From Chitinophagaceae bacterium C216 (GTDB lineage: Bacteria; Bacteroidota; Bacteroidia; Chitinophagales; Chitinophagaceae), in assembly GCA_028485475.2 (NCBI GenBank), contig CP144143.1, positions 1,054,001-1,118,000 of the forward strand: a stretch of DNA of 64,000 nucleotides. Direction: 5' to 3'. Each line of letters opens with the position of its first letter. Position 1 is the first letter of the stretch. Positions 1 through 64,000 of the stretch are shown here, in pieces. Position numbers and translations under genes: made by a program. The notes beneath the pieces are model-generated. The model worked only from the letters and a program-made list of their open reading frames with translations. It did not search any database and was not told where the DNA came from.

Positions 1-1
1 T

Positions 2-1039
2 AGCACAAACATCAACGAGCGGATGTATAACATGCGTCAGCTGGATGTGGCCATCGACTCCATGAACAAACACAACTCTATCACCTTAAAAAATTTTAAG
101 GATAATTTGTATATGGGGCTACAGGTCCTTATTTATAAGGATAGTGTGTTGAAGGACACCAAGATTCCCGATTCTATTCTGAATTTCGATGCCAACATCA
201 AAGCCTACTTGAGTGGTAAAGCCGCTACATCCAGCAAGGATACGAGTAGTGCTATAAAAGACACGACACGTAGCAAAACCCCTGATACATCTACCGCAGC
301 AACGGCCATTGCCAAGCGGAAAAATAATATCAAGGAAGGGTGCCCTACAATTTCCAAAGCTCTTGATATAAGGGACCGCGAAAACAACGAAAAAGAAAAG
401 AATATGGTACAGAACCGTGCAGATTCTGTACGGAAAGACAGTATTACATCCCCTGATAGTAATGCTGTGGTGGCCAAAGAGGCTACTGATACAGCTGATA
501 AGCACAAGGATAGTATACATACTGCTACTGCAGCGGTGAAGAAAGATCCCAATAGTTTTGATGCTTTGCTTCCAGACAGTGCCCGCGATGATGTGAGCAC
601 CAGAGCTATGACGGTTATTCGTAATTTAAAGAGCAATATAGAACTCAATACTAGCATCATAGAAGATCAACAAAAAACGTTACAGAAGTATAAAATCGAA
701 TGGCATCGCAAAGTATCCCTAGCGTTGGCCTGCATTGTGTTGTTTATGATTGGAGCGCCACTGGGTTCTATTATCCGTAAGGGAGGATTGGGTACGCCCA
801 TGATTTTTGCCATTATCTTTTTTATGATTTTTTACTTTGTGTCTACCCGAGGGGAAAAGCTGGCGAAAGAGCTGGAGATGAGCGCCTTTACAGGTATGTG
901 GTTGGCTACTTTTGTATTAGTGCCAATAGGTGTATTTTTGATTTATAAGGCGATGCATGATTCCAATCTGTTTAATAAGGAGTTTTATTTACGACTGAAG
1001 CGCAGCCTGGTACAACTGATAAAAAGGCAGCGTTCATAA
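2..1039 (+). CDS. LptF/LptG-family permease, C-terminal part (5' end outside window)
   Basis: The reading frame is open to the first bases of the window, so the gene starts upstream and only about 345 codons are present. The last 110 residues hold three hydrophobic segments (near VSLALACIVLFMIGAPLGS, MIFAIIFFMIFYFVS and GMWLATFVLVPIGVFLIY). The APLGSIIRKGGLG stretch between the first two is typical of YjgP/YjgQ permeases, which move lipopolysaccharide from the inner membrane to the Lpt bridge. Before this bundle lies an unusual region of roughly 150 residues rich in Ser, Thr, Lys, Asp and Ala, with no hydrophobic segments, where the family normally has a compact periplasmic domain. The family assignment rests on the C-terminal bundle; LptF cannot be told from LptG here. 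Confidence 0.8.
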   Translation, partial: STNINERMYNMRQLDVAIDSMNKHNSITLKNFKDNLYMGLQVLIYKDSVLKDTKIPDSILNFDANIKAYLSGKAATSSKDTSSAIKDTTRSKTPDTSTAATAIAKRKNNIKEGCPTISKALDIRDRENNEKEKNMVQNRADSVRKDSITSPDSNAVVAKEATDTADKHKDSIHTATAAVKKDPNSFDALLPDSARDDVSTRAMTVIRNLKSNIELNTSIIEDQQKTLQKYKIEWHRKVSLALACIVLFMIGAPLGSIIRKGGLGTPMIFAIIFFMIFYFVSTRGEKLAKELEMSAFTGMWLATFVLVPIGVFLIYKAMHDSNLFNKEFYLRLKRSLVQLIKRQRS

Positions 1040-1082
1040 TAAAAGCACTAGGGATCATTCGTTTTACATCAAATTGTAGCAC

Positions 1083-2078
1083 ATGATGCAACCTTCTGTT
1101 CCATTGCAAAACTTAAGAATGCAAAAATGGGTTGCATCGGTATCGCTTGTACTGGTAGTTCTGAAGTTTGCAGCATACTACTTTACGGCTTCGGTGGCCA
1201 TTCTTACCGATGCCATGGAAAGCATCGTAAATGTAGTAGCGGGTTTTGTGGGGGCTTACAGTTTGTTCATAGCTGCACAGCCTCGCGATCGCAATCACCC
1301 TTATGGTCATGGCAAGGCCGAGTTTCTGTCGGCGGCTGTGGAGGGTATCTTAATCGGGGCGACAGGAATTTTTATATTATATGAAGCGATTCGGAAGCTT
1401 ATCAATCCTGTACCTGTCGAAAGAGTCGATTTAGGCATTATACTCATTGCCATCACCGCAATTATCAATTACGCGCTAGGTGCTGTATGCATCCAAAAGG
1501 GGAAAAAGAACCGGTCTCTGGCGCTAGAGGCTAGCGGCAGACATCTACAAACCGATACTTATTCCACGCTGGCTGTAATTGCGGGGTTAATTGTCATCTA
1601 TTTTACCCGTATTTACTGGATAGATGCAATGGTGGCCGTAATATTGGCGGGATTTATTCTTTATACTTCATATAATATCATTCGGCGCTCCATAGCAGGA
1701 ATAATGGATGAGGCAGATAAGGTACTGCAGGAAGAAATGATTCAGTATATCAACGGATATCGTAGGGAAAATTGGATTGATTTACATAACTTACGCATTA
1801 TCAAGTACGGGAGTATTTTTCATATAGATGCCCATTTAACAGTACCCTGGTACTTTAACGTGCGGGAGGCACATGAGGAGATAGATATTTTTTCGAACAT
1901 TATAAAAGAAGCATATGGGGCATCTGTAGAACTTTTTGTACATTCAGATGGTTGTGTAGAAGGGGTGCAGTGTCCTATATGCCTGAAAAAAGACTGCCCA
2001 GTACGCAAACAACCTTTTGAGAAAAAGGTGGCGTGGACACTGGACAATGTGCTGAATAATAAAAAGCATTATAGTTAA
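1083..2078 (+). CDS. Cation diffusion facilitator (CDF) transporter
   Basis: A 331-residue protein of the CDF family, which exports divalent metals such as Zn, Fe or Mn in exchange for protons across the inner membrane. Visible marks are the HPYGHGKAE loop motif (72-80), hydrophobic helices over the first 200 residues, the TM5 metal pair H154/D158 and a C-terminal cytoplasmic domain. TM2 carries D43, E46 and N50 instead of the textbook DxxxD pair, so the metal cannot be predicted. The tail holds four cysteines (291, 297, 300, 305) in a C-x5-C-x2-C-x4-C arrangement that could bind metal. ATG ATG at 1083 is the natural start, 43 bases after the preceding gene. An Rrf2 regulator follows after 29 bases and may be co-transcribed. 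Confidence 0.9.
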   Translation: MMQPSVPLQNLRMQKWVASVSLVLVVLKFAAYYFTASVAILTDAMESIVNVVAGFVGAYSLFIAAQPRDRNHPYGHGKAEFLSAAVEGILIGATGIFILYEAIRKLINPVPVERVDLGIILIAITAIINYALGAVCIQKGKKNRSLALEASGRHLQTDTYSTLAVIAGLIVIYFTRIYWIDAMVAVILAGFILYTSYNIIRRSIAGIMDEADKVLQEEMIQYINGYRRENWIDLHNLRIIKYGSIFHIDAHLTVPWYFNVREAHEEIDIFSNIIKEAYGASVELFVHSDGCVEGVQCPICLKKDCPVRKQPFEKKVAWTLDNVLNNKKHYS

Positions 2079-2107
2079 AAGTGTAGTAAATTCGTAGTGT
2101 TGAAAAT

Positions 2108-2515
2108 ATGCTTACCAAAAAATCTCAATATGCATTCAAGGCACTTACTTATCTTGCTGAAAGGCAACAGAAAGGGCCTGTTTTGATTTCGGAAATTGCT
2201 GAAAAGAAGAAAATACCGTTAAAGTTTCTAGAAAACATCCTGCTGGAGTTAAAAAGAGCGGATATTCTCGATAGTAAAAAAGGGAAAGGAGGGGGATATT
2301 TTTTTAAAGTAGATCCCGCCTCAGTTAAGATGACGAGGATCATCCGTTTGATTGATGGTCCTATTGCAATGCTACCCTGTGTTAGTCTCAACTTTTATGA
2401 GCGATGTAAAAATTGCGATGAAAAGCATTGCGGGTTGCATGATATTATGAAGCAGGTGCGTGATGCTACTTTAGCCATTCTTGAAAATAGAACATTAGCC
2501 GATTTGAAAGATTAA
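2108..2515 (+). CDS. Rrf2-family transcriptional regulator
   Basis: A 135-residue protein with the Rrf2 winged helix: the N-terminal KKSQYAFKALTYLAE helix, an IAEKKKIPLKFLENILLELK recognition region (residues 30-49) and the GKGGGYFF wing (60-66). Rrf2 proteins sense Fe-S clusters, nitric oxide or cysteine status. Here Cys91, Cys100, Cys103 and Cys108 sit where IscR-type members carry three cluster ligands, so a redox or Fe-S sensing role is plausible. It follows the CDF gene by 29 bases. A palindrome lies 41 bases downstream, and dyads at the sulfur-cluster promoters 9 and 20 kb away are candidate targets. The target set is inference. Confidence 0.88.
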   Translation: MLTKKSQYAFKALTYLAERQQKGPVLISEIAEKKKIPLKFLENILLELKRADILDSKKGKGGGYFFKVDPASVKMTRIIRLIDGPIAMLPCVSLNFYERCKNCDEKHCGLHDIMKQVRDATLAILENRTLADLKD

Positions 2516-2555
2516 ATCTATTCGCAAGCAATTTTGATGTGCGGTAGAATGAAAT

Positions 2556-2571
2556 AATACTATTTAGTATT
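2556..2571. repeat. Perfect 7-bp inverted repeat in the gap after the Rrf2 gene
   Basis: AATACTA-TT-TAGTATT is a perfect dyad within the gene-free stretch 2516-2872. It is operator-like in size and its TACTA/TAGTA core loosely resembles the CTAC/GTAG dyads near 11.77 and 22.44 kb. No complete promoter could be placed on it. The rest of this 357-base gap holds only short ORFs with no recognisable protein, and T-rich sequence near the convergent gene end. Confidence 0.35.
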
Positions 2572-2872
2572 GCGTTTTCATTTTTGCAATCATGGAATTC
2601 GCAATCGTTACTTATTAGCACTGCCAGCTCCTGCCTCATCTTTGGACGCTTATAATGCCGAACAAAACAGGCGTCGTTTTTTGCGGTTTACTAGGTATAA
2701 TAAAAACCAAAAGGGCATTAAAGGCATTGTGTTTTGATGAGTTTTATTTTTTGCTTTTCCGTTGTGTTGATTTTACAGGCTGTGGCAATGCTTTCAAAAT
2801 AGTAATCACAGGCTTTGGCTTGGCTGTTTTTTTATTTACTTTTTTTCTTTTATGATTTGCCATAACTAGTGT

Positions 2873-3763
2873 TTATTCACTTCTTAGTTTAATAGAGATA
2901 GAGTGCCCGTTGCGATAATTGGGGTCTTCCGATTGTGCAATTACCAACCATGCAAAGGGGATAAAGGCGTTTTTCATCCAGTCCGTATGACCAAAATGCT
3001 GAAACACGGGAATATACCATTTGCCATTTTGATCTATAGTAACATGATAGGTTTGATAGTGGCGTTGTTTAATTTGAGCTTTTTCCAGTGTACTAGGTGT
3101 AATAATTAGGTTATGGAATTTTTCCCAGTCTGATTTTTTTCTCGTAACGGATGCATAGGCATAGAGGCTAACTTGTATTTTTAATCCCGGTTGACCAGTA
3201 CCTAATATTTGGATAGGTCCCACAGCTCGGTCGCCATCTTTATGCGATGTGATTTTTAAAGGAGTGTTGATAGTACCGGTAACTACTTTAAAGGCATTGT
3301 CCAATTTTATTTCCCGCACCACAGGTTGTTGCATTTTCAAGGCACCTTTGTATTGTCCGGCTATTACATGAATGCGGCGATCGGTTGCATTTTTTTTAAA
3401 TGATACACTTACCGCCTTTGGTAAGGACCAGGCACCATTGGCATCTACAGTTGCCGTAAAATATTGAGGTTCTCTAGTATTTACACCACCTGAAACGAGA
3501 ACAGGGCCACTATCTCCGCCCTTTGATATCGGCCGCACCTGAACTTCAACTGTGGCACCGGGTAGGCCGTAACCGGAAATTTTGAAAGGTTTGCTGATAT
3601 CGGTTTTTTCTGCAGGGTTTAGCAATTTAAAGTTTTCATTGATGGCATTATGGCGATCTAGGACATCTTTACGCACTTTATTAGATGATGATTGGCCATG
3701 CATTTGCTGCTGAAATATGCAAATGATAAACAAGAGGTTGATAAGTTGAATAGACGATTTCAT
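2873..3763 (-). CDS. Secreted protein with two Ig-like repeat units, unknown function
   Basis: A 296-residue protein with an N-terminal signal peptide (hydrophobic residues 6-20, cleavage near HGQ-S). Two related modules are visible: one with the GYGLPGATVEV motif followed by DANGAWSLP, and a second with GTGQPGLKIQV followed by DQNGKWYIP. This layout resembles bacterial Ig-like repeats that carry a conserved G-x-PG-x-V strand and a D-x-NG-x-W turn. No catalytic motif is seen. It is the first of a series of leftward secreted or hypothetical genes that do not look like a tight operon, with gaps of 100-400 bases. The product is probably periplasmic or surface exposed. Confidence 0.65.
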   Translation of the reverse strand: MKSSIQLINLLFIICIFQQQMHGQSSSNKVRKDVLDRHNAINENFKLLNPAEKTDISKPFKISGYGLPGATVEVQVRPISKGGDSGPVLVSGGVNTREPQYFTATVDANGAWSLPKAVSVSFKKNATDRRIHVIAGQYKGALKMQQPVVREIKLDNAFKVVTGTINTPLKITSHKDGDRAVGPIQILGTGQPGLKIQVSLYAYASVTRKKSDWEKFHNLIITPSTLEKAQIKQRHYQTYHVTIDQNGKWYIPVFQHFGHTDWMKNAFIPFAWLVIAQSEDPNYRNGHSISIKLRSE

Positions 3764-3910
3764 TTTTTGGAGATTTAAGAAAATTTATATTTAGAATAAA
3801 ACTAAAAACGTGGTGACATTGTGAAAACTATTCCTATCTCAACGATATTTTAAATTCATAAACTACATCCACTATGCTCTTTTACACTTGCTACTGCTCG
3901 CATGAAGTAG

Positions 3911-4402
3911 CTAATGAGTATTTGTTGGATTCTTTTTTATTTTAATTTTTTTCATCACACACCCGAGATGTATGGGGACAGCTTGGGGTATTTGCGCTGT
4001 ATGTACATCATGTCTTGCTTCCGTTATATTTAAATAACTTTTGGATGAGAGGTCGCTAATCATTATAATGCGCTTCATGGCTTCAACATAAAAAGCCGGT
4101 ATGGTATCTTTAAACTCTGGACAGGGAGGAAAAATACAAGGCGCTACACGTTTGGTGATTATTGTTGTGGGTTTCATTTTGTAATGGTGAAGCAGCTTCC
4201 CTTTTCTATGGTGAACAAACCCTTTGGTTGAGGAAATCTCTATTATATCACCTACTTTAAGCAAATGAAAATTTGTATCTGCTACTTCTGTTATCCTGTA
4301 TAAACCCGTTACCGGCCCACGTTTTTTAACCGCTACTTGTCCTGAGATATGTAAAACAATGACTAAAGACAATATCAGTTGTATAGTTTTTAATAGATTC
4401 AT
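3911..4402 (-). CDS. Hypothetical secreted protein
   Basis: A 163-residue protein not recognised from its sequence. The first 22 residues form a typical signal peptide (LLKTIQLILSLVIVLHISG, then QVAV). The mature part is basic and probably beta-rich. It contains a short CIFPPC motif in the middle and one more cysteine near the C-terminus, so disulfide formation outside the cytoplasm is possible. It sits between two other secreted-protein genes on the same strand, with gaps of about 110-150 bases. No function is proposed. Confidence 0.55.
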   Translation of the reverse strand: MNLLKTIQLILSLVIVLHISGQVAVKKRGPVTGLYRITEVADTNFHLLKVGDIIEISSTKGFVHHRKGKLLHHYKMKPTTIITKRVAPCIFPPCPEFKDTIPAFYVEAMKRIIMISDLSSKSYLNITEARHDVHTAQIPQAVPIHLGCVMKKIKIKKNPTNTH

Positions 4403-4514
4403 TGTTGAAAAGGGAAGATTAAATGCTTCAGTTAAAACTCAGGTTAGGTTTGCAAAAGTTGTAAACCCATATTACCTGATAATATGATAATAGGTATGCT
4501 ACATCTACCGCACT

Positions 4515-5222
4515 CTATTTGTCAAAATATCTTTTTACATAGGTTTTGAAATCTGGTAATGTTGTGTCTTCCAATATTTGAGCTATTTGAGAGAATTGTA
4601 TATATCCATATTGAAAAGGATCCTTAAGCAACTCGTCGTAATGTTGGGTTATATAAGTTTTCTGATCTTCATTCTCAGGAACCGGATTCTTCAAATGTGC
4701 CAACACTTTCCGGGCCAGAGTAAGACATTGTTGCAACTCTTGATATCTGCCCTTGCTGCGCCAGTATAAGACTGCCATAACGTTAGCTTCATACTCTTCA
4801 TCATATTTATTGTCAGGAACCATTTGGGTGTGGTACTGCAAAGCATGCCCTACTTCGTGTGGAAAATAAAAACCGTGAAAAAACAACATTCCCATTAATT
4901 GCGCGCTGTCGGTAGTGCCGGTTATTTTAGTCAAAAAGTTTTGCATTGGCGGCCATCCTGTTTGCCATGTAATGTGATATATTTTATTAGTTCTATGTAA
5001 ATACATGCCGGGCATAAATCTGTCGGGTATTTCTGTTGAGAGGCCATTAAAACTAAAAGTCGGAGATACTTGTTTTATCATGACTTCAAAATCATCAATC
5101 AGCGCGTCGTTATCTTTTTTCAGTAATATGCTATCGTCATATCGTTGAAAATACTGGTTCTGTGCGCAACAGGTTACTGATAACAGTATGCCTGTTATGA
5201 TTATTATTGTTTTTTGTTTCAT
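4515..5222 (-). CDS. Putative secreted HExxH metallopeptidase
   Basis: A 235-residue protein with a signal peptide (hydrophobic residues 5-17, then CCAQ). HEVGH at 122-126 is the zincin consensus HExxH. A downstream EEYEAN segment (142-147) offers a glutamate at gluzincin-like distance for the third zinc ligand. The protein is short for a peptidase and lacks an obvious propeptide, so it may be a minimal metallopeptidase or a non-proteolytic relative. It is exported, so any activity would be periplasmic or extracellular. The neighbours are unrelated secreted proteins. The substrate is unknown. Confidence 0.6.
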   Translation of the reverse strand: MKQKTIIIITGILLSVTCCAQNQYFQRYDDSILLKKDNDALIDDFEVMIKQVSPTFSFNGLSTEIPDRFMPGMYLHRTNKIYHITWQTGWPPMQNFLTKITGTTDSAQLMGMLFFHGFYFPHEVGHALQYHTQMVPDNKYDEEYEANVMAVLYWRSKGRYQELQQCLTLARKVLAHLKNPVPENEDQKTYITQHYDELLKDPFQYGYIQFSQIAQILEDTTLPDFKTYVKRYFDK

Positions 5223-5574
5223 ATTTATTTTATTGATGGTTGGAAATATTATTAAAACGCGAAGGAGTAAGAATGTCTAGATACCTAATATATTACCTTG
5301 TATAGCTGACTAGCTTTTTAAATCCCTACTTGTTTCATTAGTATGCAATGTTTTTTTGAAGCTATAAGTGTTAGAAGCTTCTAGTATAAGATGTAAGCAA
5401 TTTTTACTCAAATATCCTTTTGTATTTACTAGAACATAACTCCAGTTTATAATTTGAAATAATTACAATTCCTGTATTGTTCGATACTTCTAAGATCTCC
5501 ACCATTCTCAGCAATAGGACATCTTTTGATGTGGAAATCGTCCATAGAGACAAGCTTTTTTATAGTATATCTCG
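5223..5574. other. Gene-free AT-rich stretch
   Basis: About 350 bases without a credible ORF, between two leftward genes. The only clear element is a 12-base palindrome TAGAAGCTTCTA at 5372-5383. No promoter with both Bacteroidota elements was found, although the promoter of the peptidase gene must lie here. Confidence 0.5.
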
Positions 5575-6192
5575 TTACGTTTTGCTTAATGCGGTATCAA
5601 TAATTTTTGAAGCAGCCTTTTGATAGGTGTCTTTTAGGTTGCTATGCAAGGATGCGGCAATAAGTACCTCAGCAATTGTGGTCAATTCTAAAATTTGCCA
5701 ACGAGGATCGGGCTCGGGTTCGGGTTGGGGCCAGATCCAAGGCCAACCCGGAGGTATTTTTATCTTGGGTCGGGTGCCACAAATTTCATCGACGAACTGA
5801 GCCATAAAATTGCCTGCAGTTTTTTCGGCACTTCCTTCTTGCAGCCCTTCCGAAATATCTGATATTAGTTGGGTGCGTTCTACAACGACTTGTGCCAACA
5901 CACGTGCTAAGAGCTGACGGGGCGGTATGGGTTGGGGATTGAGATACCCAAAGTCGGTATTGATGCGATGCATACGATCTCCAATCACTTCCCATATGTA
6001 GGGGTTGAATCGTCCCAGTATTTCCAGTCTTGAGAGATGATGCGTGGTGCGTTCTAGCGCCATCTGCATAATTAATGACCAGGGCGATGAAGCTTCATCG
6101 TCATTATCGGGTGCGGGCTTGAAACGCTGGTAAATTTCGGTAATCTTCTTTTGAAGCATACTGGCCTCGATGTGTGGTGTTTGATTTTTCAT
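5575..6192 (-). CDS. Hypothetical protein with LNPQPIPPR motif
   Basis: A 205-residue protein without signal peptide or membrane segment, so probably cytoplasmic. The family is not recognised. Notable are an LNPQPIPPR motif at 84-92, followed by a helical stretch, and a Trp/Pro-rich linker at about 147-164 that alternates Pro with Glu or Gln. The rest is predicted helical. The start ATG at 6192 is followed by a plausible soluble N-terminus. It is flanked by 130-380 base gaps and has no obvious operon partner. Confidence 0.5.
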   Translation of the reverse strand: MKNQTPHIEASMLQKKITEIYQRFKPAPDNDDEASSPWSLIMQMALERTTHHLSRLEILGRFNPYIWEVIGDRMHRINTDFGYLNPQPIPPRQLLARVLAQVVVERTQLISDISEGLQEGSAEKTAGNFMAQFVDEICGTRPKIKIPPGWPWIWPQPEPEPDPRWQILELTTIAEVLIAASLHSNLKDTYQKAASKIIDTALSKT

Positions 6193-6329
6193 GATTAAGA
6201 ATGATAAGTGAGAGAATTGTTGTGGATTGGGAATTTATTCTAAGCAAGAGCAAACTTGGGCAACCTTGATGCGGAGAGATTTTTGATGCTTTTTATAATT
6301 GGATAAAATTGCCCTGTAAAGGGTCTATA

Positions 6330-6674
6330 TTATTGTTCGTATTTTAATAATTCTCCTTCACCCACAGGCTCTGCATCGGTGGAAATGGTGGCGTTTTCAA
6401 TTTTATCGCCATTGATATAAGCCCATAGCCATAGTGGCGACTCATTGCGTAGCATATCAATAATATATGGCATATCTCTCCATCTGAAAAAAAGAACAAG
6501 ACAATTGTTTTCAAAGCGGTGAGGTGTAAGGGTAGGCGTATTGTCGTCTTCAAAGTATAAGCGACCAATAAGTTCACTCCCATTTATGGACCCATATAAG
6601 AAGATGGTGGAATACATACGGAATATGGGGTTAATGCTCCAGTAATAGCGGGTTATTTGTTTATTATAATTCAT
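6330..6674 (-). CDS. Hypothetical small protein
   Basis: A 114-residue protein, not recognised. It is rich in aromatic residues with several short beta-like segments and no signal peptide or transmembrane helix. It lies 137 bases downstream of the LNPQPIPPR gene on the same strand and could be carried on the same transcript or read separately. Composition matches its neighbours, which supports a real gene, but there is no family evidence. Confidence 0.45.
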   Translation of the reverse strand: MNYNKQITRYYWSINPIFRMYSTIFLYGSINGSELIGRLYFEDDNTPTLTPHRFENNCLVLFFRWRDMPYIIDMLRNESPLWLWAYINGDKIENATISTDAEPVGEGELLKYEQ

Positions 6675-6902
6675 GGTGTTTGGTTTTTATTTCACGCCAT
6701 GTCTACCGTCAGGGAGATATATCATAAATATTCCTTTACAGGATATCTTCCTTTAGGAGGAATTGCGGAGAAAGTATGTTTTAAGAGGTAACATGAGTAT
6801 CATTATCTTTCTTCTTCTTTTGCTAATTCTGAGTCTACTCATTCATTATATAAAAGATTGCCTATAATGATATTAACAGATTAGCTCCGAAATTTGTGAT
6901 AG

Positions 6903-7556
6903 TTAGTTTAGTAACTCTACATAGATACCCGTCAATTGGTACAACTTCCAGTTTTTAGCTTTAGCTGCTTGTAGTTCGGCTTGTGCAGGTAGACTATTGC
7001 CATCACCATTTTCCTTTATCAAAGCCATTTTCTCTTCGTTATTAGCAGGCAGGCTATTGATGAGTTGCTTCATATGATCGCCTGCTATTTGATTATTAAT
7101 GCACAGCAAATTAAGTAGGGCTGTGTTTTTCGATAAGTCTAAACTGCTGAGCTTGTTATCATCACAATAAAGTGTCACTAAAGCCGGGTTTTTTGATACG
7201 TCCAAGCTACTGATTTCTTGTTTACCGCAACCAAATACCGTAACCTTTCCGTACAAGGTAATGGTTTGGCTACCCTTTAATTCATATGTTGCATATTCAT
7301 TAAAGTTGTCAAATTTGGTTACTTCTTCTCCAGGATCTTTTATCTTGTTATTATTTAAGTCTATCCATACATCTGCACGATCAGAGGGTTCGGCATCGGT
7401 GAGTAATGTTATTGTTGCGGTGTTCGCATTTTTTTCCGTTTTTAAAACTATATATGGTTGTTTGGGCGTGTCAGGTTCTTTCGATGTATCAGCACCGTCT
7501 TTTTTACAAGCAGCTAAGGCTAGTAGTAACATTGGAATAAGAATTGTTTTTTTCAT
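6903..7556 (-). CDS. Lipoprotein with short leucine-rich repeats
   Basis: A 217-residue protein whose N-terminus (LLLALAACKKD) is a lipobox with Cys17 as the likely lipidated residue. The region from about residue 109 to 156 contains Bacteroidota-type LRR units with the pattern L-x-V/L-SKN-x-AL-x-x-LYC-x-x-N. The N-terminal half holds a D-x-N-x-N-x-x-x-D-x-G-E-like loop (DLNNNKIKDPGEE) that may bind calcium. Such proteins usually sit on the outer membrane and mediate binding. It is the last gene of the leftward block and diverges from the regulatory genes that start at 7765. Confidence 0.7.
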   Translation of the reverse strand: MKKTILIPMLLLALAACKKDGADTSKEPDTPKQPYIVLKTEKNANTATITLLTDAEPSDRADVWIDLNNNKIKDPGEEVTKFDNFNEYATYELKGSQTITLYGKVTVFGCGKQEISSLDVSKNPALVTLYCDDNKLSSLDLSKNTALLNLLCINNQIAGDHMKQLINSLPANNEEKMALIKENGDGNSLPAQAELQAAKAKNWKLYQLTGIYVELLN

Positions 7557-7764
7557 AATTATAGCTTTAACGTTTAGTAAATTGTCAATGCGATTAATGA
7601 TAGTTCGTTTATTTTTTAAAATTTGGTGAACATATTTTTATGTTATTTCTGTGTGTGTTCCTTGATGCATGGTAAAATTACGCTCCAGATGAAAGGTATA
7701 AAAAAGCTAATCGACCAACTACATTTTGAATCGATGAACAGCAGAAATAGTTTAAATTTGTTAT

Positions 7765-8493
7765 GTGGCTTTTAACAATATATACGACTGCATTATTGCC
7801 GATGATCATGAAATAGATAGATTGACCACGTTGGCCTTTGCAAAAAAATATGCGTTTCTAAATATTGTGGGTGTTTATGAAAATGCAGAAGCAGCGTTGG
7901 CGGAAGTGAATCAACTCAAACCACAGGTTCTACTGTTGGACATTGATATGGGAGAAAAAAGTGGTCTTCAGCTGCGTCGGCAACTTATGAGTATAGATGC
8001 CTGTATATTTATTACTTCTTACCCCGATTATGCTATTGAAAGTTTCGAAGTGGCTGCACTCGACTTTTTAGTGAAGCCATTGAAGGCAGAAAGGTTTGAC
8101 AGAGCCATGATGAGATTGCAAGCGTACCTGGAGTTAAAGTATAAATCAGAGTTGTTCGATTATAGTCTAAATGGCGATACAATCTTTGTTAAAGATGGTC
8201 ATAACCATATCAAGATAAAGTTACATGAGATTCTTTACTTGGAGGCATTGAAGGATTATACCCGTATTGTAACGAGAAGAAAGAAGCATTGTGTATTGAT
8301 ATCTTTAGGAAACTTACTTACAAACCCTTCTTTTAAAAGTTTTGTGCGAGTACACAGAAGTTACGCAGTGCAAAAGCATTTTATTGATAGAATAACACCC
8401 CAGCATGTATGGGTTAATGATGTAAAAATACCGGTAGGGAGAAGTTATAAGGAAGGGCTGCAACAATTATATTTCAATGCATCTGAAGATTGA
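7765..8493 (+). CDS. LytTR-family response regulator
   Basis: A 242-residue two-domain regulator. The receiver domain (about 8-120) has the acidic pair D13/D14, the phospho-acceptor D59 in LLLDIDM and K104 in VKP. The C-terminal LytTR DNA-binding domain spans about 140-238 (FVKDGHNHIKI through VHRSYAVQKH to VGRSYKEGL). The frame has a stop 10-12 bases upstream and no in-frame ATG nearby, so GTG at 7765 is the likely start. An AraC regulator and a TPR histidine kinase follow on the same strand; the kinase is a plausible partner. Confidence 0.88.
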   Translation: MAFNNIYDCIIADDHEIDRLTTLAFAKKYAFLNIVGVYENAEAALAEVNQLKPQVLLLDIDMGEKSGLQLRRQLMSIDACIFITSYPDYAIESFEVAALDFLVKPLKAERFDRAMMRLQAYLELKYKSELFDYSLNGDTIFVKDGHNHIKIKLHEILYLEALKDYTRIVTRRKKHCVLISLGNLLTNPSFKSFVRVHRSYAVQKHFIDRITPQHVWVNDVKIPVGRSYKEGLQQLYFNASED

Positions 8494-8532
8494 TAATAAC
8501 TTTTATATCACAATTAAAAATTCAGCCTGCTG

Positions 8533-9339
8533 ATGCAAGCTCGTTCGCTGCCCATACCGTTGCACTTAAGTCCCTATATAAAAAGCGCTTTATGGCTCAA
8601 GCGCAATGCTCAGGAAAGTTTTAGCTTTAAAATACTTCCACGTTTTCATCCTGCTTTTATTTTTTCGCTAGAAAACACACTCAATATAACCAACCAATTT
8701 GCTGGAATTGAATTAATATTTCAACCCTGTAATATATATTTTGGTGGGGAAGGCATATTACCCAGTTTGTTTACGATACCGGCCAAAATGGATGTTATAC
8801 TTGTATTACTCTATCCGCAGGCTACAGGTGTTTTTTGGCAGGAAGACGCTGTTCATTTTTTTAATAGAGCAGGTAATATCAGCTACAACGGTCAGTCATT
8901 TCGTATTTTAAATGAAAGGATACAGGAAGCCCGTACTATAGAGGAAAAATGGCAGCATATCCATCTTTTTCTTACTAACAAACTTTTAAAGAAGATACCT
9001 TATAATTTTTCTTATGTACAAAGAGCCATAAACCTTATCAGAAGAACATCAGGGGTGATCAGTATTGAAGCCCTAGCGCGAGAGTCTTGCACGAGCCAGC
9101 GCAATTTGTTAGACAGCTTTCGACAATATGTAGGAGCTTCACCAAAACAACTAGCTTCTATGGTACGATTTAACAGTTTAGTTAAGGACTACATCCTTAA
9201 CCCCAAGGTGCTGGATAAGAAAATTGCGCAGTATAGTTATTACGATGCTTCACATTTATACAAAGATTTTACTCGTTATCTGGCCATAACACCGCAGGAT
9301 TTTATTAGTCAAGTAAATGATATTAATAAGGTAATATAG
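8533..9339 (+). CDS. AraC-family transcriptional regulator
   Basis: A 268-residue protein. The N-terminal half (1-155) looks like a cupin-like sensory domain without a recognised ligand. The C-terminal third carries the two helix-turn-helix units of AraC regulators: ISIEALARESCTSQRNLLDSF and then IAQYSYYDASHLYKDFTRYLAITPQDF, the second matching the usual G-F-x-D-x-S-H-F region with Tyr/Tyr in place of Gly/Phe. It lies 39 bases after the LytTR gene and 120 bases before a histidine kinase. A short dyad around a T-run (9364-9383) lies between it and the kinase. Confidence 0.85.
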   Translation: MQARSLPIPLHLSPYIKSALWLKRNAQESFSFKILPRFHPAFIFSLENTLNITNQFAGIELIFQPCNIYFGGEGILPSLFTIPAKMDVILVLLYPQATGVFWQEDAVHFFNRAGNISYNGQSFRILNERIQEARTIEEKWQHIHLFLTNKLLKKIPYNFSYVQRAINLIRRTSGVISIEALARESCTSQRNLLDSFRQYVGASPKQLASMVRFNSLVKDYILNPKVLDKKIAQYSYYDASHLYKDFTRYLAITPQDFISQVNDINKVI

Positions 9340-9459
9340 GCCTATAAGTCGTATTGTAAAAAATGGAGATTTTTTTCTCTCCAGCTCTTATACACTTTCT
9401 CTGTTTATAACTTTATACCGGGACAATAAGGAGATAGCGTATATTTTAAACCAATCGGC

Positions 9460-11721
9460 ATGATGAGGTACTTTATTACAGTGGGACTGCTTTTTACGTG
9501 CCTGTTTTCTTGGACACAGTCTGTAAAAAAAGCTATCACCGACTCATTGTTGAGCACAGCCCAGCAATATTTTGCGGCCTTCCGTTACGACTCTGCTTTA
9601 TATTACTATGAAAAAGTCCTCCATGAGTATAGAAAGGCGGATGATAAACGAAATATTGCCACAACTTTAAAAGGAATAGGGGATGCATTTTATTACCAGA
9701 AGCAATATAATGCTGCGCTGTCTGCATTGGAAGAAGCTATTAAGATTTGGAAACAGCTGGGAGCTGCTAAAGAAATTGCTGTAGTGCAAACATCGTTAGG
9801 TGCTATTTATATGGATCAAGGGAATCACGCTGCATCTCGCGATATACTTCGACAAGCTATTCATACTTTTACCAACTTAGATGATAAGAACGCCCTACTC
9901 ACCGCTTATTTGAACCTAGGCACCAATGATTCTCGCGATGGAAATTATCCGATGGCCATAGAAAATTATTTAGCATCATTAAAGATGGCCGAAGCATTGG
10001 GAAACAAAAAAATGATGGCTTATAACTATTTGAATTTAAGTGCAGCTAATTTACACATAAATGAACTGGATCGTGCGCTGGAGAATTTGAGAAAATCATT
10101 GAGCATTTCTGGGGAGATAGGAGATAAACCAGCTATGGCAATCTCTCACCTTAACATGTCGTTGGTGCTTAAAAGTCAACATAAATTTACTGAAGCTAGG
10201 AGGCAGTTGGCATTGGCAATTCCCATTTTTGAGGAGCTGAAAGATTATTCCTCTTTACAAGCTGCGCAGATGAACTTTGGACGTATATATGAGGAAGAAG
10301 GAGATGATGAAAAGGCTTTAGCAACTTATCTTGCGGCGGATGAAATGATGAATAGCAACGCTACCTTACCGTGGCTAAAGGTGGGAAACTACCAGTATAT
10401 CGCCAGTATGTACAACAAGCTACAGCAGCCATCGAAGGCTCGTCCCTGGTTGGAGAAGGCATTGGCTATAGCAAAAGAGCTCAATTCGGATGTAGTGTAT
10501 GCCGACGTGTATCAAAATCTATCAGTGGCTGATAGTTTGGACGGTAATTATGAGAGGGCTCTCTATAATTATAAACAACACATAGTATATAAAGAGAAAG
10601 TCTTTAACGAAAAAAACATTAAAAAGGCAGCTACTTTAGAATTGCAATATATTAATGAGCGGAAGGCCGATTCCGTGAAATTCGTTCATCAGCAGCAGCA
10701 ATTGGCTTTGCAAAAAGAAATGCAATTGGCATCGTTGCGTCATGAGTATGAAACAAAACAGGCAAGGGCAAAATCAGAAGCCGAGCGGCAGAAATTGCAG
10801 CAGGAAGAAGCTTTAAAACGACAAGCAATAGCGACAGAGTTTAAAATGGCTCAATTAAGAAGCGAGCAGGAACAGACGCAGCTATTAGCCCATCAACAAA
10901 AGCAGGAAGCCGCTAATAAAATAAAAATACAATCTGAAAAGAACCTGCGAAATCTTTCTTTGGCCGGATTGTTACTCATCGCAGTTGTGGGAGGCCTTCT
11001 TTTTCACCAGAATCAAGTACGCCGTAAAACAAATACTACTTTGCTAACCTTGAATAACGAATTGGATGAAGCCAATAAAATTAAGACCAAATTTTTTGGC
11101 ATCCTTAGCCACGATCTCCGTGGTCCTATCGTGAACCTGATTAACTTTTTGCATCTGCAAAAGGAAATGCCGGATATTTTTGACAAAGAACGTGAAGCGC
11201 ATCACCAAAAACAATTAACCGAATCCGCAGAAAATTTATTGGAAACGATGGAAGCAATGCTTTTGTGGAGTAAGAGCCAAATGGAGCGGTTTGCCCCTCA
11301 ACAAAAGACTATTCCCGTGCAGGATTTATTTGAATTTCTTCAAAAACAATTTCACCAGCCGAACATAAATTTTCAATTTCATAACCCCGGTCAGTTAGTG
11401 GTACGTTCGGATGAAGATTATCTCAAAACCATTATGTACAATCTAACTTCCAACGCAGTAAAGGCATTGGCCAATACCAAGAATCCACAAATTGTTTGGA
11501 AAAGCCATACAAATGGCAGTAAAGTAGAATTAAGTATTACCGACAATGGTCCGGGCGTGCACGAGGAACAATTGGAGGCCTTATATAACGAGAATGCTGT
11601 AGTAAGCACACGCCACGGACTCGGTTTACATCTTATTCGTGATCTAGCCAAGGCTATTAATTGTAGAGTATATTATCAATCAAGCATCGAAAAAGGATCT
11701 GTTTTTCAAATAATTATGTAA
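9460..11721 (+). CDS. TPR-containing sensor histidine kinase
   Basis: A 753-residue membrane kinase. A signal peptide (1-19) is followed by about seven tetratricopeptide repeats (30-380), a long Gln/Glu/Lys-rich coiled coil (about 385-495) and one transmembrane helix (about 500-520). Then come a HisKA domain with phospho-acceptor H551 in the SHDLRGP motif and a HATPase domain with an N-box (NLTSNAVKA), DNGPGV and GLGLHL. The TPR part therefore faces the periplasm and the kinase faces the cytoplasm. There is no receiver domain, so it must phosphorylate a separate regulator; the LytTR protein two genes upstream is the nearest candidate. The signal is unknown. Confidence 0.88.
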   Translation: MMRYFITVGLLFTCLFSWTQSVKKAITDSLLSTAQQYFAAFRYDSALYYYEKVLHEYRKADDKRNIATTLKGIGDAFYYQKQYNAALSALEEAIKIWKQLGAAKEIAVVQTSLGAIYMDQGNHAASRDILRQAIHTFTNLDDKNALLTAYLNLGTNDSRDGNYPMAIENYLASLKMAEALGNKKMMAYNYLNLSAANLHINELDRALENLRKSLSISGEIGDKPAMAISHLNMSLVLKSQHKFTEARRQLALAIPIFEELKDYSSLQAAQMNFGRIYEEEGDDEKALATYLAADEMMNSNATLPWLKVGNYQYIASMYNKLQQPSKARPWLEKALAIAKELNSDVVYADVYQNLSVADSLDGNYERALYNYKQHIVYKEKVFNEKNIKKAATLELQYINERKADSVKFVHQQQQLALQKEMQLASLRHEYETKQARAKSEAERQKLQQEEALKRQAIATEFKMAQLRSEQEQTQLLAHQQKQEAANKIKIQSEKNLRNLSLAGLLLIAVVGGLLFHQNQVRRKTNTTLLTLNNELDEANKIKTKFFGILSHDLRGPIVNLINFLHLQKEMPDIFDKEREAHHQKQLTESAENLLETMEAMLLWSKSQMERFAPQQKTIPVQDLFEFLQKQFHQPNINFQFHNPGQLVVRSDEDYLKTIMYNLTSNAVKALANTKNPQIVWKSHTNGSKVELSITDNGPGVHEEQLEALYNENAVVSTRHGLGLHLIRDLAKAINCRVYYQSSIEKGSVFQIIM

Positions 11722-11771
11722 AGAAGGTTAAAAAAATATGTCCAAACGAGCCGTCTTTTTGCCATAATACT

Positions 11772-11810
11772 CTACCAACTTGGTGGGTTTTGAAAAATGA
11801 ATTATATTTG
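11772..11810 (+). promoter_or_regulatory. Promoter with operator-like dyad for the peroxiredoxin/cys operon
   Basis: TTG at 11780-11782 and TATATTTG at 11803-11810, separated by 20 bases, match the Bacteroidota TTG/TAnnTTTG promoter. Transcription would start near 11816, about 20 bases before the peroxiredoxin ATG. The dyad CTACCAA-C-TTGGTGG (11772-11786, one mismatch) covers the -33 element. The same architecture is present at 22444-22482, suggesting a common regulator. Confidence 0.65.
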
Positions 11811-11836
11811 CAGTCCACTTTTAAAATTATACTACT

Positions 11837-12472
11837 ATGGCATTAAGATTAGGCGACATTGCCCCTGACTTTACCGCACAATCTACAGAGGGGGAAATTA
11901 AATTTCATGAATACCTAGGAGATGGCTGGGGTATTCTTTTCTCTCACCCTGCGGACTATACTCCTGTATGTACTACAGAGTTAGGTAGAACTGCTCAATT
12001 GAAAGAAGAATTTGCGAAGCGTAATACCAAAGTTCTGGCTGTGAGTGTAGACCCGCTGGAAAGCCACCATGGCTGGAAAAATGATATCAACGAAACTCAA
12101 AACTGTAGTGTAGACTTCCCGATTCTGGCTGATCCGAACAGGGAAATCGCTACTTTGTATGATATGATTCATCCCAATGCTTCTGAAAAGGCAACAGTAC
12201 GTTCCTTGTTCATCATTGGGCCGGATAAGAAAATTAAATTGATCATCACTTATCCTGCTTCTACTGGTAGAAACTTTAATGAAATACTTCGTGTGTTGGA
12301 TTCACTGCAGTTAACAGCATACGAAAGCGTGGCTACACCAGCAGACTGGCAGCATGGTCAGGATGTAATTGTGTTGCCTTCTATCAGCACTGAAGATGCT
12401 ATTAAAAAATTCCCTAAAGGAGTAAAAGAAATCAAACCTTACTTACGTTATACTCCTCAACCCAATTTATAG
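11837..12472 (+). CDS. 1-Cys (Prx6-type) peroxiredoxin
   Basis: A 211-residue AhpC/TSA-fold peroxidase that reduces hydrogen peroxide and organic peroxides in the cytoplasm. The peroxidatic cysteine is Cys45 in HPADYTPVCTTELG. The long C-terminal part (150-211, with the TPADWQHG motif) is typical of the Prx6 branch. A second cysteine, Cys90, is not at a canonical resolving position, so a 1-Cys mechanism is likely. It is the first gene after a promoter sharing its dyad with the TonB receptor promoter and precedes cysH by 66 bases. This links it to sulfur metabolism, perhaps protecting thiols and Fe-S enzymes. Confidence 0.9.
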   Translation: MALRLGDIAPDFTAQSTEGEIKFHEYLGDGWGILFSHPADYTPVCTTELGRTAQLKEEFAKRNTKVLAVSVDPLESHHGWKNDINETQNCSVDFPILADPNREIATLYDMIHPNASEKATVRSLFIIGPDKKIKLIITYPASTGRNFNEILRVLDSLQLTAYESVATPADWQHGQDVIVLPSISTEDAIKKFPKGVKEIKPYLRYTPQPNL

Positions 12473-12481
12473 TTCAGCAAG

Positions 12482-12517
12482 GGTTCATAGTTCATGATTT
12501 TTTGTGAACTATGAACC
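12482..12517 (+). repeat. Perfect 13-bp inverted repeat between peroxiredoxin and cysH
   Basis: Arms GGTTCATAGTTCA (12482-12494) and its exact complement (12505-12517) flank a 10-base loop. A further partial copy (ATGAACTATTG) follows at 12518. No U-run follows, so it is not a standard terminator. It could act as an attenuator, a processing site or an mRNA-stabilising hairpin that lets peroxiredoxin levels differ from those of the cys genes. Confidence 0.6.
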
Positions 12518-12538
12518 ATGAACTATTGTTAAAATGAA

Positions 12539-13231
12539 ATGCTGACAGAACAACAAATACAGGATATAGAAAACGCTTCACTGGATGAAGCTCTTACTTT
12601 AATAACGCAACTGTTTCCTGAAGGAGTGGTGTTCTCCACCTCTCTGGGGCAGGAAGATCAGGTGATTACTCACGCTATAGCCAGAAATCAACTTCCTGTA
12701 AAAATATTTACGCTCGATACGGGCCGACTGTTTAACGAACACTACGAGTTACTCGAAAAAACCAACGCCCGTTACAGAACCAATATTCAGGTTTATTTTC
12801 CCGAGACTGCCGATGTGGAAAAATACGTAAATGAAAAAGGGGTTAATGCTTTTTACGAATCTGTAGATAATCGTAAAGAGTGTTGCTTTATCAGGAAAGT
12901 AAAACCACTGAATCGCGCTCTTCAAGGCGCTAAAGTTTGGATTACAGGTCTGCGTGCAGAGCAGTCTGAAAATCGCAAAGGAATGAAAATGCTAGAATGG
13001 GACGATGCCCGCCAGTTATACAAATTCAATCCACTCATACATTGGTCCTACGATCAAATGATTGATTATATAAAGGCAAACAACACCCCCTACAACCCCT
13101 TACACGACAAGGGATTCATCAGTATTGGCTGTGCACCCTGTACCAGGGCTATCGAGCCCGGGGAAGATGCCCGTGCCGGCCGTTGGTGGTGGGAAGTATC
13201 GCATAAAGAATGCGGACTTCATGTTAACTAA
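12539..13231 (+). CDS. cysH: Adenylylsulfate (APS) reductase, Fe-S type
   Basis: A 230-residue CysH-family reductase making sulfite from activated sulfate with thioredoxin. The cysteine pairs C115-C116 and C198-x2-C201 are the [4Fe-4S] ligands that separate APS reductases from PAPS reductases. The catalytic cysteine is C225 in KECGLH. The SLGQEDQV segment (35-42) is part of the nucleotide site. The absence of a cysC kinase gene in the cluster agrees with direct use of APS. The start ATG lies 66 bases after the peroxiredoxin gene, downstream of a hairpin; cysD follows. Confidence 0.93.
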   Translation: MLTEQQIQDIENASLDEALTLITQLFPEGVVFSTSLGQEDQVITHAIARNQLPVKIFTLDTGRLFNEHYELLEKTNARYRTNIQVYFPETADVEKYVNEKGVNAFYESVDNRKECCFIRKVKPLNRALQGAKVWITGLRAEQSENRKGMKMLEWDDARQLYKFNPLIHWSYDQMIDYIKANNTPYNPLHDKGFISIGCAPCTRAIEPGEDARAGRWWWEVSHKECGLHVN

Positions 13232-13279
13232 GCATAGTGTAATTATTCAGCTTTGTGCGTTTAGCATTTGAGATATACA

Positions 13280-14188
13280 ATGAAAAGATACGAATTAGAC
13301 TATTTAGAGCAATTAGAGGCTGAGAGTATTTTTATTATGCGCGAAGTGGCGGCGCAATTCGAAAGGCCTGCTCTACTATTTAGCGGAGGAAAAGATTCCA
13401 TAACATTAGTACAGCTGGCTAAAAAGGCTTTTGCTCCAGCAAAGATTCCTTTTCCTTTAGTACACATCGATACCGGTCATAACTTCCCAGAGGCGTTGGC
13501 CTATCGCGATAATCTCGCTAAGGAATTAGGAGTTGAGCTGATCGTGCGTAAAGTAGAAGATACCATTAAAGCCAGAAATCTGACCGAACCTAAAGGCAAG
13601 TTCGCCAGCCGCAACTGGCTGCAAACTTATACCCTGTTGGATACTATCGAAGAGTTTCAATTCGACGCATGTATTGGCGGGGCACGCAGAGATGAGGAAA
13701 AAGCCAGAGCCAAGGAAAGAATCTTCTCAGTACGTGATGAATTTGGACAGTGGGAACCTAAGTTGCAACGGCCCGAGTTGTGGAACATTTACAACGGGCG
13801 CATTCATAAAGGAGAAAACGTGCGTGTGTTTCCCATTAGTAACTGGACAGAGTTAGACGTGTGGAATTATATCAAGAAGGAAAATATTCAATTACCTTCT
13901 ATATACTTCGCGCATGAACGTGATGTATTGGTACATGAGGGACAACTGATAGCCGTTTCTGATTTTATCACTATTGAAGAGGGTGATGTAATTGAAAGAA
14001 AACGTGTGCGCTATCGTACTGTAGGCGATATGACCTGTACCGCCGCGGTAGAGTCAAACGCCACAACGTTGGACGAAGTGGTAAATGAAATTATGTCTAC
14101 CCGTATTTCCGAAAGAGGCGAAACTCGCATTGATGATAGAGTGACCGAGGCGGCCATGGAAGACCGAAAGAAGAACGGATATTTTTAA
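13280..14188 (+). CDS. cysD: Sulfate adenylyltransferase subunit 2
   Basis: A 302-residue catalytic subunit of ATP sulfurylase, which forms APS from sulfate and ATP. The PP-loop SGGKDS is at 35-40, with the HIDTGHNFPE, IGGARRDEEKARAKERIFS and FPISNWTELDVW blocks typical of CysD. The frame extends to a TTG at 13268, but ATG at 13280 gives the usual MKRYELDYLEQLEAESIFI start and is preferred. It works with the CysN GTPase encoded 123 bases downstream. That gap contains an imperfect inverted repeat around 14207-14270 (GTCGGGAA against TTCCCGGAC). Confidence 0.94.
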   Translation: MKRYELDYLEQLEAESIFIMREVAAQFERPALLFSGGKDSITLVQLAKKAFAPAKIPFPLVHIDTGHNFPEALAYRDNLAKELGVELIVRKVEDTIKARNLTEPKGKFASRNWLQTYTLLDTIEEFQFDACIGGARRDEEKARAKERIFSVRDEFGQWEPKLQRPELWNIYNGRIHKGENVRVFPISNWTELDVWNYIKKENIQLPSIYFAHERDVLVHEGQLIAVSDFITIEEGDVIERKRVRYRTVGDMTCTAAVESNATTLDEVVNEIMSTRISERGETRIDDRVTEAAMEDRKKNGYF

Positions 14189-14311
14189 TAAAGACAGGTT
14201 GTTAGTCTGGAAGTCGGGAAGAGCACGCGGTATCTACAACAATTTGTTCTTTCCGGTTCCCGGACTTTTATAGTTTATAACAGACTTTAAAAAATTATCA
14301 GATTTTAATAA

Positions 14312-15553
14312 ATGGATATTCTACGTTTTATAACTGCAGGCAGTGTTGATGATGGTAAAAGCACTTTAATAGGCCGGTTACTGTACGACAGTAAAAGCAT
14401 TCTAGTGGATCAGTTAGAAGCACTGGAAAAGCAATCTAAAAATAAAAATGTCGACGGTATCGATCTGGCATTATTGACAGACGGTTTGCGTGCAGAACGT
14501 GAACAGGGGATCACCATTGACGTAGCCTATCGTTACTTTAATACACCCAAACGCAAGTTCATCATCGCCGATGCGCCGGGGCATGTGCAGTATACACGCA
14601 ACATGATTACGGGTGCGTCCAACTCTAGTTTGATTATCATTCTCATTGATGCGCGTAACGGTGTCATAGAACAAACCCGCCGTCACTCCATTATTGCTTC
14701 ACTGCTGAGAATGCCTCACGTAGTGGTGGCTATTAATAAGATGGATTTGGTGGATTTCTCCGAACAGCGTTTTAATGAAATAAAGGCAGACTATGAAAAA
14801 GTAGCTGCACAATTAGGATTGCCTCAGGTAACCTATATTCCTATCGCTGCTTTACATGGGGATAATATTGTAGAGGCTTCAGCCAATATGCCCTGGTATC
14901 AGGGTAAGCCTTTATTGCAATTTCTGGAAGAGGTTGAAGTGTATGAGGACATCAATCATACCGACCCTCGCTTCCAAGTACAATATGTAATTCGTCCTCA
15001 AACAAAGGAATTGCATGACTATCGCGGTTATGCCGGTCAAATCATCAGTGGCGTATATAAAAAAGGCGATAAAATAACTGTGTTGCCTGCAGGTATCGAA
15101 ACCACGCTCACCAAAATTGAGATTGCGGGTGAAGAGGTGGAAGAGGCTTTTGCGCCACAGGCCGCAGTATTGCACTTGGCAGACGATATTGACATCAGCC
15201 GCGGCGATACTTTTGTGCGAAGCGATAATTTACCTAAAGTAGAAAGCGAAATAGAGGTAGTGTTGTGCTGGTTGGATAATAAGCCGCTTGTTCAGGGCAA
15301 TAAATATCTTTTACAACATAGAGGAAGACTGCTTAGAACGATTGTAAGAGAAATAGAATATAAAGTAGATGTAAATACGCTGGAGCGAACAGAAGTAACG
15401 GATAACGTAAAACTGAATGAGGTAGTGAAGGCAAAGATAAAAACAGCCCAACCTTTGGTATACGATCCATTTGATAAAATAAGTGATTACGGGAATGCCA
15501 TCTTGGTGGATGAAACCAGCAACAGTACGGTGGCTGCGGTATTGCTCAATTAA
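14312..15553 (+). CDS. cysN: Sulfate adenylyltransferase subunit 1 (GTPase)
   Basis: A 413-residue translation-factor-like GTPase that drives APS formation by CysD. The G1 loop GSVDDGKST is at 10-18, with EREQGITID (G2), DAPGHVQYTRNM (G3) and NKMDLVD (G4) following. The C-terminal half consists of EF-Tu-like beta-barrel domains. The length matches stand-alone CysN without a fused APS kinase. It is preceded by cysD and followed after 44 bases by the SUMT gene, in one sulfur operon. Confidence 0.94.
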   Translation: MDILRFITAGSVDDGKSTLIGRLLYDSKSILVDQLEALEKQSKNKNVDGIDLALLTDGLRAEREQGITIDVAYRYFNTPKRKFIIADAPGHVQYTRNMITGASNSSLIIILIDARNGVIEQTRRHSIIASLLRMPHVVVAINKMDLVDFSEQRFNEIKADYEKVAAQLGLPQVTYIPIAALHGDNIVEASANMPWYQGKPLLQFLEEVEVYEDINHTDPRFQVQYVIRPQTKELHDYRGYAGQIISGVYKKGDKITVLPAGIETTLTKIEIAGEEVEEAFAPQAAVLHLADDIDISRGDTFVRSDNLPKVESEIEVVLCWLDNKPLVQGNKYLLQHRGRLLRTIVREIEYKVDVNTLERTEVTDNVKLNEVVKAKIKTAQPLVYDPFDKISDYGNAILVDETSNSTVAAVLLN

Positions 15554-15597
15554 TACTTTGATATATTCTCCTCCCTTGGAGAGTTAGAACATATGAA

Positions 15598-16479
15598 ATG
15601 ATTATTCCTCACCATACTAAGAATTTTTCCTACAGTCGGCCAGCCGAGGTAGGTACTGTGGTATTGGCGGCTGCCGGTCCTGGCGATCCCGACCTGATTA
15701 CCATAAAAGCTGCTAATGCTTTAAAAGAAGCAGATGTAGTATTGATAGATCGGCTGGTTAGTGAAGTAATATTACATCGTTATGTGGCTCCGGGTGCCGA
15801 AATCATTCGTGTGGGAAAAGAGTGCAGGAATAATGTTTCCACCCCGCAGCAGGTAATTAATGAGCTGTTGGTGAAGTATGCCCTTCAAGGTAAAAAAGTA
15901 GTGCGTTTAAAGGGTGGTGACGTTTCGGTGTTTTCTAATATTCTGGATGAATTACACTCTTTGATTGAGCATCAAATCCCTTACGAGATTATACCGGGTG
16001 TTACGGCTGCGTTGGGAGCCGCTGCTTATGCGGGCATTCCACTGACGGCAAGAGGTTACGCCACCTCGGTACGCTTTCTTACCTACTATAAATCGGATGT
16101 AGTGACGGAAGATTACTGGAACGAGCTAGCTAAAACTAACGATACGCTTGTGTTTTATATGTCTTCTTCGACATTGCCGAAAGTGGTAGAAAAGCTGATT
16201 CAGTATGGCATTAGTAAAGATGTGCATGTTGCAATAGCCGAACAGGCAACCACCTGTTACCAGCGGGTCTATGAATGCAATATTTACGAGTATGAGCAAA
16301 AACTGAGCAATAAGGCTTTTACCTCGCCTTCGTTGGTAATAATAGGCAAAGTAGTAGCACTGCATCAGCAGTTCAGGTGGCTGCAAAACAGTGATTATAC
16401 AGAACAATATTTTGCATCGGTAGGAGAGGGTATTCAAAACATCAATGAAATTAATAAACCAATAAAGCATGTTATCTGA
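15598..16479 (+). CDS. cobA: Uroporphyrinogen-III C-methyltransferase (SUMT)
   Basis: A 293-residue methyltransferase that makes precorrin-2 from uroporphyrinogen III, the first siroheme-specific step. AGPGDPDLIT (26-35) binds AdoMet; VVRLKGGDVSVF (101-112) and the GVTAALGAAAYAGIPLTARG block are family signatures. The usual GGDPxxFGRGxEE is replaced by GGDVSVFSNILDE, a noticeable departure. It is the single-domain form; the oxidation/chelation activity lies in the Met8-like half of the fusion gene at 20828. It overlaps cysJ by 11 bases, supporting co-translation with sulfite reductase, which needs siroheme. Confidence 0.92.
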   Translation: MIIPHHTKNFSYSRPAEVGTVVLAAAGPGDPDLITIKAANALKEADVVLIDRLVSEVILHRYVAPGAEIIRVGKECRNNVSTPQQVINELLVKYALQGKKVVRLKGGDVSVFSNILDELHSLIEHQIPYEIIPGVTAALGAAAYAGIPLTARGYATSVRFLTYYKSDVVTEDYWNELAKTNDTLVFYMSSSTLPKVVEKLIQYGISKDVHVAIAEQATTCYQRVYECNIYEYEQKLSNKAFTSPSLVIIGKVVALHQQFRWLQNSDYTEQYFASVGEGIQNINEINKPIKHVI

Positions 16480-18172
16480 AGACAAGCTGCAGAAGATTAA
16501 GGAATTTACAGCAACACTTTCACGAGAAGAACTTATATGGTTGAACGGTTATATTGCCGGACAGGCAGGTGCTTTGCAGGGAGCTATTGCTGCTGCCCCA
16601 GCCCCTCTTAATAAAAAAATTACTTTAGTATACGGTACCGAAACCGGTAACGCTAAAAAGCTGGCCACCCAATTGGCCGGAATTGCCAAAAAGAAAGGCG
16701 TTACAGTTAAACTAGCCGGACTGGATCAATACAGATTGAGTGATCTTACAAAAGAAGAATATTTCTTTGTGGTAATTAGTACCCAGGGAGAAGGCGAGCC
16801 TCCTCTATTGGCAAAGAAATTCTATGATCATATTCATGAAGCCCTACTGGATCTGAAAAAAATGAAATTCGGAGTGCTGGCATTGGGCGACTCTTCCTAT
16901 GCGCAGTTCTGTAAAACAGGAGAAGATGTTGATGCCAGATTGGAGGCATTAGGGGGGCATCGCATCCTACCGCTTAAGAAATGTGATGTGGATTATGAAG
17001 AGGATGCATTACACTGGATTGAGAATGTAATAGCCGCCCTACAAACAAATGTAGGCAGCGTGCCTGTAATAGCACGCCCGGCTGTAGAAGATAAGAAACC
17101 CGCCGGTAAGAAAATTTATAAAGGAACTGTTGTTACGAATATCAATCTCAATGATCGGGGTAGCAACAAAGAAACTTATCATATAGAAATCAGTACTGAA
17201 GAAGATATCGATTATGTGCCTGGTGATGCATTGGGTATTATACCTCCCAACAACGACAAAGTAGTGGATGAAATTATTCAACTTACCGGTATTGATGAGA
17301 ACAAAGAAATAGCGACCGCAAAAGTTACAGCTTCGGTAAGAGAGCTTTTAAAGAAGCATCTCAATATCATGTACCCACTTAAAAGTACCATCAAGCAATA
17401 TGCTGAAATTACAGGTCATGATGTACCGCAGGAGGCAAGAATTGGCTTGCTGGATTTATTGAAAATTTATCCGGTAAAGGATGCGGCCATGTTTGAGGAA
17501 GTAATTAAAATATTAACTTCTCAGGCGCCTCGTATGTATTCTATTTCATCTTCTCCTTCAAGTCATGGCTTAACCGAAGTGCATATTACTGTGAGCAAGG
17601 ATGAATATTATGTGGGAGATGAAAAACGTACCGGAGTATGCAGTGAATTCTTTTCAACCGTACCTGTAGGTGCCGAAATAGAGTTTTTTATTCAGAAACA
17701 GAAACATTTCCGCCTACCTGATCCGGATAAAGACGTTATTATGATTGGTCCGGGTACAGGTATCGCACCTTTCCGTTCCTTTATAGCCGAAAGAGATGCT
17801 ATTGGCGCAAGCGGACGGAACTGGTTGTTCTTTGGCGAACAACATTTCTTAACCGACTTTTTGTATCAGGTAGAATGGCAAGCCTACCTGCAAACCGGCA
17901 CTTTATCCCGTCTGGATCTTGCATTCTCCCGCGATCAGGAAGAGAAAATTTATGTACAGCACCGTATGAAGCAAAAAGGTGCAGAGCTGTATGAGTGGTT
18001 ACAGAATGGTGCATATATGTATATCAGCGGTAAGCGCGAGCCAACCAGTAAAGATGTAGAACGTGCACTAGTGGAGATATTTATGGAGCATGGAAATAAG
18101 ACACAGGAAGAAGCTGAGAAATATCTGCATCAGCTGGCAGAAGAAGGTAGATGGGAAAAAGACGTTTATTAA
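16469..18172 (+). CDS. cysJ: Sulfite reductase flavoprotein subunit
   Basis: A 567-residue diflavin reductase passing electrons from NADPH through FAD and FMN to CysI. The flavodoxin domain begins with the FMN loop YGTETGNA (near residue 55) and carries STQGEGEPP and LGDSSYAQFC. The FAD domain contains the RMYSISSSP motif, and the NADPH domain contains GPGTGIAPFRSF. The C-terminus ends at a usual position for CysJ. The ATG lies inside the last codons of the SUMT gene, and cysI follows after 67 bases. Confidence 0.94.
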   Translation: MLSEDKLQKIKEFTATLSREELIWLNGYIAGQAGALQGAIAAAPAPLNKKITLVYGTETGNAKKLATQLAGIAKKKGVTVKLAGLDQYRLSDLTKEEYFFVVISTQGEGEPPLLAKKFYDHIHEALLDLKKMKFGVLALGDSSYAQFCKTGEDVDARLEALGGHRILPLKKCDVDYEEDALHWIENVIAALQTNVGSVPVIARPAVEDKKPAGKKIYKGTVVTNINLNDRGSNKETYHIEISTEEDIDYVPGDALGIIPPNNDKVVDEIIQLTGIDENKEIATAKVTASVRELLKKHLNIMYPLKSTIKQYAEITGHDVPQEARIGLLDLLKIYPVKDAAMFEEVIKILTSQAPRMYSISSSPSSHGLTEVHITVSKDEYYVGDEKRTGVCSEFFSTVPVGAEIEFFIQKQKHFRLPDPDKDVIMIGPGTGIAPFRSFIAERDAIGASGRNWLFFGEQHFLTDFLYQVEWQAYLQTGTLSRLDLAFSRDQEEKIYVQHRMKQKGAELYEWLQNGAYMYISGKREPTSKDVERALVEIFMEHGNKTQEEAEKYLHQLAEEGRWEKDVY

Positions 18173-18239
18173 TCAATAGAGTATTATAAAACGCAATCTT
18201 CAATCATCAAATTATAACACATTCAACACAGGAGTATAA

Positions 18240-19904
18240 ATGAGCGAGCAAAATTTGTCGGCGGTAGAAAAAATTAAAATTGCCAGTGATGGCCTTCGCG
18301 GCACATTAAAGGAAAGCCTGTCTGATGATTATACAGGTGCAGTGCGCGAAGACGATACCAATATTACCAAGTTTCACGGCATGTATCAGCAGGATGACCG
18401 TGATCGTAGGGAAGAACGCAGCATGAAAAAACTGGAGTGGCTGTATTCTTTCATGGTGCGGTTGCGTATACCCGGAGGTTTATTAAAGCCAGAGCAATGG
18501 ATAGCCATTAACGATGTAGCGGGGAAACACTCCACCGGGGTTATAAAAATTACAACTCGTCAAACCATTCAGCTACACGGCATTCTGAAATCGCATATCA
18601 AACCCACCATGAAGGCATTTAATCTTGCCGGACTGGATTCTATTGCTACTTGTGGCGACGTGAACCGTAATGTGTGCTGCACGGCCAACCCGTCTGAATC
18701 GCCGGTGTATGATGAAGTATTCCAGTATGCCGCTAAGATTAGCGAGATGGCTAAACCTAAAACCCGTGCCTGGTACGAGATTTGGCTGGATGAAGAAAGA
18801 CTGACAGAAAAAACAGAGGAAGATCCTTTGTATAAGGATAAATATCTACCTAGAAAACTAAAAGTGGGTATTGCAATTCCTCCGAATAATGATGTGGATG
18901 TATTTATTAATGATGTGGTATTAATTGCCATTATTGAGAATGATAAGCTGGTAGGTTTTAATGTAGGTGCAGGTGGCGGATTGGGTACTACTCATGGCAA
19001 TCCGAATACGTATGCACGTCTGGCTTCTATATTAGGATTTGTTGAAAATGATGAGGAGAAAATCCTAAAAGTGGTATATGAGATTATTACTGTGCAACGC
19101 GACTTTGGAAATCGAAGCGATAGAAAACAGGCACGCTTAAAATATACGATCGATAAGCTGGGGGTAGACAGATATCGGGAAGAAGTAGAGAAACGTTGTG
19201 GTTTTAAATTGGAGCCTGCAAGACCTTATCAGTTTACCATGCGCCAAGACCGATACGGATGGGTGCAGGACTATAAGGGTAAATGGCACTACACAGTTTT
19301 TGTGGAAAATGGAAGGGTACTGGATGATGAAAAAATAAAACTCAAAGAGGGACTGTACAAAATTGCAGAGCTTGGAAAATGTAACTTTCATTTTACAACT
19401 AATCAGAATGTTATTCTTTCTGATATTGCCCCCAAAGACAAGGCCGCAATAGAAAAACTTCTGAAGAAATATAAAATTATTGAGCACACGGAGAACGCCA
19501 GCGCTATACGAAAAAACGCTATCGCTTGCGTAGCACTGAATACGTGTGGTCTTGCATTGGCCGAAGCACAACGTTATCTGCCCACTCTTCTTTCAAAGAT
19601 TGAGCCGTTGCTCGAAAAGCACAACATGAAGAGTGAGGATATTATTCTGCGAATGACTGGTTGTCCTAATGGTTGTGGTCGTTCGCCCAATGCTGAGATT
19701 GGTTTTGTGGGCACTGCATATGGTAAATACAACCTGCATATTGGTGGAGATCGCGAAGGATTGAGGCTGAATACTAAGTTCAAAGAGAATCTGGATGAAG
19801 CGCAAATACTCGAAACTTTAGATGAGCTGTTTGCAGTGTACCAAAAAGAGAAGAAGGAAAATGAAAACTTCGGCGATTTTTCTTATCGTAAATGGATTCT
19901 TTAA
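18240..19904 (+). CDS. cysI: Sulfite reductase hemoprotein subunit
   Basis: A 554-residue siroheme and [4Fe-4S] protein reducing sulfite to sulfide by six electrons. The cluster and siroheme ligands are visible as C430-x5-C436 (ACVALNTCG) and C475-x3-C479 (GCPNGCGRSP). The CGDVNRNVCC and TRQTIQLHG blocks of the duplicated nitrite/sulfite reductase fold are present. It pairs with CysJ immediately upstream. The siroheme genes on both sides fit its cofactor demand. A nitrite-reductase role is less likely given cysH, cysD and cysN in the same operon. Confidence 0.94.
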   Translation: MSEQNLSAVEKIKIASDGLRGTLKESLSDDYTGAVREDDTNITKFHGMYQQDDRDRREERSMKKLEWLYSFMVRLRIPGGLLKPEQWIAINDVAGKHSTGVIKITTRQTIQLHGILKSHIKPTMKAFNLAGLDSIATCGDVNRNVCCTANPSESPVYDEVFQYAAKISEMAKPKTRAWYEIWLDEERLTEKTEEDPLYKDKYLPRKLKVGIAIPPNNDVDVFINDVVLIAIIENDKLVGFNVGAGGGLGTTHGNPNTYARLASILGFVENDEEKILKVVYEIITVQRDFGNRSDRKQARLKYTIDKLGVDRYREEVEKRCGFKLEPARPYQFTMRQDRYGWVQDYKGKWHYTVFVENGRVLDDEKIKLKEGLYKIAELGKCNFHFTTNQNVILSDIAPKDKAAIEKLLKKYKIIEHTENASAIRKNAIACVALNTCGLALAEAQRYLPTLLSKIEPLLEKHNMKSEDIILRMTGCPNGCGRSPNAEIGFVGTAYGKYNLHIGGDREGLRLNTKFKENLDEAQILETLDELFAVYQKEKKENENFGDFSYRKWIL

Positions 19905-19911
19905 TTGGACT

Positions 19912-19957
19912 CATGTATTGCTTAGATTTGTAGAAAAACACCAATTAGCAATACATG
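19912..19957 (+). promoter_or_regulatory. 11-bp inverted repeat covering the cysE start codon, with internal -7 box
   Basis: Arms CATGTATTGCT (19912-19922) and AGCAATACATG (19947-19957) are exact complements around a 24-base loop. The second arm contains the ATG of cysE. The loop begins with TAGATTTG (19923-19930), a perfect Bacteroidota -7 element, although no well-spaced -33 TTG is present. Read-through mRNA from cysI could hide the start codon, whereas a transcript begun inside the loop would lack the first arm. Confidence 0.5.
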
Positions 19958-20824
19958 AAAAACCTTGATAAAATGAGCAATAAGACTTTTATAAAGCTTT
20001 TATTACAGAATAATACCAGAATCGGCAATCTGCCCGATAAAGATCTGGCCCACCAGTTTGTGGATGACATTTTTGCTTTTCTTTTTATCCCCAAAACTGG
20101 GGTAAATCAAAAGGAAAAGGATTTGCAAAAAGGTCTATATGCATTGAAAAGCCATTTGGCTACCTTGATTTACGATGTAGTAAATGATGGTGCTAAATCG
20201 CAGGCAGCGGCTGATTGCTTTTTCGATGCACTGCCAGATATTTATGCAGCCTTACAAAAAGATGCAGCCGCATTTATCGCCAACGATCCTGCAGCCTTAG
20301 ATATAAGTGAGGTATTTCAAGCCTATCCGGGCTTTTATGCCATAGCGGTGTACCGTATCTCTCATCAGCTATGGAAACAAGGTATAAGAGCATTGCCCAG
20401 AATTTTTACGGAGTATGCACATAGTCGTACCGGCGTGGATATTCATCCCGGAGCTACTATAGGTGAGAATTTCTTTATCGATCACGGCACCGGTGTGGTA
20501 ATTGGTGAAACTACTATTATTGGTAATGATGTAAAAATCTATCAAGGTGTTACCATTGGAGCCCTTAACTCAGCCAAGAGTAAAAAGAAAGTAAAACGTC
20601 ATCCCACCATCGAGGATAATGTTATCATTTACTCGGGTGCTACTATTTTGGGAGGTGATACAATTATCGGGCATGACAGTGTTATCGGTGGAAATGCCTG
20701 GATAACATTTTCAGTTCCTCCAAATTCTTTAGTATACAACCAAAGTGAAGTTACCAATAAGGCAGATTTTTCACATAAGGATTCGGTAAATAAAATTCTA
20801 AAAACAGCTAAAAAGCACAGCTGA
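19955..20824 (+). CDS. cysE: Serine O-acetyltransferase
   Basis: A 289-residue enzyme making O-acetylserine from serine and acetyl-CoA, the carbon acceptor for sulfide. The C-terminal left-handed beta-helix (about 160-265) has hexapeptide repeats and the signature HPGATIGENFFIDHGTGVVIGETT. The N-terminal helical domain is long, as in serine acetyltransferases. A second possible start is Met7. It lies 50 bases after cysI and three bases before the fusion gene. No cysteine synthase gene is in the window, so that enzyme must be encoded elsewhere. Confidence 0.92.
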   Translation: MKNLDKMSNKTFIKLLLQNNTRIGNLPDKDLAHQFVDDIFAFLFIPKTGVNQKEKDLQKGLYALKSHLATLIYDVVNDGAKSQAAADCFFDALPDIYAALQKDAAAFIANDPAALDISEVFQAYPGFYAIAVYRISHQLWKQGIRALPRIFTEYAHSRTGVDIHPGATIGENFFIDHGTGVVIGETTIIGNDVKIYQGVTIGALNSAKSKKKVKRHPTIEDNVIIYSGATILGGDTIIGHDSVIGGNAWITFSVPPNSLVYNQSEVTNKADFSHKDSVNKILKTAKKHS

Positions 20825-20827
20825 TAA

Positions 20828-22423
20828 TTGAATAGGGAAAAAGAAAATACCCCTGCTGCACAAGCAGAACAAGCGGAGCATCGTGCTTCGCAGAATACCC
20901 TTTTTCCCGTGTTTTTAAAACTGGAAACATTAAATCTGCTAATTATCGGTGGAGGAAATGTAGCGCTTGAAAAGTTACAGGCAGTTCTTCAAAATGCTCC
21001 CGCAACGCGCATAAGACTAGTAGCTATCGATATTGCTCCTATGGTACGCGAGTTTGCTGCATCATTCCCTAATATAGTTCTAGAGCAGCGACCTTACCTT
21101 AAAGAGGATATACAACAAACAGATTTGGTAATTGCAGCTGTAAACGATCTGGATGTTGCGGCTCAAATTCGAGAAGATGCGGCTGATTGCGGAAAGCTGA
21201 TAAACATTGCTGATAAGCCCGAGCTCTGTGATTTTTATCTAGGCTCCATCGTAAAGAAAGGTAATTTGAAAATCGCCATATCCACCAACGGGAAATCTCC
21301 TACAATTGCAAAGCGGCTGAAAGAAACCCTAAATGAGGCAATTCCCGAAGAGATTGACGAGGTGTTGGATAATATGCAGCAGCTACGCAATCGATTATCT
21401 GGCGATCTTAACCATAAGGTGAAAGTCTTAAATAATGTAACCCGTTCTTTAGTATCAAAGCCTCAGGAAGCATTGGACGCCTTGGAATCGGATGACAATG
21501 TAGCTACCGATGTGGTAAGTTCTACAGCAATTGTGGCTAAAGCGCAAAAGAGTACCAACTGGTACCTGATTATAATGGGTGTGGCCTTATTAATTGCTTT
21601 AAGCGTCTATGCCTTGTATTCTTTTGATTTGATGCTACCCATTCTGCAAGCATTGAATAAGGATAACCATATGTTTTACTGGATGCTGCTAACCGGCTTT
21701 TTGGCCGAAATTGTTGCAGGATCCATGGGTATGGGTTATGGAGTCATATGCACTACTATATTGCTGATGCTGAATGTTCCACCGCCTGTTGTTAGCGCCA
21801 GTATTCATTCTGCAGAGTCTTTTACTACCGCAGCAGGAAGTATCAGTCATATCAAATTGGGTAACGTCAATAAGAAATTGGTTAAGGCTTTGGCTATTCC
21901 CGCGGTTATTGGTGCCGTTATTGGTGCCATATTGCTCACTTACCTGGGAGAAAAATATGCTGTAATTATCAAACCATTTATTGCGGCCTATACTTTGTAT
22001 CTGGGTGTGCGTATTCTCATGAATGTTTTAAAACCTAAAAAAGAAGTAATCAAAAAGAACAAAACCTCAAAAGTTTCGTTGCTGGGTTTTGTAGGAGGTT
22101 TTATTGATTCATTTGGAGGAGGTGGTTGGGGGCCTTTGGTTACCGGTACCTTAATGAAAAATGGAAGAACCCCTCGATATGTAGTAGGAAGCTCTACGGT
22201 GGCCAAGTTTATTCTTACCGTTACGAGTGCTATCACTTTTATATTTACCATCGGTGTTCAGCACTGGAATATTGTTGCAGGACTGCTGATAGGAGGAATC
22301 ATTACGGCTCCTTTTTCTGCGATGCTTACCTCCAAGCTGCCAGCAAGAAAAATGTTTTTTGTTGTGGGCATAGTGGTGATCATTATGAGTATTATTACTA
22401 TTTATCGAGCCTTATTCCTATAA
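20828..22423 (+). CDS. Fusion of siroheme synthase (Met8/CysG N-terminal type) and TSUP/TauE transporter
   Basis: A single uninterrupted frame of 531 codons holds two modules. Residues about 30-215 match precorrin-2 dehydrogenase/sirohydrochlorin ferrochelatase: Rossmann loop GGGNVALEK at 41-49, and INIADKPELCDF with D129 where CysG carries its key aspartate. Residues about 243-531 form a membrane module with roughly eight helices and the glycine-rich TSUP (TauE/SafE) signatures AGSMGMGYG and GGFIDSFGGGGWGP. It starts with TTG three bases after the cysE stop; no ATG is near. The soluble half finishes siroheme synthesis. The membrane half probably moves sulfate, sulfite or another sulfur anion; direction is unknown. 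Confidence 0.88.
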   Translation: MNREKENTPAAQAEQAEHRASQNTLFPVFLKLETLNLLIIGGGNVALEKLQAVLQNAPATRIRLVAIDIAPMVREFAASFPNIVLEQRPYLKEDIQQTDLVIAAVNDLDVAAQIREDAADCGKLINIADKPELCDFYLGSIVKKGNLKIAISTNGKSPTIAKRLKETLNEAIPEEIDEVLDNMQQLRNRLSGDLNHKVKVLNNVTRSLVSKPQEALDALESDDNVATDVVSSTAIVAKAQKSTNWYLIIMGVALLIALSVYALYSFDLMLPILQALNKDNHMFYWMLLTGFLAEIVAGSMGMGYGVICTTILLMLNVPPPVVSASIHSAESFTTAAGSISHIKLGNVNKKLVKALAIPAVIGAVIGAILLTYLGEKYAVIIKPFIAAYTLYLGVRILMNVLKPKKEVIKKNKTSKVSLLGFVGGFIDSFGGGGWGPLVTGTLMKNGRTPRYVVGSSTVAKFILTVTSAITFIFTIGVQHWNIVAGLLIGGIITAPFSAMLTSKLPARKMFFVVGIVVIIMSIITIYRALFL

Positions 22424-22443
22424 AAATTTTTTAAATTATTATC

Positions 22444-22482
22444 CTACTAATTTTGTAGACTAATAATATTTCTTTATTTTTG
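22444..22482 (+). promoter_or_regulatory. Promoter with dyad upstream of the Cys-leader ORF and TonB receptor
   Basis: TTTTG (22451-22455) and TATTTTTG (22475-22482) are spaced by 19 bases and match both Bacteroidota promoter elements. The dyad CTACTAA-T-TTTGTAG (22444-22458, one mismatch between arms) lies over the -33 element, exactly as at the peroxiredoxin/cys promoter. Transcription would begin near 22488, about 15 bases before the leader ORF. Confidence 0.7.
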
Positions 22483-22502
22483 CCCTTCAAAATTTCAATA
22501 TC

Positions 22503-22583
22503 ATGTCTTCATTTCAACATGCAAGCAATAGGCTTTATCCTATGAATAGGAAACACGAATGGCGATGTTGTATGTGTTCCTGA
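22503..22583 (+). CDS. Putative 26-residue leader peptide with C-terminal Cys codons
   Basis: The first ATG after the promoter at 22475-22482 opens a 26-codon ORF that ends in WRCCMCS, with TGT codons 22, 23 and 25 just before the TGA. Three cysteine codons in the last five of a tiny ORF, in the leader of a receptor gene adjoining the cysteine-synthesis cluster, is the layout expected of a cysteine-sensing attenuation peptide. An AACTAA/TTAGTT hairpin (22586-22606) starts three bases after the stop codon, so a ribosome stalled on the cysteine codons would cover its first arm. Function is inferred; expression is untested. Confidence 0.55.
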   Translation: MSSFQHASNRLYPMNRKHEWRCCMCS

Positions 22584-22613
22584 ATAACTAAGCTTTTTAT
22601 TTAGTTTATTAGT

Positions 22614-22628
22614 CTACTGATTTTGTAG
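22614..22628 (+). repeat. Second CTAC-N7-GTAG dyad, inside the TonB-receptor leader
   Basis: CTACTGATTTTGTAG differs from the promoter-proximal copy at 22444-22458 by one base. As RNA, TCTAC/GTAGA could pair in a short stem followed by UUUU, a weak terminator-like element. As DNA it could be a second operator about 140 bases downstream of the start site, permitting looping or a roadblock. Confidence 0.5.
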
Positions 22629-22712
22629 ATTTTGCCGGATGAAAGAGGTCGGTACAGGGCTTCTTTGTCATAAAACGATCCAAAAATAAGAATCATCAAT
22701 AACTATATAACA

Positions 22713-25301
22713 ATGCGAATTAAACATTTGAAGAGTCTGTTTTTACTGCTAGGAAGTTTTTTGTACGGAGTATTGCATGCTCAATTGACAGGCAAAGTAA
22801 TTAATGAAAACAATAATCCTATTGAAGGAGCCAGTGTAGTGATCAAAGGAACCACTCAAGGTACACAAACCGATGCGAATGGCGTATTTACCTTATCGTC
22901 TGTTCCTAAAATTCCCTTTACGATAACCGTATCTTCCGTAAATTATACTACAAGAAATATATCAGTTAGAGAGTTGGAAGATACCCTCACTGTAAGGCTT
23001 CAGATTTTGTATCAAGTAGATACTTTAGTAATCACTTCTCGAAGAAGACGCGAATTACTGCAGGAAGTACCGATTGCAGTTTCGGTAGTAAGTGGTAAAC
23101 AAATTGATGAAGCTGGAGCTTTCAACATCACACGCGTTAAAGAAATGGTTCCTTCCTTGCAGATGTATACCTCCAATCCCAGAAACACGGGTATTAACAT
23201 CCGCGGCATAGGTTCTCCCTTCGGGCTTACCAATGATGGTTTAGATCCCGGTGTGGGTTACTATGTCGATGGGGTGTATTATGCAAGACCGGCCGTTGCT
23301 ACCCTAGATTTGATAGATATCGAGCGAATTGAAGTCTTGAGAGGTCCACAGGGAACACTATTTGGAAAAAACACAGCTTCGGGTGCCATTAACATTACTT
23401 CTCGCAAGCCCAGCTTTGTACCTGGAGGTACCCTGGAAGTAAGTTATGGTAACTATGGTTTTATACAAGCCAAAGCTTCTGTAACTGGACCTCTCACTCG
23501 AAATCTTGCTGCACGCGTTTCGTTCTCAGGTACCCAGCGAGATGGAACCATTCATAACATTGCCACAGATAAATACACTAATGACATCAATAACCTGGGT
23601 TTAAGAACGCAATTCCTATATAATGTTTCGGACAATACATCGGTTACGCTGGCCGGAGAGTACAACAAGCAAAGGCCTGATGGCTACGCTCAGGTTGTTG
23701 CCGGTGTAGTAACTACAAAACGTCCGGCATATAGACAATTTGATGCCATAATTGCCGATTTGGGTTATACATTACCCAATATAAATAAGAACGGTAAGAT
23801 CGATGCCTTTATGCGCGTAATTGATCATGATACTCCATGGAACTCCGGAAATGAAATTGGTGGCGCATCATTGAATATCGATAGTAAAATTGGCCCCGGA
23901 ACACTTACAGCCACTACCGCATGGAGATACTGGATTTGGGAACCCTCCAACGACCGCGACTTTACGGGCCTTCAAGCATTGGCTAAATCGCAAAACCCAG
24001 CCAAGCATAAAAATATCTCGCAGGAAATAAGATATGCTGGGGAATTATCAGATCGCTTGAGTGGTGTGATTGGTTTATTTTATCTAGGACAACAGGTAAA
24101 AATAACCGGTACCGAAGAGTCGGGTAGAGATCAATGGCGATTCTCTCAAAGTTCTAATAGCGATTTATGGAAGACTCCCGGCTTGTTTGATGGCTATGGT
24201 ATAAACACCAATTCTTCCATTCGCTCCAAAAGTGCGGCGGTATTTGCCAACGTAGATTGGGAGCTTATTAAGCACCTGCATTTGCAACCCGGTATCCGCC
24301 TTAACTACGATGAAAAAGTGGTAGTATATGATCGTAAAGCTTATGGAGGTTTGCAGACAGACGATCCTGCGCTGCTCGCTTTAAAGAATAGTGTGTATAC
24401 CAGTCAGTACTATGAATCGGACGCCTATGAACGCAACGTTACTTACAATGTTACGCTTGCATATCGTCCTTCTACTAAAATCAATGCCTACGGAACCTTT
24501 GCTACAGCTTATAAGCCGGTGGGGGTAAACGTGGCAGGCTTACCTACTATCAACGGTCAGCCAGCAACCGATTTAGCTGTCATTAAGCCAGAGTACACTA
24601 AGCATTTTGAAATAGGTATTAAAACACAGCCTACAGCAGATCTAACGTTCAATATATCTGCATATAACTCTAATATTAAAGATTATCAGACCAATGTACA
24701 GTCGCCTGAATTAGGTGTTAATAGAGGCTATATTGCAAATGCAAATAAAGTACGTATAAGAGGTATTGAGGCTGATGCTTCTTATAGGCTCAATCATCAT
24801 TTTAATTTTTACGGAGCCCTTACCTATTCCGAAGGGAAATATGTGAAATTTATCAATGCTCCTTTACCACTTGAGGAGACTGGAGCCACCAATGAAGAAG
24901 GTGTTCAAGTGGCATTCAAAGATGTTTCAGGTGGTCCGCTACCTGGTATTTCAAAATGGGCTGGCTCAGCCGGCGGTGAATATTCTACACCCTCAGCATT
25001 GTTTGGGCGCCCCAATAGGTTCTTTATAGGCGCTGATGTCTTTGCTCGTTCCTCTTTTTCTTCTAGTCCTTCTCCATCAGCGTTTTTAAATGTTCCGGGT
25101 TACGCCATCGTAAATGCACGGCTGGGCTTTAAAGCCACACGCGGACTGTCGGCCTTTGTATGGGCACGCAATCTGCTGAACAAAGATTACTTCGAGCAGT
25201 TGTTGCCCGCAGGAGGAAATGCCGGACATTATGCTGGTGTGTTGGGAGATCCACGCACTTACGGACTTACCTTAAGCTATTCTTTTAACGGTAAGCATTA
25301 A
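22713..25301 (+). CDS. TonB-dependent outer-membrane receptor
   Basis: An 862-residue protein: signal peptide (1-23), a carboxypeptidase-regulatory-like domain (24-95, GKVINENNNPIEGASVVIKGT), a plug domain (about 110-230, RGIGSPFG and IEVLRGPQGTLFGKNTASGAINI) and a 22-strand-type barrel ending in an aromatic-rich strand (YGLTLSYSF). It imports a scarce ligand using TonB energy. The plug and barrel resemble siderophore- or small-molecule-type receptors more than SusC. Its promoter dyad matches the cys operon promoter, which suggests a sulfur-containing ligand such as a sulfonate or sulfate ester. That ligand is inference. No SusD partner is adjacent. Confidence 0.9.
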   Translation: MRIKHLKSLFLLLGSFLYGVLHAQLTGKVINENNNPIEGASVVIKGTTQGTQTDANGVFTLSSVPKIPFTITVSSVNYTTRNISVRELEDTLTVRLQILYQVDTLVITSRRRRELLQEVPIAVSVVSGKQIDEAGAFNITRVKEMVPSLQMYTSNPRNTGINIRGIGSPFGLTNDGLDPGVGYYVDGVYYARPAVATLDLIDIERIEVLRGPQGTLFGKNTASGAINITSRKPSFVPGGTLEVSYGNYGFIQAKASVTGPLTRNLAARVSFSGTQRDGTIHNIATDKYTNDINNLGLRTQFLYNVSDNTSVTLAGEYNKQRPDGYAQVVAGVVTTKRPAYRQFDAIIADLGYTLPNINKNGKIDAFMRVIDHDTPWNSGNEIGGASLNIDSKIGPGTLTATTAWRYWIWEPSNDRDFTGLQALAKSQNPAKHKNISQEIRYAGELSDRLSGVIGLFYLGQQVKITGTEESGRDQWRFSQSSNSDLWKTPGLFDGYGINTNSSIRSKSAAVFANVDWELIKHLHLQPGIRLNYDEKVVVYDRKAYGGLQTDDPALLALKNSVYTSQYYESDAYERNVTYNVTLAYRPSTKINAYGTFATAYKPVGVNVAGLPTINGQPATDLAVIKPEYTKHFEIGIKTQPTADLTFNISAYNSNIKDYQTNVQSPELGVNRGYIANANKVRIRGIEADASYRLNHHFNFYGALTYSEGKYVKFINAPLPLEETGATNEEGVQVAFKDVSGGPLPGISKWAGSAGGEYSTPSALFGRPNRFFIGADVFARSSFSSSPSPSAFLNVPGYAIVNARLGFKATRGLSAFVWARNLLNKDYFEQLLPAGGNAGHYAGVLGDPRTYGLTLSYSFNGKH

Positions 25302-25330
25302 ACTTTTTCCTATTCTGGCAGTCAATTAAA

Positions 25331-25366
25331 GGCCTGCTGTTTTTACAGCAGGCCATATTTATTTTT
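25331..25366 (+). terminator. Rho-independent terminator after the TonB receptor
   Basis: A perfect 10-bp stem GGCCTGCTGT/ACAGCAGGCC around a TTTT loop is followed by an AT-rich tail with a T-run. It ends the receptor transcript 30 bases after its stop codon and separates the sulfur block from the next genes. Confidence 0.92.
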
Positions 25367-25441
25367 AGTAAGAGGGAGTATACTGATTTTTTATAGGTTT
25401 TTTCAACAAAAAACCTAATTTTTGAACGTCAAAGCAAGGAT

Positions 25442-26686
25442 ATGGGAAAATGGATAGCGATTTTTTGCCTGTTTTTATATATTTCAGCTGCCAGCCAGAA
25501 CGGTAAGGAATTATATTTTCAGCCCTCATTTGCACAAGGAGCTTCGGCTTCAAAAATGTTTGAGGAAGTAAAATATATTCCACTGCAGACTACCAAAAAA
25601 AGTCTTTTTGGTCGTATACGCGAACTGATCGTCTCGGATGCGTATTTTATTATATGGGACACCGACACTAACTCTATCTATTTTTTTGATAAAAATGGAA
25701 AATTTGTAAAAAAATTTCGTCCTCATAAATGTATCATCAAAACCATTCAGCTTGATAGAAAGCGGAATGCACTTTTCATCTCCGGCTTTAATAAGCATTT
25801 CAATTTTTCCCGGGCCGAGGTGGAAAAAATGATGTCCGATCCCACGAATAAATCCTTTGCACGTTATACCTGGTCGGGTTACTATGATTTGAGTGATATC
25901 CATAAAGAAAAAGTAGAGGTTATTAAAGATTTTAGTTTGGCTCTCGTAACCCCAACCATTTTTGATAACTGGTGGGCTTACAGCTTTATTTATGCCAACA
26001 GACGGTGGAACGAGGATACTGATTATGAATTGAAAATATATGATGGCACTAAAACTATTAAACAATATTTCCCTTACAATAAAAAAAGCGGAGCCATCTA
26101 TTATAACCCAGGAAAGATTTCTTTTTTTCCTGTAGAAGACAACGAGATGTTGTTGTTTACGCGTCCGTATGATTACAGCATCTATACACTGACAAAGGAC
26201 TCTGTGAGTCTTCTGTATAAGTTCATATTGCCGTTAGAAAACTCATTGCCCAAATCATTTTTTGAAATGCCTTTTCGTTCTAAGAATGATTTCGATGAGT
26301 ATAAATACAAAAACGGAAGCTTGGTCTGGGAGTTACGAAACGTATATAAAATGGGGAATTATTTGTTCTTTTCGCTCGATTATAACAAGAGCTACAGAGA
26401 AAAGCATTTCATGTATGATGAGGGTACAAAGCGCTTTTACAATATGGGGCGCGTAAGTACTGACAGTAGCACTGCCTATCTGCCTTTATTACAAAATGGT
26501 ATTCAGTACTGTGATAACGAGTATTTATACACCAGTATCTCCTCATCCACTATGTTTCAAACGAGGGACAATACTCAGCGTCGCTCTCCCCAATACACTC
26601 CCGAGATAAAAGAATATTTTGACAAAGGTGATCGTACGGATAACCCTGTCATCATTCAGTTAAAACTTAAAAATAAAATTGGATGA
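25442..26686 (+). CDS. Secreted 6-bladed beta-propeller family protein
   Basis: A 414-residue protein with a signal peptide (1-18, ending AASQ). The EEVKYIPLQTTKKSLFGRIRELIVSDAYFIIWD segment (about 41-73) and the IYFFDKNGKFVKKF strand match the Bacteroidota 6-bladed beta-propeller family found beside outer-membrane barrels. The remainder is predicted beta-rich. The next gene starts with overlapping ATGA, so the two are probably translated together and act in one envelope complex. The ligand is unknown. Confidence 0.75.
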   Translation: MGKWIAIFCLFLYISAASQNGKELYFQPSFAQGASASKMFEEVKYIPLQTTKKSLFGRIRELIVSDAYFIIWDTDTNSIYFFDKNGKFVKKFRPHKCIIKTIQLDRKRNALFISGFNKHFNFSRAEVEKMMSDPTNKSFARYTWSGYYDLSDIHKEKVEVIKDFSLALVTPTIFDNWWAYSFIYANRRWNEDTDYELKIYDGTKTIKQYFPYNKKSGAIYYNPGKISFFPVEDNEMLLFTRPYDYSIYTLTKDSVSLLYKFILPLENSLPKSFFEMPFRSKNDFDEYKYKNGSLVWELRNVYKMGNYLFFSLDYNKSYREKHFMYDEGTKRFYNMGRVSTDSSTAYLPLLQNGIQYCDNEYLYTSISSSTMFQTRDNTQRRSPQYTPEIKEYFDKGDRTDNPVIIQLKLKNKIG

Positions 26687-29607
26687 TGCGAGTACTACTG
26701 GTAGCTTTCATGTTTGTGATAATACCTACATGGTTGCATGCGCAAAAGGACACTACGCAGATAGGTTCTATTATGGGTATTGTGAAGGATTCGGCAGATG
26801 ATTATGCATTACAGGCGGTAACCATTACTTTGTACAAAGCACCTGACTCAACGCTGCTGAATTATAAGATTACTGGCGATGATGGAGCATTTCATTTCAC
26901 TGATCTGCCATTATTAACACCTTTGTATCTGAATTTTTCTTTTACCGGTTATAATACGCTTTCTAAGAAGATTACGTTGGACAGTGCTAATAAAAATTAC
27001 GACTTAAAAAATGTGTTGTTGTCCCGACGTCAAGGCGAAATGGAAGAAGTGGTAGTTAAAGCCGTCATTCCTATTACCATGAATGGGGATACCTTAGAGA
27101 TTAATCCGGGTGCTTTTAAGCTCGATTCCAATGCAGTAGTGGAAGATATGTTGCGGCGTGTGCCCGGTATTACTATGTGGGGCGACGGTACGATTACCGT
27201 AAATGGAAAAGTGGTGAATAATGTATATGTAGACGGTAAACCATTTTTTGGTAATGATCCGGCCTTAGCTACACAAAATCTACCTAAAAACGCCATTGAC
27301 AAAATACAGGTATACCGTGAAGAAGATTACTCGAAGGATAATTTTGATGATAACCCGGCAGACTCTCTCCTTACAATGAATATTAAACTGCGCGCAGATA
27401 AACGAAAAGGCTATTTTGGGAAAGCCGGAGCGGGTATCGGTACGGACAGAAGGTATGAGGCTGATGCATCGGTATTAGGGTATACCAATAAGCTGCGTGG
27501 GGGATTGGCAGGGAGTATCAATAATATTAATAAGACCGCAGAGATGCAGGAAATGTTCCGACAGAGCACTTATAGAAATTATAATCCTAACAACCGTTAT
27601 GTGGCAAATTTCGGAAGTGCCGGTATCAACAAAGTGCTAACGCTGGGTGGGAACATGCAATACAACTTTATGGATGATGCCAATAGCAGGTTTAGTAATC
27701 TTTTGACGGCCAGCTATAATTTCAGAACTAATAACAATTTTGTTACTTCTAATACAGATTCCAGAAATAGCGCTAGCTCGAGAGTGTTTTTGCAGGAATC
27801 TGAGCAGGAAAGTAACTCACGCGGTTCTAGTCATAGAGCGAATGTGGGATATAATAAACGTGATGCAGAGAAGGATTTGAACATCAGTGCGAGTTTTAAT
27901 GCTTCTGAGAATGACCGAACCTCCAGAAGCCTATCTTCCAAATCGGAAGAGGATGCAGGTTTGGTAAGCCGTAGTGCTTCGGCTACTCAGGCAAATAGTA
28001 GCAGCAACAGCCTCAACTTTTCAACTTCGTTTCGTAATAAGGATGATGATGACCGAAATCTGCGTAGCTTCGGTCTGAATTATAACTTATCCTACAGCGA
28101 ATCAAAAGGAGAAAGTAATACGATTACTGACTTTGTGTCTTTCGAAGATCCTTCCCAGAATAGATATTTCAACAGGCTTAACCTTAATAATTCTTCAAGC
28201 TTTACCACCAGTCTTGGAGCTAATTACAACGCCCTGAAACGTTTGCTGTTTGGAAACTTTAACCTGTGGGGTATTAATATGGTTGTGACTAATAATATTA
28301 GTTTCTCTCGCTCCAACGACTCTAAAAATGTAAGCGACTATGATTCCTTATCCTCGACATATATTACAAATGATTCTTTGACTAACTATCTGCAGGTAGT
28401 TAGGGTGGTTGATAGGCCGGCTCTGCGTTTATCTAAGAATTTTACTAAGCGATTGTCCGATCGTTTTCAGCGGTATATCAATCTGGCTGCAAATATTCAG
28501 GGACAGTTCCTTTCTGAAAAAACGGAGTCAGATATTATTTATCGAAACTTGGACCGTTCTTTCCGCTTCTTTACACCATCGGCTTCCGTTTCGTACAACT
28601 ATCAGAGATTTAACCGATATACTGTTGAGATGAATTTGTCGGGAAATAGATCTTCCGGTATTCCTTCCATTGATCAGTTGCGCCCTATTATCGATAGTAG
28701 TGTCAATACTTATGCCATCAATCTCGGTAATCCTAACTTAAGGCCATACCAAACGAATGCGCTGGACTTCACTTTCAACTATCGCCGCGAACAGTCTGCT
28801 CGCAAGGCCGATTATCACTTAACAGTCAACGCCGGTATGAATAGTATTGATAATGCTATTACGGATAGTAGTTATTACGACAATAGCGGTCGCAGAACTA
28901 CTTATCTTATTAATATGAGCGGCCGTCGTGTATATAGTGGGGGATTGAATGCTAGAACTTCTATTAAACTGAAGAATAACAAAGTACTACAGTTTAGTTA
29001 TGCTTTCAACATTTCCAATACTACTTCTCCTAACTATGTAGATGCTATTTATACCGTTAGTAAGGCAAATAATATTCGTAATAATATTGGTGTATTCTAT
29101 ACATTGGGGGACTATGGTACAATTGACCTGTCTCAAACTATCAGTACCAACAGTAGTGTACAAACAGGTAATAACCTGCGCTCTCTGAAAGCCGTTAACT
29201 ATATTACCAATGCTAATATTAACCTCAATCCTATTAAAGATCTTACCATAAGTAACTCGATTGACTATGTAAAGAATAGTACTACAGGACAATCTTCTAC
29301 ACTCTGGAATGCCTTTGTTACCTACCGCTTTTTGTCAACCAAACAAGCCGAAGTAAAATTCTCTGCCATGGATATTCTAAAACAGAATAAAAACATTGTA
29401 ACAACGGCAGGGGTCAACAACCTAAGTACTACTGTTTCTAACGGTTTAAGGCAGTTTTTCATGGTTACGCTTTCTTATTATCCTCGCCGCTTTGGAGGTG
29501 GCAGAAGCCGTGGTGTGCGTGTGGAAGGAGGAAGTGAATTGCGTGAACGCAGGCCGGAGATGAGAAGACCAGAGCCTTCGCGTAGTAGCAATATTAGAAG
29601 GCGTTAA
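26683..29607 (+). CDS. Outer-membrane beta-barrel protein with carboxypeptidase-like N-terminus
   Basis: A 974-residue outer-membrane protein related to TonB receptors. After a signal peptide (to HAQ, residue 20) comes a carboxypeptidase-regulatory-like domain (about 28-115). Next is a plug-like region with MEEVVVKA, VEDMLRRVPGITMWGDGTITVNGK and VYVDGKPFFGNDPALATQNLP, then a long Ser/Asn-rich barrel. This matches the OMP beta-barrel family lacking a classical SusD partner. The C-terminus ends in an Arg-rich tail (RRPEMRRPEPSRSSNIRRR) after the last strand, which is unusual. It overlaps the propeller gene by four bases. Confidence 0.82.
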   Translation: MMRVLLVAFMFVIIPTWLHAQKDTTQIGSIMGIVKDSADDYALQAVTITLYKAPDSTLLNYKITGDDGAFHFTDLPLLTPLYLNFSFTGYNTLSKKITLDSANKNYDLKNVLLSRRQGEMEEVVVKAVIPITMNGDTLEINPGAFKLDSNAVVEDMLRRVPGITMWGDGTITVNGKVVNNVYVDGKPFFGNDPALATQNLPKNAIDKIQVYREEDYSKDNFDDNPADSLLTMNIKLRADKRKGYFGKAGAGIGTDRRYEADASVLGYTNKLRGGLAGSINNINKTAEMQEMFRQSTYRNYNPNNRYVANFGSAGINKVLTLGGNMQYNFMDDANSRFSNLLTASYNFRTNNNFVTSNTDSRNSASSRVFLQESEQESNSRGSSHRANVGYNKRDAEKDLNISASFNASENDRTSRSLSSKSEEDAGLVSRSASATQANSSSNSLNFSTSFRNKDDDDRNLRSFGLNYNLSYSESKGESNTITDFVSFEDPSQNRYFNRLNLNNSSSFTTSLGANYNALKRLLFGNFNLWGINMVVTNNISFSRSNDSKNVSDYDSLSSTYITNDSLTNYLQVVRVVDRPALRLSKNFTKRLSDRFQRYINLAANIQGQFLSEKTESDIIYRNLDRSFRFFTPSASVSYNYQRFNRYTVEMNLSGNRSSGIPSIDQLRPIIDSSVNTYAINLGNPNLRPYQTNALDFTFNYRREQSARKADYHLTVNAGMNSIDNAITDSSYYDNSGRRTTYLINMSGRRVYSGGLNARTSIKLKNNKVLQFSYAFNISNTTSPNYVDAIYTVSKANNIRNNIGVFYTLGDYGTIDLSQTISTNSSVQTGNNLRSLKAVNYITNANINLNPIKDLTISNSIDYVKNSTTGQSSTLWNAFVTYRFLSTKQAEVKFSAMDILKQNKNIVTTAGVNNLSTTVSNGLRQFFMVTLSYYPRRFGGGRSRGVRVEGGSELRERRPEMRRPEPSRSSNIRRR

Positions 29608-30435
29608 GAAAGATTTTTAAGAACTCTTGAGATGGTGTTTTTATCGCGTTTATTTTTTGTACTGACATTGTAAATAATATATTCATTTTTATTACGCCTC
29701 GACTTGCTTTCTTTAGATGAGATATTAAGGAGGTTTTTTATCTAAGAAATGTCTTTTACTTTTTAATGCTCATGCGATGAGGGAAAATGACGTAGTGCTA
29801 TGTTAGTGAATAACGGCGGTAATGAGCAAATACCTGTTTAATAACTAAAACTAACTAAAGCAGCCCAATGTCTATAAGATTAAGCAAGCACTTGCTTTGT
29901 TTCGTAGCGATTGAAACTAAAAGATGATCCTAATAGAGTACATGTTCCTGATGATATTGTACTCAAATTTTAGATTAGGGTAATATCGAAATTGATCGGG
30001 GAAGCAATCTACGGTTTTATATTAAGAGTTTAAAGACTTCAACGTTTGTAGCAGTTGCTTTAAGGGGATACAAAACATGCTAAATTGGAATCGAGCGGCA
30101 AGGTGGGAAATTGTTTGTTGCTTGAGGATGTGATGAAATAAATATATCTGTATGTCGTAGTTGCATCGAGCAAGTGGATAAAATGAATAATTATTAATGC
30201 AATGTGCAGGGAAAATAAAATTTAAATGTTAAAACATTATTCAATGTATAATTAATATAGAATCACTGTATAGCCTTTGCTTTGTGTATAGATGCAGTGA
30301 AGAGGGGTAAAGTATGAAGATGGATTTATTGTTTCGAATTTTATTTACATAATATATGTATATATACATTTGTACTAGTATAAGACATTTATTTTAATAA
30401 TATCTATTGTTTAATTAAGCAACTACTCCTAAAAA
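29608..30435. other. 828-base gene-free stretch upstream of the BspA-like gene
   Basis: AT-rich sequence without a convincing ORF on either strand. Small dyads are present at 29882-29897 (AAGCAAG-CA-CTTGCTT) and 29937-29965 (GAGTACA/TGTACTC), neither followed by a T-run. Near the right end is a 14-base palindrome ATGTATATATACAT at 30356-30369, overlapping TACATTTG (30365-30372), a perfect -7 box for the downstream gene without a clear -33 partner. The rest may be long UTRs or decayed sequence. Confidence 0.5.
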
Positions 30436-31861
30436 ATGAGAAAGCTTACTTTAGGACTGTTCGTAGCCCTTTTATTTACCCCAGCTCTCTTTATCTCAAG
30501 ACCGTCCTTTTATTACTAAATGGCAAGCTGATGGATCTGGTCAGATTTCATTTAAAGCCCAAACTGCTGGAGATGTCACCTATACGGCAAAGTTTAGTAC
30601 GGGTAGTGGTTATGATAGTATTATGGGTACTTTTAACAAGCCAACAATGGAGGATGCTGAGGGATTTGTATCTATATCCGTCCTTCCTTCAGGAGTTGAT
30701 GTCGAATTGCGTTTAGGGCCGCAGAACTTGAATGCGGTTAATATGTTTGGCCCTAATCTTCAAGAAGTATCGCAATGGGGCGATGTAGTGTGGTCATCGA
30801 TGGCTTCCGCATTTGAAGGCTCACCTGAAATGGATATAACAGCAACGGATATTCCTAATTTGGCGCAGGTAACCGACATGAGCTTTATGTTTTCCCAGTG
30901 TGAAAAGTTAACCGGTCCTAATAATATTAATGACTGGGATGTGAGTAATGTTACTAATATGCGAGCGATGTTTCAAGCCGCATTACTTTTTAACCAGCCT
31001 TTGAATGATTGGGATGTGAGTAATGTGACTGATATGGAATGGATGTTTTATTATGCGTCTTCTTTTAATCAACCCTTGGATCAATGGAAGGTGCATAATG
31101 TGCAGGCTATGGTGGTAATGTTTAGTAATGCAAGTTCTTTCGATCAGAATCTGGGGAGCTGGGAGTTGCATCTTAATAATGAATTGGCTTCTATTATTCT
31201 TGGGCTAGACAACTCCGGTATAAGTTGCGAGAATTATCAGTATTCCTTGTTAGGTTGGGCTACAAACGGTAGTAGCCCTGCTACGGTGAGTGCTAGTGGT
31301 CTTACCTATGGTCCTTCTGCGGATTCCGTTCGTGCGCTGTTGATAGCCAATGGATGGATAATTCAGGGCGATGAGTATGACGAGGAATGTAATGCAGTCC
31401 TTCCTGTTGTCTTTGGAGATGTGAAGGCAATATTAAAAGGAGGTAGTCTGATAGTTAACTGGGCTACCCTTACAGAGCTCAACAATGATTATTTTGAGGT
31501 AGAAGTATCCACCGACGGTAAAACCTTTACTTCGATAGGAAAAGTATCCAGTCTGGCCAAAGATGGTAATTCTGATCAACCATTGGAGTATACCTTTAGT
31601 AAAGCTGTTTCTAAAAATGCCTTGTTGCTGGGTGTAGCTGCATTGGCCTTAGCAGTAGGTAGTTTTGTAGCAGGTCGTCGCAAATTGGGAACTATGCTGT
31701 TGTGGGCATGTTTGTTATTGGGAGGAGTATCGGTATCTTGTAGCAAGAAAGATAGCGTGGCCTTAGTGGAAGGTAAGGATATATATGTTCGCATCAAGCA
31801 AGTGGATAAGGACGGTAGCTACAAATACAGTAAGGTGGTGAAGGTGATTGTTGAGAATTAA
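30436..31861 (+). pseudogene. BspA-like (DUF285) surface protein, frameshifted after the signal peptide
   Basis: ATG at 30436 encodes a good signal peptide (MRKLTLGLFVALLFTPALF) but this frame stops at 30517. The mature protein continues in the next frame, open from 30467 (SLSQDRPFITKWQADGSG onward) to 31861. One extra base near 30485-30496 would explain it. The mature part has FITKW-type N-terminal repeats and DUF285 units (NDWDVSNVTNMRAMFQAA, repeated with FNQPLNDW). The C-terminal LTELNNDYFEVEVSTDGKTF module is the type that usually precedes a T9SS tail. Two hydrophobic segments interrupt that module. Without frame correction the only in-frame ATG is 30623, which would lack a signal. Sequencing error remains possible. 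Confidence 0.72.
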
Positions 31862-31886
31862 TTTCGCTTTTAAATAGTATGTGAAA

Positions 31887-31914
31887 AGGTCGGCATTGCT
31901 GACCTATTCATTTT
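31887..31914 (+). terminator. Probable terminator after the BspA-like gene
   Basis: AGGTCGGC (31887-31894) pairs with GCTGACCT (31898-31905) through seven Watson-Crick pairs and one G-U, with a three-base loop, followed by ATTCATTTT. It lies 26 bases after the stop codon. Confidence 0.6.
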
Positions 31915-32229
31915 AGGATATATCAGCTATAAAATGTGAGTTTCGCTCAATAAGCAAAAACAATCAAAGGCGGTATTGCATGTTTATTGGCTTTTGGTCA
32001 AAAAAATATGTAATACAGAAAGCAGATATTTTATGAAAATAAAATGCTCAGGAGACTTAATAGATGTTTAAATAGTGAAGAAAGAGATATAGAAAAGAGT
32101 ATGATGGCACCTACTAAAAGCACACCGTTGAAGTAGGCAGCTTCTTTTGATATCTCACTGAAAGTCAACAGATAACTGTTTTTGCAATCGGCATGAAGTT
32201 CGTTCTCTATCTTTTTAAGCTTTTCTGCT

Positions 32230-32237
32230 TATATTTG
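32230..32237 (+). promoter_or_regulatory. -7 promoter box for the metH leader
   Basis: TATATTTG is a perfect TAnnTTTG element. No exact TTG is at -33; the closest is a TTC. Transcription would start near 32243, giving a leader of about 138 bases before metH. The upstream part of this gap (31915-32229) shows no gene. Confidence 0.45.
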
Positions 32238-32282
32238 CGTGCAATCAGGCGGATTTGTTTATTGTTCAGCCTGTATAAAAAA

Positions 32283-32344
32283 ATTGAACTAATAAACGTT
32301 ATGAACCCTTCCCCCCAAGTTCCCGCGTTTACATATAGTTCAAT
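32283..32344 (+). promoter_or_regulatory. Nested stem-loop in the metH leader
   Basis: Three nested perfect stems can form: ATTGAACTA (32283-32291) with TAGTTCAAT (32336-32344), TAAACG (32293-32298) with CGTTTA (32326-32331), and GAAC (32303-32306) with GTTC (32319-32322). A C-rich loop closes the element. It does not match the SAM-I or SAM-II patterns I know. It overlaps the start of the upstream ORF at 32301, so it may control entry of ribosomes into the leader and metH. Confidence 0.45.
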
Positions 32345-32384
32345 CTCCGGTATTTATTTTTTAAAGCTTACAATTTTAGTATGA
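32301..32384 (+). CDS. Putative 27-residue upstream ORF coupled to metH
   Basis: The first ATG after the predicted transcription start opens a 27-codon frame. It ends with TGA overlapping the metH ATG as ATGA (32381-32384), the classic arrangement for translational coupling. The peptide ([12 protein letters not shown] start, LKLTILV end) has no recognised family and could be functionless. Its start codon lies inside the leader stem-loop. The overlap could be chance. Confidence 0.35.
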
Positions 32385-33403
32385 GCTGTATTAGAGATTT
32401 ATTAAATCAGCGCATTTTAGTGCTGGATGGCGCCATGGGTACAATGATTCAAAAGTATAAGCTAACCGAAAAAGATTACCGGGGGGACCGCTTTAAAGAT
32501 TGGCATACCGATGTAAAAGGTAATAACGATTTATTAAGCATTACCCGCCCGGATATTATAAAGGCTATTCATACTGAGTATCTGAAGGCCGGTGCAGATA
32601 TTATTGAAACCAATACATTCAGTAGCACCAGCATCGCTCAGGCCGATTACGATATGCAGTCGTTGGCCTATGAGCTTAACGTGGCTTCCGTGAAATGTGC
32701 ACGCGAAGCTATTGAGGCGTTTCAGACTACTCCCGAAGGCAAGGACCGTGGGCCACTGTTCGTAGCAGGCGCTATAGGTCCCTTGAATAAAACCCTGAGT
32801 CTTTCTCCCGATGTAAACAATCCGGGTTATCGGGCCATTACTTTTGACGAGGTGGTAGAAGCTTATACAGAGCAAATCAGAGGACTAATTGATGCAGGGG
32901 CAGATTTTCTGCTCATTGAAACTATCTTCGATACGCTCAATGCCAAAGCGGCTATTTTCGCTGCGAAGAACTACTTCCGTAAACATCCTGATGCTAAGCG
33001 TGAAATAATGATTAGTGGCACGATTACCGATGCTTCGGGTCGTACATTAAGCGGACAGACTGTTGAAGCTTTTTATATTTCCATCGCGCATGCCGAGCCG
33101 TTGAGTGTAGGGCTAAACTGTGCTTTGGGTGCGAAAGATATGCGTGCGCATATCGAAGAGCTCTCTCAAATAGCAGCCTGCTATGTTTCGGCCTATCCCA
33201 ATGCAGGTCTGCCTAATGCCATGGGCGAGTATGATGAACAGCCTGCAGAAACGGCAGCTTTTCTGAAAGAATGGGCCGAGAAGGGATTTGTTAATATAGT
33301 GGGTGGCTGTTGTGGCACGACTCCCGACCATATTCGGGAAATTGCTCAAGCCGTAAAGGGTATTCGACCAAGACCTTTGCCCGTACTGGAAGATATAGCG
33401 TAA
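32381..33403 (+). CDS. metH: Methionine synthase, homocysteine-binding (Hcy) module
   Basis: A 340-residue protein equal to the N-terminal zinc module of MetH, which activates homocysteine as methyl acceptor. [13 protein letters not shown] (12-24) opens the barrel and the zinc ligands are C247 in GLNCALG and C310-C311 in GGCCGTTP. It ends where full-length MetH would go on to the folate domain; that part is the next gene, 74 bases downstream. Together they make methionine from homocysteine with methyl-tetrahydrofolate and cobalamin. A structured leader and a coupled upstream ORF precede it. Confidence 0.92.
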
Positions 33404-33477
33404 AGCGTACGGTGATGGACAAATTTTTTGTAGGATAATTAGAGAATAAGTAAACATTTAATTAAAACTTTTATAAG

Positions 33478-36159
33478 TTGACCAAAATACAACCATATCT
33501 GCGTCTTTCGGGTTTAGAGCCGCTGGTGGTAAGACCAGAAACGAATTTTATCAATATAGGAGAGCGTACCAATGTAACCGGGTCGAAGAAGTTTGCAAGA
33601 CTTATCAGAGAAAACAAATTTGAAGAAGCATTAAGTGTAGCCCGCCAACAGGTGGAAAATGGTGCGCAGATCATCGATATCAATATGGATGATGCGCTGC
33701 TGGATGGTGTTAAGGCTATGACGACCTTTATTAATTTGCTACAAAGCGAGCCAGATATCTGTCGCGTACCGTTGATGATCGATTCCTCCAAATTTGAAAT
33801 TATTGAAGCCGGGCTGAAATGTGTACAGGGAAAATGTATTGTCAACTCTATTTCCTTAAAGGAAGGAGAAGAAAAATTTATTGAACAAGCAATTATCTGT
33901 CAGAACTATGGAGCCGCCGTAGTGGTAATGGCTTTTGATGAAAAAGGGCAGGCCGATACCGAAGATCGTAAAGTAGAAATATGCCATAGGGCTTATAAAA
34001 TACTCACAGAAAAAGTAGGATTTAAACCGCAGGATATCATATTCGATCCTAACATTTTTGCCATTGCTACAGGATTGGAGGAGCATAATAGTTATGCGGT
34101 AGACTTTATCAATGCTACCCGACGTATTAAACAACTGATGCCTTTGGTAGCTGTAAGTGGTGGTGTAAGTAATCTGTCTTTCTCCTTCAGAGGTAATGAT
34201 ACGGTTCGTGAAGCTATGCATTCTGTGTTCTTGTATCATGCCATTAAGGCCGGCATGAACATGGGCATTGTAAATGCAGGACAATTGGTGGTATATGATG
34301 AAATTGATCCGCAGCTTCGTCAGCTTTGTGAAGATGTGATATTGAATAGAAATAACGAAAACAACGAAGCTACCGAAAAGCTATTGGCCTTTGCAGAAAC
34401 TGTAAAAGCCAAAGGAAAATCAGAAAAGAAAGATGATGCCTGGCGACAAACCACAGTGGAAGAGAGATTGAAGTATGCTTTAATAAATGGCATCACCGAG
34501 TATATAGATCAGGATACGGAAGAAGCACGCCTCAAATATGCACGTCCGCTTGAAGTAATTGAAGGGCCGTTAATGGACGGTATGAACGTGGTGGGTGATT
34601 TATTTGGCGCCGGAAAAATGTTTCTTCCTCAGGTAGTAAAAAGCGCCCGAGTTATGAAAAAAGCGGTTGCATGGTTGCTGCCATTTATTGAACAAGAAAA
34701 GCTGGATAATCCGGCAGCCACATCGGGCAATGCAGGTAAGATTGTAATGGCTACTGTAAAAGGAGACGTGCATGATATTGGAAAAAATATTGTGGGTGTG
34801 GTGTTAGGATGCAATGGTTATGAAGTGATTGATTTAGGGGTGATGGTTCCGGCTGATAAAATTCTGGATACGGCTGAAAAAGTGAATGCCGATGTTATAG
34901 GACTGAGCGGACTGATTACACCCTCTCTCGATGAAATGGTGCACGTGGCACAGGAAATGAAGCGCCGTAATATGAAGCAACCTTTACTGATAGGTGGTGC
35001 TACTACATCGCGCATGCATACTGCCGTAAAAATAGCTCCTCAATACGATAACGGTGTACTACATGTACTGGATGCATCCAGAAGTGTCACAGTCGTAAGC
35101 GCTTTGCTAAGCAAAGAAAAAGAGGAATTGCTGGAGAAAACCCGGCAGGAATACGAAGCGCTACGTCAGCAGTTTGCTAATAAGCATCAGAAAGAGCTGG
35201 TTCCATACAGTGAGGCGCTGGCAAATAAAGAAGTACTAAACTGGAACGATTATCAGCCGGTACGACCTGCCATCAATGATGTGTTGGTGTTGAAAGATTA
35301 CGACTTGGCTGAAATTGCTGAGTACATCGATTGGGGACCTTTTTTCATCGCCTGGGAGATGCCAGGTCGTTTCCCGGAAGTATTATCAGATAAAAATTTT
35401 GGGAGCGAGGCGACTAAACTGTATAATGATGCCCTTAGGATGGTCGATCGTATTGTAAAAGAAAAATGGTTTACGGCCAACGGTGTGGTAGGTTTCTGGC
35501 CGGCACTAAGTAATAATGCAGATACTGTAACACTTGCAACAAACAAGGGTGAGGTAAGGCTGGAGTTTCTACGTCAACAATCCAAAAAGGCACAAGGATA
35601 TTATAACTTCTCATTGGCAGATTTTGTAAAGCCTTCAGAAGTAGGAGAGGGTACGGATTATATGGGCGCATTCGCAGTTACTATTCATGACGTAACAGAT
35701 AAGGTTGCCCAATTTGCCACTGAGCTGGATGATTACAATAAAATCTTGGTACAAGTACTAGGCGATAGATTTGTGGAGGCTTTTGCCGAATGCTTACATG
35801 CAAAAACACGTAAGGAATATTGGGGGTATGCTAAAAATGAAAATCTGTCAAATGAAGAATTAATTAAAGAAAAATATCAGGGCATTCGTCCTGCCCCCGG
35901 TTATCCAGCTTGTCCCGATCATACTGAGAAAATTAAACTTTTTGATCTGTTGAATGTGACGGAAAACATAGGCATTCAACTCACGGAAAGTTTGGCAATG
36001 GATCCTCCCGCATCTGTATGCGGATGGTATTTTGCACATCCGAAAAGCCATTATTTTGGTGTAGGAAAAATCAATAGGGATCAGCTTGAAGATTATGCAG
36101 CACGCAAAGGTATGAGCCTTGAAGAAGCCGAAAAATGGTTAAGGCCGGTACTGGAATAA
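33478..36159 (+). CDS. metH: Methionine synthase, folate, cobalamin and reactivation modules
   Basis: An 893-residue protein holding the other MetH modules in order: the pterin-binding barrel (from [16 protein letters not shown], about 22-320), the cap, the cobalamin domain with GDVHDIGKN where His432 would be the lower cobalt ligand, and the AdoMet-binding reactivation domain (about 560-893, with [15 protein letters not shown]). There is no ATG near the N-terminus; TTG at 33478 gives the expected start. It complements the separate Hcy module upstream, so the enzyme is split in two chains. No cobalamin riboswitch was seen in front of either gene. Confidence 0.93.
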
Positions 36160-36165
36160 AAAAGT

Positions 36166-36537
36166 TTATTTCTTTTTTCTATATTTTATTTCAACATTCA
36201 CTACGCCGGCATTAATCATGTCGAGCCGTTTAGCTGCTCTTTTGCTGAGGTCAATAATGCGGCCTTCAACGAAGGGGCCACGGTCATTAATACGTACTTT
36301 TACTTTTTTACCATTGGAAAGATTTTTCACTTTTACTTTGGTGCCAAAAGAGAGTGTTTTATGCGCGGCGGTAAGTTTACGTTGGCTGAAAGTTTCGCCG
36401 TTAGCGGTTTTGCGTCCTGCAAATTTATCCGCATAATAAGATGCCTTACCCGCTTCTGTTACTTTTTGGCTGCAAGCTGTTCCTAACAGTAAGACAACGA
36501 ATAAGAGATAACTTATTTTTTTACGTATACAAGGCAT
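36166..36537 (-). CDS. rlpA: RlpA-like septal/lytic-transglycosylase-fold lipoprotein
   Basis: A 123-residue protein with a lipobox (LLLGTACSQ, Cys22) and one double-psi beta-barrel domain: [34 protein letters not shown] and [21 protein letters not shown]. RlpA proteins act on, or bind to, peptidoglycan lacking stem peptides; a SPOR domain is absent, as is common in short members. It converges with the metH gene, with only six bases between stop codons. Its promoter lies just upstream and implies a very short or absent 5' leader. Confidence 0.88.
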
Positions 36538-36541
36538 TTAT

Positions 36542-36575
36542 CAAAAGTAATTAATCTTAAGACTTCTTGTTACAA
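36542..36575 (-). promoter_or_regulatory. rlpA promoter placed next to the start codon
   Basis: On the minus strand TTG (36575-36573) and TACTTTTG (36549-36542) are spaced by 23 bases. Only four bases separate the -7 box from the ATG, so transcription should begin at or within a few bases of the start codon. Confidence 0.6.
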
Positions 36576-36627
36576 CAACTATTTCACGTAGGTTTGTGTA
36601 TCCAATCACCTCATTAAATCAATTGTT

Positions 36628-36993
36628 ATGAGTGGTGTAGAAATATTAGGATATACCGCCGGCACACTTACCACGCTTACCTTTCTGCCGCAGGTAATCA
36701 AAACTCTTAAAGAGAAATCAGCAAAAGATGTATCACTGGCTATGTTTTTAATAGCTGCCACTAATCAGATTTTGTGGATTTTTTATGGCGTATTGCAACG
36801 TGATAATGCTATTATTTTTACTAACGCTACAATACTGGTATTATCGCTTACGATGATCTTTCTGAAACTCAAGTACGGGAGAGAGCTAGAAATCGATGCG
36901 CACACTTCCGAAAACACCAAATTTACTACCCGGCAGTGTCGTCTGATCTTTAGGAAGTACGCGCCATATAAAATCTACTCGAAGTACACGTAA
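36628..36993 (+). CDS. SemiSWEET-type sugar transporter with antisense-overlapping tail
   Basis: A three-helix PQ-loop protein of the SemiSWEET family, which forms dimers that let sugars cross the inner membrane. Helix 1 carries the PQ motif (LPQVIKTLKEKSAKD, P21-Q22) and N46/W50 fall in helix 2. The canonical protein ends near residue 86 (LKLKYGRE). Here the frame goes on for 35 more residues to 36993, entirely inside the 3' end of the oppositely oriented DUF5686 gene. The tail is basic and has no family resemblance, so it looks like loss of the original stop codon. Confidence 0.85.
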   Translation: MSGVEILGYTAGTLTTLTFLPQVIKTLKEKSAKDVSLAMFLIAATNQILWIFYGVLQRDNAIIFTNATILVLSLTMIFLKLKYGRELEIDAHTSENTKFTTRQCRLIFRKYAPYKIYSKYT

Positions 36994-39351
36994 GATATTG
37001 TCTACGCCTGTTCCGAGCTCCAAATAGGTTTTTCCGTCGAGTGACTGAAAGTTAGCATTGTCTTTAAAGTTAAGAGCTTTATTTGCATCAGACAGTGAAC
37101 CCCATAATGCTTTTACAGTATAAAACTGCCTAAATTTTAGCTTAGGTATCAGTTTAAATATGCCATTGCCAATATTATATTCATAATTAAGTCCGGCAAA
37201 GCGGTCGTGGATATACTGATACCGTATCATAGTATTAAATGCATACTTGTTATAATAATACAGCTCATTGCCTGGTGCTACATCCAGAAAAGTATAAGGA
37301 ACCGTTCCAAAGGTTCTTCCGGCATATACCTGATAATTAATAGTACCCACCGGCGGAACCTTCATATAATCTGATACGGAGAATAAGAGCTTGCTATAAT
37401 TATAACCACTTCTTAATATTCCTGAAACTCCTTTTGTGAAACTAGCTTCCACAATGGGATAGGGACTACCTAGGCTGGCGCGGTAAAAAGTAGTTTCGAT
37501 GAATTTTTCGGCGAAGGCATAACGCAGTCTTATGGAAAATTCGGTGCTGACCAGACGCTTCGATACACCAAACGAATCTGCCGGTAACAGATTAGACAAG
37601 GGCGTATAGGCTTTATTGGCCGCCGTGGCTCTCACAGACAAACCACTGGGGAATTCGTTGAAGAATTCAAAACTGCCTTCTTCTAGGTTAATGAACTTAA
37701 CCGGAATATTAGGCTTGCGTACAGCAAATGAAAAAATATTATCTGAAGAGATTTCCCCATAATATTTCTGTCCGAAATCCAGATCATTTTTGTAAGCTAA
37801 AGACCAGTATTGGCGCGGATGCTTTCGAGGTAAATAAAACAATTCCCCCATTCCCTTTAGCTTTTTGTCTCTGAATCCGTAAGCCAAATAGGTATGGTAC
37901 ATGAATTTAGTATTAAAATGTTTGTTGCTGGCTACATCAAAACGCATTCTGAAACCTTCATGTTGGTTAGCAGAAAACCAGTTATAGGCAGAGCCCAAAC
38001 GCACATTACCTACATCAAAATAACCGGAACCAAGGAATATCACCTGTTTGGTGAACCGTTGATAAACAGGGGTATTTAATATGGTATCAATCATATTGAT
38101 AATACCCTGTTCGGTTTTGGTGAGGGCTTCGTGTCGGGTGGTATCCCAATAACTTCTGTGTTTATCCTGTGCCCCCGGAAGTGTGATTATTTCTTCTTGA
38201 ACTTTGTTTTCCCTCAGTTTGGCAACAACAGAGCTGTCGTTAACAACAATGTTTCTATAAGTAGTGGTTTTACGTCCTATAAGCCCTACTGTTTTGTTGC
38301 CCATAGGCGCAAAATCTACAATCATTTTTTCTCGACTAATAAACCAGTTGCTATCTGCAAGTTTTGTAAACTCCTGCACATAACTAAACCGTTCCATAAA
38401 GTTGATGTCAGCATTTTTGTCCAGGGCAAGATTGATTTTTTGAATGGCATAAGTGCCGAAGTGTACCCAGCAATCTCCTTCAAAAGTATTCGTGCCTTTA
38501 CGTCGTGGCTGAAACACTAGTCTGTAAAATCGTTCATTGCCTATATACTGGGTATCGGTTACGGAATATTTATAATAAAAATCACCATTATCGCTAAGGG
38601 GACTTACGAAGCTTTTGTTGAATACATTGATAAAGTTGTTGTAAATATTAAATACCTGATCCATCCCCCCCAGATACTTCACCATACTCTCGTTTTTGAT
38701 GCCATTGGTATTGGCTGCAATAATTTCCTCACGGCGACGCAAGGGTTTTTTTTGATAGTAATAATGTGAAAGCGCTTCGGTAAGATAGGTTGGCAATATT
38801 TTGATGCCTTCTGATGTGTCAGTGTTTTTGGCAATTAGTTCGTTGATAGGTCGTAATGGCTTGAGTCGAGTGAGTTTCTCCAGGCTATTGAAGTTTTTTA
38901 AATCAATTTCCAATTTATTGTAGAGCTGGTAGGAAAAATTGTCGAATTTATAGCGGTTGTTTTGGGGTTTATGCGCAACAATTTTTTTCCAGAGCCATAT
39001 ACCTTTATCAATCTTGGCTTTTACTACTACGGCATCCGTCGTGGCACGCTCCAGCGGTATTAGTACTTCCATTTCATTTTGATCAATAGGGAGGGGTAAA
39101 TAATAAGGCACGTAACCCACATATGTAATTTCCAGCGTATCGGATGGCCAGTGGTGCATTTGAAAAGCAAAGCTCCCGGCCGAATCGGTAATGATTCCCG
39201 TGTGCGTGCCTTTAAATGTTATAGTTGCAAAAGGTATTCCTTCTTCGCTATGTGCATCTTTTACTTGTCCGCGTATTGTCTTCTGAGAGAAAAGCGGGGT
39301 ACAATTTAATGCCAGGAAAAAAAGAAATACAATTTTCCAGATAGGGTTCAT
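36886..39351 (-). CDS. DUF5686-family outer-membrane protein with carboxypeptidase-like domain
   Basis: An 821-824 residue outer-membrane protein. A signal peptide (ending PLFSQ) leads to a carboxypeptidase-regulatory-like domain (TIRGQVKDAHSEEGIPFATITFKGTHTG). The DUF5686 body follows, including WLWKKIVAHKPQNN and DNFSYQLYNKLEIDLKN, and ends in beta-barrel strands. The function of this family is not settled; it is common in Bacteroidota envelopes. The frame has two starts, 39360 and 39351. The -7 box TACTTTTG at 39365-39358 overlaps the first, so the second ATG (MNPIWKIVF) is preferred. The 3' end overlaps the SemiSWEET gene by 108 bases. Confidence 0.82.
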   Translation of the reverse strand: MNPIWKIVFLFFLALNCTPLFSQKTIRGQVKDAHSEEGIPFATITFKGTHTGIITDSAGSFAFQMHHWPSDTLEITYVGYVPYYLPLPIDQNEMEVLIPLERATTDAVVVKAKIDKGIWLWKKIVAHKPQNNRYKFDNFSYQLYNKLEIDLKNFNSLEKLTRLKPLRPINELIAKNTDTSEGIKILPTYLTEALSHYYYQKKPLRRREEIIAANTNGIKNESMVKYLGGMDQVFNIYNNFINVFNKSFVSPLSDNGDFYYKYSVTDTQYIGNERFYRLVFQPRRKGTNTFEGDCWVHFGTYAIQKINLALDKNADINFMERFSYVQEFTKLADSNWFISREKMIVDFAPMGNKTVGLIGRKTTTYRNIVVNDSSVVAKLRENKVQEEIITLPGAQDKHRSYWDTTRHEALTKTEQGIINMIDTILNTPVYQRFTKQVIFLGSGYFDVGNVRLGSAYNWFSANQHEGFRMRFDVASNKHFNTKFMYHTYLAYGFRDKKLKGMGELFYLPRKHPRQYWSLAYKNDLDFGQKYYGEISSDNIFSFAVRKPNIPVKFINLEEGSFEFFNEFPSGLSVRATAANKAYTPLSNLLPADSFGVSKRLVSTEFSIRLRYAFAEKFIETTFYRASLGSPYPIVEASFTKGVSGILRSGYNYSKLLFSVSDYMKVPPVGTINYQVYAGRTFGTVPYTFLDVAPGNELYYYNKYAFNTMIRYQYIHDRFAGLNYEYNIGNGIFKLIPKLKFRQFYTVKALWGSLSDANKALNFKDNANFQSLDGKTYLELGTGVDNILRVLRVDFIWRVLPKDQTTLPGSKFGVFGSVRIDF

Positions 39352-39357
39352 CGGCTG

Positions 39358-39365
39358 CAAAAGTA
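39358..39365 (-). promoter_or_regulatory. -7 promoter box of the DUF5686 gene
   Basis: TACTTTTG on the minus strand lies six bases before the preferred ATG at 39351. No exact TTG is found at -33. The position rules out the more distal in-frame ATG at 39360 and again implies a leaderless or nearly leaderless message. Confidence 0.5.
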
Positions 39366-39453
39366 AGGTTGTTTCTAAATCCTCATTTGTTAATATTGCC
39401 CCTAAAATGGGGCATCAGTAATTTTAATTACCCCTTTCCTTTAGGATACTGAT

Positions 39454-39461
39454 TACATTTG
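39454..39461 (+). promoter_or_regulatory. -7 promoter box of the MBL hydrolase gene
   Basis: TACATTTG is a perfect TAnnTTTG match 24 bases before the ATG at 39486. It includes the TTG from which an N-terminally longer frame could be read, so that longer start is unlikely. No good -33 element was seen. Confidence 0.5.
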
Positions 39462-39485
39462 CTTAATAAAACTTCAAATATAAAC

Positions 39486-40130
39486 ATGCTGCATATACAA
39501 AAATTTACGTTTAATCCTCTTGAAGAAAATACCTATGTTTTATTTGCGGACAATGGCGATTGTTGCATTATTGACCCGGGGTGTTATTTTGAAGAAGAGA
39601 GAAAAACCTTGAAGGAGTTTATAGTTTCCAATAATCTGAATCCGGTTTATTTGCTTAATACCCATTGTCATTTAGATCATGTGTTTGGGAATAAATATGT
39701 AAGTGAAACCTGGGAACTTCCACTATATATGCATGAAGACGAGCAAGTGGTGCTGAGTGTTGCACCCCAAACAGGGTTGATGTACGGATTGCCTTTTGAA
39801 AACTATACCGGTGAAAAGAAATTTTTAGAGCCGGGTGATATTATCACTATTGCCGGCAGCGAGCTTAAAGTATTATTTACTCCCGGCCATTCTCCGGGTA
39901 GTATTAGTTTTTATAACGAAGAAGATGGTTTTGTGATCAGTGGAGACGCACTATTTGCAGGAAGCATAGGAAGAACCGATTTACCCGGGGGAGATTTTGC
40001 TACTTTAGAGCATGCTATTAAAACACAATTATATACCCTACCCGATACCGTAAAAGTATACCCCGGGCACGGTGGCGGCACCAGTATCGGCTTTGAAAAA
40101 CAACACAATCCTTTTGTGCGTGCTGATTAA
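39486..40130 (+). CDS. Metallo-beta-lactamase-fold hydrolase (glyoxalase II-like)
   Basis: A 214-residue binuclear-metal hydrolase. The motif THCHLDHVFG (HxHxDH) is at about 57-66. Further ligands are the His in FTPGHSPGS, the Asp in ISGDALF and the His in YPGHGGGT. This matches the glyoxalase-II branch of cytosolic thioester hydrolases, but without the long C-terminal substrate domain, so glyoxalase activity is not assured. The frame runs back to a TTG at 39459, which falls inside the -7 box; ATG at 39486 is chosen. Confidence 0.88.
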   Translation: MLHIQKFTFNPLEENTYVLFADNGDCCIIDPGCYFEEERKTLKEFIVSNNLNPVYLLNTHCHLDHVFGNKYVSETWELPLYMHEDEQVVLSVAPQTGLMYGLPFENYTGEKKFLEPGDIITIAGSELKVLFTPGHSPGSISFYNEEDGFVISGDALFAGSIGRTDLPGGDFATLEHAIKTQLYTLPDTVKVYPGHGGGTSIGFEKQHNPFVRAD

Positions 40131-40179
40131 ACGGACCTTCGTAATAAATACAAGATTTAATTACTACTATCTTTCGATA

Positions 40180-40773
40180 TTAGGCGTATTGGCTGATGAC
40201 TGGTGTTACTGGAGCGGAAGCCCGCTCCATATCCCAAATAGCTTCCAGCTGCGATTTACGTAATAACAATCTTTCGATTTCTTTCCACGAATGCACACGT
40301 GTATGTCTTCCTGCATCGGCCAGCTGATTATGGGGTTGAGTAAACAATATGGTGCGACCTTTAAAAGGGTCTAAATTTTTAAAATGGTCATCAATCATGA
40401 TATCAGCTTTAATCATAGTTTTAGTACCACAGAAGACCATTTGCTTCCAGCTGATAAAAGGAAAATGCTCATTCAACCATTCTTGTTTCTCGCTAAGTGA
40501 CTGCGGGAACTCAGTGGCGGCACTTACAATAAGCACCTCATATTCTTGACACAGTTTATATAAAGCTTCTCGGCTATCTTCTATTACAGGCATGGTTCTG
40601 AAAAATCCCGGCTGGTATAGGTAAGCTCTTCCGTTAGGAAATGCTTCTGATTCGCGCTTGCCAATGGTTTCGGCTATAGGCCTTTTTATTCCCGTTTCTG
40701 CAAACTCATAATTGATGAACTGTTGTATACAATTTGCCAGCACACCATCCATATCTACCGCTATTGTTTTCAT
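40180..40773 (-). CDS. 5'(3')-deoxyribonucleotidase-like HAD phosphatase
   Basis: A 197-residue HAD-superfamily protein related to the NT5C deoxyribonucleotidases, which remove phosphate from nucleotides in the cytoplasm. The first motif is DMDGV (7-11) with nucleophile D7 and acid D9. Motif II serine is in LIVSAATE, and MIDDHFKNL gives the metal-binding aspartates. The cap is short. The minus-strand box TAATTTTG at 40814-40807 is a likely -7 element. It diverges from the MFS gene and converges with the MBL gene. Confidence 0.85.
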   Translation of the reverse strand: MKTIAVDMDGVLANCIQQFINYEFAETGIKRPIAETIGKRESEAFPNGRAYLYQPGFFRTMPVIEDSREALYKLCQEYEVLIVSAATEFPQSLSEKQEWLNEHFPFISWKQMVFCGTKTMIKADIMIDDHFKNLDPFKGRTILFTQPHNQLADAGRHTRVHSWKEIERLLLRKSQLEAIWDMERASAPVTPVISQYA

Positions 40774-40819
40774 CTTTTTTTGAATTTAGGTGTTAAAGGA
40801 AGAGCGCAAAATTACAAAG

Positions 40820-40855
40820 TTTGTAGAAAAGGGTGCGGAGAACTTCCTACCTTTG
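40820..40855 (+). promoter_or_regulatory. Promoter of the MFS transporter gene
   Basis: TTTG (40820-40823) and TACCTTTG (40848-40855) are spaced by 24 bases, slightly longer than the usual 17-23. A start site near 40861 places the ATG at 40908 after a 46-base leader and excludes the in-frame GTG at 40833. Confidence 0.5.
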
Positions 40856-40907
40856 TGTATTTTTTACACGACTATTTTTTGTATATTATATTGAAAGACA
40901 GTTGTTT

Positions 40908-42074
40908 ATGAATAGGAATCTATTTCCACTTGCGTTAGGAGGATTGGGCATCGGTACTACGGAGTTTGTGATTATGGGACTTATGCAGGATGTGGCTACT
41001 TCATTACAAATTAGTATTCCTACGGCAGGATATCTGATCTCGGCATATGCGTTGGGCGTTATTGTAGGGGCCCCGTTGCTGGTAGCCGCATCGGTAAAAC
41101 ACAATCCCAAGAAAGTGCTCATGGTGCTGATGGTTTTGTTTACCATATTTAATGGTTTATCGGCTGCCGCCCCCGGTTATTATACTTTGTTGGTGGCCCG
41201 ATTTATGTCGGGTTTGCCCCATGGTGCTTTCTTTGGAATAGGAGCCGTGGTGGCTTCAAGAATGGCACAGGAGGGCAAGCAAGCCCAGGCGATATCGATG
41301 ATGTTTGCCGGGCTCACCATAGCCAATCTAGTAATGGTGCCGCTGGTTACGTATTTAGGACATGTAACAAGCTGGAGATATGCTTTTGTAATTGTGGCTC
41401 TCATTGGGATACTGACCATTGTGTTTTTAAAAATGTGGCTACCCGACATTCGGATAGAAAAAAGTAATGTAAGAGAAGAACTTCAGTTTTTTACTACTGG
41501 TAAAGCTTGGTTGATTTTGCTGATTACTTCCATCGGGTTTGGAGGACTGTTTGCATGGATTAGCTATATATCTCCTTTGATGACGCATGTTTCGGGCTTT
41601 TCACTAAAAGCGGTGTCCTACCTGATGTTGGTAGCTGGAGCGGGTATGGTTGCCGGCAATTTGTTGGGAGGTGTTATGGCCGATAAAATGGCTCCCGAAA
41701 AAGCTGCTATAATATTATTCTTGTTGTTAACAGTGGCTTTATCGGCTGTGTTTTTGTTCTCTGAAAATCAGGTAATTTCGGTAATTCTTACCTTTATTTG
41801 TGGTTTATTGGCCATGGCGGTAGGGTCGCCTATCAATATTTTAATGATTAAATCAGCCGATCGGTCGGCTATGATGGGGGCCGCTTTTATGCAGGCGGCG
41901 TTTAACATTGCCAATTCTATAGGAGCCTATTTGGGCGGATTGCCCATTACGTGGGGGCTGGGATTCCAGTACCCGGCTTTTGTGGGGGCTCTAATGGCTA
42001 TGATGGGTCTGCTACTTACTGTAACTTTTATGTTTCGATATGGCATAAAATCTAAAAGCTGGGCATTGCGTTAA
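40908..42074 (+). CDS. MFS transporter, DHA1 (AraJ/YdhP-like) type
   Basis: A 388-residue membrane protein with twelve predicted helices. The first loop carries LGIGTTEFVIMGLM and helix 4 region has RFMSGLPHGAFFGIGAVVAS, both typical of the AraJ/YdhP/PbuE group of drug and metabolite exporters. It is a proton-driven efflux pump by family; the substrate is unknown. ATG at 40908 yields MNRNLFPLALGG, with no extra N-terminal stretch, and fits the promoter position. Confidence 0.88.
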   Translation: MNRNLFPLALGGLGIGTTEFVIMGLMQDVATSLQISIPTAGYLISAYALGVIVGAPLLVAASVKHNPKKVLMVLMVLFTIFNGLSAAAPGYYTLLVARFMSGLPHGAFFGIGAVVASRMAQEGKQAQAISMMFAGLTIANLVMVPLVTYLGHVTSWRYAFVIVALIGILTIVFLKMWLPDIRIEKSNVREELQFFTTGKAWLILLITSIGFGGLFAWISYISPLMTHVSGFSLKAVSYLMLVAGAGMVAGNLLGGVMADKMAPEKAAIILFLLLTVALSAVFLFSENQVISVILTFICGLLAMAVGSPINILMIKSADRSAMMGAAFMQAAFNIANSIGAYLGGLPITWGLGFQYPAFVGALMAMMGLLLTVTFMFRYGIKSKSWALR

Positions 42075-42109
42075 GCATGTCACCAGCTTTTAGAAGAAGT
42101 ACAGCATAT

Positions 42110-42499
42110 TTATAAGTTGCTGATAATCAATTGTTGAATTTCCTTCATTTCCGCCTCACTTAGCTTTAGTTTGCCCTGAGTAAAATTGAGATCGTTGGCT
42201 TCGTTAATGGGGATTAGATGTACATGTGCGTGCGGTACTTCAATACCTACTACGCTGATACCGCAACGGTTACAGTCAAAAGATTTTTCAATAGCTTTTG
42301 CAATGGGTTTGGCGAAAACGAGAATTTCGGAGAGATACTCATCAGGGAGGTCGAAAACCTTATCAATTTCCACCTTAGGCACTACCAGCACATGCCCTTT
42401 GCGCAGCGGCATGATATCGAGAAATGCTATAAACTTATCATTTTCAGCAATCTTATAAGAAGGCAGTTCACCTGAAATTATTTTGGAGAATATGGTCAT
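42110..42499 (-). CDS. HIT-family protein (nucleotide hydrolase)
   Basis: A 129-residue histidine-triad protein, which hydrolyses nucleoside phosphoramidates or dinucleotides in the cytoplasm. The N-terminal FSKIISGELPSYKIAENDKFIAFLD block and the active-site triad HAHVHLIP (near 90-97) are textbook. It lies downstream of greA on the same strand with a terminator between them, so it probably has its own promoter; TATAATTG on the minus strand just upstream is one base off the -7 consensus. Confidence 0.92.
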   Translation of the reverse strand: MTIFSKIISGELPSYKIAENDKFIAFLDIMPLRKGHVLVVPKVEIDKVFDLPDEYLSEILVFAKPIAKAIEKSFDCNRCGISVVGIEVPHAHVHLIPINEANDLNFTQGKLKLSEAEMKEIQQLIISNL

Positions 42500-42522
42500 G
42501 GCAGCTATTTTTTCGCAATTAT

Positions 42523-42549
42523 AATAAAAAAACCGGCGTATGCCGGTTT
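42523..42549 (-). terminator. Terminator after greA
   Basis: On the minus strand AAACCGGC and GCCGGTTT form an 8-bp stem around ATAC, followed by a T-run. It lies just after the greA stop codon. Confidence 0.9.
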
Positions 42550-42570
42550 CTGGATAAGATGATAATTTTT

Positions 42571-43044
42571 CTAAATAAAGATTTCGTCAACTCTAAACTT
42601 TAACAAGCCCGCTGGAGCTTGCACATCAGCTATTTCACCTACCGATTTACCAAGAATACCTTTTCCGATGGGGGAGTTAACGGATATTTTTCCAGCCTTC
42701 AGATCTGCTTCTTGTTCGCTAACCAGCTGATATGTAACTTGTTTATTAGTTTTAAGATTAGTCAATTTTACTTTTGTCAGAATAGATACCTTACTGGTGT
42801 CAATAGTGCTTTCGTCCACTACCCTGGCATTAGCCAAAGCGGTTTCTAAGGCAGCAATTTTTGCTTCCAGTAAGCCCTGGGCCTCTTTGGCTGCATCGTA
42901 CTCCGCATTTTCTCTTAAATCTCCTTTTTCACGGGCCTCTGCAATGGCCTTGCTGGCAGCAGGACGTTCCACACTCTTTAAGCGCTGCAATTCTTCCTTC
43001 ATTTGCTCCAGCGTTTCCTTGGTAACATACTGAATCGCATTCAT
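42571..43044 (-). CDS. greA: Transcription elongation factor GreA
   Basis: A 157-residue GreA that rescues backtracked RNA polymerase by stimulating transcript cleavage. The N-terminal coiled coil includes GDLRENAEYDAAKEAQ (about 41-56) with the acidic tip residues. The C-terminal FKBP-like domain ends with PIGKGILGKSVGEIADVQAPAG. Length and start agree with the family. A terminator follows it, and another lies upstream, so it is likely transcribed alone. Confidence 0.95.
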   Translation of the reverse strand: MNAIQYVTKETLEQMKEELQRLKSVERPAASKAIAEAREKGDLRENAEYDAAKEAQGLLEAKIAALETALANARVVDESTIDTSKVSILTKVKLTNLKTNKQVTYQLVSEQEADLKAGKISVNSPIGKGILGKSVGEIADVQAPAGLLKFRVDEIFI

Positions 43045-43065
43045 AATTTTTTCATTTTACATTCA

Positions 43066-43110
43066 ACAAAAAAATAACAACGCTCCGGCACATAATATTC
43101 CAGAGCGTTG
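43066..43110 (-). terminator. Terminator after the 2-hydroxyacid dehydrogenase gene
   Basis: On the minus strand GAGCGTTG's complement pair (CAACGCTC at 43103-43110 read in reverse, and GAGCGTTG from 43085-43078) forms an 8-bp stem, extended by CCAGA/TCCGG-type pairs with one mismatch, followed by TTATTTTTTTG. It separates the dehydrogenase from greA. Confidence 0.8.
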
Positions 43111-43168
43111 CTATTTAAGCAAATATAATAAATCGTTTGTCTTAAACCAAATAATGAAATGTTAAAGA

Positions 43169-44101
43169 CTAGTCAAGTCCCAATTTCTGAAGCGTTACTG
43201 TTACCATTTTCAGGAAAGCCTCGTGACTATAACCGGCAATATGTGGTGTAACTATCACATTATCAAATGATAATAGTTCATTCAATTGCTGTTTTTCGGC
43301 TTCGGTATAGGTATCCAGCTTTTCGTTTTCCAGCACATCAAGGCAGGCGCCTGAAATTTGCTCCTGCTTCAGTCCATTAATCAAAGCAGCTGTATTGATT
43401 ACTTTTCCCCGACAGGCACTTAATATAATGGGCTTTTGCTTCATGAGTCCTATCAATTCCTCATTAAGCATATAATGTGTTTCGGAGGTTAGGGGCACGT
43501 TGAAGCTGATAACGTTGGCATAGCGACATACTTGTTCCAGCGAGGCCTCTTTAATAAAGCCGCTAGCAAACCCGCTTTTATATTTATCGTAAGCTAATAC
43601 CGTAACGTCGAAGGGTTGTAATAAGCGCGCAAAGCTACTCCCGGTATTACCATAGCCGATAATTCCTACCGTTTTTCCGCTCAGCTCGATACCCCGGTTT
43701 TCATTGCGCAGCCATATGCCCTGTTTTACCTGAGGGATGGCCACATTCATTTTATTCATGAGCATTAGCAGCATACCTAAGGAATGTTCGGCCACAGCAT
43801 TGCGGTTGCCTTCGGGACTGCTAACGCAAAGTATTCCTTTGCTTTCTGCATATGCTACATCTATGAGCTCCATGCCGCTTCCCAGTCTTCCGATCCATTC
43901 TAGATTGGGCATGGCATCCAGCAGTTCTTTATCCACCTTAATGCGTGTGGTGAGAATGAGACCTGTCACATCTTCGCCTTTAGCCTTCAGTTCTTCGTAG
44001 GTGATTTTGGGTTCGTATAACACTTCGTAACCCTTTTCTGACAGTCTTTGTTGTAAATAAGGATGTGCGTTTCCGGTAATGATTGCTTTTTTCTTCTTCA
44101 T
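43169..44101 (-). CDS. D-isomer-specific 2-hydroxyacid dehydrogenase (SerA-like)
   Basis: A 310-residue NAD-dependent oxidoreductase. The nucleotide loop is [14 protein letters not shown] (about 146-159). Catalytic residues fall in SACRGKVIN (Arg), DVLENEK (Glu) and TPHIAGYS (His). The ACT domain of long phosphoglycerate dehydrogenases is absent. It may be a phosphoglycerate dehydrogenase or another 2-hydroxyacid dehydrogenase; the sequence alone does not decide. It lies 22 bases downstream of rsmA on the same strand, so the two are probably co-transcribed. Confidence 0.86.
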
Positions 44102-44123
44102 ATATGTTAATAGAAAATAAACA

Positions 44124-44876
44124 TTATTTCATTTTAAATGTAAGTGCAGCAAAATCGTTTACTGTGAGTTGTTCGGCGCGTTTATTGAACTGGTCATCTA
44201 CCAGAATGGTATCATCGAATAATGCCCTAGTGGCATTGCGCATGGTTTTTCTACGCTGGTTGAATGCCGTTTTGACCAATGTAAAAAAATCGCGTTCGCT
44301 GCGCATAAGGGCTGTTTCTTTTTTTCTGTATAGCTTAATTACTCCGCTTTTTACTTTAGGTGGAGGCATAAAGCAGTTTTCGTGCACATCGAAAAGGTAT
44401 TTCACATCATAAAAAGCCTGTATCAGTACACTGAGAATGCCGTAAACCTTGTTGCCAGCAGGAGCTGCAACGCGCTGCGCTACTTCTTTTTGAAACATGC
44501 CCACAACCACCGGCACCTGTTCTTTCCATTCTAGAATTTTAAAAAGTATCTGGGTGGAAATGTTGTAGGGGAAATTGCCAACAATGGTAAACTCGTCAGT
44601 AAAAGGAGGTGTGGCATCCAAAAAGCTTAGGTGTACAATCTTATCCTGAAGTTGCGGATAGGTATTTTTGAGGAATACAACCTTCTCTTCGTCTACCTCT
44701 ATGGCTTTAAAATCAACTCCGGGGAGTTGTATTAAATATTTAGTGAGTGCGCCACCACCGGGTCCCACTTCTAATAAATGGGTCAATGGTTCCTGTTCCA
44801 GCGCATTCACTATCTTACGGCATATATTTTCGTCTTTCAGAAAATGTTGCCCTAAGGATTTTTTTAGTGAATACAT
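44124..44876 (-). CDS. rsmA: 16S rRNA dimethyladenosine transferase
   Basis: A 250-residue KsgA/RsmA enzyme, which dimethylates two adenines near the 3' end of 16S rRNA during 30S assembly. Visible are [14 protein letters not shown] at the N-terminus, the AdoMet loop [14 protein letters not shown] (about 37-50) and the catalytic NFPYNIS motif (about 104-110). The minus-strand -7 box TACCTTTG ends five bases before the ATG, so the mRNA may be leaderless. The dehydrogenase gene follows after 22 bases. It is divergent from pdxA. Confidence 0.94.
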
Positions 44877-44881
44877 GGGTG

Positions 44882-44889
44882 CAAAGGTA
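44882..44889 (-). promoter_or_regulatory. -7 promoter box of rsmA
   Basis: TACCTTTG on the minus strand matches TAnnTTTG exactly and is separated from the rsmA ATG by only CACCC. A precise -33 TTG was not found. Confidence 0.5.
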
Positions 44890-45051
44890 AATGTGTAACT
44901 TAAAATTGAATAAAACAGTGCCTAAAAAGAATTTCTTTATTTTTACAACCCTGCATACGAATTTTCCATAGAAGTGCCGAATGACTTTTGATGCTGTGCC
45001 TCCTGTGAGGAAAACTTTGAAATTCAGGAGTAATTTGATTATTAATAAATT

Positions 45052-46143
45052 ATGAGTAGTAATAAACCCGTTATTGGAATTTCTTGTGGAGATTTAAATG
45101 GAATTGGAATTGAACTGATTATAAAGTCTCTTTCCGATAATCGCATAATGGATATCTGTACTCCGGTGATATTTGCTAATAATAAAACCATTAGCTTTTA
45201 CCGCAAAACCTTATCGGAAAATAATTTCAACTTTAGCTCCTTAAGAGATTTTTCGAGGATTAATCATAAGCAAATAAATGTTTTTAGTTGTTGGGAAGAG
45301 GACGTTAACATAACACCTGGGGTGCTGAACGAAGTAGGTGGAAAATATGCTTTAATATCTCTTCAGACGGCCGTTCAAGCGTTGAAGGAAGGACATATAC
45401 AGGGACTGGTTACGGCCCCAATTCATAAAAGTAATATTCAGTCAGAGGCGTTTAATTATACAGGGCACACCCCTTATTTAAAGAGTGCCTTTGAAGCAGA
45501 GGAAGTGGTAATGATTATGTGTGCCGAAAATATGCGGGTGGCTTTGGTTACCGAGCATGTGCCGGTAAAGGATATAGCGGCGCATTTGAATACCGATATT
45601 ATTCTTAAAAAGCTTAGAATCGTGAACGATTCATTGCAAAAGGATTTCGGTATCAGTCGTCCCAGAATAGCTGTACTCGGCCTTAACCCGCACGCAGGAG
45701 ACGAGGGGTTGATTGGCAATGAAGAGCAAGCTATTATCAAGCCTGCCATCAGGGAAGCTAAAAATGAGAATATCCTTGCATTCGGTCCTTATAGTGCCGA
45801 TGCATTTTTTGCCCGAGGGCAGTATGAGAAATTCGATGCCGTGCTGGCTATGTATCATGATCAGGGATTGATTCCTTTCAAATCACTAGCTATAGGGGCG
45901 GGGGTAAATTATACCGCAGGATTGAATATAGTGCGTACTTCACCTGATCACGGAGTGGCTTTTGATATTGCCGGTAAGGGTGTAGCGGATCATCAGTCTT
46001 TTTCAAGTGCCATCTATTATTGTATAGATATTATCAAACAACGGTTGGAATACCAGCAACAGCGGGCTAACCCTATAAAGAAAGTGATGCCTGAAGTAAC
46101 CGCTAAATTGCCTGACGAAGAATTGGAGGAGCAGTCAGATTAA
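45052..46143 (+). CDS. pdxA: 4-hydroxythreonine-4-phosphate dehydrogenase
   Basis: A 363-residue enzyme of pyridoxal-phosphate synthesis. Marks are ISCGDLNGIGIELI near the N-terminus, the metal-site histidines in YTGHTPYL, LNPHAGD and AMYHDQGLIP, and the TSPDHGVAFDIAGKG signature. The C-terminal 25 residues are an acidic extension (PEVTAKLPDEELEEQ) overlapping the end of the convergent gene by 41 bases. The 175-base gap to rsmA contains AT-rich sequence but no promoter with both elements. Confidence 0.94.
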   Translation: MSSNKPVIGISCGDLNGIGIELIIKSLSDNRIMDICTPVIFANNKTISFYRKTLSENNFNFSSLRDFSRINHKQINVFSCWEEDVNITPGVLNEVGGKYALISLQTAVQALKEGHIQGLVTAPIHKSNIQSEAFNYTGHTPYLKSAFEAEEVVMIMCAENMRVALVTEHVPVKDIAAHLNTDIILKKLRIVNDSLQKDFGISRPRIAVLGLNPHAGDEGLIGNEEQAIIKPAIREAKNENILAFGPYSADAFFARGQYEKFDAVLAMYHDQGLIPFKSLAIGAGVNYTAGLNIVRTSPDHGVAFDIAGKGVADHQSFSSAIYYCIDIIKQRLEYQQQRANPIKKVMPEVTAKLPDEELEEQSD

Positions 46144-46606
46144 TGTTGCTGCTGACTATTTGGGAAAGGTAATTATAGAATTCCTGAACAATATTGTTTT
46201 CGGCGACACTCTTGCTACTATCGTACACCTTGTATAAGGTGAGGGGTGTCGTAATGGCCATAAGGGTGTTTATCATTTTTCTTTTTAGTTGCGTTTCTTC
46301 TGCTATTTGATCGATAATATTTATCAGCTCAATACCAAAGATTTCAGAATTCAAACTGCGCCCTTTAGCCAGAATATCCTGATAGGATGATAGTTTTATG
46401 GGGCCTGATAAGGAAGCACACTCTCTGGCTATACGAATAAATTCTACTGACTTTTCAGGATTTTTACACCGATTGTTTAGCTCGGATAGGGTAGTTTTGA
46501 CGATATTATTGATGGCAAGTTCTATTTGGCTTTTGTGGATTGGTTGACCTATTGAATAAAGTGCCAACTCAATAAGTCTTTCATCTACTGGTACAGAAAG
46601 TTCCAT
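46103..46606 (-). CDS. Hypothetical cytoplasmic protein, last gene of the signalling block
   Basis: A 167-residue protein, all-helical in appearance, without signal peptide or membrane helix. No family is recognised. It is the distal gene of a leftward series beginning with a LytTR regulator at 51055, but is separated from the lipoprotein gene by 208 bases containing a folded element (46622-46708) that ends 15 bases before its ATG. The 3' end overlaps pdxA by 41 bases in the convergent direction. Confidence 0.6.
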   Translation of the reverse strand: MELSVPVDERLIELALYSIGQPIHKSQIELAINNIVKTTLSELNNRCKNPEKSVEFIRIARECASLSGPIKLSSYQDILAKGRSLNSEIFGIELINIIDQIAEETQLKRKMINTLMAITTPLTLYKVYDSSKSVAENNIVQEFYNYLSQIVSSNINLTAPPILRQAI

Positions 46607-46621
46607 CTTTTTTATTTTATA

Positions 46622-46708
46622 GTTTATAGAGGCTTAGGGTTTAAAAAAGAAAGAGGGGCATACGTATTGTCTAGAAAGACGCCGTTGCCCACTCTAAGCC
46701 CTCTAAAC
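46622..46708 (-). ncRNA. Candidate structured leader/attenuator element
   Basis: The 87 bases can form a long imperfect stem (46622-46637 with 46694-46708, 14 pairs and two bulges) enclosing a second stem (46653-46660 with 46686-46693, 7 pairs) and a small hairpin (46669-46672 with 46677-46680). On the minus strand the second stem is followed by TTTCTTTTTT, like an intrinsic terminator, and the outer stem encloses that U-run. It sits between two same-strand genes and ends 15 bases before the ATG of the downstream one. No known RNA family was recognised. Confidence 0.45.
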
Positions 46709-46814
46709 CGCCGTGAAGGTACAGCGATATCAATATCGTGTGAAGATATTTTCGATGAACTAGGTAATTTATGGAGATAGATTACCGAATTTTTTCGATG
46801 GAAGCTAATTGGCG

Positions 46815-47729
46815 TTATCCCAAATCGGGTAATACTGACCAGTAAAAAACCACGACTCTGCGTCGTTCATCATCGACCTGATAATCGGTTATATTAGGAA
46901 AGGGGAGTGCTTCCCCACGGCCATAAGCCACATATCCTATATTGAGGTTGTTATACGAATTAAATCGGGTAGCATTTTCTTTTACCAACATCTTGATATG
47001 GTAGAGTAGTTCGTTAGCTCTTAAATTGGAAAGAACAAGATTAAGTAGACCTTTTTCTGGATTTTCTTCGCGTGTATAGGACTTTAGTAGTGCATAAAGG
47101 GGTGTGTTGGGACTGAAGGATAGTGCATCAGCATAACCTACTAATACAATGTGAACTCTACGCGTAATATCCGCGTATTTGTTGGATCGATTGATGATGG
47201 AATCAATTACCGGCTTGAAGTGCTCTTCTACCACTTTTGAAGCTGAATAGGGGATTTTGTATGCACCCGGTTTAAAAAATGCCCCCATCTGATATTTACG
47301 AAAGGCATCCACACTTACTGCTTCGTTCAATAGCTCATATACACGCTCCCTGTAGCTTTCTTTTAAGTGAAAAGAGTCGATTTTGCTCAGATAGTTGTTG
47401 GCATAGTGGTAATATTTCTTCCCTCTCAGGTTGGCTTTATTTTGAGCAATAAGGTCGGCTGCATTAACGGTTTCTTCAATATTCTTGAGATCGTTTTGCA
47501 GCTTTTCAATAATCGTTTGAATGTTGTTTGCTACAGACGAGTCCATACTTCTATTAGCAACCTGTCGTTCCATTTTTGACTCCAGAGAGTCCAGTAATAC
47601 AGAGTCCTGGCTAATGGTTCGTCGGGCTAAGCTAATTTTTTCATGTGTAAGAGCTGCTTTTTTACTAACTCCGCAACTTATAAGAAAGGTTATTAAGATA
47701 AATAATATACCTAAATGATATTTCTTCAT
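46815..47729 (-). CDS. Lipoprotein with OmpA-like C-terminal region
   Basis: A 304-residue protein with a lipobox (ITFLISCGVSK, Cys19). Residues about 25-100 are a Lys/Glu/Asp-rich helical stretch, probably coiled coil. The C-terminal half (about 150-304) contains segments reminiscent of OmpA-type peptidoglycan-binding domains: IPYSASKVVEEHFKPVIDSII, HIVLVGYADALSF, LSNLRANELLYHIK and DERRRVVVFYW. It is likely anchored in a membrane and tethered to the cell wall. The gene is 19 bases downstream of a small membrane protein gene, in one operon with the hybrid kinase. Confidence 0.65.
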   Translation of the reverse strand: MKKYHLGILFILITFLISCGVSKKAALTHEKISLARRTISQDSVLLDSLESKMERQVANRSMDSSVANNIQTIIEKLQNDLKNIEETVNAADLIAQNKANLRGKKYYHYANNYLSKIDSFHLKESYRERVYELLNEAVSVDAFRKYQMGAFFKPGAYKIPYSASKVVEEHFKPVIDSIINRSNKYADITRRVHIVLVGYADALSFSPNTPLYALLKSYTREENPEKGLLNLVLSNLRANELLYHIKMLVKENATRFNSYNNLNIGYVAYGRGEALPFPNITDYQVDDERRRVVVFYWSVLPDLG

Positions 47730-47748
47730 AATTTTTTAATTCGAGAAT

Positions 47749-48156
47749 TTATTGTGGTAATGGTTTAATTGTAAATCCCGGCGAGTCTGTTTCCCGAGAT
47801 GATATTTTCTTAATTTTTTGTTCGAGTATTTTGGAATAAATCAGCTTTCTGGTGTTAGTAGTACTAACTGATGTAGTAGAGTCATTAATATTTTCTGGAA
47901 CTATTGCAGAAGGGTCTGCATTAAGATTTATATTAATAAGATTGACATTTTCATCTAATTGAAAATCTTTATACGTAAGTAATAATTCGTATACATGTAT
48001 ATCAGTGTTTTGTACGAAGTTAGTGTATTTTTTCGAACTATTTCTATCTTGTTGATGCCACGCATATAACATAGCGAAGCAAAGTAATATTCCTCCTGTC
48101 CATAATATGATAAGTGATATTTTACTAGTCTGCTGATACGTAATTATTCTTTTCAT
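47749..48156 (-). CDS. Small single-pass membrane protein, unknown
   Basis: A 135-residue protein with one transmembrane helix (about 13-33, ISLIILWTGGILLCFAMLYAW) and a periplasmic part of about 100 residues containing a Ser/Thr-rich linker. The family is not recognised. It lies between the hybrid kinase (59 bases upstream) and the OmpA-like lipoprotein (19 bases downstream) and is probably co-expressed with them. It could link the kinase to the envelope, but this is only inferred from position. Confidence 0.6.
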   Translation of the reverse strand: MKRIITYQQTSKISLIILWTGGILLCFAMLYAWHQQDRNSSKKYTNFVQNTDIHVYELLLTYKDFQLDENVNLININLNADPSAIVPENINDSTTSVSTTNTRKLIYSKILEQKIKKISSRETDSPGFTIKPLPQ

Positions 48157-48215
48157 AAGATAAAATTGGAATGGCTAAGAGTGAGATGAAAGGATAATTA
48201 TTTTAATGGCAATTT

Positions 48216-50342
48216 TTATACATTAATCTCTTTTTCTATGTCATCTATAAATGAAGTGCATTGCTGTAAGTCGAGTGTTTTATTTTCCATAGTGGTGAAA
48301 TTGCACTTCCCTATAGCTTTATAAACAGGGTGTTCTGCGCCTAAAGGCGAAAAAGTTGATTTTAATCTGTGTAATATCTTTTTAACTTTTCCAATATCCT
48401 GCTGCGAGAAAGCCTCTATAAGTTCTGCCTTATCCAGTTCCCACTGGTTTTTCATTGCCTGTACTACTTCTCCAACAGTATCAGGGTCATTGCCTACTAA
48501 TTCATACAAATAGTTAAGAGTATGGTGGTTGTTATTCTGAATATTCTCCAAATAGCTTGCTGTGGTTTTAATAAGCAATTGCTCATCAACTGGTTTTGAA
48601 ATATAATCGGTAAACCCGGCATTTTTGCATTTTATAATTTCGGTTTCCGATACATATGCTGTCATTGCAATTATAGGAGTAGAGATCTGTTTTTCGTTAC
48701 GGAGAATGCCAATGGCAGTATATCCATCCATTTCTGGCATTTGTATATCCATAAAAATTAAATCGAATGTTTCTTTTTCCAACAGATTTACTGCTTCCAG
48801 GCCATTGTCAATGATTTTCGGTTTTAATCCGTATTTGCCAAACATATGTTTTAACAGAATCTGATTGGCTTTATTGTCCTCAACAATCAGCACCTTTCCT
48901 TCAGGTAATTTATCGATTGTTATGAAGGATTGTTCTTCTGATACGGGATTGGTATTTTTCTCCAGAATACAAGTGAAATTAAATTCGGAGCCTTCATTTA
49001 CTTCACTAAAAACCGAGATAGTGCCACCCATTCTTTCCACCAGATTTTTGGCAATCGTAAGTCCGAGGCCTGTTCCTCCGTATTGTCTTTGCACACCTTG
49101 TTCCAGTTGTTCAAAGCGCTCAAAAATGGCAGCTACTTTATCTTTAGGAATGCCGATACCGGTATCTTTTACCGTAAATCCTAGTTTATAATATTTATCA
49201 TCTTCATCTATCCATACCACATTGGCGGTGACTTTTATCTCTCCTTCATTGGTGAATTTTATGGCATTCCCAATTAGATTCACGAAGATTTGCTGTAATC
49301 TTTCGATATCGCCAATGACATGCTCCGGTACTTTGGATTCGATGTAAGAGGAATAATGCAGCCCTTTTTCATTAATGGCATTTGAAAACATTCTCTCCAG
49401 CCTGTTAAACAAATGATACAGATTGAAAGGCTTATGTACCATTTTAAGTTTGCCTGCCTCAATTTTTGATAGATCCAGTACGTCGTTTACAATGTTGAGT
49501 AAGTTTTGTGCTCCGGACCGTACCATGTCTACATATTCTCTCTGCTGTTTATTTAAAGGGGTATCTTTTAAAAGATTCCCGAAACCGATAAGGGCATTCA
49601 GCGGGGTCCTTAATTCATGGCTCATATTGGCCAGAAACTCATCTTTAGCATTCTTACTTTTTAGAGCTGCTTGTTCTGCAGCTTGTAGTTCCGCAATCAG
49701 TTTTAATTGTTGGGATTGTCTTTTAATAATGATGGTTGACATTACCAGTATGGTAATAATGGCAAACAATGCAAGAATCTTATTATAGAGTGAAAGCTGA
49801 CCGGCTTGCTCCGAGTTTCGCGTGAGCGTTTCTTGAAGATTCTTTCTTAGAAAAGCCTGTAGTGTAAGACAATTGGCGTATACCTTATCTCCAGGACTTA
49901 CTTTGTATAAAGAATCGATTAGCTTATTTTTTTCCTGCACATTGCCACTAATATGTGTATTTAAAATAGACTCTGAAATATTCAATTGTTCTTCAATAAT
50001 ATTTCTAATGATATTTGAAATCTCATGACTATTAGATGAAGTGTAAGATGTAATAATATCGGTATTATAACCCAGCATAGTGAGCGAGTCTTTCAGCTGG
50101 CTTATTCTGGTACTATTTACCTTTAAATTGCGATCTTTGAATTTGCTCTGTAGGTCGAAAGACAGGTTTACAAGTTCCTGTATACTATTGTTAATGAGAA
50201 AAGTTGCAACAGCTTGTTTGTTTCCTTCATTCAGCGCTCTTGTGGATTTGTTTGTAAAAAATTGTGTAACTACAAAGAGGGCTATTAAGGCGAGCGCCAA
50301 GACAACAATCGAAAAGAAAGAATATTCCTTATTTTTTGCCAT
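48216..50342 (-). CDS. Hybrid sensor histidine kinase with receiver and HPt domains
   Basis: A 708-residue phosphorelay protein. Two transmembrane helices (about 10-29 and 187-207) bracket a helical periplasmic sensor of about 155 residues. Then come HisKA with H242 in SHELRTPLNAL, HATPase with DTGIGIP and GGTGLGLTIAK, a receiver domain with D532 in FMDIQMPEMDG, and a C-terminal HPt with H658 in LHRLKSTFSPLG. It thus holds a complete His-Asp-His relay and should hand phosphate to a separate regulator. The LytTR gene two bases upstream on the same strand is the obvious recipient. Confidence 0.92.
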   Translation of the reverse strand: MAKNKEYSFFSIVVLALALIALFVVTQFFTNKSTRALNEGNKQAVATFLINNSIQELVNLSFDLQSKFKDRNLKVNSTRISQLKDSLTMLGYNTDIITSYTSSNSHEISNIIRNIIEEQLNISESILNTHISGNVQEKNKLIDSLYKVSPGDKVYANCLTLQAFLRKNLQETLTRNSEQAGQLSLYNKILALFAIITILVMSTIIIKRQSQQLKLIAELQAAEQAALKSKNAKDEFLANMSHELRTPLNALIGFGNLLKDTPLNKQQREYVDMVRSGAQNLLNIVNDVLDLSKIEAGKLKMVHKPFNLYHLFNRLERMFSNAINEKGLHYSSYIESKVPEHVIGDIERLQQIFVNLIGNAIKFTNEGEIKVTANVVWIDEDDKYYKLGFTVKDTGIGIPKDKVAAIFERFEQLEQGVQRQYGGTGLGLTIAKNLVERMGGTISVFSEVNEGSEFNFTCILEKNTNPVSEEQSFITIDKLPEGKVLIVEDNKANQILLKHMFGKYGLKPKIIDNGLEAVNLLEKETFDLIFMDIQMPEMDGYTAIGILRNEKQISTPIIAMTAYVSETEIIKCKNAGFTDYISKPVDEQLLIKTTASYLENIQNNNHHTLNYLYELVGNDPDTVGEVVQAMKNQWELDKAELIEAFSQQDIGKVKKILHRLKSTFSPLGAEHPVYKAIGKCNFTTMENKTLDLQQCTSFIDDIEKEINV

Positions 50343-50344
50343 AC

Positions 50345-51055
50345 TTATAATAACTGTAGGGTCTTCAGTAGAGCATCGCGGTAGGATTCAGAAATAGGAA
50401 TGGGATGATCATGTATGTACACGACCCTGTCTTCTATGTAATCGATCTTATTTAAAGCTATGATATAACTCCTGTGGGTGCGAATAAATTTGTTTGAAGG
50501 GAATTTATCTTCGATAGACTTTAGGCTTCCATGTACTACATAGCTCTTCTCTGGCACATAAATTTTGATGTAATCTCCTTTGGCTTCAACCCAAAGGATA
50601 TCGTTCATATCTATCTTACGAATGATCTTATTGTCTTTTACGAAAATGAAATCGCTAGAGGTTTCTTTGCTAATCTCAACATTTTTATGACTGAGAAGCT
50701 CCTTCGCCCTTTCAATGGACAACATCACTCTAGCTAAGGAGAATGGTTTTACAATGTAGTCGACTACATTTAGCTCGAAAGCTTCGACAGCGTAGCCTTG
50801 TTTGGCAGTAGTGAGGATTGTGAGGGGTCTTTCGTTCAGCATTCTCAATAGCTCCAACCCACTGATATCGGGCATTTCAATATCTAGAAATAATATATCG
50901 ACGGGGTTGCTTTCGATATAACTCTTCGCGCTTAGGCCATTGTCAAATTCCGCCAAAATATGAATGCCTTCGATTTTGGATAGAATTTGTTTAAGTAGGA
51001 CCCTTGCTACCTGATTGTCATCGATAATAAGACAATTTAAAGGGCGTTGCACCAT
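50345..51055 (-). CDS. LytTR-family response regulator
   Basis: A 236-residue regulator: receiver domain with acidic residues D12/D13, phospho-acceptor D58 in LFLDIEMPDISG and Lys in IVKPF. A LytTR DNA-binding domain follows (about 134-236: DFIFVKDNKIIRKI, DILWVEAKGDYIKIY, FIRTHRSYIIAL). Only two bases separate it from the hybrid kinase gene, so they form one unit. LytTR regulators commonly control envelope or cell-surface genes; the three envelope-type genes downstream would suit this. Confidence 0.92.
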   Translation of the reverse strand: MVQRPLNCLIIDDNQVARVLLKQILSKIEGIHILAEFDNGLSAKSYIESNPVDILFLDIEMPDISGLELLRMLNERPLTILTTAKQGYAVEAFELNVVDYIVKPFSLARVMLSIERAKELLSHKNVEISKETSSDFIFVKDNKIIRKIDMNDILWVEAKGDYIKIYVPEKSYVVHGSLKSIEDKFPSNKFIRTHRSYIIALNKIDYIEDRVVYIHDHPIPISESYRDALLKTLQLL

Positions 51056-51092
51056 CGCTTTTTCTGCTAATTTAAGTATTCGTGGTTACAAT

Positions 51093-51129
51093 ATAAAATT
51101 AAAAGGCCCTGTATATTTACAGGACCTTT
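51093..51129 (-). terminator. Terminator after atpA
   Basis: On the minus strand AAAGGTCCTGT pairs with ACAGGGCCTTT with one mismatch around a six-base loop and is followed by TAATTTTAT. It lies 33 bases after the atpA stop codon, ahead of the LytTR gene. Confidence 0.8.
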
Positions 51130-51161
51130 CGTAATATGTCAAAAGTATTGTTGAAGCTAAA

Positions 51162-52745
51162 TTACTTTGCTTTGTACTGAGGTATCAATGTGTTGGCAAG
51201 TTCTACCATTTTTTGGATACCCTCTTCAGGAAGATTACCTTTCTTGAATTCAGTCAGTACATCTGGGAGTTTGTTTTCCATTTCCATTAAGAAGTGTTCT
51301 TCAAACTCTTTCACTTTGTTTACCGGAACTTCTTTCAGCAGTCCTTGTGTACCCAAGTAAATGATAGCAATTTGCTTTTCTACTGGGAACGGAGAATACT
51401 GTGCCTGTTTCAGAATTTCCACGTTGCGAGCACCTTTGTCAATTACGTTCTTGGTTGCTGCATCGAGGTCTCCACCGAATTTAGCAAAAGCTTCCAACTC
51501 GCGATAAAGCGCTTGGTCAAGTTTCAGTGTACCGGCCACTTTTTTCATCGATTTAATCTGCGCATTACCACCTACACGGCTTACGGAGATACCTACGTTG
51601 ATCGCAGGGCGGATACCGGATAGGAACAAGCCTGATTCTAGGAATATCTGACCATCGGTAATGGAGATTACGTTTGTAGGAATGTATGCAGAAACGTCAC
51701 CTGCCTGAGTTTCGATGATGGGAAGAGCAGTCAAGGAACCGCCTCCTTTCACCAGATGTTTGATAGAATCCGGCAGGTCGTTCATGTTTTTAACGATTTC
51801 GTCGTTGTTGATAATTTTCGCAGCTCTTTCCAGCAGACGGCTATGCAGGTAGAATACATCACCAGGATATGCCTCACGTCCTGGAGGACGACGTAACAGC
51901 AGAGACACCTCACGGTATGCTACCGCTTGTTTAGAAAGGTCGTCGTAAACGATAAGAGCAGGACGTCCGGTATCGCGGAAATATTCTCCTATAGCAGCAC
52001 CGGCAAAAGGTGCGTAGAACTGCAATGGAGCAGGGTCAGAAGCAGAAGCAGCTACGATAATGGTATAATCCATGGCGCCATGGTCTTGGAGTGTTTTCAT
52101 TACTCCGGCAATGGTAGATGCTTTCTGCCCAATGGCTACGTATATACAGTATACAGGTTTGCCTGCCTGATAAAATTCTTTTTGATTGATAATTGTATCT
52201 ATTGCAATAGCTGTTTTACCGGTTTGGCGGTCACCGATGATGAGCTCACGCTGTCCGCGACCAATAGGAATCATGGCATCGATAGCTTTGATACCGGTTT
52301 GCAGCGGTTCTTTTACCGGTTCACGGAAGATTACGCCAGGGGCTTTACGCTCCAATGGCATTTCATATAGTTCTCCGGTAATAGGGCCTTTACCATCGAT
52401 GGGCTGCCCCAGCGTATTTACTACACGTCCTACCATGCCTTCGCCTACTTTGATAGAAGCGATTTGACCGGTACGACGTACTTTGGAACCTTCTTTAATA
52501 TCCTTGCCTTCACCCATCAGTACCACACCTACGTTATCCTCTTCAAGGTTTAACGCAATGGCGCGTACCCCATTTTCAAATTCAACTAGCTCACCATAGC
52601 GAACGTTTCCAAGTCCATATACACGGGCTATGCCATCGCCCACTTGAAGTACAGTTCCTATTTCTTCTAAATCGGCATGAGCATTAAAATTGCTTAACTG
52701 CTCCCTTAGTATGGCACTAATTTCGTCGGGTTTAATTTCAGGCAT
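51162..52745 (-). CDS. atpA: ATP synthase subunit alpha
   Basis: A 527-residue F1 alpha subunit. The Walker A loop [11 protein letters not shown] (near 170), the [47 protein letters not shown] block in shortened form (VYDDLSKQ, then [12 protein letters not shown]) and the N-terminal beta-barrel with [11 protein letters not shown] are all present. It is flanked by a terminator and its own promoter, and no other ATP synthase subunit gene lies nearby, so it is transcribed alone. The other subunits must be elsewhere in the genome. Confidence 0.96.
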
Positions 52746-52804
52746 ATATATTCTTGTTTTAAAAATTTATTGTGGTTGCTGCAATACAGCGTTTTTTCAG
52801 GCTG

Positions 52805-52835
52805 CAAAAGTAGGCAATCGGAAGTTTATAACAAA
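52805..52835 (-). promoter_or_regulatory. atpA promoter
   Basis: On the minus strand TTTG (52835-52832) and TACTTTTG (52812-52805) are spaced by 19 bases, a perfect Bacteroidota promoter. Transcription would start near 52799, giving a leader of about 53 bases. Confidence 0.75.
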
Positions 52836-52998
52836 AAAATGTACAGGCATTCAAGCGGGATGAAAGTATTTTTTTATTTAATATGATAAGTTGCTCATTT
52901 TTAGTAGGTTTATGAAAAATTTCGGAGCGATGGGAGATTTGCCAAGTGGAGCCTGATTTTTAACCTAAGGAAAATACCATCAAAAATGGAGGGATGAA

Positions 52999-55071
52999 AT
53001 GTTTTTGAGGCAAAATCCATTTGTAAAGCTGCTCATTCCTTTTGCATCGGGCATTCTCATTCAGTGGTACCTGCAGCCGCCGGGCAAGATAGGAGTCTTG
53101 ATTCTATTAATTGGGGGAACACTTTATAGCTTTTTTTCTTTATTAAAAGGGTTTGCGAGATGGAAGTATAGTTGGCTGAGCGGTGCCGGACTAGGTGCTG
53201 CTATGCTCGCAGTAGGGATGTTATTGGCATATACCAAAGATGTCCGCAATCACCCTTTATGGATGGGGCATCACTACAGCGCAGAGCAGGCTATTGTGGC
53301 CGTCTTACAGGAGTTTCCTGTAGAGAAGGAACGCTCTTATAAAGCTGAAGCTCAAGTGCAATACTGTATTGCGGAGGATAGTAAACAAAAAGTAAGAGGG
53401 CGTATTATTATTTATTTCAGCAAAGACAGCTGCAATGCTCATTTAAAGGCAGGCGACCAACTACTTTTTCAAAAGTCGTTGCAGGAAATTCGTAATACAG
53501 GTAACCCCGGAGCATTTGATTATAAAAGGTATGCACTTTTCAATGAAATTACCCATACCATTTATCTGACAGATACGGAATATGTAAAGCTCTCCGAAAA
53601 CAATATTTCGGCTTGGAAGAAGCTGATTTTCAAGATGAGAAGCTATGTGCTGCAGACCATCCGCCAATATATCAAAGATCCGAAGGAGCAAGGTTTGGCC
53701 GAAGCGATGCTTATTGGATACAGAGAAGACTTAGATAAGGAACTATTGCAGGCTTATACCAATACCGGCGTGGTGCATGTAATTGCTGTATCAGGGATGC
53801 ACCTAGCGATGCTGTATTGGGTTATCAATATCGTATTGCAGCCTTTATTAAGAAAAAGTACTACCCGATGGCTGCACACCCTACTTGTACTGCTCATTTT
53901 GTGGAGTTTTGCGTTTGTAGCTGGGGGAGCGGCTTCTGTGGTACGAGCAGCTGTAATGTTTACCTTTATTACGATAGGCAGACAAATTAATCGCAATACC
54001 TCTATTTATAATATCCTTGCAGCTGCGGCCTTTTTTCAGCTTTGTTATAATCCTTACTGGCTGTGGAATGCAGGCTTTCAGCTTTCCTATATGGCGGTGT
54101 TGAGTATTGTAGTGTTTTATAAACCGATTTATAATTTACTGTATGTACGAAACGAAATTTTAAATAAAGTATGGCAACTAGCATCAGTAAGTATGGCTGC
54201 ACAAATACTTACTACGCCTCTGGCGCTTTACAACTTTCATCAGTTCCCCATTTATTTTTTACTGGCCAATCTGGTAGTGGTGCCGGCATCCAGCATGGTA
54301 CTCGTGGGCACACTGTTGCTCACAGTAATAGCACCCGTTCGGCTGTTGGCAGTAGAGATGGGTAAGATTCTTGAAGGATTAATATGGTGGCTGAATTCAT
54401 TTATTGAAATAATGGGCACCTTTCCTTTGGCCGTATGGTCGGGAATACAGATAGGTGTCGGGCAAACAGTATTATTATATATTGTTATAGCAGCAATGTT
54501 TTTTTGGCTGAGAGAAAAAAATAAGGCGGGCTTATGGACAGTGCTAGCCGCCATATTTCTTTTTTGGGCCATAAGAGCCTGGGCTATTTATGAGGTAGAC
54601 AGGCAACGTAAAATAGTAGTATATCATATTCCCCGCTATGGTGTGATGGACTTTATTGGTGGAAGAAATTTTTATGCAGTCGGTGATAATGCAGCCTTTC
54701 AGGATTTTGCGGTGCAAACATTTACCCTGCATCCGGCCCGCACTTTTCAGCGCGTGCGTCGTTCGGAGGTGATGGCAGGATTTTCTCGCCATGGAAATGC
54801 CATCATTTTTCAGGGCAAGAAGGTTTTATGGATAAATGAAGCACTTAATGAAACCAATCTAAGTGGCACTATACCAGTTGATATTGTAGTGTTTTCGGGC
54901 AATACTCGCATAACAACTGATAAATTTTTTAACCACCTAACTCCAAAGCATATTGTAGCCGATGGCTCTGTGCCGGCGGGGAAAGCACGCTATTGGAAGC
55001 GCGTTTGCGATTCATTACAGGTGCCTTTTCATTATACAGTTGCGGATGGGGCTTTTGTCATGAATTTTTAA
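52999..55071 (+). CDS. comEC: ComEC/Rec2-family DNA channel protein
   Basis: A 690-residue polytopic protein of the ComEC family, which passes single-stranded DNA across the inner membrane in natural transformation. Hydrophobic helices at the N-terminus precede a soluble OB-like domain (about 90-200). The competence domain (about 225-510) carries the signature NTGVVHVIAVSGMHLAMLY. The C-terminal 150 residues correspond to the metallo-beta-lactamase part but show no HxHxDH motif, so that nuclease-like domain is degenerate. Its stop codon overlaps the purH promoter. Confidence 0.88.
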   Translation: MFLRQNPFVKLLIPFASGILIQWYLQPPGKIGVLILLIGGTLYSFFSLLKGFARWKYSWLSGAGLGAAMLAVGMLLAYTKDVRNHPLWMGHHYSAEQAIVAVLQEFPVEKERSYKAEAQVQYCIAEDSKQKVRGRIIIYFSKDSCNAHLKAGDQLLFQKSLQEIRNTGNPGAFDYKRYALFNEITHTIYLTDTEYVKLSENNISAWKKLIFKMRSYVLQTIRQYIKDPKEQGLAEAMLIGYREDLDKELLQAYTNTGVVHVIAVSGMHLAMLYWVINIVLQPLLRKSTTRWLHTLLVLLILWSFAFVAGGAASVVRAAVMFTFITIGRQINRNTSIYNILAAAAFFQLCYNPYWLWNAGFQLSYMAVLSIVVFYKPIYNLLYVRNEILNKVWQLASVSMAAQILTTPLALYNFHQFPIYFLLANLVVVPASSMVLVGTLLLTVIAPVRLLAVEMGKILEGLIWWLNSFIEIMGTFPLAVWSGIQIGVGQTVLLYIVIAAMFFWLREKNKAGLWTVLAAIFLFWAIRAWAIYEVDRQRKIVVYHIPRYGVMDFIGGRNFYAVGDNAAFQDFAVQTFTLHPARTFQRVRRSEVMAGFSRHGNAIIFQGKKVLWINEALNETNLSGTIPVDIVVFSGNTRITTDKFFNHLTPKHIVADGSVPAGKARYWKRVCDSLQVPFHYTVADGAFVMNF

Positions 55072-55084
55072 TAGCGTACTTTTG
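55053..55084 (+). promoter_or_regulatory. purH promoter inside the end of comEC
   Basis: TTTTG (55053-55057) and TACTTTTG (55077-55084) are spaced by 19 bases, a perfect match to both elements. Transcription would begin near 55090, 14 bases before the purH ATG at 55104. It excludes the longer in-frame start at 54993. Confidence 0.78.
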
Positions 55085-55103
55085 CGGCTCATTTCTCAAA
55101 ATC

Positions 55104-56630
55104 ATGAATAAAAAAATTCAATCAGCACTCATTTCAGTATTTTATAAAGACGGTCTGGAGCCTATTGTAAAAGAGTTAGCCCGTCTGGGAATTACCATCT
55201 ACTCCACCGGAGGAACGCAAAAGTTTATTGAAGATTTAGGAGTTCAGGTGGTGCCGGTGGAAAGTCTTACCACCTATCCTTCCATTCTGGGCGGCCGTGT
55301 AAAAACCTTACATCCCTCTGTGTTCGGAGGTATTTTAGGCAGACGTGATGTGGAAACCGATGTGCAGGAAATGGCTCAATACAAAATTCCTGAGATTGAC
55401 CTAGTGATTGTGGATTTGTATCCTTTCGAAGAAACGGTAGCTTCTACAAATGATGAGAAGCAAATCATCGAAAAGATAGATATAGGTGGACCATCCATGA
55501 TTCGTGCGGCTGCGAAAAACTTTAAAGATGTGTTGGTAGTGGCTGCTAAAAAAGATTATGCCGCTGTAACCGAACTGCTGCAAACCCAAAACGGCGAAAC
55601 TACCTTAGAACAACGTAAAGCCTTTGCTGCAAAAGCATTTGAGATAGTAGCCCACTATGATGTAGCTATTTCTAAATATTTTAATACTAATAATCCGGAA
55701 GCGGAATATTTCCTCCATTCAGAGCCTAAGCCTAAAACCATGCGCTATGGCGAAAATCCGCACCAGCCTGGCGTGTTTTACGGCGATTTGGAACAATTGT
55801 TTACTCAGCTGAACGGAAAGGAACTCTCGTATAATAACTTGGTGGATGTAGATGCTGCCGTGCAGTTAATTGCTGAGTTCCCGCAGGGTGGAGATGTGGT
55901 ATTTGCCATCATTAAACATACCAATGTATGTGGGGTTGCTGCTCGCAAAACTACTGCCGACGCTTGGAGTACCGCTTTACTGGGCGACCCGGAAAGCGCA
56001 TTTGGCGGCGTGTTGGTGACCAACGGTGTTGTGGATGAGCATACGGCTAATGCCATTAATGAAATCTTTTTTGAAGTGCTGATAGCTCCAGGCTTTGAAG
56101 AGGCTGCTCTTAATATTCTAAAGTCAAAGAAAAACAGAATATTACTTCAATTAAAGCAATTGCCTCAATCCAAAGAACAGTTCAAATCAGTACTTAACGG
56201 AGTACTGGTACAGGCAACCGACCAAGGTAATTATACCGATTGGAAAGAGGAGGGAGGCAGAGCTACTACTGAGCAGGAAAAAGCTGATCTGGAGTTTGCC
56301 AACATCATTTGTAAGCATCTGAAGTCGAATGCTATTGCATTAGTAAAAAATAAACAGCTAGTAGGTAAAGGTGCCGGACAAACGAGCAGGGTAGATGCCG
56401 TGCGTCATGCCATTGAAAAAGCAAAGCAATTCGGATTTGATCTGAACGGCGCTGTACTGGCTAGTGATGCATTCTTCCCCTTTAATGATAGTGTGCAGAT
56501 TGCGCACAAGGCAGGAGTAACAGCTTTCATTCAACCGGGCGGTTCCATCCGCGATAAGGACTCAATCGATTATTGTAAGGAAAATAACCTAGCCATGGTA
56601 CTTACCGGTATGAGACATTTCAAGCATTAA
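55104..56630 (+). CDS. purH: Bifunctional AICAR transformylase/IMP cyclohydrolase
   Basis: A 508-residue enzyme for the last two steps of IMP synthesis. The N-terminal MGS-like cyclohydrolase domain includes IYSTGGTQKFIEDLG and GGRVKTLHPSVFGGIL. The transformylase domain includes MRYGENPHQPGVFY and IKHTNVCGVAA with the catalytic Lys-His pair, and ends FIQPGGSIRDKDSIDYC. The frame extends 37 codons further upstream into comEC, but ATG at 55104 matches the family length and the promoter. A bidirectional hairpin follows. Confidence 0.95.
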   Translation: MNKKIQSALISVFYKDGLEPIVKELARLGITIYSTGGTQKFIEDLGVQVVPVESLTTYPSILGGRVKTLHPSVFGGILGRRDVETDVQEMAQYKIPEIDLVIVDLYPFEETVASTNDEKQIIEKIDIGGPSMIRAAAKNFKDVLVVAAKKDYAAVTELLQTQNGETTLEQRKAFAAKAFEIVAHYDVAISKYFNTNNPEAEYFLHSEPKPKTMRYGENPHQPGVFYGDLEQLFTQLNGKELSYNNLVDVDAAVQLIAEFPQGGDVVFAIIKHTNVCGVAARKTTADAWSTALLGDPESAFGGVLVTNGVVDEHTANAINEIFFEVLIAPGFEEAALNILKSKKNRILLQLKQLPQSKEQFKSVLNGVLVQATDQGNYTDWKEEGGRATTEQEKADLEFANIICKHLKSNAIALVKNKQLVGKGAGQTSRVDAVRHAIEKAKQFGFDLNGAVLASDAFFPFNDSVQIAHKAGVTAFIQPGGSIRDKDSIDYCKENNLAMVLTGMRHFKH

Positions 56631-56660
56631 ATCGTTACTGATAATCTCATTGAAAATAAA

Positions 56661-56698
56661 TAGCCCCTTTTTCTTAGGAGATAGGGGCTAAATTTTTT
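56661..56698 (+). terminator. Terminator after purH
   Basis: TAGCCCCT and AGGGGCTA form an 8-bp stem with a 14-base loop, followed by AATTTTTT. The hairpin overlaps the last codons of the convergent GNAT gene. Confidence 0.82.
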
Positions 56699-57162
56699 AT
56701 CATCCATATATTGCAGGTCACATGTCCCGATTGACCCATAGGGTGGTCGAGATGCGTAAACCCAAGCTTTTCATACATTTTAACGGCCCCCGAAAATTGA
56801 GGAAGGCTTTCCAGATAAAGCTGTTTGTATCCCATCTCGATGGCGGATTGAACACTTTTTTCCATAAGTGCTCTTCCTACACCCACACCTCGGGCTTCTT
56901 TTTTCAGATAGAACTTTACTAGTTCTGCACAGTCTGCCGGTAAGCCTTCGGTAGGGAAAATGCCGCAACTTCCTACAACCTCATTATCTACTTCCGCAAC
57001 CCATAATACGGAGCGAGGGGTTTTAAACAAATCATACAGGTTGTCTGTTCTTGGATCTGTATAAACGGTACCTGGTCGAGGAGCATTATACTCGTCAAAT
57101 GTGTCACGTATTATTTGGGCGAGTATAGGGTTGTTAGATTCTTTGATCTTTCTGATTATCAT
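56674..57162 (-). CDS. GNAT-family N-acetyltransferase
   Basis: A 162-residue acetyltransferase fold using acetyl-CoA. The core motif VKFYLKKEARGVGVGRALMEKSVQSA (about 88-113) contains the acetyl-CoA loop (R-G-V-G-V-G-R-A in place of the usual QxxGxG/A). The C-terminal LYLESLPQFSGAVKMYEKLGF strand-helix is also typical. The substrate is unknown. The gene converges with purH and its final codons lie in the purH terminator. Confidence 0.88.
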   Translation of the reverse strand: MIIRKIKESNNPILAQIIRDTFDEYNAPRPGTVYTDPRTDNLYDLFKTPRSVLWVAEVDNEVVGSCGIFPTEGLPADCAELVKFYLKKEARGVGVGRALMEKSVQSAIEMGYKQLYLESLPQFSGAVKMYEKLGFTHLDHPMGQSGHVTCNIWMIKNLAPIS

Positions 57163-57611
57163 CTTATCAGTATAACAATTTAAAAGTTTAGAAGGTTATG
57201 TTTTTATTACCAATCTATAACGCATGTATGACAGTAAATGCAGCAGAATTTATAAAAAAATTATATGTATGGGCTGTAATCCGCATGCATGCCAAGATTG
57301 CAAAAAAACAACCAAAGTTTCTCACATCATGTGTATAACAACTTTAGAATTTCTCTTTTTTATGCGATTAATTTGTATACACATTAGGGATTTGCTACCC
57401 GAGTGCAATTGGTTCTCCGATGCTGTAATATGCGGTGCACAAGGGTGGATGCCGATGAGAAAGAGAGTACAAATCTTACTGTAAAAAATAAGAATCTAAT
57501 AAGAAGGGATCGGCTGTAAAGCTTGGTTTTTTTGAAAGCCTGTAAGGCTTAAGGTACTTCGTCGCCCTAATATATTTTAAAAAACTGCCGAAAGGCATAA
57601 ATGATTTAGAT
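57163..57611 (+). other. 449-base gap upstream of nrdB with small hairpins
   Basis: No credible protein-coding gene. Close to nrdB two compact hairpins occur: AAGCC-TGTAA-GGCTT (57536-57550) and TGCC-GAAA-GGCA (57586-57597), a GNRA-type tetraloop 14 bases before the nrdB ATG. A looser AGGG/CCCT pairing could enclose the first. No NrdR-box pair and no full promoter were recognised, so this may be a structured nrdB leader. Confidence 0.35.
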
Positions 57612-58586
57612 ATGGGACTGTTTGATAAACGTGTTAATTACAAGCCTTTTGAATACCCGGAAGTACTGCAATTTACCGAGGCAATTAATAAGTCGTTCTG
57701 GGTACATTCCGAGGTGGATTTTACTGCCGATACGCAGGATTTCCACAGTCACCTTACCTATCCGGAGCGCAATGCGGTAAAACGGGCTTTGCTGGCTATC
57801 GCCCAAATAGAAGTAGCCGTAAAAACATTCTGGGGCAATCTGTACAATCATCTTCCCAAACCGGAACTGAATGGACTGGGTAGCACCTTTGCCGAGTGTG
57901 AGTTTCGTCATAGTGAGGCGTATTCTCGTCTGCTGGAAGTGCTGGGGTATAACGATGAATTTGAAGAACTCATTAAGGTTCCGAGTATCAAACGTCGTAT
58001 CGACTATTTGTCGAACGTGTTGCGAAACACCAAATCCAACGATAAGCAGGAGTACAGCCTCGCTCTGATTTTGTTTACCATTTTGATAGAAAACGTATCC
58101 TTGTTCAGCCAGTTTGCTATTATACTTTCCTTTACCCGATTCAAAGGCTGGATGAAGAATGTAAGCAACATTATTGCATGGACTTCGGTGGATGAACAAA
58201 TTCATGCTAATGCGGGTATTTATCTTATTAATAAAATAAAAGAAGAATATCCTGAAGTACTGAACGACGAAACGCTGTCTCGCATTACCGACATGGTAAA
58301 AGAGTCTATCGAAATTGAGGAAGAAATTATAGAATGGATCTTTGAAGAAGGTGACGTGGATATTCTCAATAAGAAAGATCTCATCAATTTTATCAAATAT
58401 CGTGTAGATGATAGTTTGAATAAAATAGGCATGTCCTCCATCTATTTTATCAGCCCTGAGCAGTATCGCCCGATGCGTTGGTTCGAGGAGGAAGTATTTG
58501 CCAATAGTCTGGACGATTTCTTTGCAAAACGTCCCGTGGATTATACGAAGCACGATAAAAGCATTACAGCAGACGATCTGTTCTAA
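57612..58586 (+). CDS. nrdB: Ribonucleotide reductase class I, beta subunit
   Basis: A 324-residue radical-generating subunit. Diiron ligands are recognisable as E97 and H100 in CEFRHSEAY, E160 in LIENVSLF, and E195 and H198 in VDEQIHAN; an acidic ligand near E67 completes the set. Y104 is in the position of the radical tyrosine. There is no N-terminal ATP-cone, as the protein opens directly with the short KPFEYPE segment. It partners with NrdA encoded 117 bases downstream to make deoxyribonucleotides. Confidence 0.94.
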   Translation: MGLFDKRVNYKPFEYPEVLQFTEAINKSFWVHSEVDFTADTQDFHSHLTYPERNAVKRALLAIAQIEVAVKTFWGNLYNHLPKPELNGLGSTFAECEFRHSEAYSRLLEVLGYNDEFEELIKVPSIKRRIDYLSNVLRNTKSNDKQEYSLALILFTILIENVSLFSQFAIILSFTRFKGWMKNVSNIIAWTSVDEQIHANAGIYLINKIKEEYPEVLNDETLSRITDMVKESIEIEEEIIEWIFEEGDVDILNKKDLINFIKYRVDDSLNKIGMSSIYFISPEQYRPMRWFEEEVFANSLDDFFAKRPVDYTKHDKSITADDLF

Positions 58587-58703
58587 TGCCATTGTATTCA
58601 GAAAGGTGGAAATGCCGGTAATTTATCGGATGGGAGAGATGAATACTGAAAGAGCTGCTTGCCATATAAACTCATTATACAAACGTGTTAAAATCTTAAG
58701 AAA

Positions 58704-60389
58704 ATGGAAGTATTGGAACCAATAATACAGAATGCACCGGTTACAGAGAAGATGTGGTGGAAAAATGAAGAAAGTGAACAGATTCTGAACCGTGGTTATC
58801 TGCTGAAGGGTGAAACCGTAGAAGGAGCTATTGAACGTGTATGTACGGCTGCAGCGCAACGTTTGTATAAGCCCGAGCTGAAAGAGGCATTCATGGAAAT
58901 GGTGGAGCGTGGTTGGATGAGCCTGAGCTCTCCGATTTGGGCCAATATGGGTACCGAGCGTGGGCTACCCATATCCTGCTTCAACGTGCATGTGCCTGAT
59001 AATATCGAAGGCATTACACATAAATTGGGTGAAGTAATCATGCAGACCAAAATCGGGGGCGGTACATCAGCCTATTTTGGTGAGCTGCGTGGCCGTGGTA
59101 GCTCTGTTACTGATAATGGAAAGAGTAGTGGGGCGGTAAGCTTTATGCGATTGTTTGATACGGCGATGGACACCATCTCTCAGGGAGGTGTACGCCGCGG
59201 GGCTTTTGCCGCATATCTGGATATCGATCATCCGGATATTGAAGAGTTTCTGCAGATTAAAAGTATCGGCCATCCAATTCAGAATCTTTTCTTTGGTGTG
59301 TGCGTACCTGATTATTGGATGCAAGATATGATCGACGGCGACAGACAAAAAAGAACCATTTGGGCTAAAGTACTGGAAAGCCGTCAGGAGAAAGGGCTGC
59401 CTTATATATTCTTTACTGATAACGTTAACCGTAATAAGCCGCAGGTATATAAAGATCAGAATTACATCATTAAGGCCAGCAATCTTTGCTCCGAGATTAT
59501 GCTGCCTTCAACAGTTGATGAGTCCTTTATATGCTGCTTATCTTCATTAAACCTGGAACTCTACGACGAGTGGAAAGATACCGATACTGTGCGTTTGGCC
59601 ATCTTCTTCCTCGATGCCGTGCTGCAGGAGTTTATCAACAAAACCGAAAATAATTATTATCTGGCCAGCGCCAATAGATTTGCAAAACGCCACAGAGCCT
59701 TAGGATTAGGTGTGTTAGGGTGGCATTCCTATTTACAGCGCAACATGATTCCCTTTGAAGGTATGCGTGCGAAACAGCTTACGGCACAGATTTTTTCTGA
59801 TATTAGAGAAAAGGCTGAAAAGGCTACGGCTGATCTGGCACGCATTTACGGAGAACCCGAATTACTGAAGGGTTATGGGCGCCGTAACACTACCTTGCTG
59901 GCTATAGCTCCTACTACTTCTTCTTCGGCTATTTTAGGACAGACCTCACCCGGTATCGAACCCTTCAACAGTAACTATTACAAGGCTGGTCTCGCTAAAG
60001 GTAACTTTATGCGTCAGAATAAATATTTGAAAAAACTGCTGGCCGAAAAAGGGATCGATAATGAAGATACATGGCGCAGTATTATGCTGAATCACGGAAG
60101 TGTGCAGCATCTGCCCCAACTGACTACTGAAGAGAAAGCCGTGTTTAAAACCTTCAGAGAGATTAGTCAGTTAGAGATTATTCAACAGGCTGCTATTCGC
60201 CAGAAATATATAGATCAGGGACAAAGCTTGAATCTTAACATTCCTAGTAACCTTCCGGTTAAGGACGTGAATATGCTGATTATTGAAGCCTGGAAATTGG
60301 GAATCAAAACGCTTTATTATCAGCGTAGCCAAAGCGTTTCGAAAGAGTTGGTTACAAGTTTGGTAAGTTGTACAAGTTGCGAAGCCTAA
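58704..60389 (+). CDS. nrdA: Ribonucleotide reductase class I, alpha subunit (short, no ATP-cone)
   Basis: A 561-residue catalytic subunit. The thiyl-radical and substrate site appears as N260, C262 and E264 in SNLCSEIMLPS. The redox pair is C92 (PISCFNVHV) with C277 or C278 (FICCLSSLNLE). Y538-Y539 form the radical-transfer pair and C556/C559 the mobile C-terminal redox tail. The protein is about 200 residues shorter than the usual class Ia enzyme because the N-terminal ATP-cone is missing. NrdB lacks one too, so overall activity control by ATP/dATP through a cone cannot operate here. Confidence 0.94.
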   Translation: MEVLEPIIQNAPVTEKMWWKNEESEQILNRGYLLKGETVEGAIERVCTAAAQRLYKPELKEAFMEMVERGWMSLSSPIWANMGTERGLPISCFNVHVPDNIEGITHKLGEVIMQTKIGGGTSAYFGELRGRGSSVTDNGKSSGAVSFMRLFDTAMDTISQGGVRRGAFAAYLDIDHPDIEEFLQIKSIGHPIQNLFFGVCVPDYWMQDMIDGDRQKRTIWAKVLESRQEKGLPYIFFTDNVNRNKPQVYKDQNYIIKASNLCSEIMLPSTVDESFICCLSSLNLELYDEWKDTDTVRLAIFFLDAVLQEFINKTENNYYLASANRFAKRHRALGLGVLGWHSYLQRNMIPFEGMRAKQLTAQIFSDIREKAEKATADLARIYGEPELLKGYGRRNTTLLAIAPTTSSSAILGQTSPGIEPFNSNYYKAGLAKGNFMRQNKYLKKLLAEKGIDNEDTWRSIMLNHGSVQHLPQLTTEEKAVFKTFREISQLEIIQQAAIRQKYIDQGQSLNLNIPSNLPVKDVNMLIIEAWKLGIKTLYYQRSQSVSKELVTSLVSCTSCEA

Positions 60390-60399
60390 AACATTTAAC

Positions 60400-60424
60400 A
60401 ACCCGGCCTTAAGCCGGGTTTTTT
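60400..60424 (+). terminator. Terminator after nrdA
   Basis: AACCCGGC-CTTAA-GCCGGGTT forms an 8-bp GC-rich stem followed by TTTT, 10 bases after the nrdA stop codon. Confidence 0.92.
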
Positions 60425-60504
60425 ATTGCTGCTTACAAAAGATGAAACCCTCTTAACTTGTAACTTTGCGATGCCTGTAAAACGCGAGGGCCTTTGAGTA
60501 ACAC

Positions 60505-61239
60505 ATGTTCAGACATCGGGGAAAAAGCAGAACAATCAGTCATAACAAAAAGATAGCTTCCCTGCTATCTTTTGTTGCAGGTGTGGTAAACGTTACTGGA
60601 GTTTTATCTGTACAACGTCTTACTACCAATGTTACAGGTCATTTTGCCTTTTTTGTTGATGAAGTATTTAGGCTTTAGTTTTCAAAAGGCTTTGTTTATT
60701 TTTTTTATGTATTTTGTTTTTTTCTGGGTGCCTTTGTTTCCAGCTTTATGATGGAAAGCATGATGAAGCGCGGCGATCGTTATATTTATGTGTTACCCGG
60801 TTTATGTGAAAGTGCTATTTTGTTAATGGTTGCCCTATGTGGTCCCACCTTTACGATGCAGCATCCTAATTTTATTGCCTGTTGGCTGCTTTTTGCAATG
60901 GGCTTGCAGAATGCACTGGTGACGCGAATTTCCGGTGCATTAGTAAGAACCACTCACCTCACCGGACTTTTTACCGATCTGGGAATTGAAATGTCGCAGT
61001 TATTCTTCTATAAAAAGAAAGAACAAAAAGAGCGGCTGTTTTCGGTAATCCGCTTGAGATGGCGCATCATTTTATTTTTCTTTATCGGTGGCATAGCGGG
61101 TGGCATACTCTATTCGTATATGAGGATTTATGCGTTGGTAATACCGGCGCTAATACTGCTGGCGGGATTATATTACGACAGTGTAAAACTTCAATTGATT
61201 AAATGGAAACGCCGATACGACGCCAAGGATAAGGCGTAA
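60505..61239 (+). pseudogene. DUF1275 (YoaK-like) membrane protein interrupted by an in-frame TAG
   Basis: The frame from ATG 60505 encodes a DUF1275 protein: SLLSFVAGVVNVTGVLSVQ and TNVTGHFAFFVDEVFRL, then TAG at codon 58 (60676-60678). The same frame then continues with FSKGFVYFFYVFCFFLGAFVSSFMM and on through MGLQNALVTRISGALVRTTHLTGLFTDLG, a hallmark of the family, to 61239. One base change at a Gln or Trp codon explains the break. The remaining ATG at 60748 would give a protein lacking the first helices. TAACTTTG at 60461-60468 is a -7 candidate. Nonsense mutation, read-through or sequencing error are all possible. Confidence 0.8.
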
Positions 61240-61243
61240 ATTT

Positions 61244-63010
61244 TTATACTGCTTCTTTTTCAAACTGCATTTTGTGTAAACGGGCGTAGTAACCGCCTTT
61301 GGCCAATAATTCTTCGTGGGTGCCCATTTCTTTTAATACGCCTTTGTCCAATACCAGTATTTTATCTGCTTTGCGAATCGTACTCAGACGGTGTGCAATG
61401 ACAATAGAAGTGCGGCCATGAATTAGTTTTTCTGTGGCCCTCTGTATCAGTATTTCACACTCCGTATCGATGGATGAGGTAGCTTCATCTAGTATTAAAA
61501 TGGATGGATTGTACAATATGGCACGAATAAACGATAGCAGTTGTCTTTGCCCCAAAGACAGTGTAGCTCCACGTTCTTTTACATTATAATCGTAATTGCC
61601 GGGTAGTTGCATAATGAAATCGTGCAGATCGATCATTTTTGCAGCGGCGATCACCTGTTCCCTAGTGATATTGGGATTACGCAATGTGATATTGTCCATG
61701 ATAGACCCTGAGAATAAAAACACATCCTGCAGCACCACACTGATGTTTTCACGAAGATATTCCGGTGAGAGCCTATTAATGTCATATCCATCAATCTCTA
61801 TCCGACCTTTTTGGATATTGTAGAAACGAGTCAATAGGCTGATGATGGTAGTCTTGCCACTGCCGGTATGGCCTACAATGGCAACGGTTTCTCCAGGTTT
61901 AATTTCAAAGCTCACATCTTTCAATACCCAATGCTCATCTACATAAGCAAAGCTTACGTTTTGAAAGCTGATTTTTCCCTGCATACGAGTGGGCGGCTGT
62001 AAGTAGCCGCCTTGCGGAACTTTTTCTTCATCATCGTTATCCAACACTGTGAAAATGCGGTCACTAGCGATCACACCCATCTGAACAATGTTGAACTTAT
62101 CTGCAATCATCCTTAATGGTCTGAACAATAAATTCAGACAAAGGATAAACGAAACAATAACACCTTGCTGGCTTTTTTGCAAATGCAATGCTTCTTGAGC
62201 AGTGTACCAGACAACTAATCCTATAGAAAGGGCCAATACAATTTCAATTACCGGAAAAAATACCGAATACGCAAATATGGCATTGATATTGGCATTACGA
62301 TGCTGTTTGTTAATTGCCCTGAATTTTTCAAACTCATTCTTTTCTGCGGTGAAAGCCTGTACCACACCCATTCCGGAGAGATGCTCTTGTGCGTAGGCAT
62401 TTAATCTTGCTACAGCATTTCTTACTTTAAAGAATGATTTGTTGATGCTTTCCTTAAAGTAGTACGTAGCAATAATCATGATGGGGAAGGGAATTAACGC
62501 AATGAGCGTGAGTTTCCAATCCACCCAAAACATGTAGGTAAGCACGCAAACAATGGATAGTAAATCGGCAATAATAGGGATCAACCCGTCGGAAAAAATT
62601 TCGTTAATAGATTCAATATCGTTGATCGTGCGTGTGGTAAGGGTGCCAATAGGTGTTCTATCAAATTGTCTCAGGTTAAGCCCCAGAATTTTTTTGTATA
62701 CTGCTAAACGCATATCTTTTACTACGGCTTGCCCCAGCCAGGCTGTTGTAAAAGTAAACGCAAAGCGCATTACGGTTTCGATAAGTATAATCCCTATCTG
62801 AATGATCGTAATGTATACGACCATTTCCTTTAAGGACTGCGCTATGTATTTATCTACCGTAAGCTGAATGAGCATGGGTCTTACGGGGGTAATAAGGGCC
62901 AGTACAATTGCCAGCACTACCGACCAATAAAACCTTGCTTTGTACGGTGCCGCATATTGAAAAATGCGCCGCAGTTTGCTGAGATCAAAAAATGATTTTT
63001 TATTCTGCAT
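61244..63010 (-). CDS. ABC transporter, exporter type with fused permease and ATPase
   Basis: A 588-residue half-transporter. Six transmembrane helices span about 20-310. The ATPase domain has Walker A GHTGSGKTT, Q-loop in VVLQDVFLFSG, signature LSLGQRQLLSF, Walker B ILILDEATSSID and the switch His in IVIAHRLS. This is the MsbA/MDR-like group, exporting lipids, peptides or drugs as a homo- or heterodimer; the substrate is unknown. No second half-transporter is adjacent within the window. It converges with the DUF1275 gene, with four bases between their ends. Confidence 0.92.
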   Translation of the reverse strand: MQNKKSFFDLSKLRRIFQYAAPYKARFYWSVVLAIVLALITPVRPMLIQLTVDKYIAQSLKEMVVYITIIQIGIILIETVMRFAFTFTTAWLGQAVVKDMRLAVYKKILGLNLRQFDRTPIGTLTTRTINDIESINEIFSDGLIPIIADLLSIVCVLTYMFWVDWKLTLIALIPFPIMIIATYYFKESINKSFFKVRNAVARLNAYAQEHLSGMGVVQAFTAEKNEFEKFRAINKQHRNANINAIFAYSVFFPVIEIVLALSIGLVVWYTAQEALHLQKSQQGVIVSFILCLNLLFRPLRMIADKFNIVQMGVIASDRIFTVLDNDDEEKVPQGGYLQPPTRMQGKISFQNVSFAYVDEHWVLKDVSFEIKPGETVAIVGHTGSGKTTIISLLTRFYNIQKGRIEIDGYDINRLSPEYLRENISVVLQDVFLFSGSIMDNITLRNPNITREQVIAAAKMIDLHDFIMQLPGNYDYNVKERGATLSLGQRQLLSFIRAILYNPSILILDEATSSIDTECEILIQRATEKLIHGRTSIVIAHRLSTIRKADKILVLDKGVLKEMGTHEELLAKGGYYARLHKMQFEKEAV

Positions 63011-63048
63011 TAAAATGTACCGCTATCGCCGGTTTAGTTTACAAGTTA

Positions 63049-63999
63049 CTACATTTCTTCTTCTCCGGTGGCCCTTTTATACGCTTTGATAAACAATGCT
63101 CCCAGATTTTTATAAGGAGGAATGTAGTCTTCCATACCTGTAATATGTGCTGCGGCACGGAACTCTTTCCAGAAAGGTATCCAATCAATATCCTTACGCT
63201 GACGCAGATTTTCTAAGAATATGCGGATGAACGGAAGATTAATGTCCCGATAGCCGGTTTGTTTGGAAGATATAATATGAGCATCGGGAGATTTTTTCAA
63301 GATAGAATCAATCAGGAAAAAGCCTCCGCAGGATCCCATGAATACTACGCGTGATGTAGGTGTAATATAACTTACACTGGTAGGCGCGTGATAGCTGTGC
63401 CCTCTGTGGAAAGTAACGGTAGGTGCAAGGTTATTTTTTTCCAAATATTCCTGCATAGCGTTCTGCGCTACATAATCCTGGTCTTCTGTATTAGGTAAAG
63501 GTCTATTGGCGAATACGTATACAGGAGCTCCGCTGGTAGTTTTAGCTACCACAAATTTACTATTGCTCTGATCCAGCTTCCATTTGGGGTCATTGGCAAA
63601 GGTGCGCACAAAAATGTCAAAGTCCATCATACCATCCTCATCACCATAAAAGAACATTTGAGTAATGACTTCCCCTTTTTCGTTGGTGAAACTCTGGAAT
63701 GGGATATTGTATACCGGAGGGATACCCAACTCTTTGGTCAAATCGATGTTTTGTTTAGGATCGGCAGAGAGGAAGAGCTTGTACAGAATATTATAAATAG
63801 CAATACCTCTTCGGTTGTTGGCTTTCAGATTGCGTTCGTAATTAGCCTTTACGTTTTTTAGCATCTGATTAGCCAACTCGGGCATGGTTTCGTAAAGGCT
63901 GGCATAAGAGTCGGCTACATCTACGCCGTCTTCCAGTCCTTTGGTTTTTTCCAAGCCGTTTACAAAGGCGGTCATTAAATCACTAGCATCTTTCTTATT
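63049..63999 (-). CDS. Protein with caspase-like His/Cys signature, N-terminus outside window
   Basis: The frame remains open to the window edge, so at least 316 C-terminal residues are visible and the start is missing. The family is not firmly recognised. A histidine in FHRGHSYHAP followed about 30 residues later by a strand ending MGSCGGFF is the arrangement of the clan CD cysteine-peptidase fold (caspases, gingipains, separase), where His and Cys form the catalytic dyad. The preceding part (QMFFYGDEDGMMDFDIFVRTF) is unknown. No signal peptide can be judged. It lies 38 bases upstream of the ABC transporter gene on the same strand, suggesting joint transcription. Confidence 0.6.
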   Translation of the reverse strand, partial: NKKDASDLMTAFVNGLEKTKGLEDGVDVADSYASLYETMPELANQMLKNVKANYERNLKANNRRGIAIYNILYKLFLSADPKQNIDLTKELGIPPVYNIPFQSFTNEKGEVITQMFFYGDEDGMMDFDIFVRTFANDPKWKLDQSNSKFVVAKTTSGAPVYVFANRPLPNTEDQDYVAQNAMQEYLEKNNLAPTVTFHRGHSYHAPTSVSYITPTSRVVFMGSCGGFFLIDSILKKSPDAHIISSKQTGYRDINLPFIRIFLENLRQRKDIDWIPFWKEFRAAAHITGMEDYIPPYKNLGALFIKAYKRATGEEEM

Positions 64000-64000
64000 A

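Follow-up and report, generated by a model that had tools for sequence, protein, structure and literature searches.

What controls an outer-membrane receptor gene whose short leader holds a run of cysteine codons and whose neighbors look like sulfur genes? The gene lies in a stretch of 64,000 nucleotides (referred to here as the window) that corresponds to G000:C1:1054001-1118000 of a single-contig genome. An initial annotation had described in front of it a 26-codon ORF ending in WRCCMCS, at whose TGT codons ribosomes would stall under cysteine shortage and thereby cover the first arm of an AACTAA/TTAGTT hairpin, with a TCTAC/GTAGA stem and UUUU further downstream. Based on the comparisons described below, this ORF (hereafter uORF) is probably a cysteine-sensing leader peptide that raises expression of the receptor and represents the second layer of a sulfur regulon. 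The conservation of a Cys-codon leader within a sulfur-linked regulon is strongly supported, and from the sequences we infer the translation of the uORF, cysteine as the signal, the direction of the effect and the identity of the regulator. In the proposed mechanism, the first layer of control would be a palindromic operator to which an Rrf2-type regulator probably binds, and a ribosome short of Cys-tRNA would pause on the Cys codons near the stop codon of the leader peptide, which would lead to higher expression of the receptor, probably an importer of a sulfur source.

The leader ORF and the palindromes around it

The ORF, its TGT codons (22566-22568, 22569-22571 and 22575-22577), a -7 box and both inverted repeats, AACTAA (22586-22591) with TTAGTT (22601-22606) and TCTAC/GTAGA (22613-22629) with the TTTT behind it, are all present where they had been placed (Table 1). 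From the position of the box, which we take to be of the Bacteroidota type, the uORF ATG, located 20 nt past the box end, would lie about 15 nt past the likely start site, in agreement with the initial annotation; this start site is predicted only, as are those of the 74/93 leaders with a box in which the box-to-ATG distance was 4-49 nt. Given the predicted start site, the window ORF does not have a leaderless layout (AUG at the 5' end), and its comparison with Pfam and NCBIfam gave zero matches.

Table 1. Features of the receptor locus and related elements in the window (PWM, score of the operator model)
Feature	Position	Strand	Details
Rrf2-family regulator	2108-2515	+	PF02082, E 5.5e-34; TIGR00738 above cut-off
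Weaker operator copy before the peroxiredoxin-cysH-cysD-cysN-cobA-cysJ-cysI-cysE run	11768-11790	+	PWM 14.3, fourth-best in the window
Siroheme-synthase N-terminal domain fused to TauE/SafE (TSUP) transporter	20828-22423	+	PF01925, PF13241, TIGR01470; just upstream
Operator 1 (putative), TATCCTACTAATTTTGTAGACTA	22440-22462	+	PWM 27.5 (window not used for the model); overlaps the presumed -33 region
-7 promoter box, TATTTTTG	22475-22482	+	From sequence; in 15/30 operator loci, TAnnTTTG follows the operator at the distance expected
Leader ORF (uORF), MSSFQHASNRLYPMNRKHEWRCCMCS	22503-22583 including stop	+	26 codons, C-terminal WRCCMCS; from sequence and comparison
Putative regulatory codons Cys-Cys-Met-Cys	22566-22577	+	From sequence and pairing prediction
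T-tract, TTTTTATTT	22594-22602	+	Separated from operator 2 by 9 nt (GTCTAC at 22612)
Operator 2 (putative), TAGTCTACTGATTTTGTAGATTT	22610-22632	+	PWM 26.4; the second stem of the initial annotation
TATATAACA before receptor ATG	22704-22712	+	Predicted partner of the Cys codons (arm 22566-22574)
TonB-dependent receptor (CarboxypepD_reg, Plug, beta-barrel)	22713-25301	+	PF00593, PF07715, PF13715

Upstream on the same strand lie genes for a peroxiredoxin, cysH, cysD, cysN, cobA, cysJ, cysI, cysE and the siroheme-synthase/TSUP fusion (cys names read from the translations), which together look like a sulfate-assimilation operon. The receptor is followed by a DUF5128 propeller, an outer-membrane-barrel protein, a further ORF and a metH pair, the latter likewise read from the translations. 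Its closest named relatives are receptors of Niabella (80-86% identity). Within the locus stretches examined, a TSUP relative was found at 18/80 and an Rrf2 relative at 13/80 named receptor loci. A comparison of the window with Rfam 15 gave no matches at gathering score.

The operator follows the consensus GTCTAY-N7-RTAGAC, with one copy upstream of the promoter and another after the uORF. The next-best score in the window after these two was 16.1, compared to a best score of 15.3 in the mononucleotide shuffle; the 16.1 site (58071) lies inside a long coding ORF resembling nrdB and was taken as a chance match, and given the shuffle score the copy at 11768 is not significant alone. In relatives the operator also precedes a peroxiredoxin (L228) and a tetrapyrrole methylase (L225). 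Elements of the operator 1 type precede the uORF at 32 sites outside Flavobacterium and 31 within it, and in several leaders that have no Cys uORF the palindrome stands directly before or after the -7 box. Since the TCTAC/GTAGA sequence is a second copy of the palindrome upstream of the promoter, it is probably a DNA operator, and its initial description as an RNA stem followed by UUUU is better replaced by this reading. An RNA hairpin at operator 2 was rejected because the half-sites vary in combinations unable to pair: non-pairing C..A combinations occur in 4/22 operator 2 sites, in 5/32 non-Flavobacterium and in 24/31 Flavobacterium operator 1 sites. The tract in front of operator 2 is itself a regular feature: 82-95% of 22 operator 2 sites have T at each of seven positions, from 18 down to 12 nt ahead of CTAY. 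At the corresponding positions in front of operator 1, the most frequent base is T in five cases (47-59%) and A in the other two. Among leaders with the arrangement of T-tract, spacer and palindrome, 24/28 carry a Cys uORF, and the arrangement precedes the uORF in two of the 24 (L155, L168).

CymR and IscR, members of the Rrf2 family, bind operators that govern sulfur and iron-sulfur regulons. The present palindrome resembles theirs in its 7-bp spacer and in having an Rrf2 gene nearby, but it differs in sequence (CTAY-N7-RTAG), and the Rrf2 protein of the window scores below the cut-off of both the IscR and the CymR equivalog models. The palindrome together with gene proximity suggests that these sites are probably bound by an Rrf2-type regulator, for which this protein is the candidate. 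It contains a Cys-rich segment, PCVSLNFYERCKNCDEKHC, which is possibly an iron-sulfur or thiol sensor.

Cysteine runs in the leaders of related receptors

Receptor loci for comparison came from 99 genomes (L013-L034 used), from searches of the phylum (25/395 at E<=1e-100) and the family (49/244, nearly all of the 49 read), from one genus (48/150, 30 of the 48 read) and from named contigs, where 80 receptor loci were kept of 125 relatives. The genus with 48 receptor places is taken to be Flavobacterium, as L202 is the contig of the named L059; L105 of this set is a Flavobacteriaceae MAG. Dropped before the counts were L054 and L065 (leader truncated), L035 (fragmented receptor gene) and L044, L052, L057, L119, L144 and L202, which are the same genomes as other rows, and L190 and L203, identical to others, were left out of the alignment only. 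Pairing tests covered 93 of 176 leaders, namely those with a uORF holding at least two Cys and a stop codon 25-170 nt before the receptor.

Absence of the Cys run from relatives had been named as grounds against the initial proposal. Instead, Cys runs recur in the orthologous receptor leaders of many genera: ATG-started uORFs with at least three Cys in six residues were present in 18/96 Bacteroidota leaders (250 nt), compared to 0.4 in dinucleotide shuffles, and those with at least two in 36, compared to 7.4 expected. The suggested search of related leaders for short Cys-clustered ORFs thus found them, also before other operator-linked genes. Among the remaining residues of the same 96 leaders, Met reached at least three in six residues in 8 (0.4 expected), and others exceeded expectation at most few-fold and with low counts (Ala 5 vs 1.1, Lys 13 vs 7.5, Gln 3 vs 0.8). 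Examples of the runs are YRTCCCRAFPGVSCCCG, YCSCCCNTYCSCGSA, ADARCCC, YGRCCCCNSTC, NRCCC and SIGCMMCMC. They recur without conservation of the remaining peptide and mostly adjoin the stop codon, the last Cys lying at most one codon from it in 20/38 non-Flavobacterium and 43/47 Flavobacterium uORFs. A Cys uORF (at least two Cys; ATG, GTG or TTG starts) was missing from 73/126 non-Flavobacterium leaders. In a Flavisolibacter leader (L092), a second, separate Cys-rich ORF ending in YTCCCCCCITTCC is found 406-301 nt before the receptor.

In the Flavobacterium set, a Cys uORF (at least two Cys in six residues; ATG, GTG or TTG starts) was present in 47/50 leaders read, and the other three hold one Cys. 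Of the 46 uORFs analyzed, 18 end in MCMCW and 8 in MCMC (by pattern), and their stop codons lie 45-59 nt before the receptor start with a single exception at 37 nt. Across 59 close pairs, the differences were spread evenly over the three codon positions (239, 281 and 284), and the 589 codon differences consisted of 83 synonymous and 506 nonsynonymous ones. This codon comparison gave no sign of protein-level constraint on the rest of the Flavobacterium peptide. The two other frames across the uORF span were open in 0 and 10 of 46, frame 0 being open by construction. That sulfur codons are kept and the peptide is free to vary is what would be expected of a codon sensor, contrary to a functional small protein.

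The same observations bear on a nascent-peptide metal sensor, in which Cys residues would bind copper and the codons would not sense cysteine. Its model, the CruR (bp2923) uORF before bfrG, is likewise a regulatory Cys-containing uORF in front of a TonB-dependent transporter; as far as the consulted part of PMC9426467 describes it, CruR is a DUF2946 protein that senses copper via CXXC and RAPP and uses Rho. The window ORF, by comparison, has neither a DUF2946 match, as expected from the empty Pfam and NCBIfam results, nor RAPP, and the printed peptides show no RAPP and no fixed Cys spacing. Considering also that the peptide is otherwise unconstrained, that the surroundings are sulfur genes and that Cys residues at the extreme C-terminus would still sit in the ribosome tunnel, we regard a metal sensor as very improbable.

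Besides the codons themselves, the nucleotides around them appear to be constrained. The Cys run is preceded by a CGA codon in 21/37 non-Flavobacterium cases and by another CGN codon in one, and the 8-mer CGATGTTG was found in 27/129 leaders (three of the 129 are from Flavobacterium), including the window (22563-22570) and two leaders with a single Cys codon before the stop (L026, L062). The 8-mer and the CGA preference point to selection acting on nucleotides too, which could reflect slow decoding of CGA or an RNA contact yet to be identified. If these conserved nucleotides, CGATGTTG and the MCMC region, acted solely as RNA or DNA, the uORF would not have to be translated at all, and the CGA bias as well as the Flavobacterium helix described below are compatible with this explanation. 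We nevertheless consider it improbable, as the in-frame Cys clusters vary in number and position, strong enrichment is limited to Cys and Met, and both Cys codons are used (TGT 205 vs TGC 81).

RNA structure and the output step

The RNA mechanism as initially stated was not upheld. The window leader folded no better than its shuffles (z -0.86; 35/200 shuffles equally good), AACTAA/TTAGTT was not seen on inspection of the relatives' printed leaders, an operator is the better interpretation of the second stem, and no terminator-like site was found in the window leader. In attenuators of the trp/his type, a short leader ORF contains regulatory codons that specify the amino acid in question. The leaders described here share such codons, but a terminator/antiterminator pair was not found. 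Classical transcription attenuation, in which stalling at the Cys codons favors an antiterminator over an intrinsic terminator as the initial annotation had proposed, would fit the position of the uORF, the tracts of at least six T after the uORF stop in 27/46 non-Flavobacterium leaders and the strong hairpin (-17.3 kcal/mol) before T6 in L064. However, a hairpin before the T-tract was detected at p<=0.1 in only 4/27 of these leaders and was lacking in 23/27, with the interrupted T-tract of the window falling outside the 27, and the conserved stem follows the T-tract and does not precede it. Intrinsic termination was therefore rejected as a general mechanism, and classical attenuation of the window receptor seems very improbable. 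A frameshift signal composed of T-tract and hairpin was dropped because the T-tract follows the uORF stop in the printed leaders.

In translational attenuators of the Erm type, the start region of the regulated gene is paired with codons of the uORF. A comparable pairing was predicted in Flavobacterium, where the uORF end pairs with a conserved sequence, ..TCTACTAAT(C/T)ACATATA.., and in several leaders with the receptor start codon. The helix had 16.7 expected pairs compared to 4.1 in shuffled sequences, with 46/47 leaders above the shuffled mean and 37/47 at p<=0.05; duplexes reached -20 kcal/mol, and cognate partners paired better than non-cognate ones (z -4.1, phylogeny uncontrolled). RNAalifold recovered a 5-pair helix from the Flavobacterium alignment with 4/220 cells broken and zero compensatory double changes, at a weak energy of -0.27 kcal/mol, for which inconsistent MAFFT gap placement is perhaps responsible. 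As none of the five pairs changed on both sides, support for the helix comes from energies and shuffles, without correction for phylogeny. These results suggest that the output step in Flavobacterium is most likely translational, the Met-Cys codons pairing with the receptor start and a paused ribosome freeing it.

Whether the same applies to the window is doubtful. Here, the predicted pairing is between the Cys codons UGUUGUAUG and UAUAUAACA, which lies in front of the receptor ATG, and a paused ribosome would unmask the start. In addition to the similar logic in Flavobacterium, this explanation draws on 17.4 expected pairs compared to 0.7 in shuffles (p 0.024) and on the presence of the helix in the minimum-energy fold of the leader. 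On the other hand, the duplex (-14.8 kcal/mol) had a shuffle p of 0.12, and the window leader is the one case among 46 from outside Flavobacterium at p<=0.05, which is no more than chance gives. The helix was not predicted in the nearest relatives tested (L014-L017, L019-L023), and the second Cys uORF of the genome had a p of 0.33. More generally, pairing between the Cys block and the start region outside Flavobacterium fell short of chance expectation (Wilcoxon p 5e-4, n 33), cognate pairing was no better than non-cognate pairing (p 0.88, n 46), the five operator-found leaders tested had no pairing excess (p 0.15-0.67), and the Cys block likewise showed no excess of pairing with either the spacer or the 5' portion of the uORF. 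By the shuffle test, a helix between uORF tail and gene start thus holds in Flavobacterium and was rejected as a general mechanism for the other leaders; the helix predicted in the window may represent a lineage-specific translational version.

Since the start-region helix is not common to the clade of the window, we tentatively favor for this clade an output step in which a repressor on operator 2 would hold RNA polymerase at the T-tract and the position of the ribosome would decide between release and elongation. When a bound protein stops RNA polymerase, the end of the RNA is set by the polymerase footprint, and judged from the general size of this footprint the RNA of a polymerase stopped at operator 2 would end near the T-tract. 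An alternative use of the same elements is a Rho-dependent switch like that of tnaC, where the ribosome stalls at the stop codon. A ribosome stalled next to the uORF stop would shield a Rho site, and otherwise the polymerase paused at the T-tract and operator 2 would be terminated. The frequent location of Cys codons by the stop (20/38), a C content of 25% compared to 11.5% G between stop and T-tract, and the fixed spacing of T-tract and operator are in line with such a switch. Yet this segment measures 0-30 nt and is shorter than 6 nt in 7/38 leaders, C does not exceed G in 14/38, and the last 25 nt before the receptor have an equal C>G bias. With a mere weak C>G bias between stop and T-tract, a Rho site was not accepted, and we consider the Rho-dependent explanation unlikely.

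Operator-linked leaders before other genes and relation to known systems

Searching with the operator alone matched 52/195 family genomes, compared to three for a reversed control pattern. By our own count, 50/73 of the operator places were read, 30 as loci and 20 by coordinates. Among the 15 of the 30 loci with a TAnnTTTG box, 11 had a uORF with at least two Cys (1.7 expected) and 8 one with at least three (0.23 expected); Arg (3 vs 0.13) and Tyr (2 vs 0.2) were likewise above expectation at the threshold of three. Three of the 11 (L209, L223, L231) are genomes whose receptor leader was also collected in the family search, and none belongs to the 96-leader count. A further 7 of the 20 extra places (L239, L241, L242, L246, L247, L250, L252) had an ATG-started Cys uORF beginning within 82 nt of the site, a count made without a shuffle control. 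Operator-linked Cys uORFs are followed, among others, by genes for SusC/TonB-type receptors (L206, L212, L214, L227 and L233, with L227 lacking the exact box) and for PhyH dioxygenases (L232, L234). L232 is the second combination of operator, promoter and Cys uORF (MRHSATYYFYISDMCCCIHIPVMCCR) in the genome of the window (L003:1497-1709, G000:C1 about 226567-226779), where it precedes a PhyH dioxygenase and a short-chain dehydrogenase-like ORF and is adjoined by a TSUP gene; at the third operator of this genome (L235), a Cys uORF was not found. Operator, promoter box and uORF hence form a unit that is placed before several gene families.

These units raise the question whether one sulfur sensor serves the whole regulon in Bacteroidota, with repressor and ribosome jointly deciding at operator 2 and the U-tract. 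The operator 2 repressor would stop the polymerase with the U-tract in the hybrid, where the ribosome on the Cys codons would arrive, and in Flavobacterium operator 2 would have been rebuilt into an RNA arm pairing with the Met-Cys codons, so that attenuation by a roadblock would have become attenuation of translation. We put this extension forward as speculation that is unlikely to hold.

Short ORFs with clustered Cys codons, sulfur-related genes downstream and cysteine-responsive attenuation are described for mycobacteria in the consulted portions of PMC9031893, PMC13236596 and PMC4633059, the first two of which cite the work on polycysteine leaderless ORFs (Canestrari 2020). To the extent that these portions describe them, the mycobacterial ORFs are similar in their clustered Cys codons (terminal in the case of cysA2), a sulfur-linked gene downstream and recurrence in relatives. 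In contrast to those leaderless ORFs, the Bacteroidota uORF is not located at the predicted 5' end, is tied to a palindromic operator that in one clade is duplicated and accompanied by a T-tract, precedes outer-membrane receptors, and in Flavobacterium mixes Met with Cys. A description of a Bacteroidota Cys-codon leader was not recognized in the open-licence literature, a scope that most subscription journals fall outside. The excerpts consulted mention attenuation by leader peptides ahead of operons for amino-acid biosynthesis in F. psychrophilum (PMC9723704) and short ORFs in B. thetaiotaomicron leaders (PMC7366714), both without cysteine detail. Our results would thus extend Cys-codon attenuation to another phylum and many of its genera, before outer-membrane receptors and dioxygenases, and they name a candidate sulfur operator for Bacteroidota as well as a testable substrate class, sulfur sources, for uncharacterized TonB/SusC receptors. 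According to the part of PMC6847099 consulted, the phylum does without Shine-Dalgarno sequences and profiling of F. johnsoniae indicated that structure at the start tunes initiation; the words uORF, leader peptide and cysteine are absent from its text. The leaders described here could serve as a model for leader-peptide control in bacteria without Shine-Dalgarno sequences.

Several minor features were observed at the operator-linked loci. In L206, L212, L214 and L227, a GC-rich inverted repeat (GCCGG..CAGCAG or CAACAG..CCGGC type, by eye) lies between the uORF and the SusC-type gene, and Rfam gave no match for this region in the four loci. In L205, a GTG-started Cys uORF (..NRCCCRQATY), noticed by eye and outside the ATG-only counts, is located about 50-110 nt after the operator and precedes a PhyH dioxygenase. 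The comparison of nine further loci with Rfam 15 gave one match, a SAM riboswitch (RF00162, 70 bits, L234:2911-3023) at the far end of the Cys-uORF dioxygenase locus L234, outside the leader.
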